Shown piece by piece: positions 1 through 64,000 of a stretch of DNA of 64,000 nucleotides. The translations under genes were made by a program, and so were the position numbers. The stretch comes from a virus. The stretch is from positions 1-64,000 of the IMG/VR virus record IMGVR_UViG_3300003690_003472. One strand, 5' to 3'. Within the stretch, counting starts at the first letter, position 1, and every line of letters starts with the position of its first letter. Below the pieces are notes generated by a model. It was not told the DNA's origin, searched no databases, and was given only the letters and a program-made list of their open reading frames with translations.

Positions 1-207
1 CTTATATATGCTCGGGGTCGGGAAGATTTATTACGGTTTATGAAGGATGGAAAAATCACACCTGAAACATTTAATCAAATTTATAATAATGTCCTCAACA
101 TGCGTGATGCCAAGGAATCGTTCGGAGCTGGAAGTGAAGAGCCTGTTGAAGACATTGCACACTTGTTTGAAAGCTGGAGGACATATTTAAATGAAACTCT
201 TATTTGA
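1..207 (+). CDS. 3' end of a phage protein with a C-terminal FESWRTYLNE motif (partial)
   Basis: An open frame enters from the left edge in frame 1 and stops at TGA 205-207, giving the last 68 residues of a protein whose start lies outside the window. It is helical and charged and ends LFESWRTYLNETLI. The stop overlaps the next gene's ATG (191) by 17 nt in another frame. The terminal motif closely resembles the first residues of the next protein (LFENWRKYIKE). Function is not recognisable. The close overlap and shared motif suggest that the two belong to the same functional set. Confidence 0.7.
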   Translation, partial: LIYARGREDLLRFMKDGKITPETFNQIYNNVLNMRDAKESFGAGSEEPVEDIAHLFESWRTYLNETLI

Positions 208-1897
208 AAATTGGCGAAAATATATAAAAGAAGATGTAATTGATTTAGCTTCTCGTAGAAAAAGCAAAGAAAAAGAATTTGTTTTTAGCGAAGTTGAACT
301 TAATAAACTTAATAATTCAATCACTACAATTGTAGAAGCAGCCAAAGAAGTTCTTGGTGCTGATGGTGAAACTCCTTATTTTTCTCCAGAATCTTTAGAA
401 AAATTTGAATTAGCGGAACCACTAAGAATGGTTGCAGAAGAAACAGAAGAAGAACTTGGAATTACACCATTTCAATCATCACAAGCCTCACCCGAACAAA
501 TAGCCCTTAGAAAGCAATATTATGGCCCCGAAGGTGAATTAACTAAACGCGGCCCAAAAGCAGTTAAAGACTTGGAAAAAGGCCTAGGCCAGATGTCCGC
601 AGAAGAATTTGAAGAAGCTGGATATGTCATTAAAGTTCCAGAAAACGTTTTAGGAGATTTTCGTTCTTTAGTTGAAAGTACAAAAGAGACTGCTGGATTG
701 TACGAAGAAGCCAAAGATTGGTATCACAACATTCGTGGATTGCTCGATAGAGAGACAGAGAACGACCGTGACGCCGCTTTATTGGGTCTTCTGATTGCTA
801 CCTACTCTCCGCGTGCAAAGTTCGCTCTAAACCTCGCTGAAGCCGTCTTTATGTATAAAGCCATACAAAGAGATGCTCAAGAAAATCCGGAACGTCTTAA
901 ACAATATCTTGAAATGTTCCCAGGCGCAGAAAAAAGAGAACCTGGAGAATTCAGAGGTTTTACGGGTGCTCATAAAGTTCCCAACTTTTCTTTGAATCTT
1001 ATTGCTCCTAATTTAGCTGGCGAAAGAGATGAGTTTGGAGACATAGCTTACAACGATCTTTATGAGTGGAATTCCACAATTGATACTTGGATGATTGATG
1101 CTTTTTATCCCTCTCTCCGAAGAGCCTCTACAGCAAAAGAGTGGGATGCAACTAAAGGTAAATTAATGTCTAATGTGGTTTCTTATCGATATATGGCAAG
1201 ATTAGTGGCACAAGAGGCTAAAAAATTAAATATATTACCTCATGAACTTCAAGCTTTAATTTGGGTTGCTTCACAAATTCGCCAAACTGGTGAAAAAGGT
1301 TTAGGTGTAACTACACAATTTGCTTATAATCAGATTAGAGAGTCCATCACAAATATTGCCGAGATTAATAATGATTTAGCAGTTCTTAAGAGTTTAGAAG
1401 AAGAAGATTGGCTTGGAACAATTATAGGAACAATTGATGATAAAGGATTTGAAGAGGCTGCTAAATATCTTTTAGGTATAAAAGATGAAAAAGGAAAAAT
1501 AACCACACCAGGAATTAGAAGCATTACTGCTAGTGGCAAAAAAGGAAGTGCCTTTGAATATTTTCCTGCACCGGAGAAGATTCAAAAGCCAAAAACACCC
1601 AAAGATCTAAAAGTTAAAGGACCGGCAAAAGAAAAAGCAATGAAATCACATCAAGATCCACAATACGGTGATTTAAATGCTCATTATGTAATGAACAATG
1701 TTATTCAAATGCCAGCTGGTAAATTTAATAATCTATATGACTCAGTTACTATGTATTTAGATCCTGAATTCTCCACAGATAAAGCAGTTGAACATATTTT
1801 AGGGAAATTCGATCCTGAAGCAAAAGCTTCAAAAGATTATTTTACTGAAAATTTAAAGCGGTTTAAAATTACAATAACAAGAAAAACAACTATTTAA
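191..1897 (+). CDS. Phage protein with DUF7178-like helical core
   Basis: 568 aa. The N-terminus MKLLFENWRKYIKED carries the FENWR motif also seen at the end of the preceding protein. An acidic segment follows to about residue 165. The core contains a WY..I segment near 174, an AALLGLLIATYSPRAKFALN stretch near 194-213, KVPNF near 262 and STIDTWMIDAF near 294-304. This spacing (ALxxxSP, later KV.NF, later TIDTW) resembles phage proteins grouped as DUF7178, a helical family with no firmly known activity. That assignment is from memory and needs a profile search. No signal peptide or membrane segment is seen. It is followed 6 nt later by the metalloprotease-SAP gene. Confidence 0.6.
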   Translation: MKLLFENWRKYIKEDVIDLASRRKSKEKEFVFSEVELNKLNNSITTIVEAAKEVLGADGETPYFSPESLEKFELAEPLRMVAEETEEELGITPFQSSQASPEQIALRKQYYGPEGELTKRGPKAVKDLEKGLGQMSAEEFEEAGYVIKVPENVLGDFRSLVESTKETAGLYEEAKDWYHNIRGLLDRETENDRDAALLGLLIATYSPRAKFALNLAEAVFMYKAIQRDAQENPERLKQYLEMFPGAEKREPGEFRGFTGAHKVPNFSLNLIAPNLAGERDEFGDIAYNDLYEWNSTIDTWMIDAFYPSLRRASTAKEWDATKGKLMSNVVSYRYMARLVAQEAKKLNILPHELQALIWVASQIRQTGEKGLGVTTQFAYNQIRESITNIAEINNDLAVLKSLEEEDWLGTIIGTIDDKGFEEAAKYLLGIKDEKGKITTPGIRSITASGKKGSAFEYFPAPEKIQKPKTPKDLKVKGPAKEKAMKSHQDPQYGDLNAHYVMNNVIQMPAGKFNNLYDSVTMYLDPEFSTDKAVEHILGKFDPEAKASKDYFTENLKRFKITITRKTTI

Positions 1898-1903
1898 TAC
1901 ATA

Positions 1904-4411
1904 ATGCACTATAAGATTAATAACAACACTTCACACGATTTGTCACAACTCGAAGGTTTTGCAAATCAACTTCTTCCTTTTGCACAAAAACGTATAGGAT
2001 TTAATAGACCTCCTGTAATTAATTTTGATTCGAATCAGGAAAATTCTCTAAATCCTCTTGGAAAAACTGGACACTATGATCCTCAAAATATGGAGATAGT
2101 TATTTTTGTGGATGGTAGACACATTAAAGACGTTTTGCGCTCCTTGGCTCATGAATTAGTACATCATGGCCAAAATTGTCGTGGAGAGTTTAATCAACCT
2201 GTTTCCACTGAATTGGGATATGCACAAAATAACAAATTTCTAAGGGGTATGGAAGAAGAAGCATATAAAGTTGGAAATTTATGTTTCAGAGATTGGGAAG
2301 ATGAAATAAAAATAAAGAATAAGCAATTACATGAAACTATTTATAAAGAAACCATTTCTGAAGGAGAAGAAAATATGTCTGATAAATCCACAAAAGAATG
2401 GAAAGATCTGGAACTTAATGACTTATTAATGAGCAGATGGGGCTATGGTACACCCAAAAATCAAGAACAGGTAAATGAAGGGGTACCGATGACCATAGTT
2501 AACGATTATCAAACAGGTCAAAAAGTGCTTGATGAAGACACTGAAGATGATGAAGATGATAAAAAAGATCTAGATGAAGACGTTGAACCTACCAGCGAAT
2601 TGCACGAAGATCCTCAAAGCGTAGAAGTTCGTGAAGAAACGGTAGATAAAAAATATCCTGTGAGAGAAAAATTAGAATATAGTGATAGACTAGTCGCAGA
2701 AAAACTTCATAATAAAGACCCTTATTCTCTTTTCGATAGTTGGACCAATAAAAACGAAAAAGACCCTTTTTTTTTAAGTGAAAACGTTTTTTCTGAAGAG
2801 CCCGGGCCAGAACCAGAGACTGAACCCGAACCCGAACCTGAGCCTGAAGAGGGACAAGAAGAAGCAAAAGAAACATTAAAACAATTAGCTGCTGGTACTG
2901 GTGAAGCATTTGATGCATTAAAAAAGTATTTAGAAGCATTTTTAGCAACCTTAGCTGCAGGACAACAAATAAAAGATCCCAGAAAAAGTATTCAAAAAAT
3001 GCTTAGCACAGGAATGGAAGACATGAAAAGAGTTTTCCGCCAAGCTTATGGTGCTGTATCAAAGGCGCCAGAAACACTAAAAGAATCTGACATTATATCA
3101 ATTAATATATCTGCTATACTTTGGGAAAGAGCAACAAGACTTTTATCTAAAGATAAAGAATCATATATATTAAACGAAGGGGTTCGAGAGAAAGTTGGAG
3201 GATGGATCGCAAAAAAAGGAGCAGAGTGGCTTGGAAGAACTGGAAGAGCGACTTCCAAAGGAGGCAAAGAAGGCACAAAAATTAAGGTACCATTTAAGGG
3301 AAGGTCTATAAAAGATCTTAGAGGTCTCGCCAAAACAAAAGGAATTAAAGGTGCAGGCAAAATGAATAAGGCTGATCTAATTAAAGCCCTTCAAAAAACA
3401 AAGCGACTAAAGCCGACAAAGGCAAAACCAAAAGCGAAACCAAAAGCGAAACCAAAAGCGAAACCAAAGGCAAAGGCAAAAGCAAAACCAAAGGCAAAAC
3501 CAAAGGCAAAAGTAAAACCAAAGGCAAAAGCAAAACCAAAAACTCCACCGCCGCCCGGAATGGTTCGAAAAATTGCTGGTTGGTGTAAGGGCAACCCCGG
3601 AAAATGCGCGCTGCTAGGATTTGCAGGATACGATGTTACATTCGGAAAAGGTATTATTCCTGGAGCCGTCAGTTCTCTTTTCGGAGATGAAGCTGAAGGC
3701 GGCCCACTTGGAAAATTGCCTGATAAAGATTTAGCTACTTTATGCAAAGGTGGTAACCAAGAGGCTTGTGATACTTTAAGAAAAAGACAAGAAGGCGGTG
3801 CAACTGAAGCACCTCCTCCGATTCCAACCGAAGATACTCCAGGTACCGAGACTCCCGGAGGAGAACCGGGAGAAAAGCCAAGACGCTTCTTGGGAATGTC
3901 GGCTAAATGGTTAGAAAAACGCGGCTGGCGGTGGATTGGTGGAGATTTTGCAAAACCGAATCGACCTGATTATTGGCTTTCGCGCGATCATTGTCGTGGC
4001 GTAAAATATTGTAAAGGATATAAAGGATCGAAGTCAGCGGCAAGAAAAACAGTAAAAAGTTCAGAACTTCCATCTGGTGAAGCCGTAGCACAACAATTAG
4101 GTTCTCCAAAGGGAAGGGAGCAGCGCGATTATGCACTAACTGGAGTTGCAACGAACCCAGAACAGGTTGAGTGGATTAGGGGCGCCGGTGATCAATTGCC
4201 GCGATTTATAGATCTAGTCAATAAGGGAAAGTTAAAACTTGGTCCAAAATGGACCCCCGCAGACGTAAAAAAGGTACCAGGCCTTAAGCCTTCTGCGATG
4301 CCACAAAAAAATCCAAGTGAAACCCCCATGGCACGCGCCAGTCGCAAACAAGCAGAAAAAAAGCGCCAAGAAGATAAATTAGCAGCTGAAAAAGAGCAAT
4401 GGAAACAATAA
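1904..4411 (+). CDS. Zinc-metallopeptidase-like protein with SAP domain and basic KPKA repeats
   Basis: 835 aa, modular. Residues 1-140 form a gluzincin-like fold with HELVH at 83-87 and an acidic EEEAY downstream that could give the third zinc ligand. A long acidic, low-complexity middle follows, including EPEPEPEP near 305. About residues 460-500 match a SAP motif (SIKDLRGLAKTKGIKG...KADLIKAL), a short helical DNA/chromatin-binding element. Residues about 503-546 are a Lys/Ala/Pro repeat like a histone H1 tail. The C-terminus is basic. Proteolysis plus nucleic-acid binding could suit a virion-packaged or head-maturation protein, but that is inference. It sits in a run of unrecognised phage genes. 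Confidence 0.65.
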   Translation: MHYKINNNTSHDLSQLEGFANQLLPFAQKRIGFNRPPVINFDSNQENSLNPLGKTGHYDPQNMEIVIFVDGRHIKDVLRSLAHELVHHGQNCRGEFNQPVSTELGYAQNNKFLRGMEEEAYKVGNLCFRDWEDEIKIKNKQLHETIYKETISEGEENMSDKSTKEWKDLELNDLLMSRWGYGTPKNQEQVNEGVPMTIVNDYQTGQKVLDEDTEDDEDDKKDLDEDVEPTSELHEDPQSVEVREETVDKKYPVREKLEYSDRLVAEKLHNKDPYSLFDSWTNKNEKDPFFLSENVFSEEPGPEPETEPEPEPEPEEGQEEAKETLKQLAAGTGEAFDALKKYLEAFLATLAAGQQIKDPRKSIQKMLSTGMEDMKRVFRQAYGAVSKAPETLKESDIISINISAILWERATRLLSKDKESYILNEGVREKVGGWIAKKGAEWLGRTGRATSKGGKEGTKIKVPFKGRSIKDLRGLAKTKGIKGAGKMNKADLIKALQKTKRLKPTKAKPKAKPKAKPKAKPKAKAKAKPKAKPKAKVKPKAKAKPKTPPPPGMVRKIAGWCKGNPGKCALLGFAGYDVTFGKGIIPGAVSSLFGDEAEGGPLGKLPDKDLATLCKGGNQEACDTLRKRQEGGATEAPPPIPTEDTPGTETPGGEPGEKPRRFLGMSAKWLEKRGWRWIGGDFAKPNRPDYWLSRDHCRGVKYCKGYKGSKSAARKTVKSSELPSGEAVAQQLGSPKGREQRDYALTGVATNPEQVEWIRGAGDQLPRFIDLVNKGKLKLGPKWTPADVKKVPGLKPSAMPQKNPSETPMARASRKQAEKKRQEDKLAAEKEQWKQ
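3412..3545 (+). repeat. 12-nt tandem repeat encoding a Lys-Ala-Lys-Pro tail
   Basis: A degenerate tandem array with a 12-nt unit (aaaccaaaagcg and aaaccaaaggca variants) inside the SAP-domain gene. It encodes repeated KPKA units. Synonymous drift between units shows that the array is old enough to have diverged while protein sequence was kept. Long reverse-strand frames here are mirrors of the repeat, not genes. Confidence 0.9.
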
Positions 4412-4412
4412 T

Positions 4413-5321
4413 ATGAATAAAGTGGAAAAAATAATATTACTTGAAGCTATAAAAGACGTACAACACTATGATAAAGAAATACAACATTTTTTAAAAGAGA
4501 TAGTGGAAAGTAAAGATGAAAAACTTTTACAAGAGTGGGCATTTGTTCTTCCGCTCCTAGGAGCGCTAGGTAATATTGGCTTCGCTACTATTGCGTCTGA
4601 TGCAATAGGAATAACGAACAATATGTATGATAAATTAGTAAAATATGTTGATCCATATCATTATGGGCTAGAATCAGCTAAAACACTATTAAATACTGTT
4701 GGAGTTGATAAACCAGATTTTCTTGGAGGTGGAGACTGGGGTACTCAATTTTTTGGTAAAGACCCAAATGCGGCCGAGCCTGGATGGCTTGTAAATTTAG
4801 TAAAAGGCTATTCTGGCGATAAAGAACCAGAAGAACTATTACAACAAGCTGACGAAATGACAAAAAAGGAAAGCAAACAAGTACTTAAGAAAATGTCACC
4901 TGAAAAAAGAAGGGAGGTACTTAAAAGAGAACATGGGTGGAATGATGATGATATAGATGCATGGGAAGCAGAAAACCTTAGTGAAGAAGAAGATCCGGGC
5001 ACAGGAGTTGGCGACGAAGCAGCCTCTCAAATTGCTTTAGAAAGCGCAGCTGAAGAGGTCTCCGGTGCCGAAACGCTTGACACAGATGCAGATGAAAGAT
5101 TTAAACATGTTAGAGGAGATCCCAAATTAGCAAACGCGCTGAAAACGATTCTTAGTCTTGAATCACAAGGAGTATCGCTTGATAAAGCACTAATTCAATT
5201 AAAAGATATTTTGATTTCTGGAGGACAATCAGAGGGCGCACCCACAGCTGCGCTCGAAGAGATTAAAAGTCAAGGAAGCGCCACTGAACTTTATCAGGAA
5301 GACGAAGAAGGTATTGTTTAA
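4413..5321 (+). CDS. Unrecognised acidic phage protein with one hydrophobic segment
   Basis: 302 aa; the start is one base after the upstream stop. The N-terminal 40 residues are charged helix (MNKVEKIILLEAIKDVQ). A Gly/Ala-rich hydrophobic stretch, AFVLPLLGALGNIGFATIAS, lies at about residues 43-62 and could be a membrane or buried helix. The remainder is strongly acidic, with a KKESKQVLKKMSPEKRREVLKR-like helical segment near 150-170. No family is recognised. The position inside a tightly packed group of acidic proteins suggests a shared virion or morphogenesis role, but nothing in the sequence proves it. Confidence 0.55.
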   Translation: MNKVEKIILLEAIKDVQHYDKEIQHFLKEIVESKDEKLLQEWAFVLPLLGALGNIGFATIASDAIGITNNMYDKLVKYVDPYHYGLESAKTLLNTVGVDKPDFLGGGDWGTQFFGKDPNAAEPGWLVNLVKGYSGDKEPEELLQQADEMTKKESKQVLKKMSPEKRREVLKREHGWNDDDIDAWEAENLSEEEDPGTGVGDEAASQIALESAAEEVSGAETLDTDADERFKHVRGDPKLANALKTILSLESQGVSLDKALIQLKDILISGGQSEGAPTAALEEIKSQGSATELYQEDEEGIV

Positions 5322-5323
5322 TA

Positions 5324-7372
5324 GTGGGCACTCCGGGACATATGCAACACCCGTTCGACGTTTCTACAGTTGAAACAGGACAAGATTTAATAAATTACTT
5401 TGTAAATATCGCAGAACACCTTAAAACTAATCCAGCTAGCGTTAAATTCGATGGTATTAATGTAAGTTTCAAATTAGTAGACGACGAGACGAAACCTAGT
5501 GGAAAAGACTTTAGGATGGATCGAGGTACCTCTCACAAAGAATCTGTTATCGGTATGACAGCACAAGATGCATATAATAAATGGCCAGAAGGCCATGGCA
5601 TGCCCGGGGCGATTGAAAAGCTTTTAATTATTTTTAATCAGGCAATTCCCCTAATAGAACCAGAATTAAAAGAATTGGGAATGTGGGATGACCCTACTAA
5701 ATTTTTTAATACTGAATATATGAAAAAGGGGCGCACAAACGTTGTTGAATATCCTGAAAACATATTAGCAATTCATGGAATTAATCAATTTTACGAAAAA
5801 CAAGCACAACCTTTTAGGGTAAAAAAAAGAGAATCAATTAATCGACCCGGCCTGGCTAGACCAGCAGATCCAGAAACAGGAAAACCAATAAAAGCAACTG
5901 CAATAGAAATAGATTATAATAGAAACATTCTTAATTCTTTAGTAGAAAAAGTTCAATCGATTGCAAAAGAAAATGATTTTAGTTTAGTTGGCGACGTACC
6001 AACCAACTTAGTAGCAGATATTGATTTCACCAAAACACTTAATACTCCATTTACAATACAAATGACAGAAACAGAAGAGGAAATACACCCCTTAAAAAAT
6101 TGGCTAGCTGGAGTGGTTAACCCAAGAGAAAGTAAGGTAATAAAATCAGATGGCTCACAAGCTTGGGCAATAAGTAAAGACATATATATGGCAGTCCTTA
6201 ACAAGATTCCACTGATAGAGTACTTAGAATCTCCAGAAGACGTAAAAATGGCCGTTAACGGCGTTATATTCAATCAGGCGACCCGCGAGTTGGGTAATGA
6301 CATTAAACGCGCCCTAGATAGCTCTAAAGGCTCCGTAGAGGGTCATGAAGGAATTGTTATCAGAGGACTAGAAGATCGCCCTGTAAAAGTAACAGGAGAT
6401 TTTATTGTACAGGGGCTAGAAACAACATTTAGAGAGAACGTAATCAAGGAACAAGAAGAGACAGAAGATGAAATCGATTTTAAAATAGAAGACGAAGAGG
6501 TAGAAAAAACAAATATTGCTGTTTATCCTGGTAGATTTCAACCAATGGGACAGCATCATTCTGAAGTTTTCAAACAACTTGATACAGATGAAAGTTTTGA
6601 TAAAGTTTATGTAGCTACTGCTGATAAAATAGATTTTACTGATGGAGATGGTGTGCCTAAATCTCCTTTTAACTTTGAAGAGAAAAAACAAATAATGATA
6701 CAACACGGAATTCCAGAGGAACAAATTATTAAAGTTAAAAATCCTTATAATGCGGTTGAAATATTACAAAACTATGAACCTGGAACAGTTTCTATTACAT
6801 ATTTTGTTGGCGCAAAAGATATGCAAGAAAATCCTCGTTTCCAAAAAACTGGGGGCACAACCAAGGATGGTTATGATTGGACAATTGAAGTTGCACCTCA
6901 TGTCTCAATTGACATTCCGGAAGTTGGAGAAATGTCAGGCACAAACATTCGAAAAGCTTTAAAAAATTCTGAGCCTGAAAGCTTTGAAAGCATAATGGGC
7001 TGGTATGATCCATTAATTTATGATCTTATTAAAAATAAACTTTCTGGTAGAGATAAAGAACTACAGGAGGATTTTCAGCTTCCGCTGGGTATCTTTCTGC
7101 GGCTGATAGAACAACATATTGATGAAGCCCCTTTGTCACAAATGTATGGTAGTTGGGTTGGAAATTTATCTCGCATTACACCTCGTGGTACTGAATTAGA
7201 AGAGGAAGAAATACTAGATGAAGATGATATTATTGAAGAAGAGGAAGAACTAGAAGAAATTTCTGCCATGGCATCCGGCGCCGCGGAAATAGCCGCTGGA
7301 AATAGAGATTATAAAGAAGGGTTAATTAGAGAAATTGAGAACTATTTATTTAGCATACTAGGAGCTAATTAA
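5324..7372 (+). CDS. Fusion of ligase-like adenylation domain and HIGH-type nucleotidyltransferase
   Basis: 682 aa, GTG start directly after the preceding stop. The N-terminal half carries motifs of the covalent nucleotidyltransferase (DNA/RNA ligase) superfamily: KFDG at 41-44 (motif I KxDG, lysine nucleophile), DRG near 67, EGIVIR near 342 (motif IV) and VKV near 353 (motif V). The C-terminal half begins with YPGRFQP near 401, followed by GQHH in place of HxGH, and later MSGTNIR near 536, the ISxTxIR motif of NMNAT-type and cytidylyl nucleotidyltransferases. An acidic tail ends with EEISAMASGAAEIAAG. Both halves chemically activate or transfer nucleotides, so RNA/NAD-related repair or modification is possible. 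The true substrate is unknown. Confidence 0.7.
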   Translation: MGTPGHMQHPFDVSTVETGQDLINYFVNIAEHLKTNPASVKFDGINVSFKLVDDETKPSGKDFRMDRGTSHKESVIGMTAQDAYNKWPEGHGMPGAIEKLLIIFNQAIPLIEPELKELGMWDDPTKFFNTEYMKKGRTNVVEYPENILAIHGINQFYEKQAQPFRVKKRESINRPGLARPADPETGKPIKATAIEIDYNRNILNSLVEKVQSIAKENDFSLVGDVPTNLVADIDFTKTLNTPFTIQMTETEEEIHPLKNWLAGVVNPRESKVIKSDGSQAWAISKDIYMAVLNKIPLIEYLESPEDVKMAVNGVIFNQATRELGNDIKRALDSSKGSVEGHEGIVIRGLEDRPVKVTGDFIVQGLETTFRENVIKEQEETEDEIDFKIEDEEVEKTNIAVYPGRFQPMGQHHSEVFKQLDTDESFDKVYVATADKIDFTDGDGVPKSPFNFEEKKQIMIQHGIPEEQIIKVKNPYNAVEILQNYEPGTVSITYFVGAKDMQENPRFQKTGGTTKDGYDWTIEVAPHVSIDIPEVGEMSGTNIRKALKNSEPESFESIMGWYDPLIYDLIKNKLSGRDKELQEDFQLPLGIFLRLIEQHIDEAPLSQMYGSWVGNLSRITPRGTELEEEEILDEDDIIEEEEELEEISAMASGAAEIAAGNRDYKEGLIREIENYLFSILGAN

Positions 7373-8169
7373 TGAACTTACAAGAACAAAAATTAAGAAA
7401 ACTAATTAGAAAAGGCATTGGTATTATTTTAGAACGAAAAAAACAACAAACACTAGAAGAGCGAAGATTACGCAAAGTTATTCGTAATATGATATCAGAG
7501 GTTGAAAGAAAAACAACTGTAGCGGATAAGGTAATACACAAGAATACAGGAATTAATGTATTAGACGATCTTTTGAAAAGAACCATTAGCCAAATAGAAG
7601 ATGCCTATACAAATCTTTCTACAAACAACAAACAAAGAAAATCTTTTAGATATCATTTTTTATATAATTTTAAAAACGCACTGGCGCCCGTTGATGCCAA
7701 CAGAACAGCTCCAATTGCAGATGAAACACTTTTAAGCGAACAAGATTTCACAGTTAAAATTGAGGACGATGATGATATTACGAGCGCCCCAGATGCAACG
7801 AAATTTATCCCCGCTAGAGCTAAAGATATTGATGATGCAAAAGAAAAAGCTGCAACCGACGCTGAAGTTGAAGAAGAAGGTGAATTTATTAAACTAGACA
7901 CCGATGATCCTGATGTAAGACAGGGAGCAGAAGAGGCAGAAAAAGCCTGGCGAGATGTACAAAATCAAATTGTTAGTGCATATGAAAGATTAATTAATCC
8001 TGACGATGCTGCAGCATTTAAGGATTGGGGTTTAACTAATTTAAAATTATATTTTGATAAATTTGAAAATGAAATGTCTGATAAAATAAAAGCAGAGCCA
8101 GAAAGTCCAGATTACCCTCCAGCAGAAGGAGGTGAAGAACCTGCTGAAGAAGAAACTTTTGAAGTTTAA
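7372..8169 (+). CDS. Acidic phage protein with duplicated LRKxIR N-terminal motif
   Basis: 265 aa; its ATG overlaps the last base of the preceding stop. Two similar segments open the protein: EQKLRKLIRKGIGIIL and EERRLRKVIRNMISEV, an internal duplication of a basic amphipathic helix. The remainder is acidic and helical, with an Asp/Glu-rich middle and a Glu/Pro-rich end. There is no signal peptide or membrane segment. The opening could be a targeting or assembly helix. No function is recognised, and no gene follows for 70 nt, so it may end the operon that began at the left edge. Confidence 0.55.
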   Translation: MNLQEQKLRKLIRKGIGIILERKKQQTLEERRLRKVIRNMISEVERKTTVADKVIHKNTGINVLDDLLKRTISQIEDAYTNLSTNNKQRKSFRYHFLYNFKNALAPVDANRTAPIADETLLSEQDFTVKIEDDDDITSAPDATKFIPARAKDIDDAKEKAATDAEVEEEGEFIKLDTDDPDVRQGAEEAEKAWRDVQNQIVSAYERLINPDDAAAFKDWGLTNLKLYFDKFENEMSDKIKAEPESPDYPPAEGGEEPAEEETFEV

Positions 8170-8239
8170 TATATTATATAATAACAATAATTCATAAATT
8201 ACTATTTGATTGTATCATATATTAGAAGATATTTTTAAT

Positions 8240-8599
8240 ATGTCATGGAAAAAGAAAAAAAGACTCTCAGGTAAAAACGCTCACTATAGTGTTTCTAAAA
8301 AATTAAGAAAAGAAAGTAAATCTAGTGAAGAATTTGAGTTAATGCTTAATAATTTATCCTTAGAAGATGTAATTGCCCTTAAATTAGAGCTAGCCACAAA
8401 GCCATTTGGTGGTAAGTGTTATGGAATTCCTTTATGGTATTCTACTAGAGAAATTGTACAAGATGCTCTTATTAAAACAGCATTATCAGTTTGTAGATCT
8501 AAAAGAGAATCTGCCAGATTTTTAGGTCTTATCCCACAAGACTTTCGAAAACTACTTAAAAAATATCAGACTGAAAGCTTTTTTGAAGAAAGTGATTAA
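8240..8599 (+). CDS. Small DNA-binding protein with Fis-like C-terminal helix-turn-helix
   Basis: 119 aa from ATG 8240; an in-frame ATG at 8210 adds 10 residues (MYHILEDIFN). I prefer 8240 because the protein then begins MSWKKKKRLSG, a typical basic start, but 8210 is not excluded. A helical N-terminal part (LSLEDVIALKLELATK) is followed by GIPLWYSTREIVQDAL and a final helix pair, CRSKRESARFLGLIPQDFRKLLKKY, that matches the Fis/NtrC C-terminal HTH pattern (helix, GL turn, recognition helix). It is probably a nucleoid-like or transcription factor acting on host or phage promoters. It lies just upstream of the promoter at 8606. Confidence 0.65.
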   Translation: MSWKKKKRLSGKNAHYSVSKKLRKESKSSEEFELMLNNLSLEDVIALKLELATKPFGGKCYGIPLWYSTREIVQDALIKTALSVCRSKRESARFLGLIPQDFRKLLKKYQTESFFEESD

Positions 8600-8605
8600 A
8601 TTAGT

Positions 8606-8634
8606 TTGACAATTTAACTACAATGAGATATACT
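8606..8634 (+). promoter_or_regulatory. Near-consensus sigma-70 promoter upstream of structured RNA and tmRNA
   Basis: TTGACA at 8606-8611, a 17-nt spacer and TATACT at 8629-8634. This is the best housekeeping-type promoter in the window. Transcription would start near 8641, about 200 nt before the mature tmRNA 5' end, so the transcript has a long leader or carries a separate RNA. Confidence 0.75.
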
Positions 8635-8640
8635 TACGTT

Positions 8641-8838
8641 TAGAGTCTTAGTGACTTTGAGTGTTTAATAAAAGGATGAATATTCTAGGCTATGAGGGTG
8701 CTAAACTAGAACGTATATATTGGAAATTAATTCTTCAATGACTCTCCTGAAGAGAAAAACTTATTGTTATTCAGTTAAAAGGAGTCTAGCTTTGTTGGTG
8801 TGAAAAATCAACACCCTTCATAGCACTTTTTACACGAT
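8641..8838 (+). ncRNA. Putative structured non-coding RNA or long tmRNA leader
   Basis: No plausible gene lies between the promoter and the tmRNA, but the sequence is rich in complementary segments. GCTATGAGGGTG (8689-8700) can pair with CACCC-T-TCATAGC (8812-8824) with one bulged T, closing a domain of about 135 nt. Inside it TTCTTCA (8731-8737) pairs with TGAAGA (8748-8753), and its loop base run GACTC (8740-8744) can pair with GAGTC (8782-8786). A competing hairpin GGTGT/ACACC (8797-8801/8811-8815) overlaps the outer stem, so two folds are possible. CTTTTT at 8826-8831 follows the outer stem and could terminate transcription. It resembles no family I can name; overall it is 6S-like in size only. 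Confidence 0.45.
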
Positions 8839-9249
8839 GGGGGTGAAACGGCTTCGACGGAATATGGAGAAAATAGCGTGCAAGGTTGTGTGAGTAACAC
8901 AGTAAAACTACTTAAATTTATAAATGCCAACGATAATGTTGAATTTGATTACGCCTTAGCTGCATAATCTGAAGTTACTAACGCTTTATTAAAGAAGTTA
9001 GTTCGGTAGTGCATACGATATCATGTATTAGTTTTTAAGGGTTCAAATAACCTAGTTTGTGTGAAGTTCATGCAGGCGTTTTGATTATATAAGGACTATA
9101 TAACTTTGGTAACCAACGCCTTAAGTTGGTAAATGGATTCCCCGAGTTAATCGGGTGGCTGGCACTTAGGTGGTGATGTGTCTATCCTTGTGAATGACGA
9201 TATTTTCAAAGTTTTTCGGACCCGAGTTCGACTCTCGGCACCTCCACCA
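8839..9249 (+). ncRNA. ssrA: tmRNA (transfer-messenger RNA), one-piece
   Basis: Complete at about 411 nt. The 5' end GGGGGTG pairs with 3' CACCTCC as the acceptor stem, followed by the conserved GGCTTCGACGG segment. The 3' part has a T arm CCGAG-TTCGACT-CTCGG and an encoded CCA at 9247-9249. The tag reading frame is at 8926-8967: GCC AAC GAT AAT ... GCT GCA TAA, giving ANDNVEFDYALAA, whose YALAA end is the usual degradation signal. A one-piece layout argues against the circularly permuted two-piece form of alphaproteobacteria and most cyanobacteria. It could rescue ribosomes on phage or degraded host mRNA and tag products for host proteases. Confidence 0.95.
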
Positions 9250-9273
9250 CATTAATAAACTAGGAGAAATTAA

Positions 9274-9546
9274 ATGGTAAAAGAGAATAAAGTGTGGAAA
9301 ATTGCGGGCACTTTTAAAACCTATAAAGATGCAGATAACCATAGAAAATCATTAATAATGATGGAAAAACATACCTTAGTTAAGGTCAAACGAGGCGCCA
9401 AAGAATATAGAGTTAAAGTTTGGGATCCACAACCTAAAAAAGAAGATGTAAAAAGCTCTAAATCTAAACTATCTAAAGGTAAAAACAATAAAAGGCTTCG
9501 AAAAAATGAAAACAAGAAGATACGCAATCGACCAAAACAATCATAA
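9274..9546 (+). CDS. Small basic protein, unrecognised
   Basis: 90 aa with a good Shine-Dalgarno (TAGGAG, 9259-9264) ahead of ATG 9274. The first 50 residues look folded (KVWKIAGTFKTYKDADNHRK..., HTLVKVKRGAKEYRVKVW, two beta-rich halves), followed by a Lys/Arg/Asn-rich tail. The beta content and basic charge suggest nucleic-acid binding, but no family is recognised. The next gene starts inside its 3' end. Confidence 0.55.
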   Translation: MVKENKVWKIAGTFKTYKDADNHRKSLIMMEKHTLVKVKRGAKEYRVKVWDPQPKKEDVKSSKSKLSKGKNNKRLRKNENKKIRNRPKQS

Positions 9547-9718
9547 ACTTTTTATTGGAAGCAAAGTAAAATACAAAAAAGATATTTTTCTTATTGAAGA
9601 CATAGATTATTTATCATGGAGCATCAATCAGTATTTAACCTTAGTGTCTCTTAAAAATAAAAATAAAAAATTGGAATTTATTTCCTCCAAAGACGTGAGG
9701 GCTGTCAACATAATATGA
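9506..9718 (+). CDS. Small beta-rich protein, unrecognised
   Basis: 70 aa, overlapping the upstream gene by 41 nt in another frame and the GAPDH-like gene by 4 nt (ATGA). The sequence (HKLFIGSKVKYKKDIFLIEDIDY...YLTLVSLKNKNKKLEFISSKDV) is a pattern of short strands like an SH3/KOW-type barrel. It sits between two convincing genes with coupled starts, which supports expression. Function is unknown. Confidence 0.5.
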   Translation: MKTRRYAIDQNNHKLFIGSKVKYKKDIFLIEDIDYLSWSINQYLTLVSLKNKNKKLEFISSKDVRAVNII

Positions 9719-10779
9719 AAAAAAGTATTTTAATTATAGGTACAGGAACAATCGGAGAACCTTTAATTGGTCTCTTATCCGATTTTAAGGATAAGTTGGA
9801 TATTAATGTATATTTCCACAAACGTACCCCTTTAATTGACGAAGTTGCTAAAGTTAATAGTTTAATTAGTCGCGGTGCAGGTTTGGTTGTTGATCCAGAA
9901 AAGGTTGAAGCTTTCCAAAATCTAGGCCACGAGCCGGTTTTGAATTATGAAGCAGCTTTAAAATTATGTGATGTTGTTATTGATTGTACTCCCGCAGGAA
10001 ACGCAGCAAAAGAAGCACACTATATGCCTATTTTTAAAAAAAATAAGAAAAAGCTTTTTATAGCGCAGGGAAGCGAAAAAGACTTTGGTATGCCATATGC
10101 ACATGGTATCAACGATGATGCACTAATAAAGTCTACACCAAATTTTGTACAAGTTGTTAGTTGCAACACGCACAATATTGCCTCTTTGATAAAAACAATT
10201 TGTCCCACCATAACAGATCTTCATTATGGAGACTTCACATGTATTCGGCGCGCCAATGATATCAGCCAAAATGGAAGCTTCATTGCTTCACCAGAAGTAG
10301 GAATACACAAGAATAGGTCTTTTGGTACTCATCATGCAAAAGATGCATATGATTTATTTGCTACAATGTATCAGCATCCAAATCTTTTTTCTAGTGCACT
10401 TAAAATTAATACTCAATATATGCACACTATTAGGTTTAGTATACATATTAGAAAATATGCAACTGAGGAAGACATCATTAACAAACTTAAAGAAAATAAA
10501 TTTATTGCAATAACACACAAAAATCTTGCAAATAAAGTTTTTTCATTTGGCCGTGACCATGGCTATTATGGTAGAATTTTTAATCACACAGTAGTTTCCT
10601 TGCCAACCCTTCATGTTGGAAGAAACAATGGTAAAACAGTGGTGAGTGGATTTTGTTTTACGCCTCAAGATGGTAATTCTTTATTAAGCAGCGTCGCAGT
10701 TGCTCTTTATGGTATATATGGAAAAGAGTATGCCTCGAAAATAAAAATATTTGATAACTATTTATTTTCAGAGGTATAA
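9715..10779 (+). CDS. Type II (archaeal-type) glyceraldehyde-3-phosphate dehydrogenase homologue
   Basis: 354 aa. The N-terminal Rossmann fold has GTGTIGEPLIGLL (residues about 8-20). VIDCTPAGNAAKE near 89-101 and AQGSEKDFG match the archaeal GAPDH landmarks CTPxG and QGxEK. The catalytic Cys lies in VVSCNTHN near residue 146. The second domain has FTCIRRANDISQNG and FGTHHAKD (the GPDHH-like site) and later MHTIRFSIHI. Type II GAPDHs use NAD(P) and oxidise glyceraldehyde-3-phosphate with phosphate. Homology is clear from order and spacing, but GSEKDFG and GTHH differ from the classical motifs, so the substrate may differ. It overlaps the upstream gene by 4 nt. Confidence 0.75.
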   Translation: MKKSILIIGTGTIGEPLIGLLSDFKDKLDINVYFHKRTPLIDEVAKVNSLISRGAGLVVDPEKVEAFQNLGHEPVLNYEAALKLCDVVIDCTPAGNAAKEAHYMPIFKKNKKKLFIAQGSEKDFGMPYAHGINDDALIKSTPNFVQVVSCNTHNIASLIKTICPTITDLHYGDFTCIRRANDISQNGSFIASPEVGIHKNRSFGTHHAKDAYDLFATMYQHPNLFSSALKINTQYMHTIRFSIHIRKYATEEDIINKLKENKFIAITHKNLANKVFSFGRDHGYYGRIFNHTVVSLPTLHVGRNNGKTVVSGFCFTPQDGNSLLSSVAVALYGIYGKEYASKIKIFDNYLFSEV

Positions 10780-10782
10780 AAC

Positions 10783-11109
10783 ATGAAATACCATCACAGC
10801 TATGTTTGTGATCCAAATAATATAACAATTACAGCCGAAAGTATACCCACCAACAGCAAAGGCATTAAAGTAACATTTCTTTTAAATAATAAGGAAGTAT
10901 TTCATATGTCTCATACTTTAAAAACATATGCACCCATAGATGATGATGTACATGAACATGTAGCTAGATGTTGTAATTTTATAAAAGGAACTTCTGAAGA
11001 TTATATACAAGATAGATTTGATGAAGATGAAATCATGGGTGCTTTAAATATACATAGATTTTTAAAAATAGTACGTACACGTTCTGGAAAAACGGTGTGG
11101 AGAATATAA
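10783..11109 (+). CDS. Unrecognised small protein
   Basis: 108 aa starting 3 nt after the GAPDH-like gene, so co-transcribed. The N-terminal half looks beta-rich (NITITAESIPTNSKGIKVTFLLNNKEVF) and the C-terminal half helical and acidic, ending KIVRTRSGKTVWRI. Cys and His residues are present (YVCDP, HVARCCNF) but make no recognisable metal motif. It ends one base from the convergent minus-strand gene. Confidence 0.5.
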   Translation: MKYHHSYVCDPNNITITAESIPTNSKGIKVTFLLNNKEVFHMSHTLKTYAPIDDDVHEHVARCCNFIKGTSEDYIQDRFDEDEIMGALNIHRFLKIVRTRSGKTVWRI

Positions 11110-11134
11110 TTTAATTATATTTGGCTATATTCTC
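11100..11134. terminator. Inverted repeat between convergent genes, possible bidirectional terminator
   Basis: GAGAATATA (11100-11108) and TATATTCTC (11126-11134) are exact inverse complements, with a 17-nt AT-rich loop spanning the two stop codons. A short T run follows on the plus strand (CTTTAAT). The position between convergent stops fits termination in both directions, but the stem is AT-rich and the U-tract weak. Confidence 0.4.
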
Positions 11135-11848
11135 TTTAATAAATGTTTTAATAGATTCATATTTAGGGCCTATAGAAACTTGTCGGAATCTGATATGTAA
11201 AGAGTGAATAAGACCAACTATTTCAAAACTTTCATTTAAAACCATTGATCCTGAAGAACCGGGCGCAGCCGGAATTGAATATATGGCACTATCATATTTA
11301 GTAATTCCATTATATCTACCTTCCATTATTGGTACCATTTGAACATGAAATATTCCAACCGGCGCAGCAATATTATAAAGTTTATCACCAGGCCTAGGGG
11401 CCACGTTTGAAACCTTTACGTAATTTTTATATAAGCCTTTTGATGTTAACATACAAATATCGTTTTTAATATCTTTTGCAACAACACGAGCCTTGTAATC
11501 ACTCCCATCGAGATCTGTTAACATAATTTCTATATTCATACCTGGAATATCAGAACTACATACGTGTTCCGCTGTAATAACAAGACTTCCATGTTTGTTA
11601 TTTGCCACCACAAACCCAGATCCTGTGGAATATTTTGGTCTTCCAATTTCTATGCATATCGGAATTCCGTCATCTTTAAAACAAAAGTTATAAATTTCTC
11701 TTACTGATACAAATACAAAAGATTCGCGAGGCAGCTCTGATATTGATAAAATTTTATTAATATTATTTTTATTGTTTTGTGTGCGATTATGTGTCACGGT
11801 ACATGTTGATAATAAAAGGGCCATACATATCAATAATAATTTTTTCAT
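11111..11848 (-). CDS. Trypsin-like serine protease, predicted lipoprotein
   Basis: 245 aa on the minus strand. MKKLLLICMALLLSTC is a lipoprotein signal peptide with a lipobox ending at Cys16. The mature part follows the chymotrypsin-fold order: His in LVITAEHVCSS, Asp in KNDICMLTS, and the Ser nucleophile in APGSSGSMVLN. It would be anchored in the cell envelope with the protease in the periplasm. One of only two minus-strand genes, it overlaps the other by 4 nt, so they form one operon. Likely roles are host-envelope modification, defence against competing phage or processing of its partner; the sequence does not decide between them. Confidence 0.8.
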   Translation of the reverse strand: MKKLLLICMALLLSTCTVTHNRTQNNKNNINKILSISELPRESFVFVSVREIYNFCFKDDGIPICIEIGRPKYSTGSGFVVANNKHGSLVITAEHVCSSDIPGMNIEIMLTDLDGSDYKARVVAKDIKNDICMLTSKGLYKNYVKVSNVAPRPGDKLYNIAAPVGIFHVQMVPIMEGRYNGITKYDSAIYSIPAAPGSSGSMVLNESFEIVGLIHSLHIRFRQVSIGPKYESIKTFIKENIAKYN

Positions 11849-12294
11849 TTATTTAAAAGCTCCAGTTTCCATTTTATATTTGTTTTCTTACCTTTTTTTT
11901 CTATGCTATATTCTGCAATAACTTTCTCTCCTATATTTTTCCAGATTGTAAGTTGTTTTTGTGGATCATCGACTGGAGAGTCTCCTGTGACAACATCAAC
12001 TATAAATTCTACAGAAGCTTTAATAAGAGAGGCATTATCTCCTTTATATTTCGTTATAACGTGTATTTTTTCATCTTCATAAATTTGATTTAACCAAACA
12101 ATTGCACGTGCAAATTTTGGAAAAAGCTTCTTTTTTATATCTGGTGTTTGAGTTAAAACTGTATCATATAAAAATCCTTTAATTGTGTTGATGTGTTCTG
12201 CTTTTAAAACTGAACAATATTTTTCACACAGCTTAACTTTTGCTTGTACAGTGGTTGGTATAAACAAAAACATTAGTAATATTACTTTTTTCAT
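11845..12294 (-). CDS. Secreted protein paired with the lipoprotein protease
   Basis: 149 aa, minus strand, first gene of the two-gene operon. MKKVILLMFLFIPTTVQA is a clear Sec signal peptide, with predicted cleavage after VQA. The mature part is about 131 residues, begins KVKLCEKYCSVLK with two closely spaced Cys that could form a disulfide, and is mixed helix/strand with no membrane segment. The SD is weak (AGGGG about 9 nt upstream). I recognise no family. Coupling to the serine protease suggests that it is a substrate, inhibitor or partner in the periplasm. Confidence 0.65.
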   Translation of the reverse strand: MKKVILLMFLFIPTTVQAKVKLCEKYCSVLKAEHINTIKGFLYDTVLTQTPDIKKKLFPKFARAIVWLNQIYEDEKIHVITKYKGDNASLIKASVEFIVDVVTGDSPVDDPQKQLTIWKNIGEKVIAEYSIEKKGKKTNIKWKLELLNK

Positions 12295-12398
12295 TTTACA
12301 ATCCCCTATAATAACTATGAATGAAATAAAACAACGGTTCCTTTTAGGAATAAAATAATAAGAACTATTTATGTTTGAGGTAAGTTTTTTAGTAATTT
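12295..12398. promoter_or_regulatory. Divergent intergenic region, probable promoters in both directions
   Basis: 104 nt separating the minus-strand operon from phoH. On the plus strand an exact TATAAT lies at 12307-12312, but no good -35 box precedes it. On the minus strand TTGTTT followed 15-17 nt later by TATTAT/TTATAG is a weak candidate for the secreted pair. Divergent genes need at least two promoters here. Confidence 0.4.
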
Positions 12399-13736
12399 AT
12401 GGCGAAAAAGACGTATATTCTAGATACCAGTGTTTATTTAACAGATGCCAGCGCGCTGGCATCTTATCAAAATAATGATATTATAATTCCTTTTAAAGTA
12501 TTAGAAGAAGTAGACAACCATAAAAAGCGCCAAGATGGAGTAGGTACAAATGCTAGAAAATTAATTCGCACCTTAGATAATCTTCGCGAAAAAGGCTCTT
12601 TATATAAAGGTGTTAGAATCAGCAAAGGTAAGGGGCTTGTATATGTTAAAACAATTAATTTTGATCCCCTTGATGCATATATACCAAGAGGAACTCTTGA
12701 CGTATCTATAGCTGATAATGAGATAATATTTACCGCACTAGAAGAAAAGAAACTAAATCCTAATAAAAAAGTTATTTTAGTATCGCGCGATATTAATATG
12801 CGTGTAAAATGTGATGCTTTGGGTCTCTTAACTGAAGACTATGTTATCAATCAAGTAATAAAAAATACAGAAAACCTTTATACCGGATTTAAAACACACC
12901 TAGTAGACGATCAAACAATAGATCAATTTTATAGTGGTGAACATATTTTTTTTGATAAAGACGAAATAAAAGTATACCCAAACCATTTTATAATGCTTGT
13001 TTCTAGTGCAAACGATAAAAAGACAGCCCTAGCACGATTCTGCGATTATTCTAAGCCCCTCAGAAGAATTAATGGTGAATATAAAAAAGGCATATGGGGT
13101 GTTAAGCCTCGCAACAAAGAACAGAGTTTTTCATTAGATCTTTTAATAGATCCAGAAATAAAAGTCGTAACGCTAGTTGGCAAAGCAGGAAGTGGCAAAA
13201 CATTATTAGCAATTGCAGCAGGTTTGTCCCAAGTGGTTGAAAGCGACAAGGTAACAAAATATAAAAGATTAATTGTATCACGCCCAATTCAACCACTAGG
13301 AAAGGATATTGGTTATTTACCGGGGACACTGGAAGAAAAAATGACTCCTTGGTTAGCTCCAATTCAAGATAATTTACGTTATTTAATGGGAAACGACAAA
13401 GAAACATTAAGAATGTATACACAACAAGGTACAATAGAAATTGAAGCTTTGACATATATAAGAGGTAGATCAATTGCCAATTCATTTATCATTATTGATG
13501 AGGCACAAAACTTGACAGCACATGAGTTAAAAACAATTATTACAAGAGTTGGAGAAGGCACAAAAGTTATATTAACTGGCGACATTGATCAAATTGATAA
13601 TGCCTATGTTGATGAAACTTCAAATGGCTTAGCATATGCTGTTGAAAAATTTAAAAATTATGATTTGTCCGGACACGTAACATTAATAAAGGGCGAAAGG
13701 TCAAAGGTTGCAACGTTAGCTTCAAAAATTCTTTAA
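12399..13736 (+). CDS. phoH: PhoH-like ATPase with N-terminal PIN domain
   Basis: 445 aa. Residues 1-140 are a PIN nuclease domain: LDTSVYL near 8, EEVDNHKK near 37, and acidic residues in ADNEIIFTALE and VSRDINMR. Residues about 240-445 are the PhoH P-loop ATPase: GKAGSGKT near 261-268 (Walker A), FIIIDEAQN near 363-371 (Walker B) and LTGDIDQID further on. The PIN-PhoH arrangement is known in bacteria (YlaK type) and is frequent in phages. It couples ATP hydrolysis to RNA cleavage or unwinding, although its phage role is unsettled. It is expressed on its own, away from the minus-strand pair. Confidence 0.9.
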   Translation: MAKKTYILDTSVYLTDASALASYQNNDIIIPFKVLEEVDNHKKRQDGVGTNARKLIRTLDNLREKGSLYKGVRISKGKGLVYVKTINFDPLDAYIPRGTLDVSIADNEIIFTALEEKKLNPNKKVILVSRDINMRVKCDALGLLTEDYVINQVIKNTENLYTGFKTHLVDDQTIDQFYSGEHIFFDKDEIKVYPNHFIMLVSSANDKKTALARFCDYSKPLRRINGEYKKGIWGVKPRNKEQSFSLDLLIDPEIKVVTLVGKAGSGKTLLAIAAGLSQVVESDKVTKYKRLIVSRPIQPLGKDIGYLPGTLEEKMTPWLAPIQDNLRYLMGNDKETLRMYTQQGTIEIEALTYIRGRSIANSFIIIDEAQNLTAHELKTIITRVGEGTKVILTGDIDQIDNAYVDETSNGLAYAVEKFKNYDLSGHVTLIKGERSKVATLASKIL

Positions 13737-13741
13737 TATAC

Positions 13742-13770
13742 TTGACAAATGAATTATAATAATATACTAT
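13742..13770 (+). promoter_or_regulatory. Sigma-70-type promoter ahead of the DoxX-like gene
   Basis: TTGACA at 13742-13747 is followed by TACTAT at 13765-13770 (17-nt spacer) or TATACT at 13763-13768 (15 nt). It lies 6 nt after the phoH stop, with a strong AAGGAG Shine-Dalgarno just before ATG 13789. Confidence 0.6.
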
Positions 13771-13788
13771 TATAAAGGAGAAATTATT

Positions 13789-14184
13789 ATGAAATTAAAA
13801 AATGTACTTAAATCTATACAAAATAATGGCCCACGAGTTGCCGTGGGGCTTGTATTTTTTGTTTTTGGTTTAAACGGTTTTTTAAACTTTTTTACACCAC
13901 CGGCTCCAGACGCTGCAGCTAATGGTTTTTTAACAGGCTTAGCGTCGGCGGCATATTTTTTTCCTCTTCTAAAGGCTGTAGAGGTTACTTGTGGTGCGCT
14001 TTTGTTATGGGGAAGGTATACAGCTCTAGCTTTGACTTTGTTAGCTCCAGTAGTTGTTAATATTGTAGCTTTTCATGCGTTTTTAGATCCGAGTGGTTTA
14101 GTTCTCGCCGCTGTGGTTGCTTTGTTATATGTTCATCTCGTGTGGCAAAATCGCCAAACACTTTCAATACTAGTGGAGAAATAA
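13789..14184 (+). CDS. DoxX-family integral membrane protein
   Basis: 131 aa with four hydrophobic segments: about 17-35 (VAVGLVFFVFGLNGFLNFF), 50-72, 78-96 and 100-118. The FGLNGFLNFF segment after helix 1 and the small four-helix layout match the DoxX family of inner-membrane proteins linked to redox and sulfur metabolism. It has its own promoter and strong SD, which suggests high or early expression. The phage function is unknown; it might modify the host membrane. Confidence 0.7.
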   Translation: MKLKNVLKSIQNNGPRVAVGLVFFVFGLNGFLNFFTPPAPDAAANGFLTGLASAAYFFPLLKAVEVTCGALLLWGRYTALALTLLAPVVVNIVAFHAFLDPSGLVLAAVVALLYVHLVWQNRQTLSILVEK

Positions 14185-14185
14185 A

Positions 14186-14452
14186 ATGGATAATTCATAC
14201 GAAAACCCAGATTTGCTTAAGCCAGTAGAGAAGTCAAATGAATTAAAAGAATGGCTCGTTGATTATGTGGGCAAAAAAATTAAGCCAGATAACAATGAAG
14301 TTAATGTAGAAATGATTATTAAAATTTTAGCAGAGGAATTTCCAGAATTTCTTTTGGTTGTTGCCGAAGAAAATTTTATTCGTGGATATCAACAGGGCCT
14401 ATCAGATGTTGAAGAAGGTCAGAGGTTAGCAGAGAAAGGACAAACTTTATAA
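14186..14452 (+). CDS. Small acidic helical protein, unrecognised
   Basis: 88 aa, starting one base after the DoxX-like gene. It is mostly helical and acidic (ELKEWLVDYVGKKIKPDNNEVNVEMIIKILAEEFPEFLLVVAEENFIRGYQQGL). No motif is recognised. Its stop shares a base with the next ATG (TAATG), so the metalloprotease is translationally coupled to it. Confidence 0.55.
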   Translation: MDNSYENPDLLKPVEKSNELKEWLVDYVGKKIKPDNNEVNVEMIIKILAEEFPEFLLVVAEENFIRGYQQGLSDVEEGQRLAEKGQTL

Positions 14453-15138
14453 TGATTACGCGTGAAGCTATTTCTGAAAGGGCAAAAGACGCTAAAAAAA
14501 ATGGACGTGAACATTATTTTTATGGAAACAAACTAGTTTATTTGAAAGATCAACTTCCCTTTGAGTTTGATTTAAAATATGTCTTAAATACAATAGAAAC
14601 TTTAATACCAAATAATTTAGTTCAAAATGTCGATGTTGTTTATGTTGGAAAATTTAAAGCATTAGACAACGGAGATACACCATTTAATGCAAAATATAAA
14701 GATGGTGCAATATATGTTACGAATGATCAAGACAGCGAAAACGATATGTTAGATGATGTTATACATGAAATTGCACACGCCGTAGAAGAAAGATACGGCG
14801 ATCAAATATATTCAGATATGGAACTTGAAAATGAATTTAAAGGAAAGCGAACGCGCCTTTATCATATTTTAGAACAAGAGGGTTACGAACCGTCAATAAA
14901 ACATTTAAATGATGTTGAATATGATAAAAATTTTGACTATTACTTATATAATATTATAGGATATCCAATGCTTACTTCTTTAACAAGTGGATTATTTTAT
15001 TCTCCATATGAAATTACGAGTTTGGGTGAATATTTTTCTAATGGATTTGAGAATTATTTTTTAAGAGATCGTGAATATTTAAAAAAAATTAGTCCTATAT
15101 TATATAATAAAATAACTGATATATTGGAAGAACAATAG
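14452..15138 (+). CDS. Lethal-factor-like zinc metallopeptidase
   Basis: 228 aa without a signal peptide. DDVIHEIAHAVEERYG near residue 100 contains the zinc motif HEIAH. Near residue 190, SLGEYFSNGFENYFL supplies the downstream Glu/Tyr typical of anthrax lethal-factor-like (ATLF) gluzincins, where an E(F/Y)FA.xF.xY helix provides the third ligand. It acts in the cytoplasm or virion. Possible roles are head-protein maturation or cleavage of a host factor. Assignment to the zincin fold is firm; the subfamily is tentative. Confidence 0.7.
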   Translation: MITREAISERAKDAKKNGREHYFYGNKLVYLKDQLPFEFDLKYVLNTIETLIPNNLVQNVDVVYVGKFKALDNGDTPFNAKYKDGAIYVTNDQDSENDMLDDVIHEIAHAVEERYGDQIYSDMELENEFKGKRTRLYHILEQEGYEPSIKHLNDVEYDKNFDYYLYNIIGYPMLTSLTSGLFYSPYEITSLGEYFSNGFENYFLRDREYLKKISPILYNKITDILEEQ

Positions 15139-15150
15139 GAGAAAAAAACA

Positions 15151-15444
15151 ATGAATATTAACTTTGTCGACAAAGACACAGTAAAGATAAATCATTCTTT
15201 ACCTTTTTCGGGCGGAAGGCCAAAAGATAAAATTGTATTACACGACCACGAGATACTTGCTGAATTTAACAAAAAGCATCCATCATATGATATTTTGAGT
15301 TTTGATGGCCCAAGAAATATAACAAATTTTCATAGCCATGAAGCATCGAGCGGCGTATGGACCTTAAGCGTTGAAAAAAAGTTTAAATCAACTAAAGCGC
15401 CCGCAAAGAACAAAAAAAACTATAAAAAAGTACAAGGTGATTAA
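15151..15444 (+). CDS. Small basic protein, unrecognised
   Basis: 97 aa with a good SD (AGGAGAAAAAA) upstream of ATG 15151. The body is folded-looking (FVDKDTVKINHSLPFSGGRPKDKIVLHDHEIL) with several His residues, then a Lys-rich tail. It lies between the metalloprotease and the nuclease with a one-base overlap to the latter. No family is recognised. Confidence 0.55.
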   Translation: MNINFVDKDTVKINHSLPFSGGRPKDKIVLHDHEILAEFNKKHPSYDILSFDGPRNITNFHSHEASSGVWTLSVEKKFKSTKAPAKNKKNYKKVQGD

Positions 15445-16220
15445 TGTCACACATATCTTTTTCTGAATTGAAATTATGGAATGAATGTCCCTATAAACAC
15501 AAGCTAGTTTATTTGGATAAGATTGATTCTTTTAAGGGAAATGAACATACTGCTTTTGGGAGTGCTGTTCACTCTGTTTGTGAAAAACTAGTGGGCGAGA
15601 ATATTCAAAAAGCTGCTGAATATTTTCAGGAACAATTTTTAAAAGAACTTAAAGAATTGCCAGAAGCCTATGATCTAAATAAAAAATTAATTTCTGATAT
15701 GCGTATACAAGGTTGTATGTTAACTAAGCATATATTACCAGGACTAAAAGAGCACTTTGGAGATTATAAGCTAATTTCAATTGAAGAAAGGCTTTTTGAA
15801 TCTATTCCAGATTATGAAAATTATAATTTTAAAGGCTTTGTTGATTTGGTAATACAAACACCTGATCAAATATATCACGTCATTGATTGGAAAACGTGTT
15901 CTTGGGGCTGGGATACACGAAGAAAAAGTGAAAAAATGACAACGTACCAGCTTACTTTGTATAAGCACTTCTTTAGTTTAAAGCACAGCATTGATCCTAG
16001 TAATATGAAGACACACTTTGCCCTCCTTAAAAGAACAGCAAAAACAAACAACGTTGAAATCTTTGAAACGACGAGTGGAAATAAAAAGACCCAGAATGCC
16101 CTTAAATTATTGAATAAGGCAATATATAATTTAAAAAATAAAAATTTCATTAAAAATCGTATGTCGTGTCAAGGAAGGTTTGGTCCTTGTGAATTTTTTA
16201 ATACGAAACATTGTACATAA
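15444..16220 (+). CDS. Cas4/RecB-like PD-(D/E)XK nuclease with probable iron-sulfur cluster
   Basis: 258 aa. SFSELKLWNECPYKHK (3-18) and HTAFGSAVHSVCE (about 35-47) are the opening motifs of the RecB-nuclease family. FKGFVDLV near 128 gives the catalytic Asp, and VIDWKTC near 144 the D-x-K motif; YQLTLYKHFF supplies the final QxxxY element. A Cys at 13 and three at the end (SCQGRFGPCEFFNTKHC) match the four-Cys Fe-S site of Cas4/AddB nucleases. It is probably a 5'-3' exonuclease used in replication or recombination. No CRISPR genes or arrays are nearby. Confidence 0.85.
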   Translation: MSHISFSELKLWNECPYKHKLVYLDKIDSFKGNEHTAFGSAVHSVCEKLVGENIQKAAEYFQEQFLKELKELPEAYDLNKKLISDMRIQGCMLTKHILPGLKEHFGDYKLISIEERLFESIPDYENYNFKGFVDLVIQTPDQIYHVIDWKTCSWGWDTRRKSEKMTTYQLTLYKHFFSLKHSIDPSNMKTHFALLKRTAKTNNVEIFETTSGNKKTQNALKLLNKAIYNLKNKNFIKNRMSCQGRFGPCEFFNTKHCT

Positions 16221-16235
16221 TTATAGGAAACAAAC

Positions 16236-17501
16236 ATGAGTAAAAAAATTAAGATCATGACACTCGGTGACATGCCTTTTGCTCCATCTGGAGTTGGAAC
16301 ACAAACAAGATATATTGTTGAAGCAATGCTAAAGACTAACAAATATAAATTTATTAGTCTCGGCGGTGCCATGAAGCACCAGAACAACAACCCAATTAAA
16401 ACTGAAGAATGGGGCGAAGATTGGATTACTATTCCTGTCGAAGGATATGGAAATCAAGATATGGTACGTTCTATTATAAGGCAGGAAAAACCAGACATTC
16501 TTTGGTTTATGACCGATCCCCGATTTTGGGGATGGTTGTGGGAAATAGAAAACGAAATTAGACCATTGCTCCCAATGATTTATTATCACGTGTGGGACAA
16601 CAAGCCATATCCCACTTTTAATAAACAATATTATGAATCAAACGATTTTATTGCAGCTATTTCTAAAGTAACATATGATATTGTTAAAAAGGTTGCTCCT
16701 AGCGTTAAGTCATCATATGTACCACACGCCGTTAATACCAAGTTTTTTAAGAGATATGAAAAAGATGAGATAAAAACCTTTGCTAAGAATAGTTTTAAAG
16801 ATTTGTACGATTCTGAAAGATTTATTTTTTTCTGGAATAATAGAAATGCTCGTCGCAAACAAAGTGGATCTTTAATTTTTTGGTTTAAGTCGTTTTTAGA
16901 TAAAATTGGTAAAGATAAAGCATGTTTGATAATGCACACAGAGGTTAAAGATCAACATGGACAAGACTTGGAGGCAATAATTAATCATTTGGGCTTAACT
17001 AATGGAGAGGTACTATTTTCTCAACAAAAAGTAGAACCACAAGTTTTGGCTTTAATGTATAATATATCTGATTGCACTATTAATGTAGCTGACGCTGAAG
17101 GGTTTGGTTTGGCAACGTTAGAATCTTTAGCGTGTGAAACACCAATTATAGTTAATATGACAGGAGGCCTACAAGAGCAAGTTACTGATGGTGAAAATTG
17201 GTTTGGAATAGGAGTATATCCAACTTCAAAGGGAATTATAGGCTCTCAGCACATTCCATGGATTTACGAAGATAGACTTTCTGAAGAAGTTGTTGTAGAT
17301 GCGATGTTAAAGATTTATAATATGTCAAAAGAAGAACGCAGAGCATTAGGAGTTGCAGGAAGAAATCATGTTATGAAGAATTATAATTTTGATAATTTTT
17401 GTAACCAATGGGATGAAATATTTACAACAATATATAATGAAATGGGTTCGTGGGAAAATAGAAAACCATATCAAAATTGGATACTTAAGGAGATACAATG
17501 A
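16236..17501 (+). CDS. Family 4-type glycosyltransferase (GT-B fold)
   Basis: 421 aa; first gene of the glycan island, 15 nt after the nuclease. MTLGDMPFAPSGVGTQTRYIVEAM is the acceptor-side opening of GT4 enzymes. EGFGLATLESLACETPIIV near residue 287 is the canonical donor-binding E(x7)E motif, followed by TGGLQEQV. It should transfer a sugar from a nucleotide-sugar donor with retention; donor and acceptor are not predictable. It is cytoplasmic. Its stop overlaps the next start by 4 nt. Confidence 0.85.
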   Translation: MSKKIKIMTLGDMPFAPSGVGTQTRYIVEAMLKTNKYKFISLGGAMKHQNNNPIKTEEWGEDWITIPVEGYGNQDMVRSIIRQEKPDILWFMTDPRFWGWLWEIENEIRPLLPMIYYHVWDNKPYPTFNKQYYESNDFIAAISKVTYDIVKKVAPSVKSSYVPHAVNTKFFKRYEKDEIKTFAKNSFKDLYDSERFIFFWNNRNARRKQSGSLIFWFKSFLDKIGKDKACLIMHTEVKDQHGQDLEAIINHLGLTNGEVLFSQQKVEPQVLALMYNISDCTINVADAEGFGLATLESLACETPIIVNMTGGLQEQVTDGENWFGIGVYPTSKGIIGSQHIPWIYEDRLSEEVVVDAMLKIYNMSKEERRALGVAGRNHVMKNYNFDNFCNQWDEIFTTIYNEMGSWENRKPYQNWILKEIQ

Positions 17502-19474
17502 AAAAAAAAGTATTAGTCAGAGGCCCAGTATTAACTCGATCTGGCTATGGGGAACATGTGAGATTTTTATTAAGAGCGCTCAGACAACATGAAGATAAGT
17601 TTGATATATATTTAATACCTCTTCCATGGGGAAAGTGTGGTTGGATTTATGAAGACAACGAAGAGCGCCGCTGGCTAGATAGTTTAATTAAGAAAACAGC
17701 CGTTTATCAAAACCTCGGAGAAAAAAACGCATATGACATGAGTATTCAAGTTACAATACCAAACGAGTGGCAACCTCTAGCACCAATAAATGTTGGTGTT
17801 ACTGCTGGTATCGAAACTAATAAAGTTTCACCAATATGGTTGGAGCGCACAAATTTAATGGATCGGATTATAACAATTTCTAATCATTCAAAACATGGTC
17901 TTCTTAATACAGCTTACAACGGAGTACACAAACAAACGGGACAACCAGTGATACTTAAATGTGAAAAAGATGTTTCAATTGTACATTATCCTGTGAAACA
18001 GTTTCAAGACACCAATTTTAATTTGAACTTAGATACTGATTTTAATTTTCTTACCGTATCTCAGTGGGGCCCAAGAAAAAATTTAGAAAATACAATTATA
18101 TGGTTTGTTGAAGAGTTTATTGATAATCCAGAAGTTGGTTTGATTGTAAAAACTTTTACACATGGAAATTCTATTGAAGATCGTTATAGGGTAGAAGAGA
18201 ATTTATCTAATTTATTAAATAAACATAAAAATAGAAAATGCAAAATATATCTTCTTCATGGCGATATAAAAGAAGAAGATATGCACTCTATTTATAAAAA
18301 TCCTAAAGTTAAGGCGTTAATTTCTTTGTCTCACGGAGAAGGGTTTGGTCTTCCGTTGTTTGAAGCTGCATATTCTGGTATGCCTGTTTTAGCACCAGAA
18401 TGGAGTGGTCATGTAGATTTTCTTTGTGCGCCTAAAAAAGATAATAAAACGGGCAAAGAAAAAATAAGACCCCACTTTGCTAGAATAGATTACGATATAC
18501 AGCCGGTGGGAGAGGAATCGCGATGGGAAGGAGTTATAGAAGCTGATGCAATGTGGTGTTTTCCGCAGCAAGGTTCTTATAAAATGAAACTAAGAGAAGT
18601 CTATAAAGAATATGGAAGATACAAAAAACAAGCAAAGAAACTTCAAAGTTGGGTTTTAAAAGAATTTAATGAACAAAAGCAATACGATAAGTTTGTAGAA
18701 GCGATATCGGGAGAAAAAGTTGTAACAGTGTCGACAGAAGATCTTCCCAAGGTATCAATTATAACTTCTGTTTATAATGGTGATGAATTTATAAGACCAT
18801 TTTTAGAAGATATTACTAGACAGAGTATCTTTGAAGATAAGTGTGAATTAATTTTAGTTAATGCCAATTCTCCAGGAAACGAAGAAGAAGTCATTAATGA
18901 ATATATAGAAAAATATCCTGATAATATAGTTTATAGAAAGCTTGATGCTGATCCTGGCATTTACGGTACGTGGAATGTTGGTATAGAAATGTCTAGTGGG
19001 GAATATTTGACAAATGCAAACTTAGATGATAGAAAACATAAAAATTCTTTGGAAGTTCATGCGAAAACACTTTTCTTAGACGAAGATGTTGATTTAGTTT
19101 ATGCAGATATGTTCATGACCGATAAACCAAACGAAACTTGGGAAAACAATTCTTCAAACAATAGAGCTTATAATTTTCCAGAATATTCTTTTGAAAATTT
19201 GAAAATGGTCAACATGCCGCATGCTTCTCCTATGTGGAGAAAATCAATTCATAAAAATTGTGGTCTTTTTAGTCAAAAATATCGCTCCGCAGGAGATTGG
19301 GAGATGTGGCTAAGAGCAGCGTCTAAAGGATCTAAATTTAAAAAGATCGACGATACGTTGGGTCTTTATTATTTTAATCCAAAAGGCATATCAACAAATA
19401 CAGAAAACTTCTCTTGGAAGAAAAAAGAAGAAGAGGAAATATATGAAACATATATAAACATGAAGGTAGAGTAA
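17498..19474 (+). CDS. Bifunctional glycosyltransferase, GT4-like plus GT2-like
   Basis: 658 aa. Residues 1-400 are GT-B: GPVLTRSGYGEHVRFLL at the start, VSQWGPRKNLENTI near 185, and SHGEGFGLPLFEAAYSGMPVLAPEW near 270 with the E(x7)E donor site. Residues about 415-658 are GT-A (GT2): VSIITSVYNGDEFIRPFLEDI, ILVNANSPG, DADPGIYGTWNVGI and ANLDDRK, the metal-binding DxD equivalent. The two domains would add successive sugars to the same glycan. Coupled by a 4-nt overlap to the upstream GT4. Confidence 0.85.
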   Translation: MKKKVLVRGPVLTRSGYGEHVRFLLRALRQHEDKFDIYLIPLPWGKCGWIYEDNEERRWLDSLIKKTAVYQNLGEKNAYDMSIQVTIPNEWQPLAPINVGVTAGIETNKVSPIWLERTNLMDRIITISNHSKHGLLNTAYNGVHKQTGQPVILKCEKDVSIVHYPVKQFQDTNFNLNLDTDFNFLTVSQWGPRKNLENTIIWFVEEFIDNPEVGLIVKTFTHGNSIEDRYRVEENLSNLLNKHKNRKCKIYLLHGDIKEEDMHSIYKNPKVKALISLSHGEGFGLPLFEAAYSGMPVLAPEWSGHVDFLCAPKKDNKTGKEKIRPHFARIDYDIQPVGEESRWEGVIEADAMWCFPQQGSYKMKLREVYKEYGRYKKQAKKLQSWVLKEFNEQKQYDKFVEAISGEKVVTVSTEDLPKVSIITSVYNGDEFIRPFLEDITRQSIFEDKCELILVNANSPGNEEEVINEYIEKYPDNIVYRKLDADPGIYGTWNVGIEMSSGEYLTNANLDDRKHKNSLEVHAKTLFLDEDVDLVYADMFMTDKPNETWENNSSNNRAYNFPEYSFENLKMVNMPHASPMWRKSIHKNCGLFSQKYRSAGDWEMWLRAASKGSKFKKIDDTLGLYYFNPKGISTNTENFSWKKKEEEEIYETYINMKVE

Positions 19475-19481
19475 TTTAATT

Positions 19482-20144
19482 ATGAAATTAATAACTTTTT
19501 CCTTATGGGGAGCAGATCCAAAATATTTGAACGGCGCCCTAAGAAATGCAGAATTGGCTAAAGAAATATATCCAGGATGGATTTGTAGATTTTATATTGC
19601 AGAAAGTGTGCCAATTGGCTATAGAATAAAATTAAAACAATACGATAATGTTGAAATAGTAGAAAAATTAGAATGGGGTGACTGGACGTCTATGTTTTGG
19701 CGCTTTGAGCCTGCGGGCCACCCCGATGTGGAAGTCATGATATCTCGCGATTCTGATTCTCGTCTTAATTACAGAGAAAAGCACGCGGTTGATGAGTGGT
19801 TAAAAAGCGACAAAGGCTTTCATATTATGAGGGATCACCCGTGGCATAAATATCCTGTTTTAGGCGGGATGTGGGGCGCCAAACAAGGCGCAATACCAGA
19901 AATGCAAAAATTATTAAATCAATGGAAATTAAAAAATGAATATGGTAATGACTATATTTTCTTTGCTGAATTGGTGCTTCCTGCTGTAGGTGATAATGTA
20001 ATAGTACATGATGAGTTTTTTGATAAAAAGCCCTTCCCTGTGCCACGAAAAAATTATGAATTTGTTGGCCAAGTGTTTGATGAGAACGAAAACACCATTG
20101 AAGAACATGTAGAGGTCTTAAGGAAATACTTAGGTGGAAAGTAA
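19482..20144 (+). CDS. GT-A-type glycosyltransferase-like protein with SRDSDSR motif
   Basis: 220 aa. The Rossmann-like start MKLITFSLWGADPKYLNGALRNAEL is typical of small GT-A enzymes. VMISRDSDSRL near residue 85 holds a DSD metal/nucleotide site, followed by a conserved-looking MRDHPWHKYPVLGGMWGAK. The combination RDSDSR...RDHP...GGMWG marks a family found in polysaccharide loci; I know no assigned linkage. It lies within the coupled run of glycosyltransferases. Confidence 0.65.
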   Translation: MKLITFSLWGADPKYLNGALRNAELAKEIYPGWICRFYIAESVPIGYRIKLKQYDNVEIVEKLEWGDWTSMFWRFEPAGHPDVEVMISRDSDSRLNYREKHAVDEWLKSDKGFHIMRDHPWHKYPVLGGMWGAKQGAIPEMQKLLNQWKLKNEYGNDYIFFAELVLPAVGDNVIVHDEFFDKKPFPVPRKNYEFVGQVFDENENTIEEHVEVLRKYLGGK

Positions 20145-20865
20145 AAAAAAATTATACATTCACCACCACTTAGGCTTAGGCGATCATTTAGATTGTAACG
20201 GAATGATACGTTACATGTTAAAAAACGAACAATATGATAATATTTGTGTTTTTGCAAAAAGCAATTATTTTAATTTAATTAAATATATGTTTCGCGACGA
20301 GCCTAAAATTTCTTTGATAAAGATAGATAAAAACAGAGAATACGAAGAAGTTAACAAATATATACAAAAAAATAATATTTCTAACCTTCTTCGTGTTGGC
20401 CACGAAAATTATCCATGGGGCCAAGAAGAAATATTGGGCCTAGGCTGCGCTGAAATATTTTATAAACAAGTAAACATAGATTACGAAGAGAGATTTAAAA
20501 GCTTTTATTATGAAAGAGACGATGAGGAGGAGCAAAGAGTTTATGAAAAATTAAATCCAAACAACGAAGATTTTGCTTTTGTTCATGATGACCAATCTCG
20601 TGGATTTTTAATAACAGATTTTATGGTATATAAATTGTTTGGCAAGAGAATCAAAATAGTTAGAAACGATGCTTCAGAAAACATATTTCATTTTACTAAA
20701 ATTTTGGAAGAAGCAAAACAAATACATTGTATGGAAAGCTGCTTTAGGTCGTTGGTAGAAACAACAGAAACTAAAGGAGATTTATTTTTTCATAATTTTC
20801 GCGCCGGAGCATCTGGTTATTTAGGCAAGAGCACGATAAAGCCGTGGAAAGAAGTAAAATGGTAA
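20134..20865 (+). CDS. Probable GT-B-like polysaccharide protein (GLGDH motif)
   Basis: 243 aa from GTG 20134, overlapping the previous stop by 11 nt. The N-terminus LYIHHHLGLGDHLDCNGMIRYML resembles the GLGD(H/I) opening of GT9/heptosyltransferase-like proteins. The C-terminal half has FAFVHDD and a CMESCFRSLVE segment where GT-B enzymes bind donor. It is shorter than classical heptosyltransferases (about 330 aa). A glycosyltransferase or glycan-associated role is inferred mainly from position. Confidence 0.55.
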   Translation: MESKKKLYIHHHLGLGDHLDCNGMIRYMLKNEQYDNICVFAKSNYFNLIKYMFRDEPKISLIKIDKNREYEEVNKYIQKNNISNLLRVGHENYPWGQEEILGLGCAEIFYKQVNIDYEERFKSFYYERDDEEEQRVYEKLNPNNEDFAFVHDDQSRGFLITDFMVYKLFGKRIKIVRNDASENIFHFTKILEEAKQIHCMESCFRSLVETTETKGDLFFHNFRAGASGYLGKSTIKPWKEVKW

Positions 20866-21725
20866 AATTTATATGTTACAATTGGATGCCAATTGTTGCA
20901 GATCATGTATTAGATATATCTATAGAAGAATATTCAAAAGCGGGCGTCTCACCCCTTCACAATAAACAAAATTTCAACCCCCACCATGTTAAGGATGACG
21001 ATTTAATTTTTGTTAAAACAGATTTTATTGTTAATGGCAGGTTCCAAAGAGAGTTTTTAAATAAAATATACAAACGATTTAGTATAATCACGGGCGTTTC
21101 TTCTTATAACCTTGGCAGAGACGGTGGTGACATATATAAATATGTTTTAGATCACCCAAATTTGAATAAATGGTTTTGTACAAACCCCCCCAACACTGAA
21201 AGTAACAAAATTGTTCCTCTACCAATTGGTTTTGAGGAGCCTTCCAGAATTGGCGGAAACCAAGATATGCTTGAAAAGATTTTTAATTCTAGGACCGCAA
21301 GAGAAAAAAAGAAAGATAAAATACTTTTGCCTTTTCATAATATGTCTACTAATTCAGAAAGACAAAATCTATATAACTCTCTTAAGGAGCTACCCTTTGT
21401 GGAGCACCAAGACACGAGTTTGCCAATAGAAGAATATTTGAAACGTTTAGATCAATATAAATTTATTATTTGTCTGCCCGGAAGAGGCCCTGATATTCAT
21501 AGAAACTACGAAGCAATGCTCGTTGGGTCAATTCCAATTAATGTTGAAGGTCCAACCAAAAAAGTTTTTGATTATCATAATGCAACAGCAGCCTTTCTGG
21601 AGTCTTGGGGTTCCCTAGATGAAAATGTGTTTAATAAATTGCTGGAAACAAAGTATAATATTGAAAACAATGATGAATTTCTCAAGCTTGAAAATCACAT
21701 TTCTATAATAAAGGACTTAATATGA
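20859..21725 (+). CDS. Exostosin-like (GT47-type) glycosyltransferase
   Basis: 288 aa from ATG 20859, which overlaps the previous TAA; an in-frame GTG at 20844 adds five residues. The C-terminal half carries YKFIICLPGRGPDIHRNYEAMLVGSIPI near residue 200, the exostosin pattern (PxG.G.D.HR.wEal..G.iP) for nucleotide-sugar binding. LPIGFE and NRxGG-type segments precede it. It probably transfers a sugar to the growing glycan. Coupled upstream and downstream by short overlaps. Confidence 0.65.
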   Translation: MVKFICYNWMPIVADHVLDISIEEYSKAGVSPLHNKQNFNPHHVKDDDLIFVKTDFIVNGRFQREFLNKIYKRFSIITGVSSYNLGRDGGDIYKYVLDHPNLNKWFCTNPPNTESNKIVPLPIGFEEPSRIGGNQDMLEKIFNSRTAREKKKDKILLPFHNMSTNSERQNLYNSLKELPFVEHQDTSLPIEEYLKRLDQYKFIICLPGRGPDIHRNYEAMLVGSIPINVEGPTKKVFDYHNATAAFLESWGSLDENVFNKLLETKYNIENNDEFLKLENHISIIKDLI

Positions 21726-22108
21726 AAATTGAAGTGTCGATAGGCGAGGTTGTTGATAAGATCACAATTTTACAAATAAAAAAGGAAAAAATCGACGACG
21801 AAATAAAACTCAAATATATTAATGAAGAGCTAGCAATATTAAAAGAGTCTTTAGAAAAAGAAAATATCGAATTACCAAAAAGATTGGTAAGAAATTTAAA
21901 AAATATTAACGAGCTTCTGTGGGACGCAGAAGACACTATTAGGTTAAAAGAAAAAAATAATCTTTTTGATGAAGAGTTTGTTAATTGTGCGAGGCTAGAT
22001 GCACAATTAAACGATAAGAGATTTTTAGCTAAAAATAAAATAAACAATTATTGTAATTCTCTAATTAAGGAACAAAAATCATATGATAGACTTTATTCCG
22101 CAGATTGA
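21722..22108 (+). CDS. DUF6165-family protein
   Basis: 128 aa. MKIEVSIGEVVDKITILQIKKEKIDDE... is the characteristic opening of the DUF6165 family, small helical proteins commonly found in polysaccharide gene clusters. No catalytic motif is visible. It overlaps the exostosin-like gene by 4 nt and the aminotransferase by 26 nt. The role is unknown, possibly an adaptor for a glycosyltransferase. Confidence 0.6.
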   Translation: MKIEVSIGEVVDKITILQIKKEKIDDEIKLKYINEELAILKESLEKENIELPKRLVRNLKNINELLWDAEDTIRLKEKNNLFDEEFVNCARLDAQLNDKRFLAKNKINNYCNSLIKEQKSYDRLYSAD

Positions 22109-23183
22109 GCCATGGATTGATGAGCGCGAGTTGTTTTATTTAAAACAAGTAGTTGAGTCGACATATGTAACAGAACACAACTTAACAAAAAATTTTGAAA
22201 ATAGAATCAAAGACCTAACCGGTTCTAAGCATGCAATTGCTTATACAAACGGAACAGCTGCTCTATATGCTTGTCTTAAAGCGGTTGGCGTTGGCCCGGG
22301 CGACGAAGTTATTGTACCAAACATGACTTTTATTGCCACTTCGAATGCCGTACTGATGGCTGGAGCCGCCCCTGTTTTTTGTGAAATATCGGAAACTACT
22401 TTATGTATTGATCCAAGAAACATAATAGATTTAATCACAAATAAAACAAAAGCAATAATACCTGTACATTTGTATGGCCAAAGCGCAGATATGCATGTAA
22501 TAATGAAAATAGCCAATGAAAATGGATTGTTTATTATTGAAGACGCCGCGCAGAGCATTGGTGTAGATTTTGACAATAAACACACAGGAACATATGGCGA
22601 TCTAGGTATTTTATCTTTCTATGGAAATAAAACAATCACATGCGGCGAAGGCGGTATCATATTAACAAATGACGATAAGCTAAAAGACATATGTTATAGA
22701 TTAAAAAACCACGGAAGAGATAAAAAGGGAGTATTTGTTCATGACCATATAGGGTTTAATTTTTGTTTTACGGAAATGCAAGCTGCTATTGGCCTTGCAC
22801 AATTAGATAAACTACCGGCAATAATAGAAAGAAAAAAAGAAATTTATGACATCTATCACAAAAAGCTAGCGGATCTAAGTGAAAATCTTAAGCCCATAAT
22901 GATTGATCGACGAACAAAACCGGTTCACTGGTTTACTTCATTTCTAACAGAAGAAAAAAATCAATTACAAAGATATCTAAAAAACAAAAATATTCAGACG
23001 AGAGATTTTTTTTATCCATTAAATATGCAGCCTTGTTATGGTAATATAACGAAGAAAGCATTCCCAATTAGCAAGAAGGCTTATTGCGAGGGCATATCAT
23101 TGCCGTCTTCTTACAATTTAAGAGACGAACAACAAGAATATATAATAGATTCTATTTTTGAGTTTTATGGAAAGTTACGATGA
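22083..23183 (+). CDS. DegT/DnrJ/EryC1-type sugar aminotransferase
   Basis: 366 aa, the family's usual length. The PLP-enzyme order is complete: GTAALYACLKA near residue 58, DAAQSIG near 155, and the Schiff-base lysine in FYGNKTITCGEGG near 184. It transfers an amino group from glutamate to a keto-sugar nucleotide, and PseC, LegC, Per and WecE are relatives. It overlaps DUF6165 by 26 nt and the next PLP enzyme by 4 nt. The substrate is not determinable here, but an amino sugar for the adjacent glycan is implied. Confidence 0.85.
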   Translation: MIDFIPQIEPWIDERELFYLKQVVESTYVTEHNLTKNFENRIKDLTGSKHAIAYTNGTAALYACLKAVGVGPGDEVIVPNMTFIATSNAVLMAGAAPVFCEISETTLCIDPRNIIDLITNKTKAIIPVHLYGQSADMHVIMKIANENGLFIIEDAAQSIGVDFDNKHTGTYGDLGILSFYGNKTITCGEGGIILTNDDKLKDICYRLKNHGRDKKGVFVHDHIGFNFCFTEMQAAIGLAQLDKLPAIIERKKEIYDIYHKKLADLSENLKPIMIDRRTKPVHWFTSFLTEEKNQLQRYLKNKNIQTRDFFYPLNMQPCYGNITKKAFPISKKAYCEGISLPSSYNLRDEQQEYIIDSIFEFYGKLR

Positions 23184-24337
23184 TACCGTTAGTAAAAGAT
23201 ACAATTAATAAAAATGACATCGATAAACTTATTGAATGGTTAAAAACTTATCCGCACCTAACAAAAGGAAAGTTAACTGTAGAATTTGAGAAAAAGTGGT
23301 CAGAAATGTTGGACTGTAAATATTCGCTTTTTGTTAATTCCGGATCATCAGCAAATCTATTGATATTATATAGTCTTATTGAATCTGGACAACTGCAAGC
23401 TGGAGATAAAGTAATAGTGCCAGCAGTCTCATGGTCAACTGATTTGGCACCCGTTGTGCAACTTGGTTTGGATCCGGTTTTGTGCGATTGTAACATGAAA
23501 GATCTGTCAGTCGATATTGATTATATGGAAGAGATTATAAAAACACAAAAACCCAAAGCTTTAATGCTTGTGTCCGTTTTGGGTTTGGTGCCAGAGATGG
23601 AACAAATTGTAAATTTATGTGATGTAAATAATATTATTCTGTTAGAAGATGCTTGCGAGTCTTTAGGTTCCTCTTTTAATAATAAAAAAATTGGCACTTT
23701 TGGGTTGATGTCTTCTTTTTCAACTTATTTTGGCCACCACATATCAACCATTGAAGGCGGGATTGTGTGCACCGATAATAAAAACATATTTAATATTCTA
23801 AAGAGCATTAGAAGCCATGGTTGGGACAGAGACATGAACAAAAATCAAAAGACTGCGTTGAGGAAAAAGCACGCTGTTGACGATTTTGAGTCGTTGTATA
23901 AATTTTATTATTATGGATTTAATGTTAGATCTACTGATCTACAGGCTTTTCTTGGCCTAGGGCAGCTAGATAAATTAAACTTAATTGTAGAAAATAGAAA
24001 TAAAAACTATAGTTTATATCGTAAGTTGATAAAAAATGATTTTTGGACAGCCCCCAAATCTGTTGATAATTCCTTTATTTCTAATTTTGCTTTTCCTGTG
24101 ATACACCCGGACAGGAAAAAGATTGTTGATGCTTTATATAATAATCACATTGCAATTAGGCCATTGTTATGTGGATCCTTATCAAAACAGCCATTTTGGC
24201 AAAAGAAATATCCACCGGTCGAATTAAAAAATGCAGACATGGTTGATAGTCTTGGCTTTTATTTACCAAACAATCATCAGATCGAAGAGAAAGAAATAGA
24301 ATTAATTTGTGATATAATTAATCATGTGATCTGTTAG
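23180..24337 (+). CDS. colD: ColD-like PLP sugar 3-dehydratase (His replaces catalytic Lys)
   Basis: 385 aa, DegT fold. At the position of the PLP-binding lysine the sequence is YFGHHISTIEGG, with His186 aligned to the Lys of the neighbouring aminotransferase by its distance to EGG. His at this site marks the 3-dehydratases ColD (GDP-4-keto-6-deoxymannose) and E1/RfbH (CDP sugars), which remove the C3 hydroxyl. Length and the STIEGG context favour ColD. Asp is retained in LEDACESLG near 156. With the GMD at 36543 and the reductase at 25126 it completes a colitose-type route. Substrate identity is inferred. Confidence 0.75.
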   Translation: MIPLVKDTINKNDIDKLIEWLKTYPHLTKGKLTVEFEKKWSEMLDCKYSLFVNSGSSANLLILYSLIESGQLQAGDKVIVPAVSWSTDLAPVVQLGLDPVLCDCNMKDLSVDIDYMEEIIKTQKPKALMLVSVLGLVPEMEQIVNLCDVNNIILLEDACESLGSSFNNKKIGTFGLMSSFSTYFGHHISTIEGGIVCTDNKNIFNILKSIRSHGWDRDMNKNQKTALRKKHAVDDFESLYKFYYYGFNVRSTDLQAFLGLGQLDKLNLIVENRNKNYSLYRKLIKNDFWTAPKSVDNSFISNFAFPVIHPDRKKIVDALYNNHIAIRPLLCGSLSKQPFWQKKYPPVELKNADMVDSLGFYLPNNHQIEEKEIELICDIINHVIC

Positions 24338-24381
24338 ATATAGGAATTAAAAAAATATCTATTATAACGAAAGAAGAAAGA

Positions 24382-25113
24382 ATGATCCTGTCGAAAGGAG
24401 AAAAAAAATTAGTCTCGGTTATTTTACCATCTAGAAAAAGATTTAATATGCTTTTAAAGAGCCTACGGTCGGTATATGAAACAGCAGCGAATGCATCACA
24501 ACTTGAAACAATTATACGATTTGATGACGACGACAAAGAAAGTATTAAAAGAATACCCGAGCTTCCGTTTACAAAAATGAACTTGCGCGTTATTATAGGG
24601 CCTCGATTGAGAGGGTATTTTGATCTAAACAAGTTCATCAACGAATGCTGTGGCGTGTCCCGCGGAGAATTTTTATTTTTATTTAATGATGATTCAACTA
24701 TAGTTACAGAACACTGGGATAAAGAATTGGAAAAATATAAAGGAGAGATTGTTGTATTAAACCCAGATACTAATGACGACGCACAACAATATAATACCTT
24801 TCCAATTGTTAGTCGCGGAATATATGAGTTGGTGGGCCATTTTTCTTTGCAAGCTCATAGTGATGCATGGGTATCTCATATTGGGAAAAAACTAAATATA
24901 GAAAAACATGTTAATATTGAAATATTTCACGATAGGCCAGATAATCCAAACTTTACTGGCACAAAAGAAAAAATATTAGAAGACATAACTTGGAAAGAAA
25001 GATCCGACACCTTCCCAAAATCAGCAAAAGAGTTTTTTTCTCAAAAATTTCAGCAGCTGATACAAGAGGACGTTCTAAATATATATACAAACTTATTAAA
25101 GAAAGGATTATAA
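24382..25113 (+). CDS. GT2-type glycosyltransferase
   Basis: 243 aa. VSVILPSRKRFNMLLKSLRSVYETA is a GT-A nucleotide-binding start, followed by IIRFDDDDKES near 49 and FLFLFNDDSTI near 97, the latter in the DxD position. An EHWDKELEKY segment follows. It is shorter than average but complete. Together with the multifunctional GT at 17498 it gives the locus at least two GT-A modules. It lies 44 nt after the ColD-like gene. Confidence 0.75.
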   Translation: MILSKGEKKLVSVILPSRKRFNMLLKSLRSVYETAANASQLETIIRFDDDDKESIKRIPELPFTKMNLRVIIGPRLRGYFDLNKFINECCGVSRGEFLFLFNDDSTIVTEHWDKELEKYKGEIVVLNPDTNDDAQQYNTFPIVSRGIYELVGHFSLQAHSDAWVSHIGKKLNIEKHVNIEIFHDRPDNPNFTGTKEKILEDITWKERSDTFPKSAKEFFSQKFQQLIQEDVLNIYTNLLKKGL

Positions 25114-25125
25114 AAATAATATACA

Positions 25126-26034
25126 ATGAGGTTTAAAAAAACACTTATAACAGGCGCCCATGGATTAGTTGGATGTACGATACCCTCAGATTTTCGCCCA
25201 ACATCAAAAGAATTAAATTTAATGAATTTCGACAGGACTGTAGAATACTTAAATTCAAACAGCATTGACTCTATTATACATTGTGGTGCAAAAGTTGGCG
25301 GAATAGGGGGAAATCTAGATACCCCGGGCGCATTTTTTTATGAAAACATTATGATAAATACTAATATTCTAGAAGCGGCAAGGGTGTGCGGTGTTAAAAA
25401 GGTTGTTTCTTTTTTGTCTACTTGTGTTTTTCCCGCCGCGGCTACATATCCAATAACACCCGAGCAGATTCACACCGGTGCCCCCCATATTACTAATTAT
25501 CCTTATGCATATGCCAAAAGAATGGCTGATATTATGGGCAGAGCCTATCGAAAGCAGTATGGATCTAATTTTGTAACTGTTGTGCCATGTAATGCTTATG
25601 GACCTAACGATAATTTTAATATAAGAACAAGTCACGTAATTCCTTCTATTATACATAAATGTTATTTAGCTAAAAAAAACCATACTGATCTTAATCTTTG
25701 GGGCGCAGGCAAGGCTCTCCGCGAATTTATTTATTCTAAAGATCTTGGAGTATTAGCATCTTGGGTATTAGAAAACTATGATGATTTAACCCCTCTTATC
25801 TTATCTGTTGATAAAGAAGTTAGTATTGACAATATTACTAAAATAATATGTAAAGAACTTGATTTTTTTGGAGAAATTGTGTACGATAAACAAATGGAAG
25901 GACAACATAGAAAGCCTTCTGATAGTTCAAAATTAAGATCTTTGCTTCCAAATTTTGAATTTACCCCAATCGAAGATGGGCTAGCAGAAACAATTAAGTG
26001 GTTTATAAAAAATTACGAGACGTGCAGAAAGTAA
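25126..26034 (+). CDS. GDP-L-fucose synthase / GDP-colitose synthase (ColC)-like reductase-epimerase
   Basis: 302 aa extended SDR. GAHGLVG (8-14) binds NADP. The family marks of GDP-fucose synthase are present: AAKVGGIGGN-like GAKVGGIGGN near 54, Ser and Cys in STCVFP near 101, YPYAYAKRM (Tyr/Lys) near 126, and NAYGP.DNF...SHVIP with the His used in C3/C5 epimerisation. Fcl and ColC are homologues. With a ColD-like neighbour, the product is either GDP-L-colitose or GDP-L-fucose from the GDP-4-keto-6-deoxymannose made by GMD. Confidence 0.8.
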   Translation: MRFKKTLITGAHGLVGCTIPSDFRPTSKELNLMNFDRTVEYLNSNSIDSIIHCGAKVGGIGGNLDTPGAFFYENIMINTNILEAARVCGVKKVVSFLSTCVFPAAATYPITPEQIHTGAPHITNYPYAYAKRMADIMGRAYRKQYGSNFVTVVPCNAYGPNDNFNIRTSHVIPSIIHKCYLAKKNHTDLNLWGAGKALREFIYSKDLGVLASWVLENYDDLTPLILSVDKEVSIDNITKIICKELDFFGEIVYDKQMEGQHRKPSDSSKLRSLLPNFEFTPIEDGLAETIKWFIKNYETCRK

Positions 26035-26053
26035 ACAACAAAAAGGTCTTAAT

Positions 26054-27304
26054 GTGAAGTGTAGAATTGGAAATGATGAATTAATAGAAATTCTTTCTTT
26101 GGGAGAGCTATATGTTTCTGATTTTCTTACAGAAGGACAAGAGCATCAATCAAACAAATCAGAAATGAAATTGATGCTATCTAAAGAATCTGGCCTCCTT
26201 CAGTTGGAAAACATAGTGGATCCAGATATTATGTATGGTAAATACTGGTATAGGTCCGGAACAAATACAACAATGAAAAAAGAATTGAAAGACGTTGTCG
26301 AGTCTGTTGTGGGGTCGATACCTTGTGAACATGGAGACATTTTTTTAGATATAGCATGCAATGATGGAACTTTATTCAACTTTATACCAGATGGGTTTAC
26401 AACTATTGGTATTGATCCGTGTGACGATACATATGCAAATGAATCTAGAAAATATGCTAATTATATAGTTCAAGATTACTTCAGCGCGGAATCCTATTGG
26501 AAGGTTTCTGCCAAGAAAGCAAAATTGATTACTACGATTGCGATGTTTTATGATCTAGATGACCCTATATCATTTCTTAAGGATATCGATGAAATTATGG
26601 ATGACGAAGGGTTGTTTGTTTTACAGCTTAGTTATACACCTTTGATGCTGCAGCAGCTAGCTTTTGATAATATATGTCACGAGCATGTTTGCTTTTACTC
26701 TTTATCTTCAATGAAATACCTTCTAGACAAAACTGGTTTTAATATTGTCGATTGTATATTAAATGATGTTAACGGCGGCAGCTTTAGGGTGTATATAAGA
26801 AAAAAGATAGCCACTAAAGAATATTTTAAGACTACACCATATCGTGATGTTGCAAACTTTAGAATTAAAAGTTTATTAGAATATGAAAAAAAATTAAATT
26901 TAAATGATCCCAAAATATATAAAAATTTTTATGGCGATATTCTAAAGTTGAAGGAACAGACGGTATCTTTTATTAAAGAACAAAAGTCAAAAGGCAAAAC
27001 CATATGGGGTTATGGTGCCTCTACGAAGGGCAATACTTTGTTGCAATGGTACGGCCTAGGTTGCGATTTGATTGACGGAATTGCAGAAAGAAATCCCGCA
27101 AAATTTGGATTAAAAACAATTGGTACAAATATTCCAATTCACTCAGAGAAAGAAATGAGATTGGCAAACCCAGATTATTTGTTAGTGTTACCATGGCATT
27201 TCATATATGAATTTTGTGATAGAGAAAAAGAATATTTAGAAAGAGGTGGAAAGTTCATCGTTCCGTGCCCTAAATTTGAGATTATTAGTTTGGAGGAGAC
27301 ATAA
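26054..27304 (+). CDS. Sugar C-methyltransferase, SAM-dependent
   Basis: 416 aa, GTG start because the in-register ATG at 26052 is followed at once by TGA. Residues about 90-260 are a class I methyltransferase: IFLDIACNDGTLF near 99 (SAM motif I), TIGIDP and HEHVCFYSL, the latter typical of NDP-sugar C-methyltransferases (TylC3/NovU/EvaC type). The C-terminal domain has WGYGASTKGNTLLQW and LVLPWHF. The usual N-terminal four-Cys zinc site is reduced to one Cys. It would make a branched-chain sugar. Confidence 0.75.
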   Translation: MKCRIGNDELIEILSLGELYVSDFLTEGQEHQSNKSEMKLMLSKESGLLQLENIVDPDIMYGKYWYRSGTNTTMKKELKDVVESVVGSIPCEHGDIFLDIACNDGTLFNFIPDGFTTIGIDPCDDTYANESRKYANYIVQDYFSAESYWKVSAKKAKLITTIAMFYDLDDPISFLKDIDEIMDDEGLFVLQLSYTPLMLQQLAFDNICHEHVCFYSLSSMKYLLDKTGFNIVDCILNDVNGGSFRVYIRKKIATKEYFKTTPYRDVANFRIKSLLEYEKKLNLNDPKIYKNFYGDILKLKEQTVSFIKEQKSKGKTIWGYGASTKGNTLLQWYGLGCDLIDGIAERNPAKFGLKTIGTNIPIHSEKEMRLANPDYLLVLPWHFIYEFCDREKEYLERGGKFIVPCPKFEIISLEET

Positions 27305-27314
27305 AATAAATACA

Positions 27315-28040
27315 GTGTTTTTCAAAGATGAATTAAATTCAGAATTAAAATCTCTTTTAGAAGATAAAAGGGTAGCAGTTGTTGGGCCCGCCCATTATCT
27401 TACCGGTAAATCGCAAGGAAGTATCATTGACGATTATGATATTGTGATTAGGCCCAATCAGTTTGCTGTACCACCACATTTGCACGAGGATTACGGATCA
27501 CGAACAGACGTCATGTTCCATAACTGCGGGACTCCCTGGATGGATGGGTTAAAAGAACAGGTTGCAGAAAATCCCGAAGATTTCAGAGCATTAAAGATGG
27601 TTGTTTGCCCAGTAATTAAAGCAGATCATTCCGAAAATAATTTTATGTCTTGGCCAGATGATCACATTAGTGCTTGTGCATATAATTTTAAAAGTATAAG
27701 CACTGTTACTCCGTTTTATTGGATAGGCGTTAAAAATTACCGCGCGGCTTATAAGCAAATAGGCTGTCAACCATATACTGGGATCATGACGATTTGCACG
27801 GTGTTGCACTATCCAATCCGCGAACTTTATGTTACTGGGTTTGATTTTTATACTGGTGCAAGAGTTTATCATGATGGGTTTTTAAGTTCTTTTGACTTGG
27901 ATTGCGAATCACAGAATTCTGGAGGAAGCCACGGCGGTAACAGCAATCAAGCTCAGATGGTATTTTTAAAAAAACTTTGTAATAAAATAGATATATTATC
28001 TATAGACCACAGCCTTCGTGAAATACTTTCTAAAATATAA
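27315..28040 (+). CDS. GT29-like sialyltransferase
   Basis: About 241 aa from GTG 27315; a frame start at 27246 would lie inside the upstream gene, and a GGAGGA at 27292-27297 supports initiation just after its stop, so the start is uncertain. RVAVVGPAHYLTGKSQG... IDDYDIVIRPNQ and YGSRTDVMFHN match the large sialyl motif of GT29 (VVG..., ID..D.ViR.N, D.G.rTd). PYTGIMTICTVLHYPIRELYVTGF resembles the small motif, and a His-rich segment SHGGNSN stands where the VS motif occurs. It would transfer a CMP-activated nonulosonate. It directly precedes the NeuB and NeuA genes. Confidence 0.65.
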   Translation: MFFKDELNSELKSLLEDKRVAVVGPAHYLTGKSQGSIIDDYDIVIRPNQFAVPPHLHEDYGSRTDVMFHNCGTPWMDGLKEQVAENPEDFRALKMVVCPVIKADHSENNFMSWPDDHISACAYNFKSISTVTPFYWIGVKNYRAAYKQIGCQPYTGIMTICTVLHYPIRELYVTGFDFYTGARVYHDGFLSSFDLDCESQNSGGSHGGNSNQAQMVFLKKLCNKIDILSIDHSLREILSKI

Positions 28041-28056
28041 ATTAATTTATAAAAAG

Positions 28057-28075
28057 CTGCCAGGCCACCTGGCAG
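28057..28075. terminator. Strong hairpin with A-tract upstream, terminator or attenuator
   Basis: CTGCCAGG (28057-28064) and CCTGGCAG (28068-28075) form an exact 8-bp GC-rich stem with a 3-nt loop, in the 136-nt gap after the GT29-like gene. On the plus strand no T run follows. On the minus strand the stem is followed by CTTTTTAT, so it is a better terminator for antisense transcription. It could also shield the 3' end of the upstream mRNA. Confidence 0.55.
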
Positions 28076-28128
28076 TGACAGCCACCCAACATAGAAATAA
28101 GTAAAAATAACTTTAATTATTTTGTCTC

Positions 28129-28157
28129 TTGTGGTATCGTGGTGTAGTGTTTATTAT
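28129..28157 (+). promoter_or_regulatory. Possible internal promoter before the neuB gene
   Basis: TTGTGG (28129-28134), a 17-nt spacer and TATTAT (28152-28157). An AAGGAGG Shine-Dalgarno follows at 28163-28169 before the GTG start. It lies in one of the few sizeable gaps within the island and after a strong hairpin, consistent with a separate transcription unit for the nonulosonate genes. The -35 box is weak. Confidence 0.45.
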
Positions 28158-28176
28158 CATTTAAGGAGGACACAAG

Positions 28177-29013
28177 GTGAGCAAAATATATGTTATTGCC
28201 GAAATAGGGATTAATCATAATGGTGACATGGATTTAGCTAAACAGCTAATTTCAATAGCCAAAAGCGCCGGTTGCAACGCTGTTAAATTCCAGAAACGAA
28301 CCATAAAAGATGTATATACGGAAAAGGAATTGAATAGGCCTCGGGAAAGCCCATGGGGCACCACGAATAGAGAGCAAAAAGAAGGTTTAGAATTTTCTAT
28401 TGAACAATACAGAAAATTACAAGACTTTTCTGTGAGCCTTGGCCTAGATTTTATTGTTTCATGTTGGGATGTGAATAGCGTAGACTTAATAGAAGAATAT
28501 TTGAATATAAAATATCATAAAGTTGCATCTGCTTCAATTACGGACCATCAATTTCTAAAGAAGTTAAACTTAACAGGAAGGCCAGTCATTCTTTCAACGG
28601 GGATGTCAAATCAAAGACAGGTGGACGCTGCTATGGAAATATTAGATAATGTAGAGTATGTTCTTGCCTGCACTAGCACATATCCCACAAAAGCTGATGA
28701 ATTGAATCTTTCCTATATTAAAACGCTTAAAGGAAGGTTCACGGATTGTAAGGTTGGGTTTTCTAACCACTATAATGGCCATGATGCATGTGTCGCAGCT
28801 GCAGCCCTAGGTGCAGAGTGTATTGAGTTTCATATCACTCATGATAGGGCTGCATATGGTTCGGATCAGTCTGCCTCGATTGAAAATTCTAGCGAACTTG
28901 TGCGAGCAATTAGAAAAGTAGAGATGATGCTTGGAGACGGAATAAAAAAGATCTATAAATCAGAGGTGCCAATTGCTGAAAAATTAAGGAAAATAGATGA
29001 CACCCTATCTTAA
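28177..29013 (+). CDS. neuB: NeuB-like nonulosonate (sialic acid) synthase, barrel domain only
   Basis: 278 aa, GTG start with strong SD. VIAEIGINHNGDMDLAK (5-21) is the NeuB signature. VKFQKR near 36 supplies the active-site Lys, KVASASITD replaces the usual K..S.E, VILSTGMS follows, and GFSNH near 195 gives the metal-binding His. The barrel end reads IEFHITHD where family members have (V/I)EKHFT. The C-terminal SAF (antifreeze-like) domain of about 60 residues is absent; full-length NeuB is about 345 aa. It condenses a hexosamine-type aldose with phosphoenolpyruvate. Overlaps neuA by 17 nt. Confidence 0.8.
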   Translation: MSKIYVIAEIGINHNGDMDLAKQLISIAKSAGCNAVKFQKRTIKDVYTEKELNRPRESPWGTTNREQKEGLEFSIEQYRKLQDFSVSLGLDFIVSCWDVNSVDLIEEYLNIKYHKVASASITDHQFLKKLNLTGRPVILSTGMSNQRQVDAAMEILDNVEYVLACTSTYPTKADELNLSYIKTLKGRFTDCKVGFSNHYNGHDACVAAAALGAECIEFHITHDRAAYGSDQSASIENSSELVRAIRKVEMMLGDGIKKIYKSEVPIAEKLRKIDDTLS

Positions 29014-29683
29014 CGAGCTTAAAGTTATTATTCCTGCACGCGGCGGCAGCAAGGGCGTCCCAAAAAAGAATATACGTTTGTTAGGCGGTCTGCCACTAAT
29101 CGCATACCCTATTTTAGAAGCCAAGAAATGTAAAAACATATCCACAGTTTATGTTTCTACGGATAGTTCTGAAATAGCAGGCACAGCAAAAGAATATGGA
29201 GCAGAAATCATCGAGAGACCGGCGCAATACGCCACAGACGAATCATTGGATATCGATGTTATGAGACACGCAGTAACACACTTGGACGACTTTGGAGATA
29301 TAATACACTTACGTGCAACAACTCCGAATATTTCGGTGCTCTTCATAGATAAGGCGATAGAATATTTTTTAGATAATTCTTCGTGTACATCTTTAAGATC
29401 AGCACACGAGTGCCCTGAAACGGCATACAAATATTTTCAAAAAAATGGAGCATATTGGCAAGGGCTGTTTGATGATCAATTTAAGGGTGAGTATTATAAT
29501 CAGCCGCGCCAGTCTCTTCCAAAAACCTATCATCCCAATGGGTATGTTGATATCATCAAGCCTTCGTGGTTTATGAACGGCGATTCTCTTCATGGTGATA
29601 AAATGTTGGCGTTTGAAACTCCCTATGTTCACGAGGTCGATACAATCGATGATTTTAAGATTTTAGAGGCGCTTTGTGGTTAA
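28997..29683 (+). CDS. neuA: CMP-nonulosonate (acylneuraminate) cytidylyltransferase
   Basis: 228 aa. VIIPARGGSKGVPKKNIR (residues 10-27) is the CTP-binding motif of NeuA. VSTDSSEIA and EIIERPAQYATDES follow, and PNGYVDI near 178 and HEVDTIDDF at the end match the family's sugar and metal sites. It activates the NeuB product as CMP-sugar for the GT29-like transferase two genes upstream. Translationally coupled to neuB and the aminotransferase gene. LegF and PseF have the same fold, so the exact nonulosonate is open. Confidence 0.88.
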   Translation: MTPYLNELKVIIPARGGSKGVPKKNIRLLGGLPLIAYPILEAKKCKNISTVYVSTDSSEIAGTAKEYGAEIIERPAQYATDESLDIDVMRHAVTHLDDFGDIIHLRATTPNISVLFIDKAIEYFLDNSSCTSLRSAHECPETAYKYFQKNGAYWQGLFDDQFKGEYYNQPRQSLPKTYHPNGYVDIIKPSWFMNGDSLHGDKMLAFETPYVHEVDTIDDFKILEALCG

Positions 29684-30929
29684 GACTAAATACCGCCACA
29701 TAAAAGACAACTTCGTCCTAGGCCCAGACATTTCTGATTTTCACCCAAACGATTATGAATCTAAAAATATAATCTCTCAAATGTCTATTGTGTGGCATCG
29801 CGCTGAAGATTTTAATGTATATGATAAGGAGGGTAATAAGTGGATTGATATGACTTCTGGCATCTTTGTTACCAACTCTGGGCACTCTAATCCAAAAGTT
29901 ATTAAAGCGATAAAAGATCAATTAGATAGACAGCTGTCGTTTTCGTTTATGTATCCAACTGAAATTAGAAAAAAACTTGCTAAGAAGATATTAGGTATAT
30001 CCCCCCAGCACTTTGAAAAAGTGGTTTTTTTAAACACGGGCAGCGAAGCACTAGACAGTGCCTACAAACTTATAAAATATTGGGCTTCAAAAAATAATAA
30101 AAGATATATAGTTTGCTTTGAGGGGAGTTACCACGGCCGCGTTTTAAGTGCAGATTTGATGTCTGGGGGCCCTAACAATTCAAGCTGGTCCGGTGCAAAA
30201 GATGAAGACATAGTATTTTTAAAATTTCCTTATGATTCAAGTACTAAATTTGACCCCTCTTTGCTACCGCCAGCTGGCGAAATTGCAGGCTTTGTTTTAG
30301 AAACCTATCAGGGTTGGAGTTCACAGTTTTATCCACAAGAATATTTTAATGATTTATATAAATTTGCTAAGGATAATGGTTGTTTGATCTGTTTTGATGA
30401 AGTGCAAGCAGGGCTTTATAGAATGGGAAAATTATACGGATATATGACCTATGATGACAAAATAAAACCAGATATTGTTTGCTTGGGTAAAGCGGTGGCA
30501 TCTCCGCTGCCAATGTCTGTTATATTAAGCACAGCAGAATTAATAGACGGGGCGAAGAAAATGGGAGGCACACATTCTGGAAATCCTTTGTGCTGCGCAG
30601 CGGCCATGGCCAATATAGATATTTTAAATGATCCACGTTTTCAAGAAGAACTATCTCATAAGGTGAAAGTATTCGAAAATAGAATGGAGCGCCTTGAAAA
30701 ATATTCTTGCATTGACTATGTTAACGCACGCGGCCTTGTCGGTGCTATACTTTTTTATGATAAAAAAATATCTGATCATGTTGTTGTCAATATGGTTAAA
30801 CAGGGTGTGCTACCAGTGAATACTTGGTCACACTCTATTAAACTTGGCCCCCCGCTGACTATAGCGCCCGAAGCATTAGAGGAAGCATTTGATGTTATAG
30901 AAAAAATTATTTTAGACGTAGGTGAGTAA
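29676..30929 (+). CDS. Class III PLP aminotransferase (glutamate-1-semialdehyde-aminomutase-like)
   Basis: 417 aa, GTG start overlapping neuA by 8 nt. The class III order is complete: TSGIFVTNSGHSNPKV, FLNTGSEALDSAYKLIK near 117, FEGSYHGR near 148, CFDEVQAGLYRMGKL near 240, and the PLP lysine in CLGKAVASPLPMSVIL near 271. HSGNPLCCAA follows. Class III enzymes act on omega-amino or semialdehyde groups, unusual for sugar nucleotides, which normally use DegT enzymes. Coupling to neuA implies work on a nonulosonate or its precursor; this is inference. Confidence 0.85.
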   Translation: MVKTKYRHIKDNFVLGPDISDFHPNDYESKNIISQMSIVWHRAEDFNVYDKEGNKWIDMTSGIFVTNSGHSNPKVIKAIKDQLDRQLSFSFMYPTEIRKKLAKKILGISPQHFEKVVFLNTGSEALDSAYKLIKYWASKNNKRYIVCFEGSYHGRVLSADLMSGGPNNSSWSGAKDEDIVFLKFPYDSSTKFDPSLLPPAGEIAGFVLETYQGWSSQFYPQEYFNDLYKFAKDNGCLICFDEVQAGLYRMGKLYGYMTYDDKIKPDIVCLGKAVASPLPMSVILSTAELIDGAKKMGGTHSGNPLCCAAAMANIDILNDPRFQEELSHKVKVFENRMERLEKYSCIDYVNARGLVGAILFYDKKISDHVVVNMVKQGVLPVNTWSHSIKLGPPLTIAPEALEEAFDVIEKIILDVGE

Positions 30930-31633
30930 TGAGTTCAATTTATAATAAAAAATATATTGATATAACATATAAGGGAAAAAAGTCTGATTATCCTGCAAAA
31001 TTTTGCAATGAATTATTTTCCAAACACAAAAAGGGTAGTAAAATATTAGATATAGGCTGTGGTAACGGCGACTTTACTATAGAATTGATAAATATGGGCT
31101 TCGACGTGCAGGGTATTGACATAGGTGAATCAAACTCTTTACAAGATAAATTTAAAAAGGTAGATTTACAAAACGAGTCTTATCCGTATGAAGATGAATC
31201 TTTTGATATTATTTTTACAAAATCAGTTATAGAGCATCTAAGCACGCCCGACTTTTTAGTGGATGAGGCATATCGCCTATTAAAACCTAATGGTGTTTTT
31301 ATATGCCTTACTCCAAGTTGGAAACACTCTTATAAAGAACAATTTTATATAGATCACACACACGTCACTCCTTTTACAAGACATTCTTTAGAGACAATCT
31401 GTGAATTATCAGGATTTAAATCAAAGTGCACTTATTTTTATCAACTGCCGTTGTTGTGGAAATATCCGACACTTGGGGTTTTTAGGTGGATATTAAATTT
31501 ATTTAATTTACCATACAGGCCATTTTCTGAATATGATTTGTGGTCAACCAACTTGAATAAAATAATTAGATTTTCTAGAGAAGCTATGTTGTTGTGTATT
31601 GCAACTAAAGAGAAAATAAATGATAAAACTTAG
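30929..31633 (+). CDS. Class I SAM-dependent methyltransferase
   Basis: 234 aa. ILDIGCGNGDFTIELI near residue 34 is SAM motif I, FDVQGIDIG motif II, and FDIIFTKSVIEHL near 90 motif IV. LLKPNGVFICLTPSW completes a Methyltransf_11/25-type core. The C-terminal part, with HVTPFTRHSLETICELSGF, resembles methyltransferases of polysaccharide clusters. It probably O- or N-methylates a sugar. The ATG shares a base with the previous stop (TAATG). Confidence 0.8.
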   Translation: MSSIYNKKYIDITYKGKKSDYPAKFCNELFSKHKKGSKILDIGCGNGDFTIELINMGFDVQGIDIGESNSLQDKFKKVDLQNESYPYEDESFDIIFTKSVIEHLSTPDFLVDEAYRLLKPNGVFICLTPSWKHSYKEQFYIDHTHVTPFTRHSLETICELSGFKSKCTYFYQLPLLWKYPTLGVFRWILNLFNLPYRPFSEYDLWSTNLNKIIRFSREAMLLCIATKEKINDKT

Positions 31634-32066
31634 ACACGTAGGAATAACAACACAAAATATGCAAAAGGCATTGGAATTATATCGAGATATTTTTGGCCTT
31701 GAGGTTGTTTGGGATGAAATTGAAGAAAGTCCCTTTATAGACCGTCTTTCCGGGTTGTTAGATGTTAAAGCGCACACCGTAAAACTAAGAGATGAAAAAG
31801 GCGCAATGATAGAATTATTACACTTTTTGTCACATCCGGACGAAAATTGCGAGGACAACAAGACAAAAATGATCAATAAAATAGGCTGTTCTCATATTGC
31901 CATTACTGTGGAGGATATTGATGTGATGTATGATAAACTAATTAACATCGGCCTTTCTTTTAACAACGAGCCAGAAAGACACCCAGACATTAACGTCCCA
32001 GCGAAAGTTGCATTTTGTAGAGATTTTGATGGAACACTAATCGAAATAGTAGAGGTTACGAAGTAA
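31620..32066 (+). CDS. VOC-superfamily (glyoxalase/methylmalonyl-CoA epimerase-like) protein
   Basis: 148 aa with two beta-alpha-beta-beta-beta halves. Metal ligands are in place: LRHVGITTQNM (His6), MIELLHFL (Glu), CSHIAITVEDI (His) and GTLIEIVEV (Glu). This HEHE set is that of epimerases and glyoxalases that form a metal-stabilised enediolate. In this context it may epimerise or isomerise a keto-sugar. It overlaps the methyltransferase by 14 nt. Confidence 0.8.
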   Translation: MIKLRHVGITTQNMQKALELYRDIFGLEVVWDEIEESPFIDRLSGLLDVKAHTVKLRDEKGAMIELLHFLSHPDENCEDNKTKMINKIGCSHIAITVEDIDVMYDKLINIGLSFNNEPERHPDINVPAKVAFCRDFDGTLIEIVEVTK

Positions 32067-32068
32067 AT

Positions 32069-32167
32069 ATGTTTTCTGTAAAAGGCAAAGTAATAATAGT
32101 AACTGGCTCCTCCGGAGGCATAGGTTCTGCAAAATCTGCATATCAACTGGAGTATGATGTAAAATGA
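32069..32167 (+). pseudogene. Truncated SDR: N-terminal Rossmann fragment of 32 aa
   Basis: An ATG two bases after the VOC stop opens a 32-codon frame, MFSVKGKVIIVTGSSGGIGSAKSAYQLEYDVK, ending TGA 32165-32167. Residues 3-20 are the cofactor-binding start of a short-chain dehydrogenase (VIIVTGSSGGIG); the remaining roughly 220 residues are missing. The stop overlaps the next ATG by 4 nt, so the remnant could still couple translation. It is best read as a gene worn down by deletion, with intact SDRs at 32915 and 34482. Confidence 0.6.
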
Positions 32168-32931
32168 AACTAGGGCTGATTCAAGGAAGATTAAGTAAGC
32201 CAATTGAGGGATATCAAGATACCCCTGTTGATTGGAGGAGTGAATTTGATAGAATGAAAATAATTGGTTTAACTCACATGGAGTGGGTAGTAACTAGTAG
32301 ATCTTTTTCTAACAACCCGATATTTTTTGAAAATGTTACTTCATATCCAATTTATTCTATCTGCGCTGATAATCTTGTATCTTCATTAATTGATAACAAA
32401 AACTTCTTGCAACACAATCTCTATCCAATATGCGAAGCAGCGTTAAAAAACAACATTGAATATGTCACTATTCCTCTTTTGGAAGCTTCTTCTTTAGAGT
32501 GTGATCATAAATTAGATATTTTTTGTAAATTATTTCAAACAATTTGTAAAAAATATCATAAACTTAAATTTTCATTAGAAACGGAATTAGCGATTAATAA
32601 GATACCAAAGCTTTTAAACATATCAGATAATATAAGATTAACGTATGACACAGGAAATTCAACAGCGTACGGAATAGATCACAAACTTTATATTAGCAAG
32701 TTTTCAAATGTAATAAATAATGTGCACTTAAAGGATAGAGAATTTTCTGGAGCTTCTGTCACACCAGCAACAGGCGATACAGATTTTGATTTAATATTCA
32801 GCCTTTTAAATGATCATAAGTATTCTAGTATATACACGCTACAAACTGCAAGAGAAGAAGCAGGCAAGGAAGAACAAACAATAAGTAGACATTGCAACAT
32901 TTTAAGGAGTATTTATGCAAAACAAAAGTAA
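32164..32931 (+). CDS. Xylose-isomerase-like TIM-barrel sugar isomerase/epimerase
   Basis: 255 aa. MKLGLIQGRLSKP is the opening of the sugar phosphate isomerase/epimerase (AP_endonuc_2-like) family. Metal-site residues follow family order: LETEL near 140, LTYDTGNS near 160, VHLKDRE near 192 with the His and Asp, and LQTAREE near 227. These enzymes isomerise or epimerise small sugars and inositols through a divalent metal. It may supply the aldose substrate for one of the NeuB-like enzymes. It overlaps the next gene by 17 nt. Confidence 0.75.
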   Translation: MKLGLIQGRLSKPIEGYQDTPVDWRSEFDRMKIIGLTHMEWVVTSRSFSNNPIFFENVTSYPIYSICADNLVSSLIDNKNFLQHNLYPICEAALKNNIEYVTIPLLEASSLECDHKLDIFCKLFQTICKKYHKLKFSLETELAINKIPKLLNISDNIRLTYDTGNSTAYGIDHKLYISKFSNVINNVHLKDREFSGASVTPATGDTDFDLIFSLLNDHKYSSIYTLQTAREEAGKEEQTISRHCNILRSIYAKQK

Positions 32932-33739
32932 TTTATTTGATTTAACCGGTAAAACCGCAATCGTTACCGGAGCAGGTGGCTTATTAGGGCCAAAGCATGC
33001 TGAAGCGCTATTAGAATATGGAGCCCATGTTGTGCTAACAGATTGGCACGAAGATAGAGTCCAAAAGGTTAGTGAAGAGTTCAATCAGAAATACGGAGAA
33101 GGGAGAACTTCATACTATTATATGGATGTAACTGATAAGCAATCAATTTTAGATGTGGCAAATAAACTAGAAAGAGTTGACATATTGATAAACAATGCGG
33201 CAAAGGATCCAAAGCCAAAGCAGGGCAACGCGCTTTCTCCCGCATCTAGGTTCGAAACAATGACAGAGCAGTTCTGGACAGAGGGAATTGATGCGGCTTT
33301 AAACGGAACTTTTTTATGCTCACAGGCATTTTCTAATAAAATGTTGACACAAGGTGGTGGAGTTATTTTAAACATTTCTTCTGATCTTGGAGTGATAGCA
33401 CCCGATCAGAGAATTTATCGCAAAGAAGGTCTGAAAGAAGAACAACAAAGTGTAAAGCCTATAACTTATTCTGCTGCCAAGTGGGCAATTGTTGGCATGA
33501 CCAAATATCTTGCGGTTTATTTTGCCAAGAAAAACATCAGAGTTAATTGTCTTAGCCCCACTGGTGTAGCCAACGGATATCCAGAGGATTTTGTATCAAA
33601 ATTAACGAATATAATCCCCATGGGTAGAATGGCTGATAGAAATGAATACAAAAGCGCTATAGTTTTTATGTGCTCAGAGGCAAGCTCGTATATGACAGGG
33701 CACAACTTAGTCATGGACGGAGGAAAGACGGTTTGGTAA
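32915..33739 (+). CDS. Short-chain dehydrogenase/reductase
   Basis: 274 aa classical SDR. TAIVTGAGGLLGPKHAEALL near 12 (TGxxxGxG variant), INNAA near 89, SSDLG near 147, YSAAKWA near 186 (YxxxK) and VNCLSPTG near 211. NAD(P)-dependent oxidation or reduction of a hydroxyl/keto group on a sugar is expected. It ends VMDGGKTVW, as usual for the class. The next gene's TTG start lies within its last codons. Confidence 0.85.
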   Translation: MQNKSNLFDLTGKTAIVTGAGGLLGPKHAEALLEYGAHVVLTDWHEDRVQKVSEEFNQKYGEGRTSYYYMDVTDKQSILDVANKLERVDILINNAAKDPKPKQGNALSPASRFETMTEQFWTEGIDAALNGTFLCSQAFSNKMLTQGGGVILNISSDLGVIAPDQRIYRKEGLKEEQQSVKPITYSAAKWAIVGMTKYLAVYFAKKNIRVNCLSPTGVANGYPEDFVSKLTNIIPMGRMADRNEYKSAIVFMCSEASSYMTGHNLVMDGGKTVW

Positions 33740-34485
33740 GCATCATAACAGAAATAGGCTTGAATCACTTTGGAAGTGTAAACTTGGCACATCAATACGT
33801 TGATATATTGGTGAAAACAAAGACAGATGGAATCTCTTTTCAAATAAGAGAACCAGAGTTTTACGAAAGACCAGAAAAAAAACATCTATTTCTTTTAGAC
33901 GAAGACTACATAAGCCTATATAACAAGGTTAAAGCAGGTGGAAAAAAATTTGGAGTCGCCATAGCAGACTTAAATAAAGTCGACTTCTTTGAATCTTTGG
34001 GGGCAGATTTTTATAAAATTATCCGCAATGATATGACAAATGATTTACTTGTTAGTAAATTATTATCAACCGGTAAAAAGGTTATAGTTTCAACTGGATT
34101 AAGCACTAGCAAAGATATAGATAATTTTGTTGAAAAATTTAACCATAATAAAAATTTCGTACTTAATCACACGCAGTTATCATATGAAGAGGGCGATTGT
34201 AATTTGAAAGCCATCAAACACTTGAGGCAGAAATATGACGTACCGATTTCTTTTGGAAGTCACTGTTGTAATCACAATGTTTTATATATGTCCCTTTGCT
34301 TTAAACCAACAGATATTTTATTTTATGTAAAAAGGGATGGTAAAATTAAATATCCGGATGATAAACATGCAATACAATTAAAGGATGTGGCTTTAGTATC
34401 AAAAAATATAAAAAATTTATCAAAAGCAGTAGGTACTGGCCAAAAAACAAAAATAGGAAATAAAATAACGGAGATGAAAATATGA
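33733..34485 (+). CDS. Divergent second NeuB-like protein
   Basis: 250 aa from TTG 33733, with GGAGGA about 9 nt upstream; the longer frame from 33670 would overlap the SDR by 70 nt. SIITEIGLNHFGSVNLAHQ retains the NeuB signature EIGxNHxG, and VIVSTGLST and ISFGSHC (His) are kept. But the family's VKFQ is ISFQIR, the terminal EKHFT is FYVKRD, and there is no SAF domain. PDDKHAIQLKD matches the PDH..S..P.E region. It may be an active enzyme of different specificity or a non-catalytic relative; the sequence cannot say. Overlaps the next gene by 4 nt. Confidence 0.65.
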   Translation: MVSIITEIGLNHFGSVNLAHQYVDILVKTKTDGISFQIREPEFYERPEKKHLFLLDEDYISLYNKVKAGGKKFGVAIADLNKVDFFESLGADFYKIIRNDMTNDLLVSKLLSTGKKVIVSTGLSTSKDIDNFVEKFNHNKNFVLNHTQLSYEEGDCNLKAIKHLRQKYDVPISFGSHCCNHNVLYMSLCFKPTDILFYVKRDGKIKYPDDKHAIQLKDVALVSKNIKNLSKAVGTGQKTKIGNKITEMKI

Positions 34486-35132
34486 AAAAAGCATTAGTAT
34501 TAGCAGGAAGCCGCGGCATTGGTAAGGGCATCGCCGACTCTTTGGAAAAGCTTGAAGAAGTCGAAGTACTCAGAACTTCTACAAAAAATTTAGACACCTC
34601 TAATATAGACCAAGTTGATGATCTTATAAAAACAAACCCGAAGGTTGACATATTGGTTTTAAATACAGGAGGCCCCCCTGCTCAAAAGTTTGAAGACATT
34701 ACAAAGGAAGATTGTGATAAATATCATAATCAATTATTTTATAGTTTTTTTAAAATTTTACAACAAGTGCACATGAATGATGGGGGTTATGTATTCTTAG
34801 TATCTTCTTATAACGTGAAAGAGCCAAGTGGAAAGCTTTTGTTGTCTAATGCTTATAGGCTAGCCTTTATAAGCGTTTTAAAATGCCTAAGCAAAGATTT
34901 TGCCAAGCGCAACGTAACCACAATAAATATAGCTCCGGGTCCAATAGATACTGATAGGATCCGCGGCCTAGTAGAAGATATCGAAGCCCTTGAAAGTAGA
35001 TTACCAATGGGAAGACTTGGAAGGACGGAGGAAATAGGAAATTTTGTTAAATCAATAATAGAAAATAATATTAAATACTTAACAGGAGTTACTATTAATT
35101 TTGATGGCGCAAAATCAAATTTTCTATTTTAA
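34482..35132 (+). CDS. Atypical short-chain dehydrogenase/reductase
   Basis: 216 aa. ALVLAGSRGIGKGIADSL (GxxxGIG) binds cofactor, LVLNTGGPP replaces NNAG, and VSSYNVKEPSG gives the Ser. Where classical SDRs have YxxxK this has NAYRLAF, so the Lys is absent, as in the subgroup with NAxR at this position. INIAPGPIDTDRI follows. Redox activity is possible but needs testing. It is coupled by 4 nt to the second NeuB-like gene. Confidence 0.75.
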   Translation: MKKALVLAGSRGIGKGIADSLEKLEEVEVLRTSTKNLDTSNIDQVDDLIKTNPKVDILVLNTGGPPAQKFEDITKEDCDKYHNQLFYSFFKILQQVHMNDGGYVFLVSSYNVKEPSGKLLLSNAYRLAFISVLKCLSKDFAKRNVTTINIAPGPIDTDRIRGLVEDIEALESRLPMGRLGRTEEIGNFVKSIIENNIKYLTGVTINFDGAKSNFLF

Positions 35133-35154
35133 AGATGTTGGAGGGGAAACAAGG

Positions 35155-35496
35155 ATGAAGCACGTTGATAAAGGCTGGGGATATGAAAAATGGATTGTAA
35201 ATAAAAAAGAATATTGTGGCAAGCTGCTTTTTTTCGAAAGCGGGAAAAGATGCTCGTGGCATTACCATAAAATTAAGGACGAGGTGTTTTATTTACATAC
35301 TGGAAAAATGATGATATATTACTCAGATAGTGATGATATAACAAAAGCAAATCAAAAAGTACTAAAGCCGGGCGATAACTTCCACGTGTATACCGGATTA
35401 AGACATCAGATGGTAGCGCTTGAAACTTCAGAACTATATGAATTTTCCACTGAACATTTTGATTCCGATAGTTACAGGATTATAAAAGGTGATTGA
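35155..35496 (+). CDS. Cupin, phosphomannose-isomerase type II-like
   Basis: 113 aa from ATG 35155, with GGAGGGG at 35140-35146; earlier starts at 35101/35104 lie inside the SDR gene. KGWGYEKWIVN opens the fold as in the C-terminal cupin of mannose-6-phosphate isomerase/GDP-mannose pyrophosphorylase. WHYHKIKDEVFYLHTGKM is the metal site (HxH..E), and PGDNFHVYTGLRHQM the second motif. It may isomerise or bind a sugar phosphate or sugar nucleotide for the island. Confidence 0.75.
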   Translation: MKHVDKGWGYEKWIVNKKEYCGKLLFFESGKRCSWHYHKIKDEVFYLHTGKMMIYYSDSDDITKANQKVLKPGDNFHVYTGLRHQMVALETSELYEFSTEHFDSDSYRIIKGD

Positions 35497-35807
35497 TGGT
35501 TTATTATATTGATATAGATGGTACTATTTGCCATTATAAAGATGAAGGGCTAGATTATTCAAAAGCTATTCCTGATATTGATCGTATAGAGAAAGTTAAT
35601 AATTTATATGAAGAGGGAAATGTTGTAATTTACTGGACCGCAAGAGGAAGCAACACAGGCATTGACTGGACAGAACTAACAACGCGCCAATTAAATGACT
35701 GGGGCGCGAAATATACGAAGGTGAGATTTGGAAAGCCTCATTATGATTTATTTATTTGTGACAAAGCAATAAATTCGGAGAAATTTTTTAAAGATGAGCG
35801 ACTATAG
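35496..35807 (+). CDS. HAD-superfamily phosphatase-like protein of a polysaccharide locus
   Basis: 103 aa from ATG 35496. VYYIDIDGTICHY is HAD motif I (DxDGT), IYWTARGS motif II (Thr), and GKPHYDLFICDKAIN motifs III/IV (Lys, Asp). The minimal size, with no cap domain, resembles small HAD proteins found in capsule and LPS loci. It probably removes a phosphate from a sugar intermediate such as a nonulosonate phosphate. The start overlaps the cupin stop (TGATGG). Confidence 0.8.
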   Translation: MVYYIDIDGTICHYKDEGLDYSKAIPDIDRIEKVNNLYEEGNVVIYWTARGSNTGIDWTELTTRQLNDWGAKYTKVRFGKPHYDLFICDKAINSEKFFKDERL

Positions 35808-35825
35808 CCCAATTCCGGCCCGGAA

Positions 35826-35863
35826 GATAAATATATATAGGTCTTAAACAAACGATAAATATA
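35826..35863. repeat. Direct repeat GATAAATATA in an 85-nt gap, possible promoter element
   Basis: GATAAATATA occurs at 35826-35835 and again at 35854-35863, 28 nt apart, in the only sizeable gap between 35132 and 38560. It resembles the T4 late -10 core (TATAAATA) shifted by one base, and a gp55-like factor is encoded at 39384. I did not find the same element consistently upstream of other genes, so the link is weak. Confidence 0.35.
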
Positions 35864-35892
35864 AGTTAGTATATTAAAAAGGAAAATAAACA

Positions 35893-36543
35893 GTGAAGTG
35901 GCAAGATTTAGATGATCGCGATAAAATACAATTGTACGCTGGTGATATTCCCCTTGGCCATCCGCAATCAAGAACTCATATAGGACTGTCTCTAGATAAT
36001 GAAAATCAAAATCATATAAAACACGATGTTACACGGCCCTTTCTTCTGCCCGGCGGCTCTGTATATTCTTTTCAAAGCGAAGATGTTTTTGAACACATTG
36101 AATATGAGAAAATGCCTGCGGTGCTAAATGAGATTTATCGCATACTCCGCCCCGGCGGCTTATGTAGGATATCGGTACCAGATTATCGTTGTGATGTTTT
36201 ATATAATCGTTCCATAAAAACACGAACTGGAGAATTAGTTTTCGACCCAGGCGGTGGAGGGGAGCTAGTTGTTAATTCTGAAACAAACATTTTTTCAGTT
36301 GTTAGCGGAGGTCACGTTTGGTTTCCCACATATGAAAATGTTAAAGATATAATTGAAAAAACAAGGTTCGGGAGCGAAGGAAAATATGAATTTTTACACT
36401 GTCATTATTCTGGCGCCACCGAACTAAAAGAAATTGATTACTTTTTGGGATATATCTCTAGAACACCAGATCACGACGAAAGAGTTAAAAACCCAAGACG
36501 CCCAATGTCGATTGTGGTAGATTTATATACGGAAAAAAAATAA
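35893..36543 (+). CDS. SAM-dependent methyltransferase-like protein
   Basis: 216 aa, GTG start, AAAGGAAA ahead. It lacks a clear motif I but has IGLSLDN, HDVTRPFLLPGGSVYSFQSEDVFEHIEYEKMP near 55 and IYRILRPGGLCRISVPDY near 85. These are motifs II, IV and V of Methyltransf_11-type enzymes of the kind found in LPS clusters. The poor SAM motif leaves activity uncertain. It shares its stop with the start of gmd (TAATG). Confidence 0.65.
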   Translation: MKWQDLDDRDKIQLYAGDIPLGHPQSRTHIGLSLDNENQNHIKHDVTRPFLLPGGSVYSFQSEDVFEHIEYEKMPAVLNEIYRILRPGGLCRISVPDYRCDVLYNRSIKTRTGELVFDPGGGGELVVNSETNIFSVVSGGHVWFPTYENVKDIIEKTRFGSEGKYEFLHCHYSGATELKEIDYFLGYISRTPDHDERVKNPRRPMSIVVDLYTEKK

Positions 36544-37529
36544 TGAAAACAGCACTAATAACAGGGATTACAGGACAAGATGGCTCTTATCTGGCAGACT
36601 TTTTACTAGAAAAGGGTTATAAGGTGGTTGGACTAAAAAGACGCTCATCTTTGTTGTGCACAGATAGAGTGGATCACATCTATAATAATCCAAACTTTGA
36701 ATTACGTTATTTTAATTTAAACGATAGCGGTTGCTTTTTAAGACTTTTGTTGGAATATAAACCGGATGAAGTATATAATTTAGCAGCTCAATCACACGTA
36801 AAAGTTTCTTTTGAAACGCCCGAAGAGACGGTAGAGTCGATTGCAATGGGAACTTTGAGGTTATTGGAAACCATTAGAGCTGTCAATCCAAAGATTAGAT
36901 TTTATCAAGCCTCATCTTCAGAAATGTATGGCATAAATCCAAACTTCCCGTACAATGAAGAATCTAGATTTATGCCAGCTTCTCCATATGCTTGCGCAAA
37001 AACTTTTGCACACAATTTAGTACAAAACTATAGAGTTGGCTATAATATGCATGCATCTTGTGGAATATTATTTAATCACGAATCTCCGAGAAGAGGAGAA
37101 ACTTTTGTTACTAGAAAAATAAGTTTGGCCTGCGCAAAAATTAAACTTGGCCTGCAAGATAAATTATATTTAGGCAACTTAAATGGCAAAAGAGATTGGG
37201 GATTTGCTGGTGATTATGTTGACGCAATGTGGAGAATACTACAACAAAAGAAGCCAGATGATTATGTTATAGCCACTGGAGAAATGCACACAGTACAAGA
37301 ATTTGTAGAATGTGTATTCAATTTCGCAGATTTGGATCATAGAAAATATATAATACAAGATAAAAGTTTGCAACGCCCACAAGAAGTTCCTGCACTAAAA
37401 GGGGATTATTCTAAAGCAAAAGAAATTTTAAATTGGGAACCTACTGTAAAATTTGAAGAATTAGCTAAAATGATGTATAAAGAAGATTTAAAAGTACTTC
37501 TAGAGGGGAAAAATAAAATTGGTTTCTAA
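36543..37529 (+). CDS. gmd: GDP-mannose 4,6-dehydratase
   Basis: 328 aa extended SDR, usual length about 345. ALITGITGQDGSYLADFLLEKGYKV is the diagnostic GMD start. LAAQSHVKVSFETPEET, SSSEMYG and SPYACAKTFAHN (Tyr/Lys) and FNHESPRRGETFVTRKI near 180 are all characteristic. It converts GDP-mannose to GDP-4-keto-6-deoxymannose using bound NADP. Product partners are encoded 10-13 kb upstream: the ColD-like dehydratase at 23180 and the Fcl/ColC-like reductase at 25126. Confidence 0.92.
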   Translation: MKTALITGITGQDGSYLADFLLEKGYKVVGLKRRSSLLCTDRVDHIYNNPNFELRYFNLNDSGCFLRLLLEYKPDEVYNLAAQSHVKVSFETPEETVESIAMGTLRLLETIRAVNPKIRFYQASSSEMYGINPNFPYNEESRFMPASPYACAKTFAHNLVQNYRVGYNMHASCGILFNHESPRRGETFVTRKISLACAKIKLGLQDKLYLGNLNGKRDWGFAGDYVDAMWRILQQKKPDDYVIATGEMHTVQEFVECVFNFADLDHRKYIIQDKSLQRPQEVPALKGDYSKAKEILNWEPTVKFEELAKMMYKEDLKVLLEGKNKIGF

Positions 37530-38367
37530 ACAAACAATAGGTATAGTTGGGCAAGGTTTTGTGGGACTAGCTCTTAAAAAAGGCTTTGAAAAATATTTTT
37601 ATATTGAAACCTATGATAAATATAAAGAGGAAGAATCAAGTTGTACAACAATAGAAGAATTAAGCAAAAAAGCTAATATCATTTTTGCATGTGTACCAAC
37701 GCCAATGAATAGAGATGGAAGTTGTGATTTAAACACAATAAAAGAAGTTGTTCGCGGGATCAACGAAAGTCTCAACGATAATATTATTGTAATTAAGTCA
37801 ACCATACCTCCAGGCACTACAAATAAATTAAACTTAGAATATAAAAATATACAAATTGTTTTTAATCCAGAATTTCTAACAGAGGCTAATTTTATTGAGG
37901 ACTTTAAAAATCAATCAAAAATTATTATTGGAGGACCACGACATGCGTCGACCGTTGTGAAAAATCTATATAGAAAAGCATTTCCAACCACACCATTAAT
38001 AAAAACAGATTCTAAGACAGCCGAATTAGTTAAGTATTTTACTAATTGTTTTTTAGCTACTAAAGTAAGCTTCTCTAACGAGTTTAGGCAAATTTGTGAA
38101 AAAAGTGATATAGATTATGATAAAGTATTAGAATATGCACTTTATGATAAAAGACTAGGAAAGACTCATTTTTCCTCACCCGGACCAGACGGAAAATATG
38201 GTTTTGGTGGATCGTGTTTTCCAAAAGATTTAAATGCATTAATTAAAACATCAGAAGATTTAGGTGTAAATCCAAAAGTATTAAAAGCTGTTTGGGAAAA
38301 AAACCTAGAGGTAAGACCTGAAAAAGATTGGGAAAATTTAAAAGGACGGGCCGTGACTGAATTGTGA
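37519..38367 (+). CDS. UDP-glucose/GDP-mannose dehydrogenase-like protein lacking the C-terminal domain
   Basis: 282 aa, TTG start overlapping gmd by 11 nt. GIVGQGFVGLALKKG binds NAD; FACVPTPM, KSTIPPGTT and FNPEFLTEANF are family marks. AELVKYFTNCFLATKVSFSNEF and the catalytic Cys in YGFGGSCFPKDL near 235 are retained. The C-terminal UDP-binding domain (about 100 residues) is absent compared with the usual 390-450 aa, so the enzyme is shortened but keeps all catalytic elements. It would make a uronic acid, or may now act differently. Confidence 0.78.
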   Translation: MVSKQTIGIVGQGFVGLALKKGFEKYFYIETYDKYKEEESSCTTIEELSKKANIIFACVPTPMNRDGSCDLNTIKEVVRGINESLNDNIIVIKSTIPPGTTNKLNLEYKNIQIVFNPEFLTEANFIEDFKNQSKIIIGGPRHASTVVKNLYRKAFPTTPLIKTDSKTAELVKYFTNCFLATKVSFSNEFRQICEKSDIDYDKVLEYALYDKRLGKTHFSSPGPDGKYGFGGSCFPKDLNALIKTSEDLGVNPKVLKAVWEKNLEVRPEKDWENLKGRAVTEL

Positions 38368-38561
38368 AACTAGCGATTGGACAATTAGTGACACACCAGC
38401 GCCGTTGGGATTATAAATTAGGACTTATAACTAAAATATTATATACTGAAAAAAATATTCCCTTGTATGTTGTTTTGTGGACGAAGCTTATGTTTCATGA
38501 ACCGCGTACAATTTGGCACTTAGAAGATGAATTAAAAGTGCTTAAAAATGTCTATAGTTAA
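38364..38561 (+). CDS. Small SH3-like protein, unrecognised
   Basis: 65 aa from GTG 38364, 4-nt overlap with the dehydrogenase. KLAIGQLVTHQRRWDYKLGLITKILYTEKNIPLYVVLW is a beta-barrel-like pattern (GxLVxH...GxIxxI). It ends the coupled glycan run, but its function may belong to the small-gene block that follows. Confidence 0.5.
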   Translation: MKLAIGQLVTHQRRWDYKLGLITKILYTEKNIPLYVVLWTKLMFHEPRTIWHLEDELKVLKNVYS

Positions 38562-38579
38562 GAACAAAAGGAGACTACA

Positions 38580-38819
38580 ATGACTACATTACAACATAAA
38601 AATTTATCAAAACAAGCTTTGGGGGCGCTAATGATGGCGCTTCAAAAATCACTTCTAGAACAAAGCGATATTGTTCCAATTTTAGAGGGATTTAAATTTG
38701 TTGACTCAACAGAGGGGTTAGTTGTATTAAATCCCCCCATTGTTAAATTTGATGATGCAGCTGAAGAAAACTTACAACAAAGTTTTAATTTTGACAAGTC
38801 TACAGGAAAATCTGAGTAA
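38580..38819 (+). CDS. Small helical protein, unrecognised
   Basis: 79 aa with a good SD (AAAGGAG) before ATG 38580. The helical N-terminus (KNLSKQALGALMMALQKSLLEQ) is followed by a short beta stretch and an acidic tail. No family is recognised. It is two bases before the zinc-ribbon gene and so co-transcribed. Confidence 0.5.
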   Translation: MTTLQHKNLSKQALGALMMALQKSLLEQSDIVPILEGFKFVDSTEGLVVLNPPIVKFDDAAEENLQQSFNFDKSTGKSE

Positions 38820-38821
38820 TA

Positions 38822-39076
38822 ATGCCCATTTATATCTATATTTGTAAAGATTGCGACAGTGAGACAAAAATTAGCCATTCTATGTCTGAGACAATTGAAC
38901 ATTGTGAGGCATGTGACGCCACAGGAACACTTGTTAGAATGCCTTCTATGTTTCTTCATATAAAAGAAACATCGAAACAAGAAACAACTGCCGCCTCTCG
39001 CGTCAAAGAGTTTATTGAAGAGGCTAAAGATGACCTTAGTGAACAAAAAAAAATATTGAGGGATAAAAATGATTGA
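38822..39076 (+). CDS. Small zinc-ribbon protein (FmdB-like)
   Basis: 84 aa. The start PIYIYICKDCDSETKISHSM... with CKDC and a later CEAC matches the FmdB/CxxC zinc-ribbon pattern, which begins MPxYxYxCxxC. A helical tail follows (ASRVKEFIEEAKDDLSEQKKIL). Such proteins bind zinc and may act as regulators or assembly factors; no specific phage role is known. Overlaps the next gene by 8 nt. Confidence 0.7.
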   Translation: MPIYIYICKDCDSETKISHSMSETIEHCEACDATGTLVRMPSMFLHIKETSKQETTAASRVKEFIEEAKDDLSEQKKILRDKND

Positions 39077-39380
39077 AATATTATTAGGATTTTCTATACT
39101 ACTAAATGGATTTTTTATTTGGTACATTATTAAATTATTAAAAAAGTTTCTTAATGTTTCTGAAGAGTTAGAGGGACTTTTTGTATCTCTTGAGGAATAT
39201 TCTGAACATGTTAATATTGTTTATAAGCTAGAAAGATTTTATGGTGATGCAACATTAGAAAATTTATTGAAACATTCTAAAGCAATTTCCAATCAAGCCA
39301 AGATTTTTCGTACGATTTACGATATGGAATATGAAGAAGACGAAGAAGATGAAGAGAGTTTTGAAGAAAATGAAGAGTAA
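39069..39380 (+). CDS. Small single-pass membrane protein with acidic tail
   Basis: 103 aa. Residues 2-24 (IEILLGFSILLNGFFIWYIIKLL) form an N-terminal transmembrane helix without a cleavage site. A soluble helical region and an extremely acidic tail (EEDEEDEESFEENEE) follow. It is likely an inner-membrane protein with a cytoplasmic C-terminus. It precedes the sigma-factor-like gene by 3 nt. No family is recognised. Confidence 0.55.
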   Translation: MIEILLGFSILLNGFFIWYIIKLLKKFLNVSEELEGLFVSLEEYSEHVNIVYKLERFYGDATLENLLKHSKAISNQAKIFRTIYDMEYEEDEEDEESFEENEE

Positions 39381-39383
39381 CAT

Positions 39384-40082
39384 ATGGAAAAAAAAAGAAA
39401 TAAAAATCACTATTTTACAAAAGTGCACGAGCAGGCAATAATTGATTATTGCTTAACCGTCGACCTAAAAATAAGAAATCAATTATATGAAATATATATT
39501 GGACCCGCTTTTAATGAAATGGTTGACAAAATTGTTTATACTTACAAATTTACTAATTTACCAAACATTGATTGTTTAAAAGATGATTGTAAGCATTGGT
39601 TAATAACAGTGCTTGGTAAATATGATCCCAACAAAGGCTCTAAAGCTTTTTCTTACTTTAGTGTTATAACAAAAAACTGGTTTATACATCGAGTTAAAAA
39701 AAATAGCCAAAGAACAAAAAGAGAAACGTTAATTGAAAACTATATCTTATCTATAGATTCTGATTACAATCTTTCTAACCATCCTTTAGTTTCATATAAC
39801 ACAATAATTGAAGATGCCATAAATAAAGAATTTTGGAATTCCTTTAAAAAACAAATAGAAAAATGGGAAAAGCTTCCCGTAAGGCAGAATGAAAAAAAAG
39901 TTATTCAAGCAATTAAAATTCTTTTTGAAGAGTCTGAAAATATAGAAATTTTTAATAAAAAAGCTATTTATCTATACATAAGAGAAATTACAGGCCTTAA
40001 TACTAAACAAGTCGTAAGTTCTTTAAATAAAATAAGAGTTCGATATAGGGAATTTAAGACAAAATGGAACAGCGAAAAATAA
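39384..40082 (+). CDS. gp55-like late sigma factor
   Basis: 232 aa. GKYDPNKGSKAFSYFSVITKNWFIHRVKK near residue 76 is the region-2-like core seen in T4 gp55-type late sigma factors (KFDxxKGxxAFxYFxxIxxNxxI). A basic, helical C-terminus follows (NTKQVVSSLNKIRVRYREF). It would direct host RNA polymerase to late promoters just upstream of the structural genes that begin at 40370. The match is on one motif and context; promoter specificity is unknown. Confidence 0.75.
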   Translation: MEKKRNKNHYFTKVHEQAIIDYCLTVDLKIRNQLYEIYIGPAFNEMVDKIVYTYKFTNLPNIDCLKDDCKHWLITVLGKYDPNKGSKAFSYFSVITKNWFIHRVKKNSQRTKRETLIENYILSIDSDYNLSNHPLVSYNTIIEDAINKEFWNSFKKQIEKWEKLPVRQNEKKVIQAIKILFEESENIEIFNKKAIYLYIREITGLNTKQVVSSLNKIRVRYREFKTKWNSEK

Positions 40083-40369
40083 AAAATGTTGAAGAATATA
40101 TAAAAGAATCAATTACCAACATCAGAAACGACCGTGCCATTACTTCCATTCTATTAACTGATTTGTTAACAGAGATGAAAAAAACATCTGATTTAGAAAC
40201 CCACAAGCAGTTAGGCCTTATTGCTTCAAAATATGTAGAAACCCTACAGCGCTCAAATGAACAATTAGTTAAAATAACTGGATTATTAAGTAAAAACAAA
40301 GGATCATCTATTCAACTAAATGATGAAGATAAAGAACAACTTTTTGATCTAATTCAGGGTGGTGAATAA
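40064..40369 (+). CDS. Small helical protein downstream of the late sigma factor
   Basis: 101 aa, overlapping the sigma gene by 19 nt. Almost entirely helical (VEEYIKESITNIRNDRAITSILLTDLLTEMKK...LGLIASKYVETLQRSNEQLVKITGLL), with an acidic end. Coupling to the gp55-like gene suggests a transcription co-factor or a packaging or tail accessory protein, but there is no diagnostic motif. It ends directly before the hub gene. Confidence 0.5.
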   Translation: MEQRKIKNVEEYIKESITNIRNDRAITSILLTDLLTEMKKTSDLETHKQLGLIASKYVETLQRSNEQLVKITGLLSKNKGSSIQLNDEDKEQLFDLIQGGE

Positions 40370-43300
40370 GTGGGATCGATTATTAACAGACTACCCTCTA
40401 CGCCACGAAAGGCCCTCGCGAGCTTTAATATACCACCCGGCTACCTTAATGATTTTAATGTTGATGATATTGATTTTGAAAGTATTGATTTTCAATCTGA
40501 AAGTCCTGAATCTATTTTAAACCGAGTTCGCGACAAGGTTTTCTCTTCAAATAAATTTAAAACCTCCGGAACATTAATAGGAGTATTAATGAGAACGGAT
40601 AAAGATTTTAGTGAACATTGCACTTCATTAGAAATTGCTGCGGGCTCAGGGCAGGCACCCAAATCAAGAAAATATGCATTAAACACTTATAAAATCAGAA
40701 TTCCAGAACTTCATTTTATGTTGCCCGTTCCCAACAGCGTAACTACGCCAGACAAACAAGATAAAATTATTATGGATTCTTATCCCACGATACAAGCGGC
40801 AGATACTTCAGTCAACAATCAACCCATGTTACCTGGAGACTTAGTTAAAGTTGAAATTGCTAACAAGGGTGCAATATCAAGATTATATTGTACTGGGCCA
40901 CTAGACCCTAAAGCAACTGGCATGAGCAGATATGATAAAGAGAAATGTTATGCTGATTGTTTAGCAGAATTCACGCAAGGCGGTTCTGTTGGGGATTGCG
41001 CTGGTCAAGGGGAAAATTTAGCTAAATTAAATAGTGGTATACCACCAATTTCAACTGGCGGGTTAGTATCACTCCACAACGAAATTAGAGGACCGTACAA
41101 TAAACCGGCCGAAAATTGGTTAGCAAAAATTATTAAAGGATTACAGGCTAACAATAAATATAAAGGAGTGGTTTGGCTTGGGCCTATGGGCGACGGCAGT
41201 GATAATGATGATTTGGAGCGCGTCCAACCGGCGAAAGGTGGCCGCCAAATGCTAATATATGTACCAGTAGGAGTAAATTTAAAATCTAGAATAGAAATAA
41301 TATATTGGTTTCATAACAGTGCGGACTTTGCAGATAATAATTCTCCAAAAACATTATGGACTGGTTTACAGGAGCCTTTAAGTACTATGTTGAAGAAAGC
41401 TGGCAATAAAGACGTGCGCAATTTTGTACTTGTGGTACCTGAAATGTTGTGGTCTCGCGGTAAAGACTACAAAAGCGGCCAAACAAAGCGCGTCCAAGCT
41501 AAAATTAATTTAAAACCTTTTGAGAGTAAAAGATATAGAGATAGACATTGGGGTGCCTGGGGATTTGACGGTAAAATAAAAAATGATCTATCAGTAAAAC
41601 CGAGCGACGGAACACCTGTCGCCATGTCCGCCACGAACACCAGTCCTGCAGGCGCTGCCGTCGGCGGAGATATTTCTAAACTGCATACTAAAGTATTAAA
41701 GGTTTTAGAGGAAATTAACGGCTCGGCAACCGTTAGTAATCCATGGATAACTTTAGTTGGAGATAGATATGGAAGCGCCGCCTTGGGCGTTTTGGCGCGC
41801 AAAAGTTCTAGTGGTTTTGACGTTTTTGATGGTAAGCCGCCCAATAAAATACAATATTTTCACGGTGGTTATAGCGGAACACCCCTCAATGCATACTGTG
41901 ACAATGATTTATATCACATTATCAATTCTATAGGCAGCAGCGTTGCATTAGAGGTGCACTTGGGGGATCCTAAAACAAATGAACTTGATGGAACACCCGC
42001 TAGTTTTGTACCTCGCCGCGCCGCGGCAGCTTTTTTTGGATCTTTAAATTCTGCTTCAAAACTAGGCACTGAATTTAATGAAGCACTTCAAAGTGTTAAT
42101 AATACAATTAGCAAGGCAGGATTTGAATCCACAGGCGTCAATATAAAAGAAAACGAAGATGATATAATGAATGAATACGCCGCGGCCAACGCCGCCCACG
42201 GTGAGTTAAAAAAGCTTTATGATAAAGGCCTCGGCTTTATAAGTGGTGGAAAAACAGTTCGCATGTCGGGGCCATGGAAAAATATTGTTTTTAAAAAATG
42301 GAACGATACAAATACTTATAAATGGTTAACTTGGTTATCAGTCCCGGGCGAGGTTCCTACTGCTTTTTCCATTGAAACCGCTGAAGATGAACTTAATTCT
42401 AACCCAACAAAGCCCGGTACTCAAACTTGTAAAACTCCAGCTGCATATGATAAAGATGGAAAAGCATATGATAAAGATGGAAATCCACTTCCAGCCTGTA
42501 ATTTAAAATCAACAGAAGATCTCTGTCCGAAAGGGTCCTTGAAAAATCATACACCAAAACCAATTCCTCCAGAGCAAGTTGCAGCGTGTGAAAAGGCATG
42601 TGGCATAGTAGGTGCCTCAGAGAAAGCTCACGATGGAAAATTCTTTAATCAAGCAGATGCACACCCCATTGAAAATTTAATTATGGGCGTGCCTGCTCCT
42701 AATTTTAAATCAAATGACAGAAAACGAGATCCAAGTAAAATAACAACTATAGTGATGCATCAGAGTTGTGTTCCTTCTCGCAGCGGTACCATCAGAACAT
42801 TAAACGGTGGTAATAAGGGGAATCTTTGGCTAGGGACTCACTTTACTATTGATAAAAGCGGTAAAATTCAACAACACGTTGATCCAGAAAGATCAACAGC
42901 CCACGCGGGTTCAAAATTTAATTCCAAATCGATTGGAATTGATATACTTACGTGGTGTAAATATGGTGAAACCAAGAGCAGCGGGCTAAAAGACCGGGAC
43001 GCGGCATGGGCAGCTGGAACCGATGCGCAAAGCAAGTTTGCAAAGAAGTACGGGGTCGCCGCTATAAATCAGCTTATAAAAACCGGTTTAGGATGGAAGG
43101 GCATGCAGGTAGTAGGTAACCTTACCATGTTTGAAAAAACCTACCAACTAGTTAAAGCGCTTGTCGCCAAATATCCATCGCTCCAGTTTAAGTTTCCAGG
43201 CGCCACCCCCGGCGGCTATTTGTTTGATCAAGGGCCCGGAAATACTGGAATTGTTGCCCATGGTCACGTTTCGGGCGCCCGCTCCGACGGGCGCTATATA

Positions 43301-43486
43301 ACTCTTTATATGCACCTGCGACATTCCGGCAAAGGCCAGTTCAAGTCGTACGCGAATGTATTGAGGATGGCATGGCATTCAGGCGGCTATGATTCAGTGT
43401 CCCAGGGTAACGAATCAACAGGGAAGTCGCCAAAGAAAGTAAGAAAAGTTCCATGGTCCGCGGGCACCGGGCCCAACCCACTTTGA
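40370..43486 (+). CDS. Baseplate hub / cell-wall-degrading protein with Amidase_2 domain
   Basis: 1038 aa, GTG start. The N-terminal 200 residues include a beta-barrel-like region (PGDLVKVEIANKGAISRLYCTG). About 270-560 look like an alpha/beta-hydrolase or esterase fold (RQMLIYVPVG..., EIIYWFHNS, FVLVVPEMLWSR, TLVGDRYGSAALG) with no intact GxSxG nucleophile elbow. From about 790 a peptidoglycan amidase starts: TTIVMHQSC, GTHFTIDKSGKIQQHVD and STAHAG supply the zinc His and core residues. The protein probably hydrolyses cell wall during DNA injection, like a gp5-type tail lysozyme. Confidence 0.75.
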   Translation: MGSIINRLPSTPRKALASFNIPPGYLNDFNVDDIDFESIDFQSESPESILNRVRDKVFSSNKFKTSGTLIGVLMRTDKDFSEHCTSLEIAAGSGQAPKSRKYALNTYKIRIPELHFMLPVPNSVTTPDKQDKIIMDSYPTIQAADTSVNNQPMLPGDLVKVEIANKGAISRLYCTGPLDPKATGMSRYDKEKCYADCLAEFTQGGSVGDCAGQGENLAKLNSGIPPISTGGLVSLHNEIRGPYNKPAENWLAKIIKGLQANNKYKGVVWLGPMGDGSDNDDLERVQPAKGGRQMLIYVPVGVNLKSRIEIIYWFHNSADFADNNSPKTLWTGLQEPLSTMLKKAGNKDVRNFVLVVPEMLWSRGKDYKSGQTKRVQAKINLKPFESKRYRDRHWGAWGFDGKIKNDLSVKPSDGTPVAMSATNTSPAGAAVGGDISKLHTKVLKVLEEINGSATVSNPWITLVGDRYGSAALGVLARKSSSGFDVFDGKPPNKIQYFHGGYSGTPLNAYCDNDLYHIINSIGSSVALEVHLGDPKTNELDGTPASFVPRRAAAAFFGSLNSASKLGTEFNEALQSVNNTISKAGFESTGVNIKENEDDIMNEYAAANAAHGELKKLYDKGLGFISGGKTVRMSGPWKNIVFKKWNDTNTYKWLTWLSVPGEVPTAFSIETAEDELNSNPTKPGTQTCKTPAAYDKDGKAYDKDGNPLPACNLKSTEDLCPKGSLKNHTPKPIPPEQVAACEKACGIVGASEKAHDGKFFNQADAHPIENLIMGVPAPNFKSNDRKRDPSKITTIVMHQSCVPSRSGTIRTLNGGNKGNLWLGTHFTIDKSGKIQQHVDPERSTAHAGSKFNSKSIGIDILTWCKYGETKSSGLKDRDAAWAAGTDAQSKFAKKYGVAAINQLIKTGLGWKGMQVVGNLTMFEKTYQLVKALVAKYPSLQFKFPGATPGGYLFDQGPGNTGIVAHGHVSGARSDGRYITLYMHLRHSGKGQFKSYANVLRMAWHSGGYDSVSQGNESTGKSPKKVRKVPWSAGTGPNPL

Positions 43487-43510
43487 CCCAAAAGGATAGG
43501 AGAAATAATT

Positions 43511-44620
43511 ATGGATTTTGATACAGGAACATCTAGTCCAGGAGTACCGCCGTTAGGTGACCCTTTGACGCCCTCCGGTTGGAATCGCGATTGGAGACCA
43601 CCATCTTTATTTGCCGATTTTAAAGACGCAGATATGCCAGAAGAAGAGTTGGCAAGTTATAGCGGAATTGATGGTGCGCCAAGTAGCGAACTTTATTCTC
43701 TTTTGAATGCCGATAAAGCAACTGAAAGAGTGCTTGAAACCCAATATGGTTCCCACATTCGAATCGGCCGGGATCGAATGAACGAAAAGGATGATCCAAA
43801 AAGTGGAAAAAATTACGAATTTGGAGATGGATACGGCCCCGCCGGTGCCGCAGGTTGTGGTGCAGTTGATATTGTTGCCGGTTTAAATTCTATTGGTTTA
43901 TGGACCCCCGAAAGAAATGCGATGGGCATGCCGAATCCCACCGCACTTCCAAGACCTCCTGAGCCACCACTTAAAGTAAATCCAAATTATGCGCGCGACG
44001 CAGCAAGAGTATATATTTCTGCGCAGTGTGACGTTGATAGGCTGTTTGATTTGCAGAAAGGTACTATTGCTCCCAGTCCGGGAAAATCAGCAGCAGTAGT
44101 TAAGGCAGATCAAGTTAGAATTATTGGACGCGAAGGCGTTAAAATTCAGACCGGCACAGAGGAGACAAATTCTTTTGGACGTCCAGCGATGGCAGTTACT
44201 CCCATTAATTTTATTGCAGGTGATGCTCCACCATCTATGATGCAACCATTAGCAAAAGGAAAAAACGTTTTGAAGTCTTTAAATTCTTTACTGGATAGAA
44301 TTAATCAATTATCTGGAATTGTAGATAAATTTCTTCAATTTCAAATGAAGTTTAATGGAGCCATAATGGCTCACACACACCCTGACGGCGTGGCGATAAG
44401 TATTGGAGTTTTATCCGGCGCAGGCCCAACGGCTTTTATGAATGGATCTGTTTTGATGTCGTGGGATATGTCAGTGACTGGTTTTGAAGCTTGCATATCG
44501 GGACTCCTTGCCAAAAAAGATCTTATGATATTTAAGGGTGCAATGGTAGGGACCAAATTGGAAGGGTTACATCAATTTAGTCCTAAATATATTTGCAGTC
44601 GACAAGTTTTTACAAGTTAA
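43511..44620 (+). CDS. Probable baseplate/tail-spike structural protein
   Basis: 369 aa with a strong SD (TAGGAGAAA) before ATG 43511. A Pro/Gly-rich N-terminus is followed by a beta-rich region with HIRIGRDRMN, ADQVRIIGREGVKIQTG and NFIAGD, like the short-repeat strands of phage spike and tail-tip proteins. A helical segment (KGKNVLKSLNSLLDRINQLSGIVDKFLQFQ) and a Gly-rich end with HTHPDGV follow. Position between the amidase hub and the giant virion protein supports a structural role; no family is assigned. Confidence 0.55.
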   Translation: MDFDTGTSSPGVPPLGDPLTPSGWNRDWRPPSLFADFKDADMPEEELASYSGIDGAPSSELYSLLNADKATERVLETQYGSHIRIGRDRMNEKDDPKSGKNYEFGDGYGPAGAAGCGAVDIVAGLNSIGLWTPERNAMGMPNPTALPRPPEPPLKVNPNYARDAARVYISAQCDVDRLFDLQKGTIAPSPGKSAAVVKADQVRIIGREGVKIQTGTEETNSFGRPAMAVTPINFIAGDAPPSMMQPLAKGKNVLKSLNSLLDRINQLSGIVDKFLQFQMKFNGAIMAHTHPDGVAISIGVLSGAGPTAFMNGSVLMSWDMSVTGFEACISGLLAKKDLMIFKGAMVGTKLEGLHQFSPKYICSRQVFTS

Positions 44621-44643
44621 ACAATTATGAATGAGGTTAGATA

Positions 44644-47600
44644 ATGGCAGCCATTTATGGAACAGAAAAAGTAAAACAAGCAGCACGAAGAATTTGGTAT
44701 AAGCTAACAAAACAACCAGAAAAAGGTTTCATAGTGCAGATTGGAACTGAAGATAAAACCGTTACCGTTAAAGGTAAAGACTATCCTGTAATTGGCGCCC
44801 CCACATATAATATGAGTAGAGAGTTCTTTATAACTGCCATGGCAGCCGAATATGCAGCAACTTGGGCACAAAAAGATGAAAATAAAGATAAACAGTGGAC
44901 AGATTATATAAAAGAAAAACAAAGAGAATACAAGATGGGCAATGGTACCGTTGGACCCACTTTCGGAGCGCTTTCTTCGGGTGCAGAAATAGAAGACAAG
45001 ATTGATTGGTGGCGCCAAAAGAAAGCACACCTATCGCCAAATAGAATGTACTATGTTGTTCCTTTGGTTTTTGACAAAGTATTTAATAATTCTGCTCTCA
45101 AAGATTACATCGACCCCAACACTGAAAAATTAAAAATTTCAGATGGAATATTTAAAAATTTTCAAAAAGAAGAAGAAAAAGAAGATGAATTTTTAAATGG
45201 CATCAAAAGAATGGCTTTACAAAAGTTGGCTCTTAACTTATCAAAAGCGCTAACACACGATAACAAACAAGACGATGCAGCTAATTATGGCTTTTTTCCA
45301 ATCGGCTCTACAATAGTAAAAGAAACGACAAGCGGACCAGAGGAGATACAAATAGCCGAACATTGGTACATGGAAGCTCGTGGCAAAGAATATCAAAGAG
45401 TGTGGATAAAGGTTTTATTTGACAAAGATTGGATAGATGGATTGCCAAATAAAACTGATTCTTCATTAGACTTTACTCAAGTAACTCGCGAGGTTATGAT
45501 ATTTGCAAAAGATTTTCATAAACAACTAGAAGATCTTAAAATGATATTATATCACCTAGATGTTCAATTAAGAGGTAGTAACAACGTTGATGAAGCATAC
45601 CCAGCTATTGACATGTCTTTTGATGCAAACTGTACTGCTGGCAAAGTAGACAAAATATTTGAAGTTATTAATAACTTTTTAATTGCCAATGGAAAGCCAG
45701 ATCTAACAAACCCTGGCGACGCTCCTACAAATGCAGCAATACAATTTGGTTTTACTGAAGGCTTAGGCCTACAATATGTGGCATATAGTGATATGCCAGA
45801 TTGTTTGTGCGATCAAGAAAACTTAAATGCATATACCTTAAAAAAAGGCATTGATCAATTAAAAAACACACCTCCCATAGATCAACAAACCATTAATGGC
45901 TTTTTATATTACCTGCCAGAAATCACTAGCAAATATGCTAAATATTTTAAAACAAGCAATAAAAAAGCTGCTTTATTTGGAACGGAGCAATCATGGGTTG
46001 AATTTATACAGACATACGTATACCCAGAAACACCAATAATTCACTTAGTACCTGGATCTGATACAGATGATGATTCATTTTATATTTCTGCAATTCAAGA
46101 TATAATGGCCAATCCCGTTTGGGCCAAAGTTGCTGGCGGCGATTATATTAAAGATCCAATGAATTTATTGAGCCAAGAAATAAAAGATACAGTTTTGGCA
46201 GCTTCCAACGTTCAAAATATAAACGCTGGCGATGGCGCCCTCATGGAAGCTTTACACTCCGAACTGTTATCGATGACAGCACTTTATGATCAACTACTCA
46301 ACAGAATACCCATGGTAGATCTAATAAAAATGGCAGCTATAATGATTTTTAAGTGTATTGCTGGTGACGATTTAAAGAAGAGATTATGTAAGATGGCGCT
46401 AGAGAATATTCCAATCGAAGAGATCAGAATAGTATTATATCCTTGTTTGATGGAATTGGGCGAAGAAGGCGAAGCGGGAATAATAAAGCTTGAAGAACAA
46501 ATAACAGGCAGAAAAGGCATGTTATATGAATGGGCCAACGAACGCTTTCCAGATAAATTCCCACAAGATGGTGAGGCAGACGCCGCCGCCATGGCACAAA
46601 TGACAAAATTATATTGTGCAGATCCAAATTTTGCTAGCAAACTAGGAAGATCCCCAGATGATTTTAATCATGAATTGGCTGCGTGGGTTGACGATTCGGC
46701 CACCATGGCTATTTGCGATTGCGCAATCGAATTATATGGTAAAGCATTAGAATTATATAATAATGTTCAAGACCTCGCAGAAGATATTATTGATGCTGTC
46801 AATTCAGAAAAGAGCAAAGCAAAATCAATTGAAATGCAAGCAACCATATCTTTAGAAAGAATTTTTATGCCATTTTATAATGGAATAATAGACTTTTTAG
46901 ATAATTTTGGTAAAATGATTCTTAATGCACTAGTAGAAATGGTTAAACAAATAATAGTTTCTGCAGTATTAGTTACCCTTCAATATGTAAAAGCTGAAAT
47001 ATTAGGAAATCTTATGAAAGATTTGTGCGGCGGCAAAGGATTTTCTGGCCAAAACTTTGGCGATTTTATTATGGGACAGGAACTCTATAAAGATAAAGGA
47101 GAATTTGGACCATCTAAAATTCTCGAAAAGTTTGATATTAAAAATCTTAAAGGCTATTTCGGTGAAGATATACAAAGACTTTGGGATAGTATTTCAAGTT
47201 TGCATGAAGGTTATAGCCCAAGCGAGATTCAACGTATATTTACTACTCCATGTAACGACAATTCGGCCAATTCTATATATCAAAAACTACAAGCAGATTG
47301 GGCGGATCCGGCAGTTATTAGTAAATTATCTAGTGCATACCCAGGCATTCCACTGAATGAATTGTTGGCCGCCTCCGAAACAACAAATAAATCAGGAACA
47401 GAATTTCCTTTTACACCTCAAGATGGAACAGATATAGATATAACAAAGGAGTTAAACGGCCTCCCATCAGTTGGTGATATTCATGATTTTTGTAATGCTT
47501 TTGGAAAAACACTTGATAGATCGAAATTAGATCAATATCAACAAAATTATTTACAAACAAAACAAATACTTTGTGATTTATGCACGCCCGGTTCTGGCTT

Positions 47601-50600
47601 CGCTGAAGTTTTAGCAGCCTCTCTTGGAGACAAAGATGTTCTGCCACTCACCGAAGGAGAACAAGACAAGATGTGGAAAGATCTTGAATCTTTCTTTCCA
47701 CTTATAGATCCTCAACGCATGCAAGATAATATTCCTCCAATGTTTTGTGGCCCATGTACTCCTCGTCAACGCGGTATGGAACCGCTAATGCCCAAACAAA
47801 CTCACGAAACTCAAGTGTTTGCACAAGAAAAAATAAACAGAGACACATATAAGATTATTGATGAGGCTTTTAATAATGATTTATCGGTTTATAAAGGTAT
47901 TATTACAGAAACTGCAGCGCGACTAGGTGATTATCAAAAACAATTATTAGATGAAATTAATAAGCTGACTATTGTTATGTCAGGATCTAATCCACCACAT
48001 TATACAGCGAATATCATGGGCATTATGATACCAGACCAAGAAGAAGGAAAATATATGGGCGAAGACGGTAATCTGGCAACTTTTACCCCATTCGAAGCTA
48101 TGTCCTTTGCTTCGCTTCAAGTAGCAAATAATTATAAAATTCAAGAAGCAGAAGGAACAGCATTTGTAGCTGGCTCATTACGCGACTTGATTTTAAAAAT
48201 AATCGAAACAGACAATGCAGACCAAATAACAAGCTTTAATGAAGTTGAACAATATGCAGAACTTTCATATGAAATACCAAACACTCCATATCATATGTAT
48301 ACAATTTTTAATTTTGGCGACAAAGAACAAACCTTTAAATATGAAGGAAAAGAATTCGCAAAAATAAAACCAGGAAGTATAAAAATTATTGTTATGAATA
48401 CACATGCAGATGATATTGATTATGAATGGCCAAAATCTGATTCTTTGGCCGAAGAAGATCAAATGAAAAATTTTGATATGAATTCAGTACCATTTTTCTT
48501 GATGTTAAATTATCAGAACTATAACCAAAAGGTTCCGGCGGACTTTTATCTAGAATTTACCAACGCCTTATCTGCAGAGGGAATTAGCTTTTTAAAATCT
48601 TTGATACCAATTGCATCAAGTTATATTTTTGAAACAGTATTTTTGCGAGGAACACAGTATGATTTATTTAATGCACAAAAATTTTCAAATCTTCCACTAA
48701 CAAATGAAGAAGCAAAAAAACATTGTATTGGTAATGCTGGTGCCACACCACTATTAGATACTGAAAAAATGATAGACGATGTTAACAAAACTCGCGAAGC
48801 ATTAGAATGCGTTATTAGTTTTTTTGATAATCCAGACGCCGTACAAATATCAAACATTTATGGTCTTTATAAAATGATGATAAAAATTTGTATTATTGAA
48901 GAGTGTTTAAAAAACATTTTTGCATTTGGATTTATAAAAATATCTGATGTTTTGGAAACAAATGCTTATATGGATTATATGCTTAGAAACATAAAAGAGC
49001 TAGTTGATAGCGGATTAGGCGAGTCCGGATACAGCAAACTTCTTGAATATTCAGAAAAAATAGTTAATGGACGCTATCAACTGGGCCAACTTGATGAAGA
49101 TGAAGATCTAACTGCTTTAAAATCAAAAGAACAATGTTTAGAAATTTTAGTCAAAGAATCCGCATTAGAAATTAGTGATATATTTGACAATAGGGTAAAG
49201 TATCTTGTTGATCCTGAATGGGAAGAGAAAATGATTGCTTTTCAAGATATAGTAGATGAAGGAGAGCCACCAAACTTATTGCCACGATTTATTCAATATG
49301 CAATTAATCCTGTATATATGGATCCTCTTTATCATTCCATGCCAATTCCATCCGAAGGCTGGGTGTCCACGGGCGGATCAGAAGATGACCAATTTATGCC
49401 AATAGCAAGTATACCTGCTTTTATAAACTCTGTTGATGAAACTTTTCCATTTCCAATAGAAACACCCATGGGAGAAGAATATAAGTATAATGGTGGATTG
49501 TTTTTTGAACCATATATACGTGTAGAATCTAAACTAGAAGGGTCGACTTTTGAATGGAATGCAGAAAACGCAATAACGGAATTTTGGGTAAAATTTAAAA
49601 AAGCATATTATCTCAAAAAAGAACGACTTTTTGGCAACAAACCCGAACTGGTCGGGTATAGTCTAGGACTTGGTTCGGTTAAGGGGGTAGAAAACAGTCC
49701 ACCTTCCGTATTTGCTGGCGGGGGATTTGGCTCCACCGCCGAGCATGTTGACCACTCTTATAAGCTGAAGCATGAACATGGAAAATATGTACCTAATTTT
49801 AATGAAGGTCTAGTAGACACTCAGACTCATGAAGCGCGTCAGCAAATGTATGATTTCATAGATGATATGATTGGCATAATTGATGACGCGGACTCGCTTC
49901 TCGATTCGCCTTTATTCTTGAGATTTTTTAAAACTTTCTTTGCCCCCATGGGGCCTTCTTGGAATATTCCAAATGCCATTGATTGGAATGAGGTCGGGAT
50001 GTCCGGGAACGCAAAATGGTTGGGCCGCTCGCTTTCATTCATAGTTTCTTCTCTGGCTGGCCCAGCCGGATCCGATGGATACAGCGCCGACGGTATTCTT
50101 GGAAAAGATCTTTGGACAGCAAATTATCACAATGTTGGTACGGATGATTTATCTCAAGATTCAAGCTTCACGTGGCTAAATGGGCATTATTGGTGGCAAA
50201 ATAGCCCCCTAGGCGGATATATTGAACCAGGGAAGATAGGGAACTTAAATTATGCAAACAGAGGATGTACATCCTTTAATTTAGCAGGTATAGCTCCTGG
50301 CAGCGGCCCAGCATGCGCTGAGATCCCTGGAACCGATTCGGGGTTTGGGCCCGAGATCATCTGCAATCTCGATGAAGAAGGCGATGAAGGTAAAAGTATG
50401 ATAGCTAGCTTTTATTATGGCAAAAGCAGAAGACTTATCAGGAACGGTGTTGCATCATATGAAGGTATCTTTACCAATTTAAAAAACTTGGATGCAAATT
50501 TAATGAAATGGACAGGCGCGCTTCCAGGAAATGACGCCATTCGCGCTTCGTTAGGCGAGTTGTTGACATGGGAAGGGATCGAATTTGAGCCACTACAAAC

Positions 50601-51870
50601 TTATTTAAATAACTACAATGATTCCAAATTGAACGGCGGTGTGGGAGCGGGCACGGCATGGACGCGCCAGTATCAATACGAAGCCATTTTTTGGTCTGTT
50701 ATAAGAGATACATGCTTAGACAGTCCTTTTGATTTGTGGTTTGATTTTTCACTAGGAATGAGGCTTAATTTAGTGGTGCCAGTGGAACAGAGCGGCAAAC
50801 TTCAATCGCAGCTATTTTCTAAAGTCATAGATGAGGCAGGGAAGGTCTATATTAATAATATTGATGCTGTTAGCCGTCAAAAATATATTGATGATAAAGC
50901 GTTTATAATTAAACACGGGATTAAAGATGAAAAGCCCCCCCCCGGCGCGCCCGAGTCGAGTTATACTGAAGAAAGCCGATGGATGTGTATACCATTAGAT
51001 TCTGTAGAATTTTCTGCTGAAGAATTTTGCAATCTCGTTGGCGATGTAGCCAAGACGTCCACTGCATCAGACTTTTCCGACAAATCTCCATGGGGACAAA
51101 TATTTTATAGAGACGACGCGAACCAGCTGAGCCTTTTACAAGATTTTAATTCCGATTATATGGGCACTGATCGTATACCAACTATAGTTCACACAAAAAC
51201 AGGGTCGCCATGGCTGGATAAGACAGCGCCGACCAATTGGACAACTAGACCAACTTTGTGGGCGATATCAGCATTAATAAATCACAACACAATGGATTTA
51301 AAAAAGGAAGGAGTACCTGATACACAAAAAGGTTGGCACAGAGATCTACTTGGAGTTTTAAAAGCGGAATTATCAAATAAAATTTTAGGCATGAAGGGGA
51401 AATATGGAGATTATTCTGGTAATGGTGTGAACCCATTACTTAGTGAAATAATGCCCATTAAAGAAAGTATATTAACCACTGTATTTTTATATAGATATTC
51501 TATGCAAGCTACATATCCTAAATTAGATACTATTTTAAAACCAGTGAAGGACACCATAAACACTTACATTGAACAATATTGGGCAGCTATTAATGGTGAT
51601 TATTCATTTATGAATGATAAAATGAGTATAGATCCTGGTGACAAAATAGACCACTCAACAGATCCTGCAGAGATCGCAAATCAATTTTTCGTGTTAATAT
51701 TACAAATGGCTGCAAACATGATTGATCCAACTTGGAAAACACCATGGTTTCTGCCTGGCCCCTTAACTCCGGTTGGGATGATAGCCAAAGGCTTGTCTTA
51801 TGATGGCAGCGACGATAAAGATGTCGAAGATCTTCCTGAAGACGTCTTTGATCAAGAAGAATGTGAATAA
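44644..51870 (+). CDS. Giant virion structural protein (2408 aa), unassigned
   Basis: Uninterrupted 7.2-kb gene after a short gap. The composition is mixed alpha/beta with many acidic and aromatic residues. It has no long coiled coil, so it is not an obvious tape measure. A hydrophobic helical stretch near residues 762-790 (ALVEMVKQIIVSAVLVTL) stands out. Several Cys-rich patches occur (CGPCTPRQRG, FCNAFGKT, LCDLCTPG). It lies between hub and wedge genes, so it is most likely a baseplate or tail-tip component. The 3' third has more GC-rich codons than the middle. No domain is recognised with confidence. Confidence 0.6.
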   Translation: MAAIYGTEKVKQAARRIWYKLTKQPEKGFIVQIGTEDKTVTVKGKDYPVIGAPTYNMSREFFITAMAAEYAATWAQKDENKDKQWTDYIKEKQREYKMGNGTVGPTFGALSSGAEIEDKIDWWRQKKAHLSPNRMYYVVPLVFDKVFNNSALKDYIDPNTEKLKISDGIFKNFQKEEEKEDEFLNGIKRMALQKLALNLSKALTHDNKQDDAANYGFFPIGSTIVKETTSGPEEIQIAEHWYMEARGKEYQRVWIKVLFDKDWIDGLPNKTDSSLDFTQVTREVMIFAKDFHKQLEDLKMILYHLDVQLRGSNNVDEAYPAIDMSFDANCTAGKVDKIFEVINNFLIANGKPDLTNPGDAPTNAAIQFGFTEGLGLQYVAYSDMPDCLCDQENLNAYTLKKGIDQLKNTPPIDQQTINGFLYYLPEITSKYAKYFKTSNKKAALFGTEQSWVEFIQTYVYPETPIIHLVPGSDTDDDSFYISAIQDIMANPVWAKVAGGDYIKDPMNLLSQEIKDTVLAASNVQNINAGDGALMEALHSELLSMTALYDQLLNRIPMVDLIKMAAIMIFKCIAGDDLKKRLCKMALENIPIEEIRIVLYPCLMELGEEGEAGIIKLEEQITGRKGMLYEWANERFPDKFPQDGEADAAAMAQMTKLYCADPNFASKLGRSPDDFNHELAAWVDDSATMAICDCAIELYGKALELYNNVQDLAEDIIDAVNSEKSKAKSIEMQATISLERIFMPFYNGIIDFLDNFGKMILNALVEMVKQIIVSAVLVTLQYVKAEILGNLMKDLCGGKGFSGQNFGDFIMGQELYKDKGEFGPSKILEKFDIKNLKGYFGEDIQRLWDSISSLHEGYSPSEIQRIFTTPCNDNSANSIYQKLQADWADPAVISKLSSAYPGIPLNELLAASETTNKSGTEFPFTPQDGTDIDITKELNGLPSVGDIHDFCNAFGKTLDRSKLDQYQQNYLQTKQILCDLCTPGSGFAEVLAASLGDKDVLPLTEGEQDKMWKDLESFFPLIDPQRMQDNIPPMFCGPCTPRQRGMEPLMPKQTHETQVFAQEKINRDTYKIIDEAFNNDLSVYKGIITETAARLGDYQKQLLDEINKLTIVMSGSNPPHYTANIMGIMIPDQEEGKYMGEDGNLATFTPFEAMSFASLQVANNYKIQEAEGTAFVAGSLRDLILKIIETDNADQITSFNEVEQYAELSYEIPNTPYHMYTIFNFGDKEQTFKYEGKEFAKIKPGSIKIIVMNTHADDIDYEWPKSDSLAEEDQMKNFDMNSVPFFLMLNYQNYNQKVPADFYLEFTNALSAEGISFLKSLIPIASSYIFETVFLRGTQYDLFNAQKFSNLPLTNEEAKKHCIGNAGATPLLDTEKMIDDVNKTREALECVISFFDNPDAVQISNIYGLYKMMIKICIIEECLKNIFAFGFIKISDVLETNAYMDYMLRNIKELVDSGLGESGYSKLLEYSEKIVNGRYQLGQLDEDEDLTALKSKEQCLEILVKESALEISDIFDNRVKYLVDPEWEEKMIAFQDIVDEGEPPNLLPRFIQYAINPVYMDPLYHSMPIPSEGWVSTGGSEDDQFMPIASIPAFINSVDETFPFPIETPMGEEYKYNGGLFFEPYIRVESKLEGSTFEWNAENAITEFWVKFKKAYYLKKERLFGNKPELVGYSLGLGSVKGVENSPPSVFAGGGFGSTAEHVDHSYKLKHEHGKYVPNFNEGLVDTQTHEARQQMYDFIDDMIGIIDDADSLLDSPLFLRFFKTFFAPMGPSWNIPNAIDWNEVGMSGNAKWLGRSLSFIVSSLAGPAGSDGYSADGILGKDLWTANYHNVGTDDLSQDSSFTWLNGHYWWQNSPLGGYIEPGKIGNLNYANRGCTSFNLAGIAPGSGPACAEIPGTDSGFGPEIICNLDEEGDEGKSMIASFYYGKSRRLIRNGVASYEGIFTNLKNLDANLMKWTGALPGNDAIRASLGELLTWEGIEFEPLQTYLNNYNDSKLNGGVGAGTAWTRQYQYEAIFWSVIRDTCLDSPFDLWFDFSLGMRLNLVVPVEQSGKLQSQLFSKVIDEAGKVYINNIDAVSRQKYIDDKAFIIKHGIKDEKPPPGAPESSYTEESRWMCIPLDSVEFSAEEFCNLVGDVAKTSTASDFSDKSPWGQIFYRDDANQLSLLQDFNSDYMGTDRIPTIVHTKTGSPWLDKTAPTNWTTRPTLWAISALINHNTMDLKKEGVPDTQKGWHRDLLGVLKAELSNKILGMKGKYGDYSGNGVNPLLSEIMPIKESILTTVFLYRYSMQATYPKLDTILKPVKDTINTYIEQYWAAINGDYSFMNDKMSIDPGDKIDHSTDPAEIANQFFVLILQMAANMIDPTWKTPWFLPGPLTPVGMIAKGLSYDGSDDKDVEDLPEDVFDQEECE

Positions 51871-51914
51871 TACTTAATACTTTAAAAGTCAAAAGAAGAT
51901 AATTTAACTTAATT

Positions 51915-51944
51915 TTGGCAAGATAATAGCAGTAAATTTATGAT
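51915..51944 (+). promoter_or_regulatory. Candidate promoter before the baseplate wedge genes
   Basis: TTGGCA at 51915-51920, an 18-nt spacer and TATGAT at 51939-51944, in the 112-nt gap after the giant gene. GAGGGTT just before ATG 51983 serves as SD. Sigma-70-like rather than T4-late-like. Confidence 0.5.
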
Positions 51945-51982
51945 TTAAGCTCTAATTATTAGAAAAGAGGGTTAAATAAAAG

Positions 51983-52324
51983 ATGACAGTCGGCTATTCT
52001 AAAACATTAAAAGAGGTTATACAACAAAATATAAAAATGATCGTATTAACCTCTCCGGGAGAAAGGATGATGAACCCCTCTTTTGGTGTGGGAGTAAGAG
52101 ATTATTTATTTAGTGCTGAACAGGTGGCCTTTTTAAATCTTAAAAATAAAATACTTGAACAAGTTGGAAAATATTTACCTATTGTACAAATAAAAAACAT
52201 AAATGTGCTTGATGTTAATGCGGATGATGTCACCTCAGATACACAAAGTTTAGGCATAAGAATTATATATAACATTCCAAGCCTAGGTATAAGTGAGAAT
52301 TTAGAAATAACACTTGCTGCATAA
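51983..52324 (+). CDS. gp25-like baseplate wedge protein
   Basis: 113 aa. The GPW/gp25 pattern is plain: an N-terminal helix (KTLKEVIQQNIKMIVLTSPGERMMNPSFGVGVRDYLF), then ILEQVGKYLPIVQIKNINVLDV and a final beta strand with RIIYNIPSLG. The ER..P.FG.g...lF motif is the family signature. gp25-like proteins sit at the base of contractile sheaths and start sheath assembly. This is strong evidence for a contractile (myovirus-type) tail. The gp6-like gene follows 27 nt later. Confidence 0.88.
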   Translation: MTVGYSKTLKEVIQQNIKMIVLTSPGERMMNPSFGVGVRDYLFSAEQVAFLNLKNKILEQVGKYLPIVQIKNINVLDVNADDVTSDTQSLGIRIIYNIPSLGISENLEITLAA

Positions 52325-52351
52325 AGAAATATTATTGAGGAAAAATTAAAG

Positions 52352-54142
52352 ATGCCAAAAATAAAGCCAGCAATAAATTATACTAGTAGAGAATTTAGTT
52401 CGATTAGAGCTGATTTAGAATCATATGTAAAAAGATATTATCCTAATACGTTTAGAGATTTTACAGAAGCATCTTTTGGTTCTTTAATGTTAGATACAAT
52501 TTCTTACGTTGGTGATATGCTATCGTTTTATGTTGATTATCAAACAAATGAATCTTTTTTAGATACAGCAATGGAGTTTGATAATGTTTTGAAACTAAGT
52601 CGAGAGCTTGGATATAAATATTCTCCTAACCCATCTTCTTATGGCTTTTGTAACTTTTATATAACTATTCCAACAGAACCAGACGGACCAGGCCCTGATT
52701 CAGATTATATGCCGATTCTCAGAAAGGGTTCAACTTTTTATTCTACTTCAAACGCACTGTATACTCTTTTAGAAGATGTAGATTTTTCTCTTGGGATTAA
52801 CCCTATTGTATCTGCTGAACAAGATGAAACTAACGCTACTCCACTTTCTTATGCGGTTCGTGCTTCAGGTCAAGTAATTTCTGGCGAATTAGCAGTACAA
52901 GAAGTTCCTATAGGAGAATATCAAAAATTTCTAAGAATTGCTGTTGATGGAGCTAACATTAGTGAGATTGTCACAGTATACGATGATAACGGAAACCAAT
53001 ATTATGAAGTTGACTATCTAAGTCAAGATATAATACATGTACCTGTTTTAAATAAAGGAAGCGACTCACAAACAGTTCCTTTTATTCTCAAACCTGTTTC
53101 TGTATCTAGGAGATTTAGAACAGAATACAGTCCGGACGGTTGCTCTCTACAATTTGGTCACGGCAACCAGGAAACACCGATAGAAGTTAAAGATCCATCT
53201 GAAGTTATATTAAACATACATGGAAAAAATTATGTCACAGATACATCATTTGATCCATCTATATTAAATAAAACTGATAAACTTGGTGTTGTACCATCCG
53301 ACACAATATTAACTATCATTTATAGAATCAACACAACTGAAAACACAAACGCTGCAGCTAATTCAATAAATTCTGTTGCTTCTGCTCAGTTTCAATTTAA
53401 TTCTCCAGAAGGGTTGGATGAGGGTAAAATGTCATCCGTTCGAAATAGTATGGCAGTTTTAAACGAATCTCCCATCACTGGTGATGTGTCGATAATTCCC
53501 GTGGAAGAGCTAAAAGAACGCGCCATTGGAAATTTCGCATCTCAGAACAGAGCAGTTACAAAACAAGATTATGTGAGCATGGTATATAACATGCCTTCAA
53601 AATATGGAAAAATTAAAAGAGTTGCGATTGAGCTAGATAACGACTCATACAATCAAAGAAATATAAATTTGTATGTTTTATCAGAAGATACGGATCAGTT
53701 TTTTACACAATCCAGTAACACTCTTAAAAACAACCTAAAAACATGGATTAATGAATACAAAATGATTAATGATACGATTGACATACTTGATGCTAAGATT
53801 TCTAATTTTGGCATTATTTTTGAGGTGGTTGCTTTTCCTGGTAGTAATAAATATGATGTTTTAAATGAATGTAATAGGGCTTTACAAGCGGCATATGATA
53901 AAACATATGACATTGGCGAACCAATAATAGTAACTGATGTATACCAAATATTAAAATCAGTACCGGATTTATTAGATGTTGCAAAAGTTAGCATTGTAAT
54001 AAAAAGCGGGAGTGAATATGCTGATTCTCCCATGTCAATAGAGGAGGCCAGATCTATCAATGGAAGATTTGTTGTTCCTCCCATTGACACAATTTTTGAA
54101 ATGAAATTTCCCGAATCAGACATAGTGGGGACTGTAACATAA
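52352..54142 (+). CDS. gp6/J-like baseplate wedge protein
   Basis: 596 aa with a GAGG SD ahead of ATG 52352. The N-terminus INYTSREFSSIRADLESYVKRYYPNTFRDFTEASFGSLMLDTISYVGDMLSFYVDYQTNESFL matches the baseplate J/gp6 family opening (YxxRdf..ir.dl...). AIGNFASQNRAVTKQDYVSMVYNMP near 390 is the second hallmark. It forms the inner wedge ring with gp25. The stop shares a base with the next start. Confidence 0.85.
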   Translation: MPKIKPAINYTSREFSSIRADLESYVKRYYPNTFRDFTEASFGSLMLDTISYVGDMLSFYVDYQTNESFLDTAMEFDNVLKLSRELGYKYSPNPSSYGFCNFYITIPTEPDGPGPDSDYMPILRKGSTFYSTSNALYTLLEDVDFSLGINPIVSAEQDETNATPLSYAVRASGQVISGELAVQEVPIGEYQKFLRIAVDGANISEIVTVYDDNGNQYYEVDYLSQDIIHVPVLNKGSDSQTVPFILKPVSVSRRFRTEYSPDGCSLQFGHGNQETPIEVKDPSEVILNIHGKNYVTDTSFDPSILNKTDKLGVVPSDTILTIIYRINTTENTNAAANSINSVASAQFQFNSPEGLDEGKMSSVRNSMAVLNESPITGDVSIIPVEELKERAIGNFASQNRAVTKQDYVSMVYNMPSKYGKIKRVAIELDNDSYNQRNINLYVLSEDTDQFFTQSSNTLKNNLKTWINEYKMINDTIDILDAKISNFGIIFEVVAFPGSNKYDVLNECNRALQAAYDKTYDIGEPIIVTDVYQILKSVPDLLDVAKVSIVIKSGSEYADSPMSIEEARSINGRFVVPPIDTIFEMKFPESDIVGTVT

Positions 54143-56010
54143 TGGCTTTTAAAAGATATTTTGCAGACGCAGATACTACAATCACAAACGCATATAGAGC
54201 TAATCTGCTTTTGCGCGGCGTTAGTGGCAACATGGGACAATCTGATATATTAGAAACTTTTTCTATATATGCTCAAGCTAGCAGTGCATCGTCAGAATCA
54301 ACAAGAATTCTTATTAAATTTCCTGCAACTGGAACAGATTCTGGATATATTTCTTATGATAGGGAACAATCAAATATACCTGCTTCTGGGAGTGTTTCAT
54401 TTTATTTAAGAATGTTTAATGCTTTACATTCACAAACAACTCCAAAGAATTTTAATTTAATAGTTTCTGCTGTATCACAATCGTGGCAAGAGGGCAACGG
54501 CCTTGATATGGAAGAATATTCAGACGAAGACCAGGCTAACTGGTTATATAGAAATAATACAAAAATTGCTCAAGATACAACAGCTTCTTTTGGATCTAAC
54601 ACAAAAAGTGATTATGCAGGAAAATATATAAGTTTATATGATACTGCGCCCAGTAAAAGCAGATATAATTTTTGGTTTCAAACTGATGGCGCCGATATTG
54701 CTCCAGTTTTAAATGGTACAGAAATTGAAGTTGATATTTCTGCTGGCGCTACCAACACGGCTATAGAGTATGCTCGCGAATTTCAACTTGTTGTTGACGA
54801 TCAAAGCCAATTTGATGCCGAATATGACGGCTCCGCAAACATAGGGATAACAAATTCAACCGCTGGAGCAGTTACGGTTCCAACAGGAAATGTAGACGTA
54901 ATAACTTTATCAACCACAACATCAGGTTCAGATTATACTTTATGGGACACTGAAGGTGGCGCCTATTTTTCAGATGCATCTTCTTCATTTACAGCTTCAT
55001 TTGATTCTGGTTTTGAAAACATGGAATTAGATATTACCCCACTAGTTGAGCAGTGGATATCTAGTAGCCTGCAAGGAGAAAAGGAAAATTATGGCGTTGG
55101 TATTAAATTGACATCAGCAGAAGAAGGTGCTATTACTTCTTATTATACTAAAAAGTTTTTTGCCAGAGGTTCACAATATTATTTTAAAAGACCCTGTATT
55201 GAAGCTCGATGGGATTCTTCAAGGAAGGATAATAGAGCAAGTTTTTATTATAGTAGCTCTATGGCACCCGCAGCAGATAATTTAAATACGATTTTTCTTT
55301 ATAATTATGTACGCGGCCAATTAAAAAACATACCTGGAGTGGATACTGGAGAAATATTAGTTAGTATTTATTCAGGTTCATCAATAAACACTAGCCCTTC
55401 TGGTTCAAAATTAGCATTAAGCGAAGGCGGCGGAGTAGCTACAGCAGCAGATCCAAACGCAACAGGCTCTTATGTTGCAACTGGTATATATTCTGCTTCT
55501 TTTGCGTTTACTGGTTCAACCTCCTTAACTACAATTTATGATGTATGGCATAGCGGTAGCGTAGAATATTTTACTGGAACTATAGAACCAAAAAACTTAA
55601 GTCAAACTTGGCCCGGTGTTTCAATGAACCCAAATCAACAATTTGTTAGTAAAATTACCAATTTAAAATCATCTTATTTGTCTCAAAATACAAGTGCACG
55701 ACTTAGATTATATACTAGAAAAAAAGACTGGAGCCCAACTATTTATGCAGTATCATCTAATACTGCACCAATTGATCAAGTTGAAGATGCTTATTACAGA
55801 GTTTATCGTGTAAGTGATGGATTAAATGTAATATCGTATGGAACAGGAAGCGATAATCATACAAAATTATCTTATGATATTAGTGGAAGTTATTTTGATT
55901 TGGATATGTCGTTTCTTGAATCAGACCAAACATATGCAATAAAATTTGTTTATTATCTTAATTCACAATATGTTGAACAATCTGAAGAATTTAGATTTAG
56001 GATAGAATAA
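54142..56010 (+). CDS. Beta-rich tail/baseplate protein with DNRLRE-like repeats
   Basis: 622 aa. FKRYFADADTTITNAYRANLLLRG and STRILIKFP at the start, and MELDITPLVEQWISSS...YGVGIKLTS near 300, follow the DNRLRE domain pattern, a secreted beta-sandwich (D.dt.i........n.G....l.v.f; dvt..v..W). Ser/Thr/Gly-rich strands make up the rest, ending YYLNSQYVEQSEEFRFRIE. It lies between wedge genes and the LamG giant protein, so it is probably a baseplate or fibre component exposed on the virion. Confidence 0.6.
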   Translation: MAFKRYFADADTTITNAYRANLLLRGVSGNMGQSDILETFSIYAQASSASSESTRILIKFPATGTDSGYISYDREQSNIPASGSVSFYLRMFNALHSQTTPKNFNLIVSAVSQSWQEGNGLDMEEYSDEDQANWLYRNNTKIAQDTTASFGSNTKSDYAGKYISLYDTAPSKSRYNFWFQTDGADIAPVLNGTEIEVDISAGATNTAIEYAREFQLVVDDQSQFDAEYDGSANIGITNSTAGAVTVPTGNVDVITLSTTTSGSDYTLWDTEGGAYFSDASSSFTASFDSGFENMELDITPLVEQWISSSLQGEKENYGVGIKLTSAEEGAITSYYTKKFFARGSQYYFKRPCIEARWDSSRKDNRASFYYSSSMAPAADNLNTIFLYNYVRGQLKNIPGVDTGEILVSIYSGSSINTSPSGSKLALSEGGGVATAADPNATGSYVATGIYSASFAFTGSTSLTTIYDVWHSGSVEYFTGTIEPKNLSQTWPGVSMNPNQQFVSKITNLKSSYLSQNTSARLRLYTRKKDWSPTIYAVSSNTAPIDQVEDAYYRVYRVSDGLNVISYGTGSDNHTKLSYDISGSYFDLDMSFLESDQTYAIKFVYYLNSQYVEQSEEFRFRIE

Positions 56011-56011
56011 T

Positions 56012-59000
56012 ATGGCTATGGACTATAAAAAACTCTATGAAGAAAATCAAATAATTCTAACCAATGCAAGTCCCGAAAAATTAAAAATAGACGCTGAGTC
56101 TGTTGAGTACATGCGGGAGTATTTTAAGAGGAAAGATAGATTTGTTCCGCCTGTTAATTTTTCTGATCCTAAAAATTTCGCACGCTTTGGTTCTGCAGAA
56201 AAATATTATATTGATGCTATTGATAGAATCTATCAAACATATCCCTATGATGGTTCTTTAAAAGAGCGAGTACAGTGGGAGCTGAGTTCTTCTTATTTTG
56301 ATTTATATATTTTTGATGAAGTATACCCAAGAACAAATGGATATATTATTTTTTCTGCAGATGGTTGGTCATCACAAAGTGATGTACATGAAGACTATGG
56401 AGAGCCAACAACAAAAGAATATATTTTCTCAAAAGGTGGCCCAAACACTTCTAAGCGCTCAAAAGATAAAGGCATACGAGATGTAAGTGGCGATTATAGT
56501 AGTGGTTATGCTAATTTTTGGGAGCCGAAAAAAAATAGAGAATGTAATTTAAAAATTGGCGGTGTAGATGGTAACACTGTAGAGTTTTGGATGAAAAAGT
56601 CTGATTTTATTCCTACACTTACTGGGCGTGAAGTTATATTTGATGCCTACACTGAAAACTATATATCTTCTAGTTTAAACTATGGCCGACTAACAATTGA
56701 GATGACATCTTCAGCAGACGCTGCACCATTCAGAATAACATATATGTCTGGTACTTCTGGCTTTGCAGATGAAATTATTGGTTCTTCGCTCACTACGGCA
56801 TCTGTTGCAGATGATTCATGGCATCACTATGCATTTACTTTTAAAAATAATCCCAAAGACACAAGCGAGATAGAGGCTAATTTCTATTTTGATGGTGTTT
56901 GTAATGAAACTATTCTTACTGGTTCTTCGGTCGATTATGTAAGCTCAAGTGTAAATGCAATTATTGGCGCACTTTCAACTGCGCCATCTGGAAGTGTTGG
57001 TACTGCGGCGGCCATTGGTTTGGGGTGGGGTAAATTATCTGGTTCATTAGATGAATTTAGATTTTGGAAAACAAAACGCACCTCAAATCAGATTAATCGT
57101 TATATGATTGAGCCTGTCGGCGGCGGCACAAATACAGATGATGCAAACACAGATCTTGGAGTATATTATAAATTTAATGAAGGCATTACACAAACTGCTT
57201 CTATTGATGAAAACATATTGGACTACTCTGGAAGAATAAGCAACGGTAGTTTTGTTGGATATGGCTCTACCGCTCGCAATGTTGGTTCCGCAATGATAAG
57301 CTCTGGTTTGGTTGACCATGAATTTAAGGATCCAATATTGTATAATTTTCATCCTGATGTACAAAACTTAAGAGAGGATAAAAAACAAATAGGATTGATG
57401 CATGATTATTCTAACAATGCATCGATTTATCATTCACTGCCAACCTGGATTACAGAAGAAAATGGCGATGCTGAATATTCTCCATTAAGAAATTTGATTC
57501 AAATTATGGGTAGTTATTTTGATACAATTTCACAACAAATCGAAGCAATTTCTTACTTAAAACATAAAAACTATTTAAGTTCAAGTTTTAAACCATATCC
57601 TTTTGCTGATAGATTATTACAATCTATTGGATTTACAGAATTTCCAGAATTGTTTTCTGATGCAACAGCATTAGAATATTTTTTGAGTAGAAATGAAAAA
57701 ACACTTTTCGAAAAGAAATTATATGATGTAAAAAATAGTATATATCAAAACATTTATAATAATATTGTATATATTTACAAAACTAAAGGTACTGAAAAAT
57801 CATTTAGAAACCTTATTCATTGCTTTGGTTTGGGTGATGAAATTTACAGAATTAACACATATGGTAACCGTGTTAAATATCGATTAAAAGATAATTTTAA
57901 AACCACATCAGAATATAAAAAGTATGTTAATTTTACTTTAACCGGCACTGCAGAAGCAAGCGTTTTTCCATATTCAGCTAGTACAAATTTTAATTCTCAA
58001 GCAGCTATTAGCGCTTCAAATGGCGATAATCTTTCTTATTTGAGTTTTACAATGGAAAATGAGGTATTTTTTCCGATAAGACATAGCCTTGCTGATAGTA
58101 ATACTACAGTCTCGACAAAAAAGGGACCAAGCAGACAATTTCGAACCACCGTTCCATATATAACTGCTTCTTTGTTTGGAATTCATCAAATCGATGCGGA
58201 CTCCGCTGGCAATGATTTAACTTGGGCTAGTAGCGATTATGCAAATTTTCAAGTTCAACTTTTCAAATCAAGCGATTTTTCTAAAAGAGCCAAATTTGTA
58301 TTAAGGGGCACTGGTGATTCTGTAATAGGTCCCCTAGAACTTGAAAGCGATTACATTGATGATGTTTTTGATGATACTCGTTGGACATTTTCTGTAAGCG
58401 TTAGACCAGGATTATTTTCCCAATCAGAACTTGTAAGCGGCTCAAACGATCCAAATTATAAAGTAGAATTTTATGGTGTTGAAAAAGTTATAGATACTGT
58501 TAGAAATGAATTTTTAATAACCGGCACATTATCTACTACAGATGGTCAACGATTTATGACCAACCCCAAAGCTCCATTTATAGGCGCCCATCGAACAAAC
58601 TTTTCTGGAACTTTACAAGAAAAAACAGATGGAAATATGTCCTCTACGCGAGTTTGGCTAAGCTATTTGCCGACAGGCACCCTTAAACAACACAATCAAG
58701 ATGTAAAAAATTATGGTACCGATCACCCGTATCGAAGTAACTACTTATACCCAACATCATTAACTGAAACTCGGGTTCCTCAAATAGATACATTAGTTTT
58801 AAATTGGACTTTTGATAATATTACCGGGTCTGATTCTAGTGGAGAGTTTTTAGGAGAAGATTTTTCTTCTGGTTCTACTAGTAAACAAGAACGCTACGGT
58901 TGGTTCGGTGAAATTGTTGGGAAACAATATTTGCCGAAAGGTATTGATTTCCCTGCAAACACATCATTTCTTATAAATAAAAAATATGTTTATTCTGCCA

Positions 59001-62000
59001 AAAAGCAGTTACCAGAGATCATAAATAGTTCAGATATGGTTAACATTTTACAAGATGATGATAGATTTTTTAATAAAGTTGATTTATTGCGTCCAACAAA
59101 CTCTTATCTTTCAATAGAAAAAAGTATGTATCAAACCATATCCGAAGAAATGGTTAAAATGTTTTCTACCATTAAAGATTTTAATAATTTAATTGGCGAG
59201 CCAGTAAATAAATATCGCGACGACTATAAACATATGTCAAAGCTTCGACAACTCTTCTTTGAAAGAGTCGGTAACACTCCAGATTTAGATAAATATATTG
59301 ACTTTTATAAATGGGTAGATATTACACTAGACACTCTTCTTGGTTATTTAGTACCAGCTTCTGGAGATATTAGTGATGAATATGGCAGCAATGTTCGTAC
59401 AATGGTGGAAAATCATTTATTGCAAAGAAATAAATATAAGTGGCAATATCCAACGCTAGAAGATAAAACTCCAGATATCGAAGGAAACGTTCTTGGAATT
59501 AAGGAACTTCTTTATAATTGGGAGTTTGGCACACCACCACTACCAGATTCTCCCCTAGATCAATCTCAAGATTGTCGTTGGTGGAAAGAAAGAGCAGAAA
59601 GAACTCAAGGTGACTTATCTTCAGGAGATTCATATGTTGATTCTGATAGACAAACAATATTAGACACTATTATGAATGAGACAAATGCGTCGGCTCCAAT
59701 CTTAGCAAAAAGTAGTTCAAGCGGAATAGAAACATATGCCGGTTCTACCTATGCAATTAGAAAATTGGCAAGACCTTATCAATTCAAAACCGATCAAGTC
59801 GATACGCAAAAAAATGCACTTACTTCTTATCAAAATAAAAATGTTGGTTTTTTCGGCCCAATTAATCAATTTCGAGCTGGTGCAATATATGGAATTATAC
59901 AAGTAGATGAAGACGATTTTTATAGTTTTAAAGACTGTGATGATGATTTAGAATTAAACAACGGCAAAAGAAAATATAGCTTTACTGCCAGAAGTAAAAT
60001 TTTAAGAGAAGCTTTTTTATATAATGATAAAAGTTTAGCCTTTCCAGGCGGCGCCGCGCCATGGGATGACCACCAAGCTTTAATTTCTGACTCTGATAGT
60101 TTAAGTTTTGGTGCCGATGGTACAATAGGTAATGAGCCCTCATTCTCTATTTCCGCTTGGGTATATATGACTGACGCGTCAAATTTTGCAATTTTTTCAA
60201 AGGCGCAATCAACGACAAGAGAATATGCCTTAGACACCGGCGGCAGCGATAATTTGATTTTTAGAATATACGATAGCGCACACACTGTTTATATTGGCGT
60301 CACCACGTTTGGAGCATTCGGCGCGCTAACAGCTTATGAAAATCAGTGGGTGCACATATGTGCTACTTATGACGCCAGCAGAGCATATACAGGCATGAAG
60401 CTGTATATTAATGGCGCAGCCATTTCTACAGCCCAAAGTGACGCCGGATCATATACAGCCATGCATAACACGGGAGAAGATGCGCAATTTGGCCGCATGT
60501 ACGACGCGCAAGCCTTAATGACCACTGGATTTATTGATGAGACGTCTGCTTTTAATAAAGAACTTAGCTCCGCAGAAGTATTAGAGCTTTATAACGATGG
60601 AGTTGTATTTGATTTAGAAGAGAGTTTTTCTGCAGCTGCTAATTTAGTTTCATGGTGGCGAATGGGAGATAAGGCAACTGGTACATCTCCAGATTATACG
60701 ATACCAGATCAAATAGGCAGTAATGATGTTGCAATGTCAAATTTTGACGGCACTTCAACTAGTGGTGTAGTTAATAAAGCGGCGCCTACCGTAACGTTTG
60801 AGGTTGATGATTATGATGACGAATATAAAGGTGATAAAATACTTCCATTTAATTTATATAGTTCATCTATAGAAGGTGGCGTTAACGAATTTATAGATGA
60901 TAATTTTAAAGAAGGTGTTGATATAACAAACTTACATTTAGATACTTATAGTCCAGATTATGAAATCCCAATACAGAGTACATTCACCGAAAGATTCGTT
61001 GGTGGACACCCACATAGACATGTATATACAAATTTTGCTCCTGATAATGATACTCCGGATACCAGCGCTGAAAGACTAGAAGGTTGGAAGCTTGATATAA
61101 ATTCTAATTCTTTAAAAGTTTTAAACGCCGATTATGGAAACGCTAATTTTCCAAGATCTCGTTTTCTTAGAGATGAATATGCAAAGCGCCCCATTAATAT
61201 TAAAAATATTCAAATGACGACGGGATCTGATGGCTATATAGATCCAGACAATACTACAAAAATTGGTAACTATACTAGCAAATATGAATTAGTTATGACC
61301 AGCGGCCGTTCTATTAATAATAGATATTTCGTTAAAAATGGGGGAATTACCACAAGCTCAATTGATTCTAAAACAATTGAGGGTGTTATGGAATATAGTT
61401 TGCCGGGCGCCCTAAAGTCAGACGTAGTACGCACACAGGTTACAAATAATAGTTTAACTTCTTCTGCACGAAATGATTATATTATTGTTAATCGCTTTGC
61501 AGCACCGGGCGATCCCACCACAATGACGCTTGCATATTTAGACGTTGCATCACAAGAATATTCAACTTATAATGCAATGACATGGCGCAATTTAATTGTT
61601 AGGCAGGATTTAAATGAACAATATACGGATCATACCAAACAGTTTGGTTATTTTAGTGATACACAAAATTCAGCTAGTTATGCTTTAGCAGGTGAAACCT
61701 ATCCAGGCACTAGTGGATCTGTAAATGCGCTTAACTATGAAGGATCTGCATCCTTTCATAAAGTTAATAGGAACTCACGTCGTGTAATTAAGCTTGATAG
61801 TTCTGATACTTATATATCGGGAACTGTTTATGACAATTGGTTTGTACAACATCAGATTCCACAATCAGATTTACAATATGCTTGGATTACAGCGAGCGTT
61901 ATTAATGATTATACTGGGTCTGCACTTTATGGTTTTGAACAACCAGATTTTAGTAATGCTAGCTTAGCCTCTACTGATATTACATTTTGTAGTGCTAGTG

Positions 62001-64000
62001 ATTTTGGAAGCTATATTTACAACAACCTCTACGTACATTTTGGTATACCAAGGGAAGAAGTGGGCGGTATCAGAACAAATCACATTCCGGTGGACTTTGC
62101 AGGGTTAAATACTCTTATTGTTGAGCCGATAACTAGTTCCGAAAATCATTTGGGATATGATCCAAGCCAGGGTATTGGTTATGATCAGACTGGCGACGCC
62201 CCGCCTTGGGATGATACGCACTATTTTAATAATGATTATATTTATGTTCTGAACAGTGATTCTGATGCTACTCGCCCGGGCGGCGCCGCAGGCTTAAATT
62301 CGTTAATACTCCACCGTCAAGGCCCATATGGTTGGCCATCTTGGAAACAGATTAGAGGCGGACAACATCCTATAATGCGCGCACATAAAAAAGAAAATAT
62401 TCAATCATTTTTAAAAACTACTATTATTGATCCCATACCCACAGACGCTTGGAAAGGAGTACAATTAAAATCTGTATTTAATCAAGTTGAACCCCCTATA
62501 ACTTCAAAATTTAATCCACTTAAACACTCGCTGGTGTATAAGAAATCTAATGATAATTCTCAAAAGCCAATAATAATATGGAACTCTTATGGAAATCAAA
62601 AAGGTCACTTTACCGACCCTCCAGATTTTAATATTTCTGGAATTACCAATATTAATAATTCAAACTTTATACACGTTAATGCTGGCAACGCCTCAAACAC
62701 ACTCAACCAAGCGAATCAAAGAATATTAATTTATGATACTTTAAATAAATTTCTTTTAAAATCTTTTGGAGGCTATATTTCAGGTGCGGCCAATCCAATT
62801 AGCGATATTACAAGTTTAGATATATCGGAAACAATATATCCTCGTGAGCATTATACGTATCTAAGTGGAACCAGATCGCGCCTCGTCTTTTCGAATAATT
62901 TTTGGAGAGATTTGCGCGATGATAGAACTCTTACATCTTCTAATGCTAATTCGCAAGGGAATATATTGGAATACGGGTCATCAATGTGGTCCCTTGATGC
63001 AAGAATTGATTTTGCGACTGCACAACCCAACCCTTCAGATTCTACTGGAAAAGAAGGAGAATTACAAAACAATTATAGTTTATTTTTCGATACAGATTAT
63101 CACGACCTTCAAGCTGGTGCGGCTTATATACGCCATGTACCAGAAAGCGCTTCCGTTGGAATATTATATGCAGGAGATACAAAATGGGAAGCAAATACAC
63201 AAGCCGACGTAAATCCATTTTTTAATTCTTTTGAAGAATTTTCAGAAGACACTAGAAGAGTTGGTAAAGATTATGGGATTATACCTGAATTTAGAATTAG
63301 TGAACATATGGAGTTTTATGTTAAGAATAACCCAAAAGCACCAGAAAATTGGACAGTCGATAATGATGGTTGGCTAACATTAACTGGTTCTTCTCCTTCC
63401 GGAAGTCTTGATAGTTCTTTTTATACCATTTATAGTAATAGTGATTTTATGAAATATTTTGAGCCGATTAGAACTGACTATGAGAACACTGCAGTTCCAA
63501 CCACCTTAACGCTAAAATGTAAAGGTATCACTAAGTTTTTACCTTATGATGGTTTTTATCCAGCAGAACGTACGGTTCAACTAGCTCAAATGTTTAGTCA
63601 GTCTTATGGAGTAGGAACAAAAGATCTCGGTACCGGCATGGCATCAAAGATAGTTTCTTTTACGGGGGAAGAAAATTGGAGAACATTATTAACACCGATA
63701 TTCTCACCAGGAATATTATATAATTCAATTAAATCGGGCATGGCAGTTGATTATCCAATTAGTACCACTAATTTTCCGACTATCCGGATGATTGTCACTG
63801 GATCTTCAGAACTTGGCACAAAAGATGACGGCGACCGTCGTTTAAAAGGAACTTTTTATACAAGAATTCCATTTGAAGCCCTCGCATCACCGGAAGTTTT
63901 CTTAAATGGTAAAAAAATTATTGATCTTGAACCACACCCTTCGGCGTCTATTGATAGTACAGGTTCTTTTTATGAACCAGATGATCCATTATTTAAATAT
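56012..64000 (+). CDS. Giant baseplate/tail protein with LamG-like domains (partial, runs off right edge)
   Basis: ATG at 56012 opens a frame that stays open through the window edge (2663 codons so far). MAMDYKKLYEENQIIL starts the protein. About residues 183-366 form a concanavalin/LamG-like beta sandwich (NTVEFWMKKSDF, SWHHYAFTFKN, GSLDEFRFWKTKR). About 590, IVYIYKTKGTEKSFRNLIHCFG resembles a segment typical of phage tail-tip proteins of the P2 gpI class. A second LamG-like domain lies at about 1336-1540 (FSISAWVYMTD, WVHICATYD, LYINGAAI, FIDETSAFNKELS). The LamG folds suggest carbohydrate binding on the host surface. Confidence 0.75.
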   Translation, partial: MAMDYKKLYEENQIILTNASPEKLKIDAESVEYMREYFKRKDRFVPPVNFSDPKNFARFGSAEKYYIDAIDRIYQTYPYDGSLKERVQWELSSSYFDLYIFDEVYPRTNGYIIFSADGWSSQSDVHEDYGEPTTKEYIFSKGGPNTSKRSKDKGIRDVSGDYSSGYANFWEPKKNRECNLKIGGVDGNTVEFWMKKSDFIPTLTGREVIFDAYTENYISSSLNYGRLTIEMTSSADAAPFRITYMSGTSGFADEIIGSSLTTASVADDSWHHYAFTFKNNPKDTSEIEANFYFDGVCNETILTGSSVDYVSSSVNAIIGALSTAPSGSVGTAAAIGLGWGKLSGSLDEFRFWKTKRTSNQINRYMIEPVGGGTNTDDANTDLGVYYKFNEGITQTASIDENILDYSGRISNGSFVGYGSTARNVGSAMISSGLVDHEFKDPILYNFHPDVQNLREDKKQIGLMHDYSNNASIYHSLPTWITEENGDAEYSPLRNLIQIMGSYFDTISQQIEAISYLKHKNYLSSSFKPYPFADRLLQSIGFTEFPELFSDATALEYFLSRNEKTLFEKKLYDVKNSIYQNIYNNIVYIYKTKGTEKSFRNLIHCFGLGDEIYRINTYGNRVKYRLKDNFKTTSEYKKYVNFTLTGTAEASVFPYSASTNFNSQAAISASNGDNLSYLSFTMENEVFFPIRHSLADSNTTVSTKKGPSRQFRTTVPYITASLFGIHQIDADSAGNDLTWASSDYANFQVQLFKSSDFSKRAKFVLRGTGDSVIGPLELESDYIDDVFDDTRWTFSVSVRPGLFSQSELVSGSNDPNYKVEFYGVEKVIDTVRNEFLITGTLSTTDGQRFMTNPKAPFIGAHRTNFSGTLQEKTDGNMSSTRVWLSYLPTGTLKQHNQDVKNYGTDHPYRSNYLYPTSLTETRVPQIDTLVLNWTFDNITGSDSSGEFLGEDFSSGSTSKQERYGWFGEIVGKQYLPKGIDFPANTSFLINKKYVYSAKKQLPEIINSSDMVNILQDDDRFFNKVDLLRPTNSYLSIEKSMYQTISEEMVKMFSTIKDFNNLIGEPVNKYRDDYKHMSKLRQLFFERVGNTPDLDKYIDFYKWVDITLDTLLGYLVPASGDISDEYGSNVRTMVENHLLQRNKYKWQYPTLEDKTPDIEGNVLGIKELLYNWEFGTPPLPDSPLDQSQDCRWWKERAERTQGDLSSGDSYVDSDRQTILDTIMNETNASAPILAKSSSSGIETYAGSTYAIRKLARPYQFKTDQVDTQKNALTSYQNKNVGFFGPINQFRAGAIYGIIQVDEDDFYSFKDCDDDLELNNGKRKYSFTARSKILREAFLYNDKSLAFPGGAAPWDDHQALISDSDSLSFGADGTIGNEPSFSISAWVYMTDASNFAIFSKAQSTTREYALDTGGSDNLIFRIYDSAHTVYIGVTTFGAFGALTAYENQWVHICATYDASRAYTGMKLYINGAAISTAQSDAGSYTAMHNTGEDAQFGRMYDAQALMTTGFIDETSAFNKELSSAEVLELYNDGVVFDLEESFSAAANLVSWWRMGDKATGTSPDYTIPDQIGSNDVAMSNFDGTSTSGVVNKAAPTVTFEVDDYDDEYKGDKILPFNLYSSSIEGGVNEFIDDNFKEGVDITNLHLDTYSPDYEIPIQSTFTERFVGGHPHRHVYTNFAPDNDTPDTSAERLEGWKLDINSNSLKVLNADYGNANFPRSRFLRDEYAKRPINIKNIQMTTGSDGYIDPDNTTKIGNYTSKYELVMTSGRSINNRYFVKNGGITTSSIDSKTIEGVMEYSLPGALKSDVVRTQVTNNSLTSSARNDYIIVNRFAAPGDPTTMTLAYLDVASQEYSTYNAMTWRNLIVRQDLNEQYTDHTKQFGYFSDTQNSASYALAGETYPGTSGSVNALNYEGSASFHKVNRNSRRVIKLDSSDTYISGTVYDNWFVQHQIPQSDLQYAWITASVINDYTGSALYGFEQPDFSNASLASTDITFCSASDFGSYIYNNLYVHFGIPREEVGGIRTNHIPVDFAGLNTLIVEPITSSENHLGYDPSQGIGYDQTGDAPPWDDTHYFNNDYIYVLNSDSDATRPGGAAGLNSLILHRQGPYGWPSWKQIRGGQHPIMRAHKKENIQSFLKTTIIDPIPTDAWKGVQLKSVFNQVEPPITSKFNPLKHSLVYKKSNDNSQKPIIIWNSYGNQKGHFTDPPDFNISGITNINNSNFIHVNAGNASNTLNQANQRILIYDTLNKFLLKSFGGYISGAANPISDITSLDISETIYPREHYTYLSGTRSRLVFSNNFWRDLRDDRTLTSSNANSQGNILEYGSSMWSLDARIDFATAQPNPSDSTGKEGELQNNYSLFFDTDYHDLQAGAAYIRHVPESASVGILYAGDTKWEANTQADVNPFFNSFEEFSEDTRRVGKDYGIIPEFRISEHMEFYVKNNPKAPENWTVDNDGWLTLTGSSPSGSLDSSFYTIYSNSDFMKYFEPIRTDYENTAVPTTLTLKCKGITKFLPYDGFYPAERTVQLAQMFSQSYGVGTKDLGTGMASKIVSFTGEENWRTLLTPIFSPGILYNSIKSGMAVDYPISTTNFPTIRMIVTGSSELGTKDDGDRRLKGTFYTRIPFEALASPEVFLNGKKIIDLEPHPSASIDSTGSFYEPDDPLFKY

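Follow-up and report, generated by a model that had tools for sequence, protein, structure and literature searches.

Glyceraldehyde-3-phosphate dehydrogenase (GAPDH) stands at a branch point of central carbon metabolism, and the cyanophage genes for transaldolase, gnd, zwf, and CP12 redirect the triose and pentose phosphate flux of the host around this point. The supply of NADPH is a theme of cyanophage work (PMC5082946). These carbon-metabolism genes are accessory phage genes at the same metabolic node as the gene described here; however, they act around GAPDH, whereas the present gene encodes a homologue of GAPDH itself, in a phage that is not known to infect cyanobacteria. Metabolic genes in phages and type II GAPDHs are both already known kinds. 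Among titles and abstracts of the open literature, no account of a type II GAPDH in a phage was seen, and neither a bacterial subfamily scoring below the curated cut-offs nor a deep clade of phage type II-like GAPDHs was found described.

A type II GAPDH homologue in a phage genome

The window, that is, the whole stretch of 64,000 nucleotides analysed, is part of a 185,564-base IMG/VR virus record that encodes a terminase, a portal, and a contractile-tail sheath, and therefore belongs to a myovirus-type phage. The record also encodes matches to ribonucleotide reductase, dUTPase, IMP dehydrogenase, chaperonin, and the alpha subunit of DNA polymerase III; the IMP dehydrogenase and chaperonin (Cpn60) genes lie outside the window in the same genome (L166:5698-6735 and L166:10997-12568, respectively). 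The structural genes, together with syntenic phage contigs, provide a genuine phage context for an intact ORF of 354 aa at positions 9715-10779 on the (+) strand, in agreement with the coordinates and length given by the sequence-only reading. Its start overlaps the stop of an upstream 70-aa ORF (ATGA), and the next gene begins 3 bases past its stop codon.

The encoded protein was not recognised in a Pfam search, was assigned to no PHROG, and had no good match in BFVD. The best match in NCBIfam was type II GAPDH (E=1.8e-22), and both type II models matched all 32 members scanned, phage and bacterial. The equivalog cut-offs were not reached, with 79.8 bits against a curated cut-off of 185 for NF003251 and 60.3 bits against 232.9 for TIGR01546, and scores so far under these cut-offs count against a phosphorylating GAPDH. 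The type I model TIGR01534 gave a partial match of 22.9 bits, against 367.2 for the cut-off. The PDB search with the single sequence gave E=3.1e-10, while a profile of 32 phage homologues reached E-values from 3.5e-22 (2yyy) to 5e-16 with four archaeal GAPDH structures and only about 1e-3 with type I enzymes. Likewise, the top six PDB matches of the AlphaFold model (pLDDT 89.2, pTM 0.88) were archaeal GAPDHs, with TM scores of 0.72-0.74, compared with about 0.6 for type I enzymes.

The phage protein thus shares with the archaeal type II GAPDHs (structures 1cf2, 2czc, 2yyy, and 1b7g) the fold, the motif order, the positions of the catalytic Cys and His, the RR..D and HH motifs, and the Lys after beta-strand 2, at about 18-21% identity in the structural alignment. 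It differs from them in scoring below the curated cut-offs, in fixed pocket replacements, and in forming a separate clade on a very long branch. With type I GAPDH it has in common the superfamily fold and the Cys nucleophile, at 12-15% identity and with the weak partial HMM match mentioned above. The motifs proposed from the letters (CTPxG, SCNTH with the catalytic Cys, and a His pair) were recovered as CTPAG at residues 91-95, SCNTH at 149-153, and GTHH at 204-207, and their order agrees along the 354 aa in an alignment that is collinear and reaches the C-terminus. Motifs, HMM, PDB profile, and fold matches all agree with the earlier assignment, and the ORF at 9715-10779 encodes a full-length homologue of archaeal (type II) GAPDH, far beyond chance.

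The phage locus and its relatives

The gene lies in a block whose conserved order is tmRNA, two small ORFs, GAPDH, a 108-aa ORF, a trypsin-like protease on the opposite strand, and PhoH. In the window, the tmRNA gene (8839-9249, +; tag ANDNVEFDYALAA) lies upstream, and most of the syntenic contigs that were scanned have a tmRNA with a related tag at the corresponding place. It is followed by a 90-aa ORF (9274-9546, +), a conserved upstream neighbour in 20 contigs, and by the 70-aa ORF (9506-9718, +), whose homologues in 18 contigs mostly lie directly before GAPDH. Downstream are the 108-aa protein (10783-11109, +; homologues in 33 contigs), the trypsin-like protease (PF13365; 11111-11848, -; homologues in 37 of 43 loci), and the PIN-PhoH protein (12399-13736, +). 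A further conserved block protein at 14452-15138, with homologues in 27 contigs, weakly resembles a metalloprotease-type domain in Pfam, below the threshold. Farther on, a glycan cassette at 16236-38367 encodes several glycosyltransferases, two NeuB-type synthases, a CMP-sugar cytidylyltransferase-like protein, two DegT aminotransferases, and GDP-mannose dehydratase-like, UDP-glucose dehydrogenase-like, and GT29 sialyltransferase-like proteins.

Comparison of the tmRNA with the cellular genomes tried gave no close match that could indicate the host; similarity of the GAPDH-like genes makes Marinimicrobia plausible. A marine origin of the phages is suggested by the IMG/VR sample numbers and by the many cellular relatives that come from the sea.

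Presence of the gene was counted in the 38 contigs with the closest homologues of PhoH and at least 3.2 kb upstream of it, a few of which are near-duplicate records. GAPDH was present in 18 and absent from 20, so it is an accessory gene and not a core gene of this phage lineage. Operons of GAPDH and an A-domain encapsulin are described in archaea (PMC8346489), and this resemblance made the 108-aa protein, with its tight spacing and wide occurrence, attractive as a GAPDH partner. However, a sensitive profile search found the 108-aa ORF in 17 of the 18 contigs with GAPDH and also in 11 of the 20 without it, which rules out this partnership and indicates that GAPDH is an accessory gene placed before the ORF rather than half of an operon pair. 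The Thermococcales operon carries a downstream HK97 A-domain protein (DUF1884) of about 100 aa, of which the phage protein shows no sign: it had no Pfam DUF1884 match, and 2PK8 was absent from the top 50 fold matches listed. Its model is confident (pLDDT 93) but matches no known fold significantly, and nothing convincing came from searches by structure or profile.

Protein and degenerate-motif searches of IMG/VR found the GAPDH-like gene in 42 contigs besides the window, and all 25 stretches matched by the motif GTNWSNTGYAAYACNCAYAAYATHGC carry it. The 32 distinct full-length phage proteins obtained are 50-80% identical to that of the window. By the Nei-Gojobori method, informative phage pairs gave dN of 0.05-0.16 against dS of about 0.9-2.3, with dN/dS of about 0.06-0.09. 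The gene is therefore real, as both the number of full-length sequences and the low dN relative to dS show, and it is under strong purifying selection. Among INPHARED phages, no GAPDH relative was found at E<=1e-5, the best weak match (E=5e-3) being to an unannotated faecal phage record.

In a quick-search tree, in which many deep branches are poorly settled, 31 of the 32 phage proteins group together (SH-aLRT 99) within the bacterial sequences, on a stem of 0.39 changes per column. The remaining one (contig L033) lies apart from this main phage clade and branches with bacterial members, apparently through a second acquisition. Two contigs (L001 and L004) carry copies that are 76-80% identical, in a different gene order but adjoining the same protease family, which suggests exchange between phage lineages. 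One of them also encodes a large protein (L001:2521-4803) in which repeated DNDCDGxID-type cysteine motifs were seen by eye, reminiscent of Myxococcota surface proteins and possibly a hint of the host.

Bacterial relatives and the active site

In a profile scan of cellular genomes, with each species represented by a single genome, at least 537 stretches proved to encode relatives. The best 80 of these are nearly all from bacterial genomes, at 48-54% identity, and include Marinimicrobia, Acidobacteriota, Myxococcota, Acidimicrobiia, Krumholzibacteriota, Nitrospinota, Entotheonella, and others, as well as one MAG labelled Bathyarchaeota. In the tree, a very long branch that is probably saturated sets the canonical archaeal type II enzymes apart. 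The description of the phage protein as archaeal-type thus holds as a distant family resemblance but not as an archaeal link, since the close relatives among the matches listed are bacterial. The phylogeny with type II GAPDHs that had been proposed as a check places the phage proteins with the bacterial members, far from the archaeal enzymes. These bacterial proteins constitute a type II-like subfamily that has been little described; it resembles the phage proteins over the full length and has the same pocket residues, and among its members the phage clade is set apart by its own stem and its viral context.

No neighbour of the bacterial genes was conserved across phyla, and no conserved glycolytic operon was found, in the 57 of 80 loci with gene calls; the lack of such an operon also counts against a phosphorylating GAPDH. 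The adjacent genes in Marinimicrobia resemble tilS, hpt, and ftsH, as judged by reading the sequences. One homologue from this phylum (G036:C14:143960-145015) has three in-frame TGA codons and may be a pseudogene or a case of TGA recoding.

The contrast drawn in the sequence-only reading, that bacterial hosts normally use type I GAPDH, was misplaced, as many bacteria carry the subfamily, usually together with type I but in some cases lacking it. Of 61 Marinimicrobia sampled, the subfamily was found in 36 and type I in 57; 32 of the 36 carriers also have type I, the four genomes without type I (all about 1 Mb) all have the subfamily, and no genome lacks both. In the Entotheonella phylum, all three carriers have no type I, whereas both non-carriers have it. 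Nine carriers without type I were tested for phosphoglycerate kinase, and each of them has it. One of the nine (G007) possesses a type II GAPDH of the canonical kind as well; in the other eight, the subfamily is the sole GAPDH candidate found by searching for type I and canonical type II, in a sample of possibly incomplete drafts, some picked for lacking type I, in which related genomes are not independent. Since these eight have phosphoglycerate kinase and no other GAPDH was found in them, the bacterial subfamily is probably a working phosphorylating GAPDH. The enzymes GAPN and GAPOR are non-phosphorylating and would not yield the substrate of phosphoglycerate kinase.

Phage and bacterial members were aligned with 13 archaeal enzymes to compare their residues. 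The Rossmann motif GTGTIG occupies residues 9-14 of the phage protein and is followed by an invariant K36 after beta-strand 2, where there is no acidic residue, which makes it a candidate site for the 2'-phosphate. Next come CTPAG, QGSE (118-121), SCNTH with the putative nucleophile Cys150, RR..D (178/179/182), GTHH with the His pair at 206/207, and QYMH with the catalytic-His candidate H237, as well as R280 and Q318. Both C150 and H237 are invariant and align with the invariant archaeal Cys (SCNT) and His (MH). Residues kept relative to the 13 archaeal enzymes are GxGTIG, K36, D90, P93, G95, Q118, G119, E121, S149-T152, R178, R179, D182, H206, H207, D210, M236, H237, R280, and Q318; the roles of nucleophile, base, and phosphate sites are predicted by alignment with archaeal and type I enzymes. 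The predicted nucleotide-binding, catalytic, and Arg/His residues are therefore retained, so that the loss of nucleotide- or phosphate-binding residues that would have refuted the earlier assignment was not found, although the model is weak in two active-site loops (182-186 and 279-285) that hold the conserved D182 and R280, so the fine geometry of the pocket is not to be read from it.

The surroundings of the active site do not match the archaeal type II identity, with several positions or pairs replaced in phage and bacterial members. These are, from archaeal to phage and bacterial, T to H153, G to S120, PS to G204-T205, P to N232, T to Q234, VH to T316-P317, and E to D319. As judged from the alignment, the unusual pocket residues are a property of the whole bacterial subfamily and not phage changes. 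They are therefore uninformative on a phage-specific substrate, and the suggestion that substitutions around QGSEKDFG and GTHH hint at an altered substrate in the phage does not stand.

GAPDH-fold proteins often moonlight, and the patchy distribution among phage relatives could fit a GAPDH that has lost catalysis and serves the phage in a moonlighting or structural capacity. Such a protein is very improbable here, as the putative chemical residues are invariant across the 32 phage proteins and a dN/dS below 0.1 is unexpected for a dead enzyme.

Predicted role during infection

The reading preferred here, with a probability of roughly 0.6, is that the gene encodes an active phosphorylating GAPDH of the bacterial type II-like subfamily that supplements the host during infection. 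Cys150 would attack glyceraldehyde 3-phosphate, and hydride would be transferred to NAD(P), with H237, the equivalent of the archaeal catalytic His, acting as base and the Arg178/Arg179/His206/His207 cluster holding the phosphates; phosphate would then release 1,3-bisphosphoglycerate. In infected cells, the phage enzyme would add to host GAPDH, and triose-phosphate flux, ATP, and NAD(P)H would be directed to nucleotide synthesis. The nucleotide-metabolism genes of the phage genome make supplementing host triose-phosphate oxidation and the supply of NAD(P)H and ATP the simplest role. As an accessory metabolic gene, it may have entered the marine phage pool long ago and been gained and lost at a fixed site.

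A Lys after beta-strand 2 without an acidic residue resembles NADP-using archaeal enzymes, and the alignment of K36, which replaces the acidic residue, together with archaeal structures suggests that the cofactor is probably NADP(H). Within the preferred reading, the enzyme could thus be a gluconeogenic or NADPH-specific isoenzyme, working in the reductive direction or making NADPH rather than serving glycolysis, of which GapB of B. subtilis is a known example. The coexistence of type I GAPDH in most carriers is in line with this, but carriers in which no other GAPDH was found would need both directions and cofactor preference cannot be fixed from sequence, which makes this specialisation somewhat less likely than not.

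The consistent pocket differences from archaeal GAPDH, which extend across the subfamily, also allow a related phosphorylated aldehyde as the substrate. A dehydrogenase of the same fold would then act on another phosphorylated aldehyde or acyl phosphate, such as erythrose 4-phosphate, to provide a cofactor or a sugar precursor. One or more type I GAPDHs coexist in most carriers, a few members have weak secondary matches to erythrose-4-phosphate and aspartate-semialdehyde dehydrogenases, and the window holds the large glycan cassette. However, the secondary matches are many orders of magnitude weaker than those to type II GAPDH, the carriers without type I keep phosphoglycerate kinase and hence need a source of 1,3-bisphosphoglycerate, and the gene lies outside the glycan cassette and occurs in phage contigs with other gene orders, all of which make a different substrate unlikely.

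As regards the family as a whole, it is a tentative proposal, at somewhat under even odds, that the subfamily is a distinct and unrecognised class of bacterial phosphorylating GAPDH, apart from type I and archaeal type II. It would be the sole GAPDH of some lineages (Entotheonella with its relatives, and Marinimicrobia with small genomes), and marine phages would have captured it, perhaps on two occasions, for host takeover. Where genomes seem glycolysis-incomplete, the GAPDH that is missing may be a member of this widespread subfamily, which falls under the family-model cut-offs. If phages keep a GAPDH throughout a deep viral clade, marine phages would be able to intervene directly at the triose-phosphate step of largely uncultured hosts.
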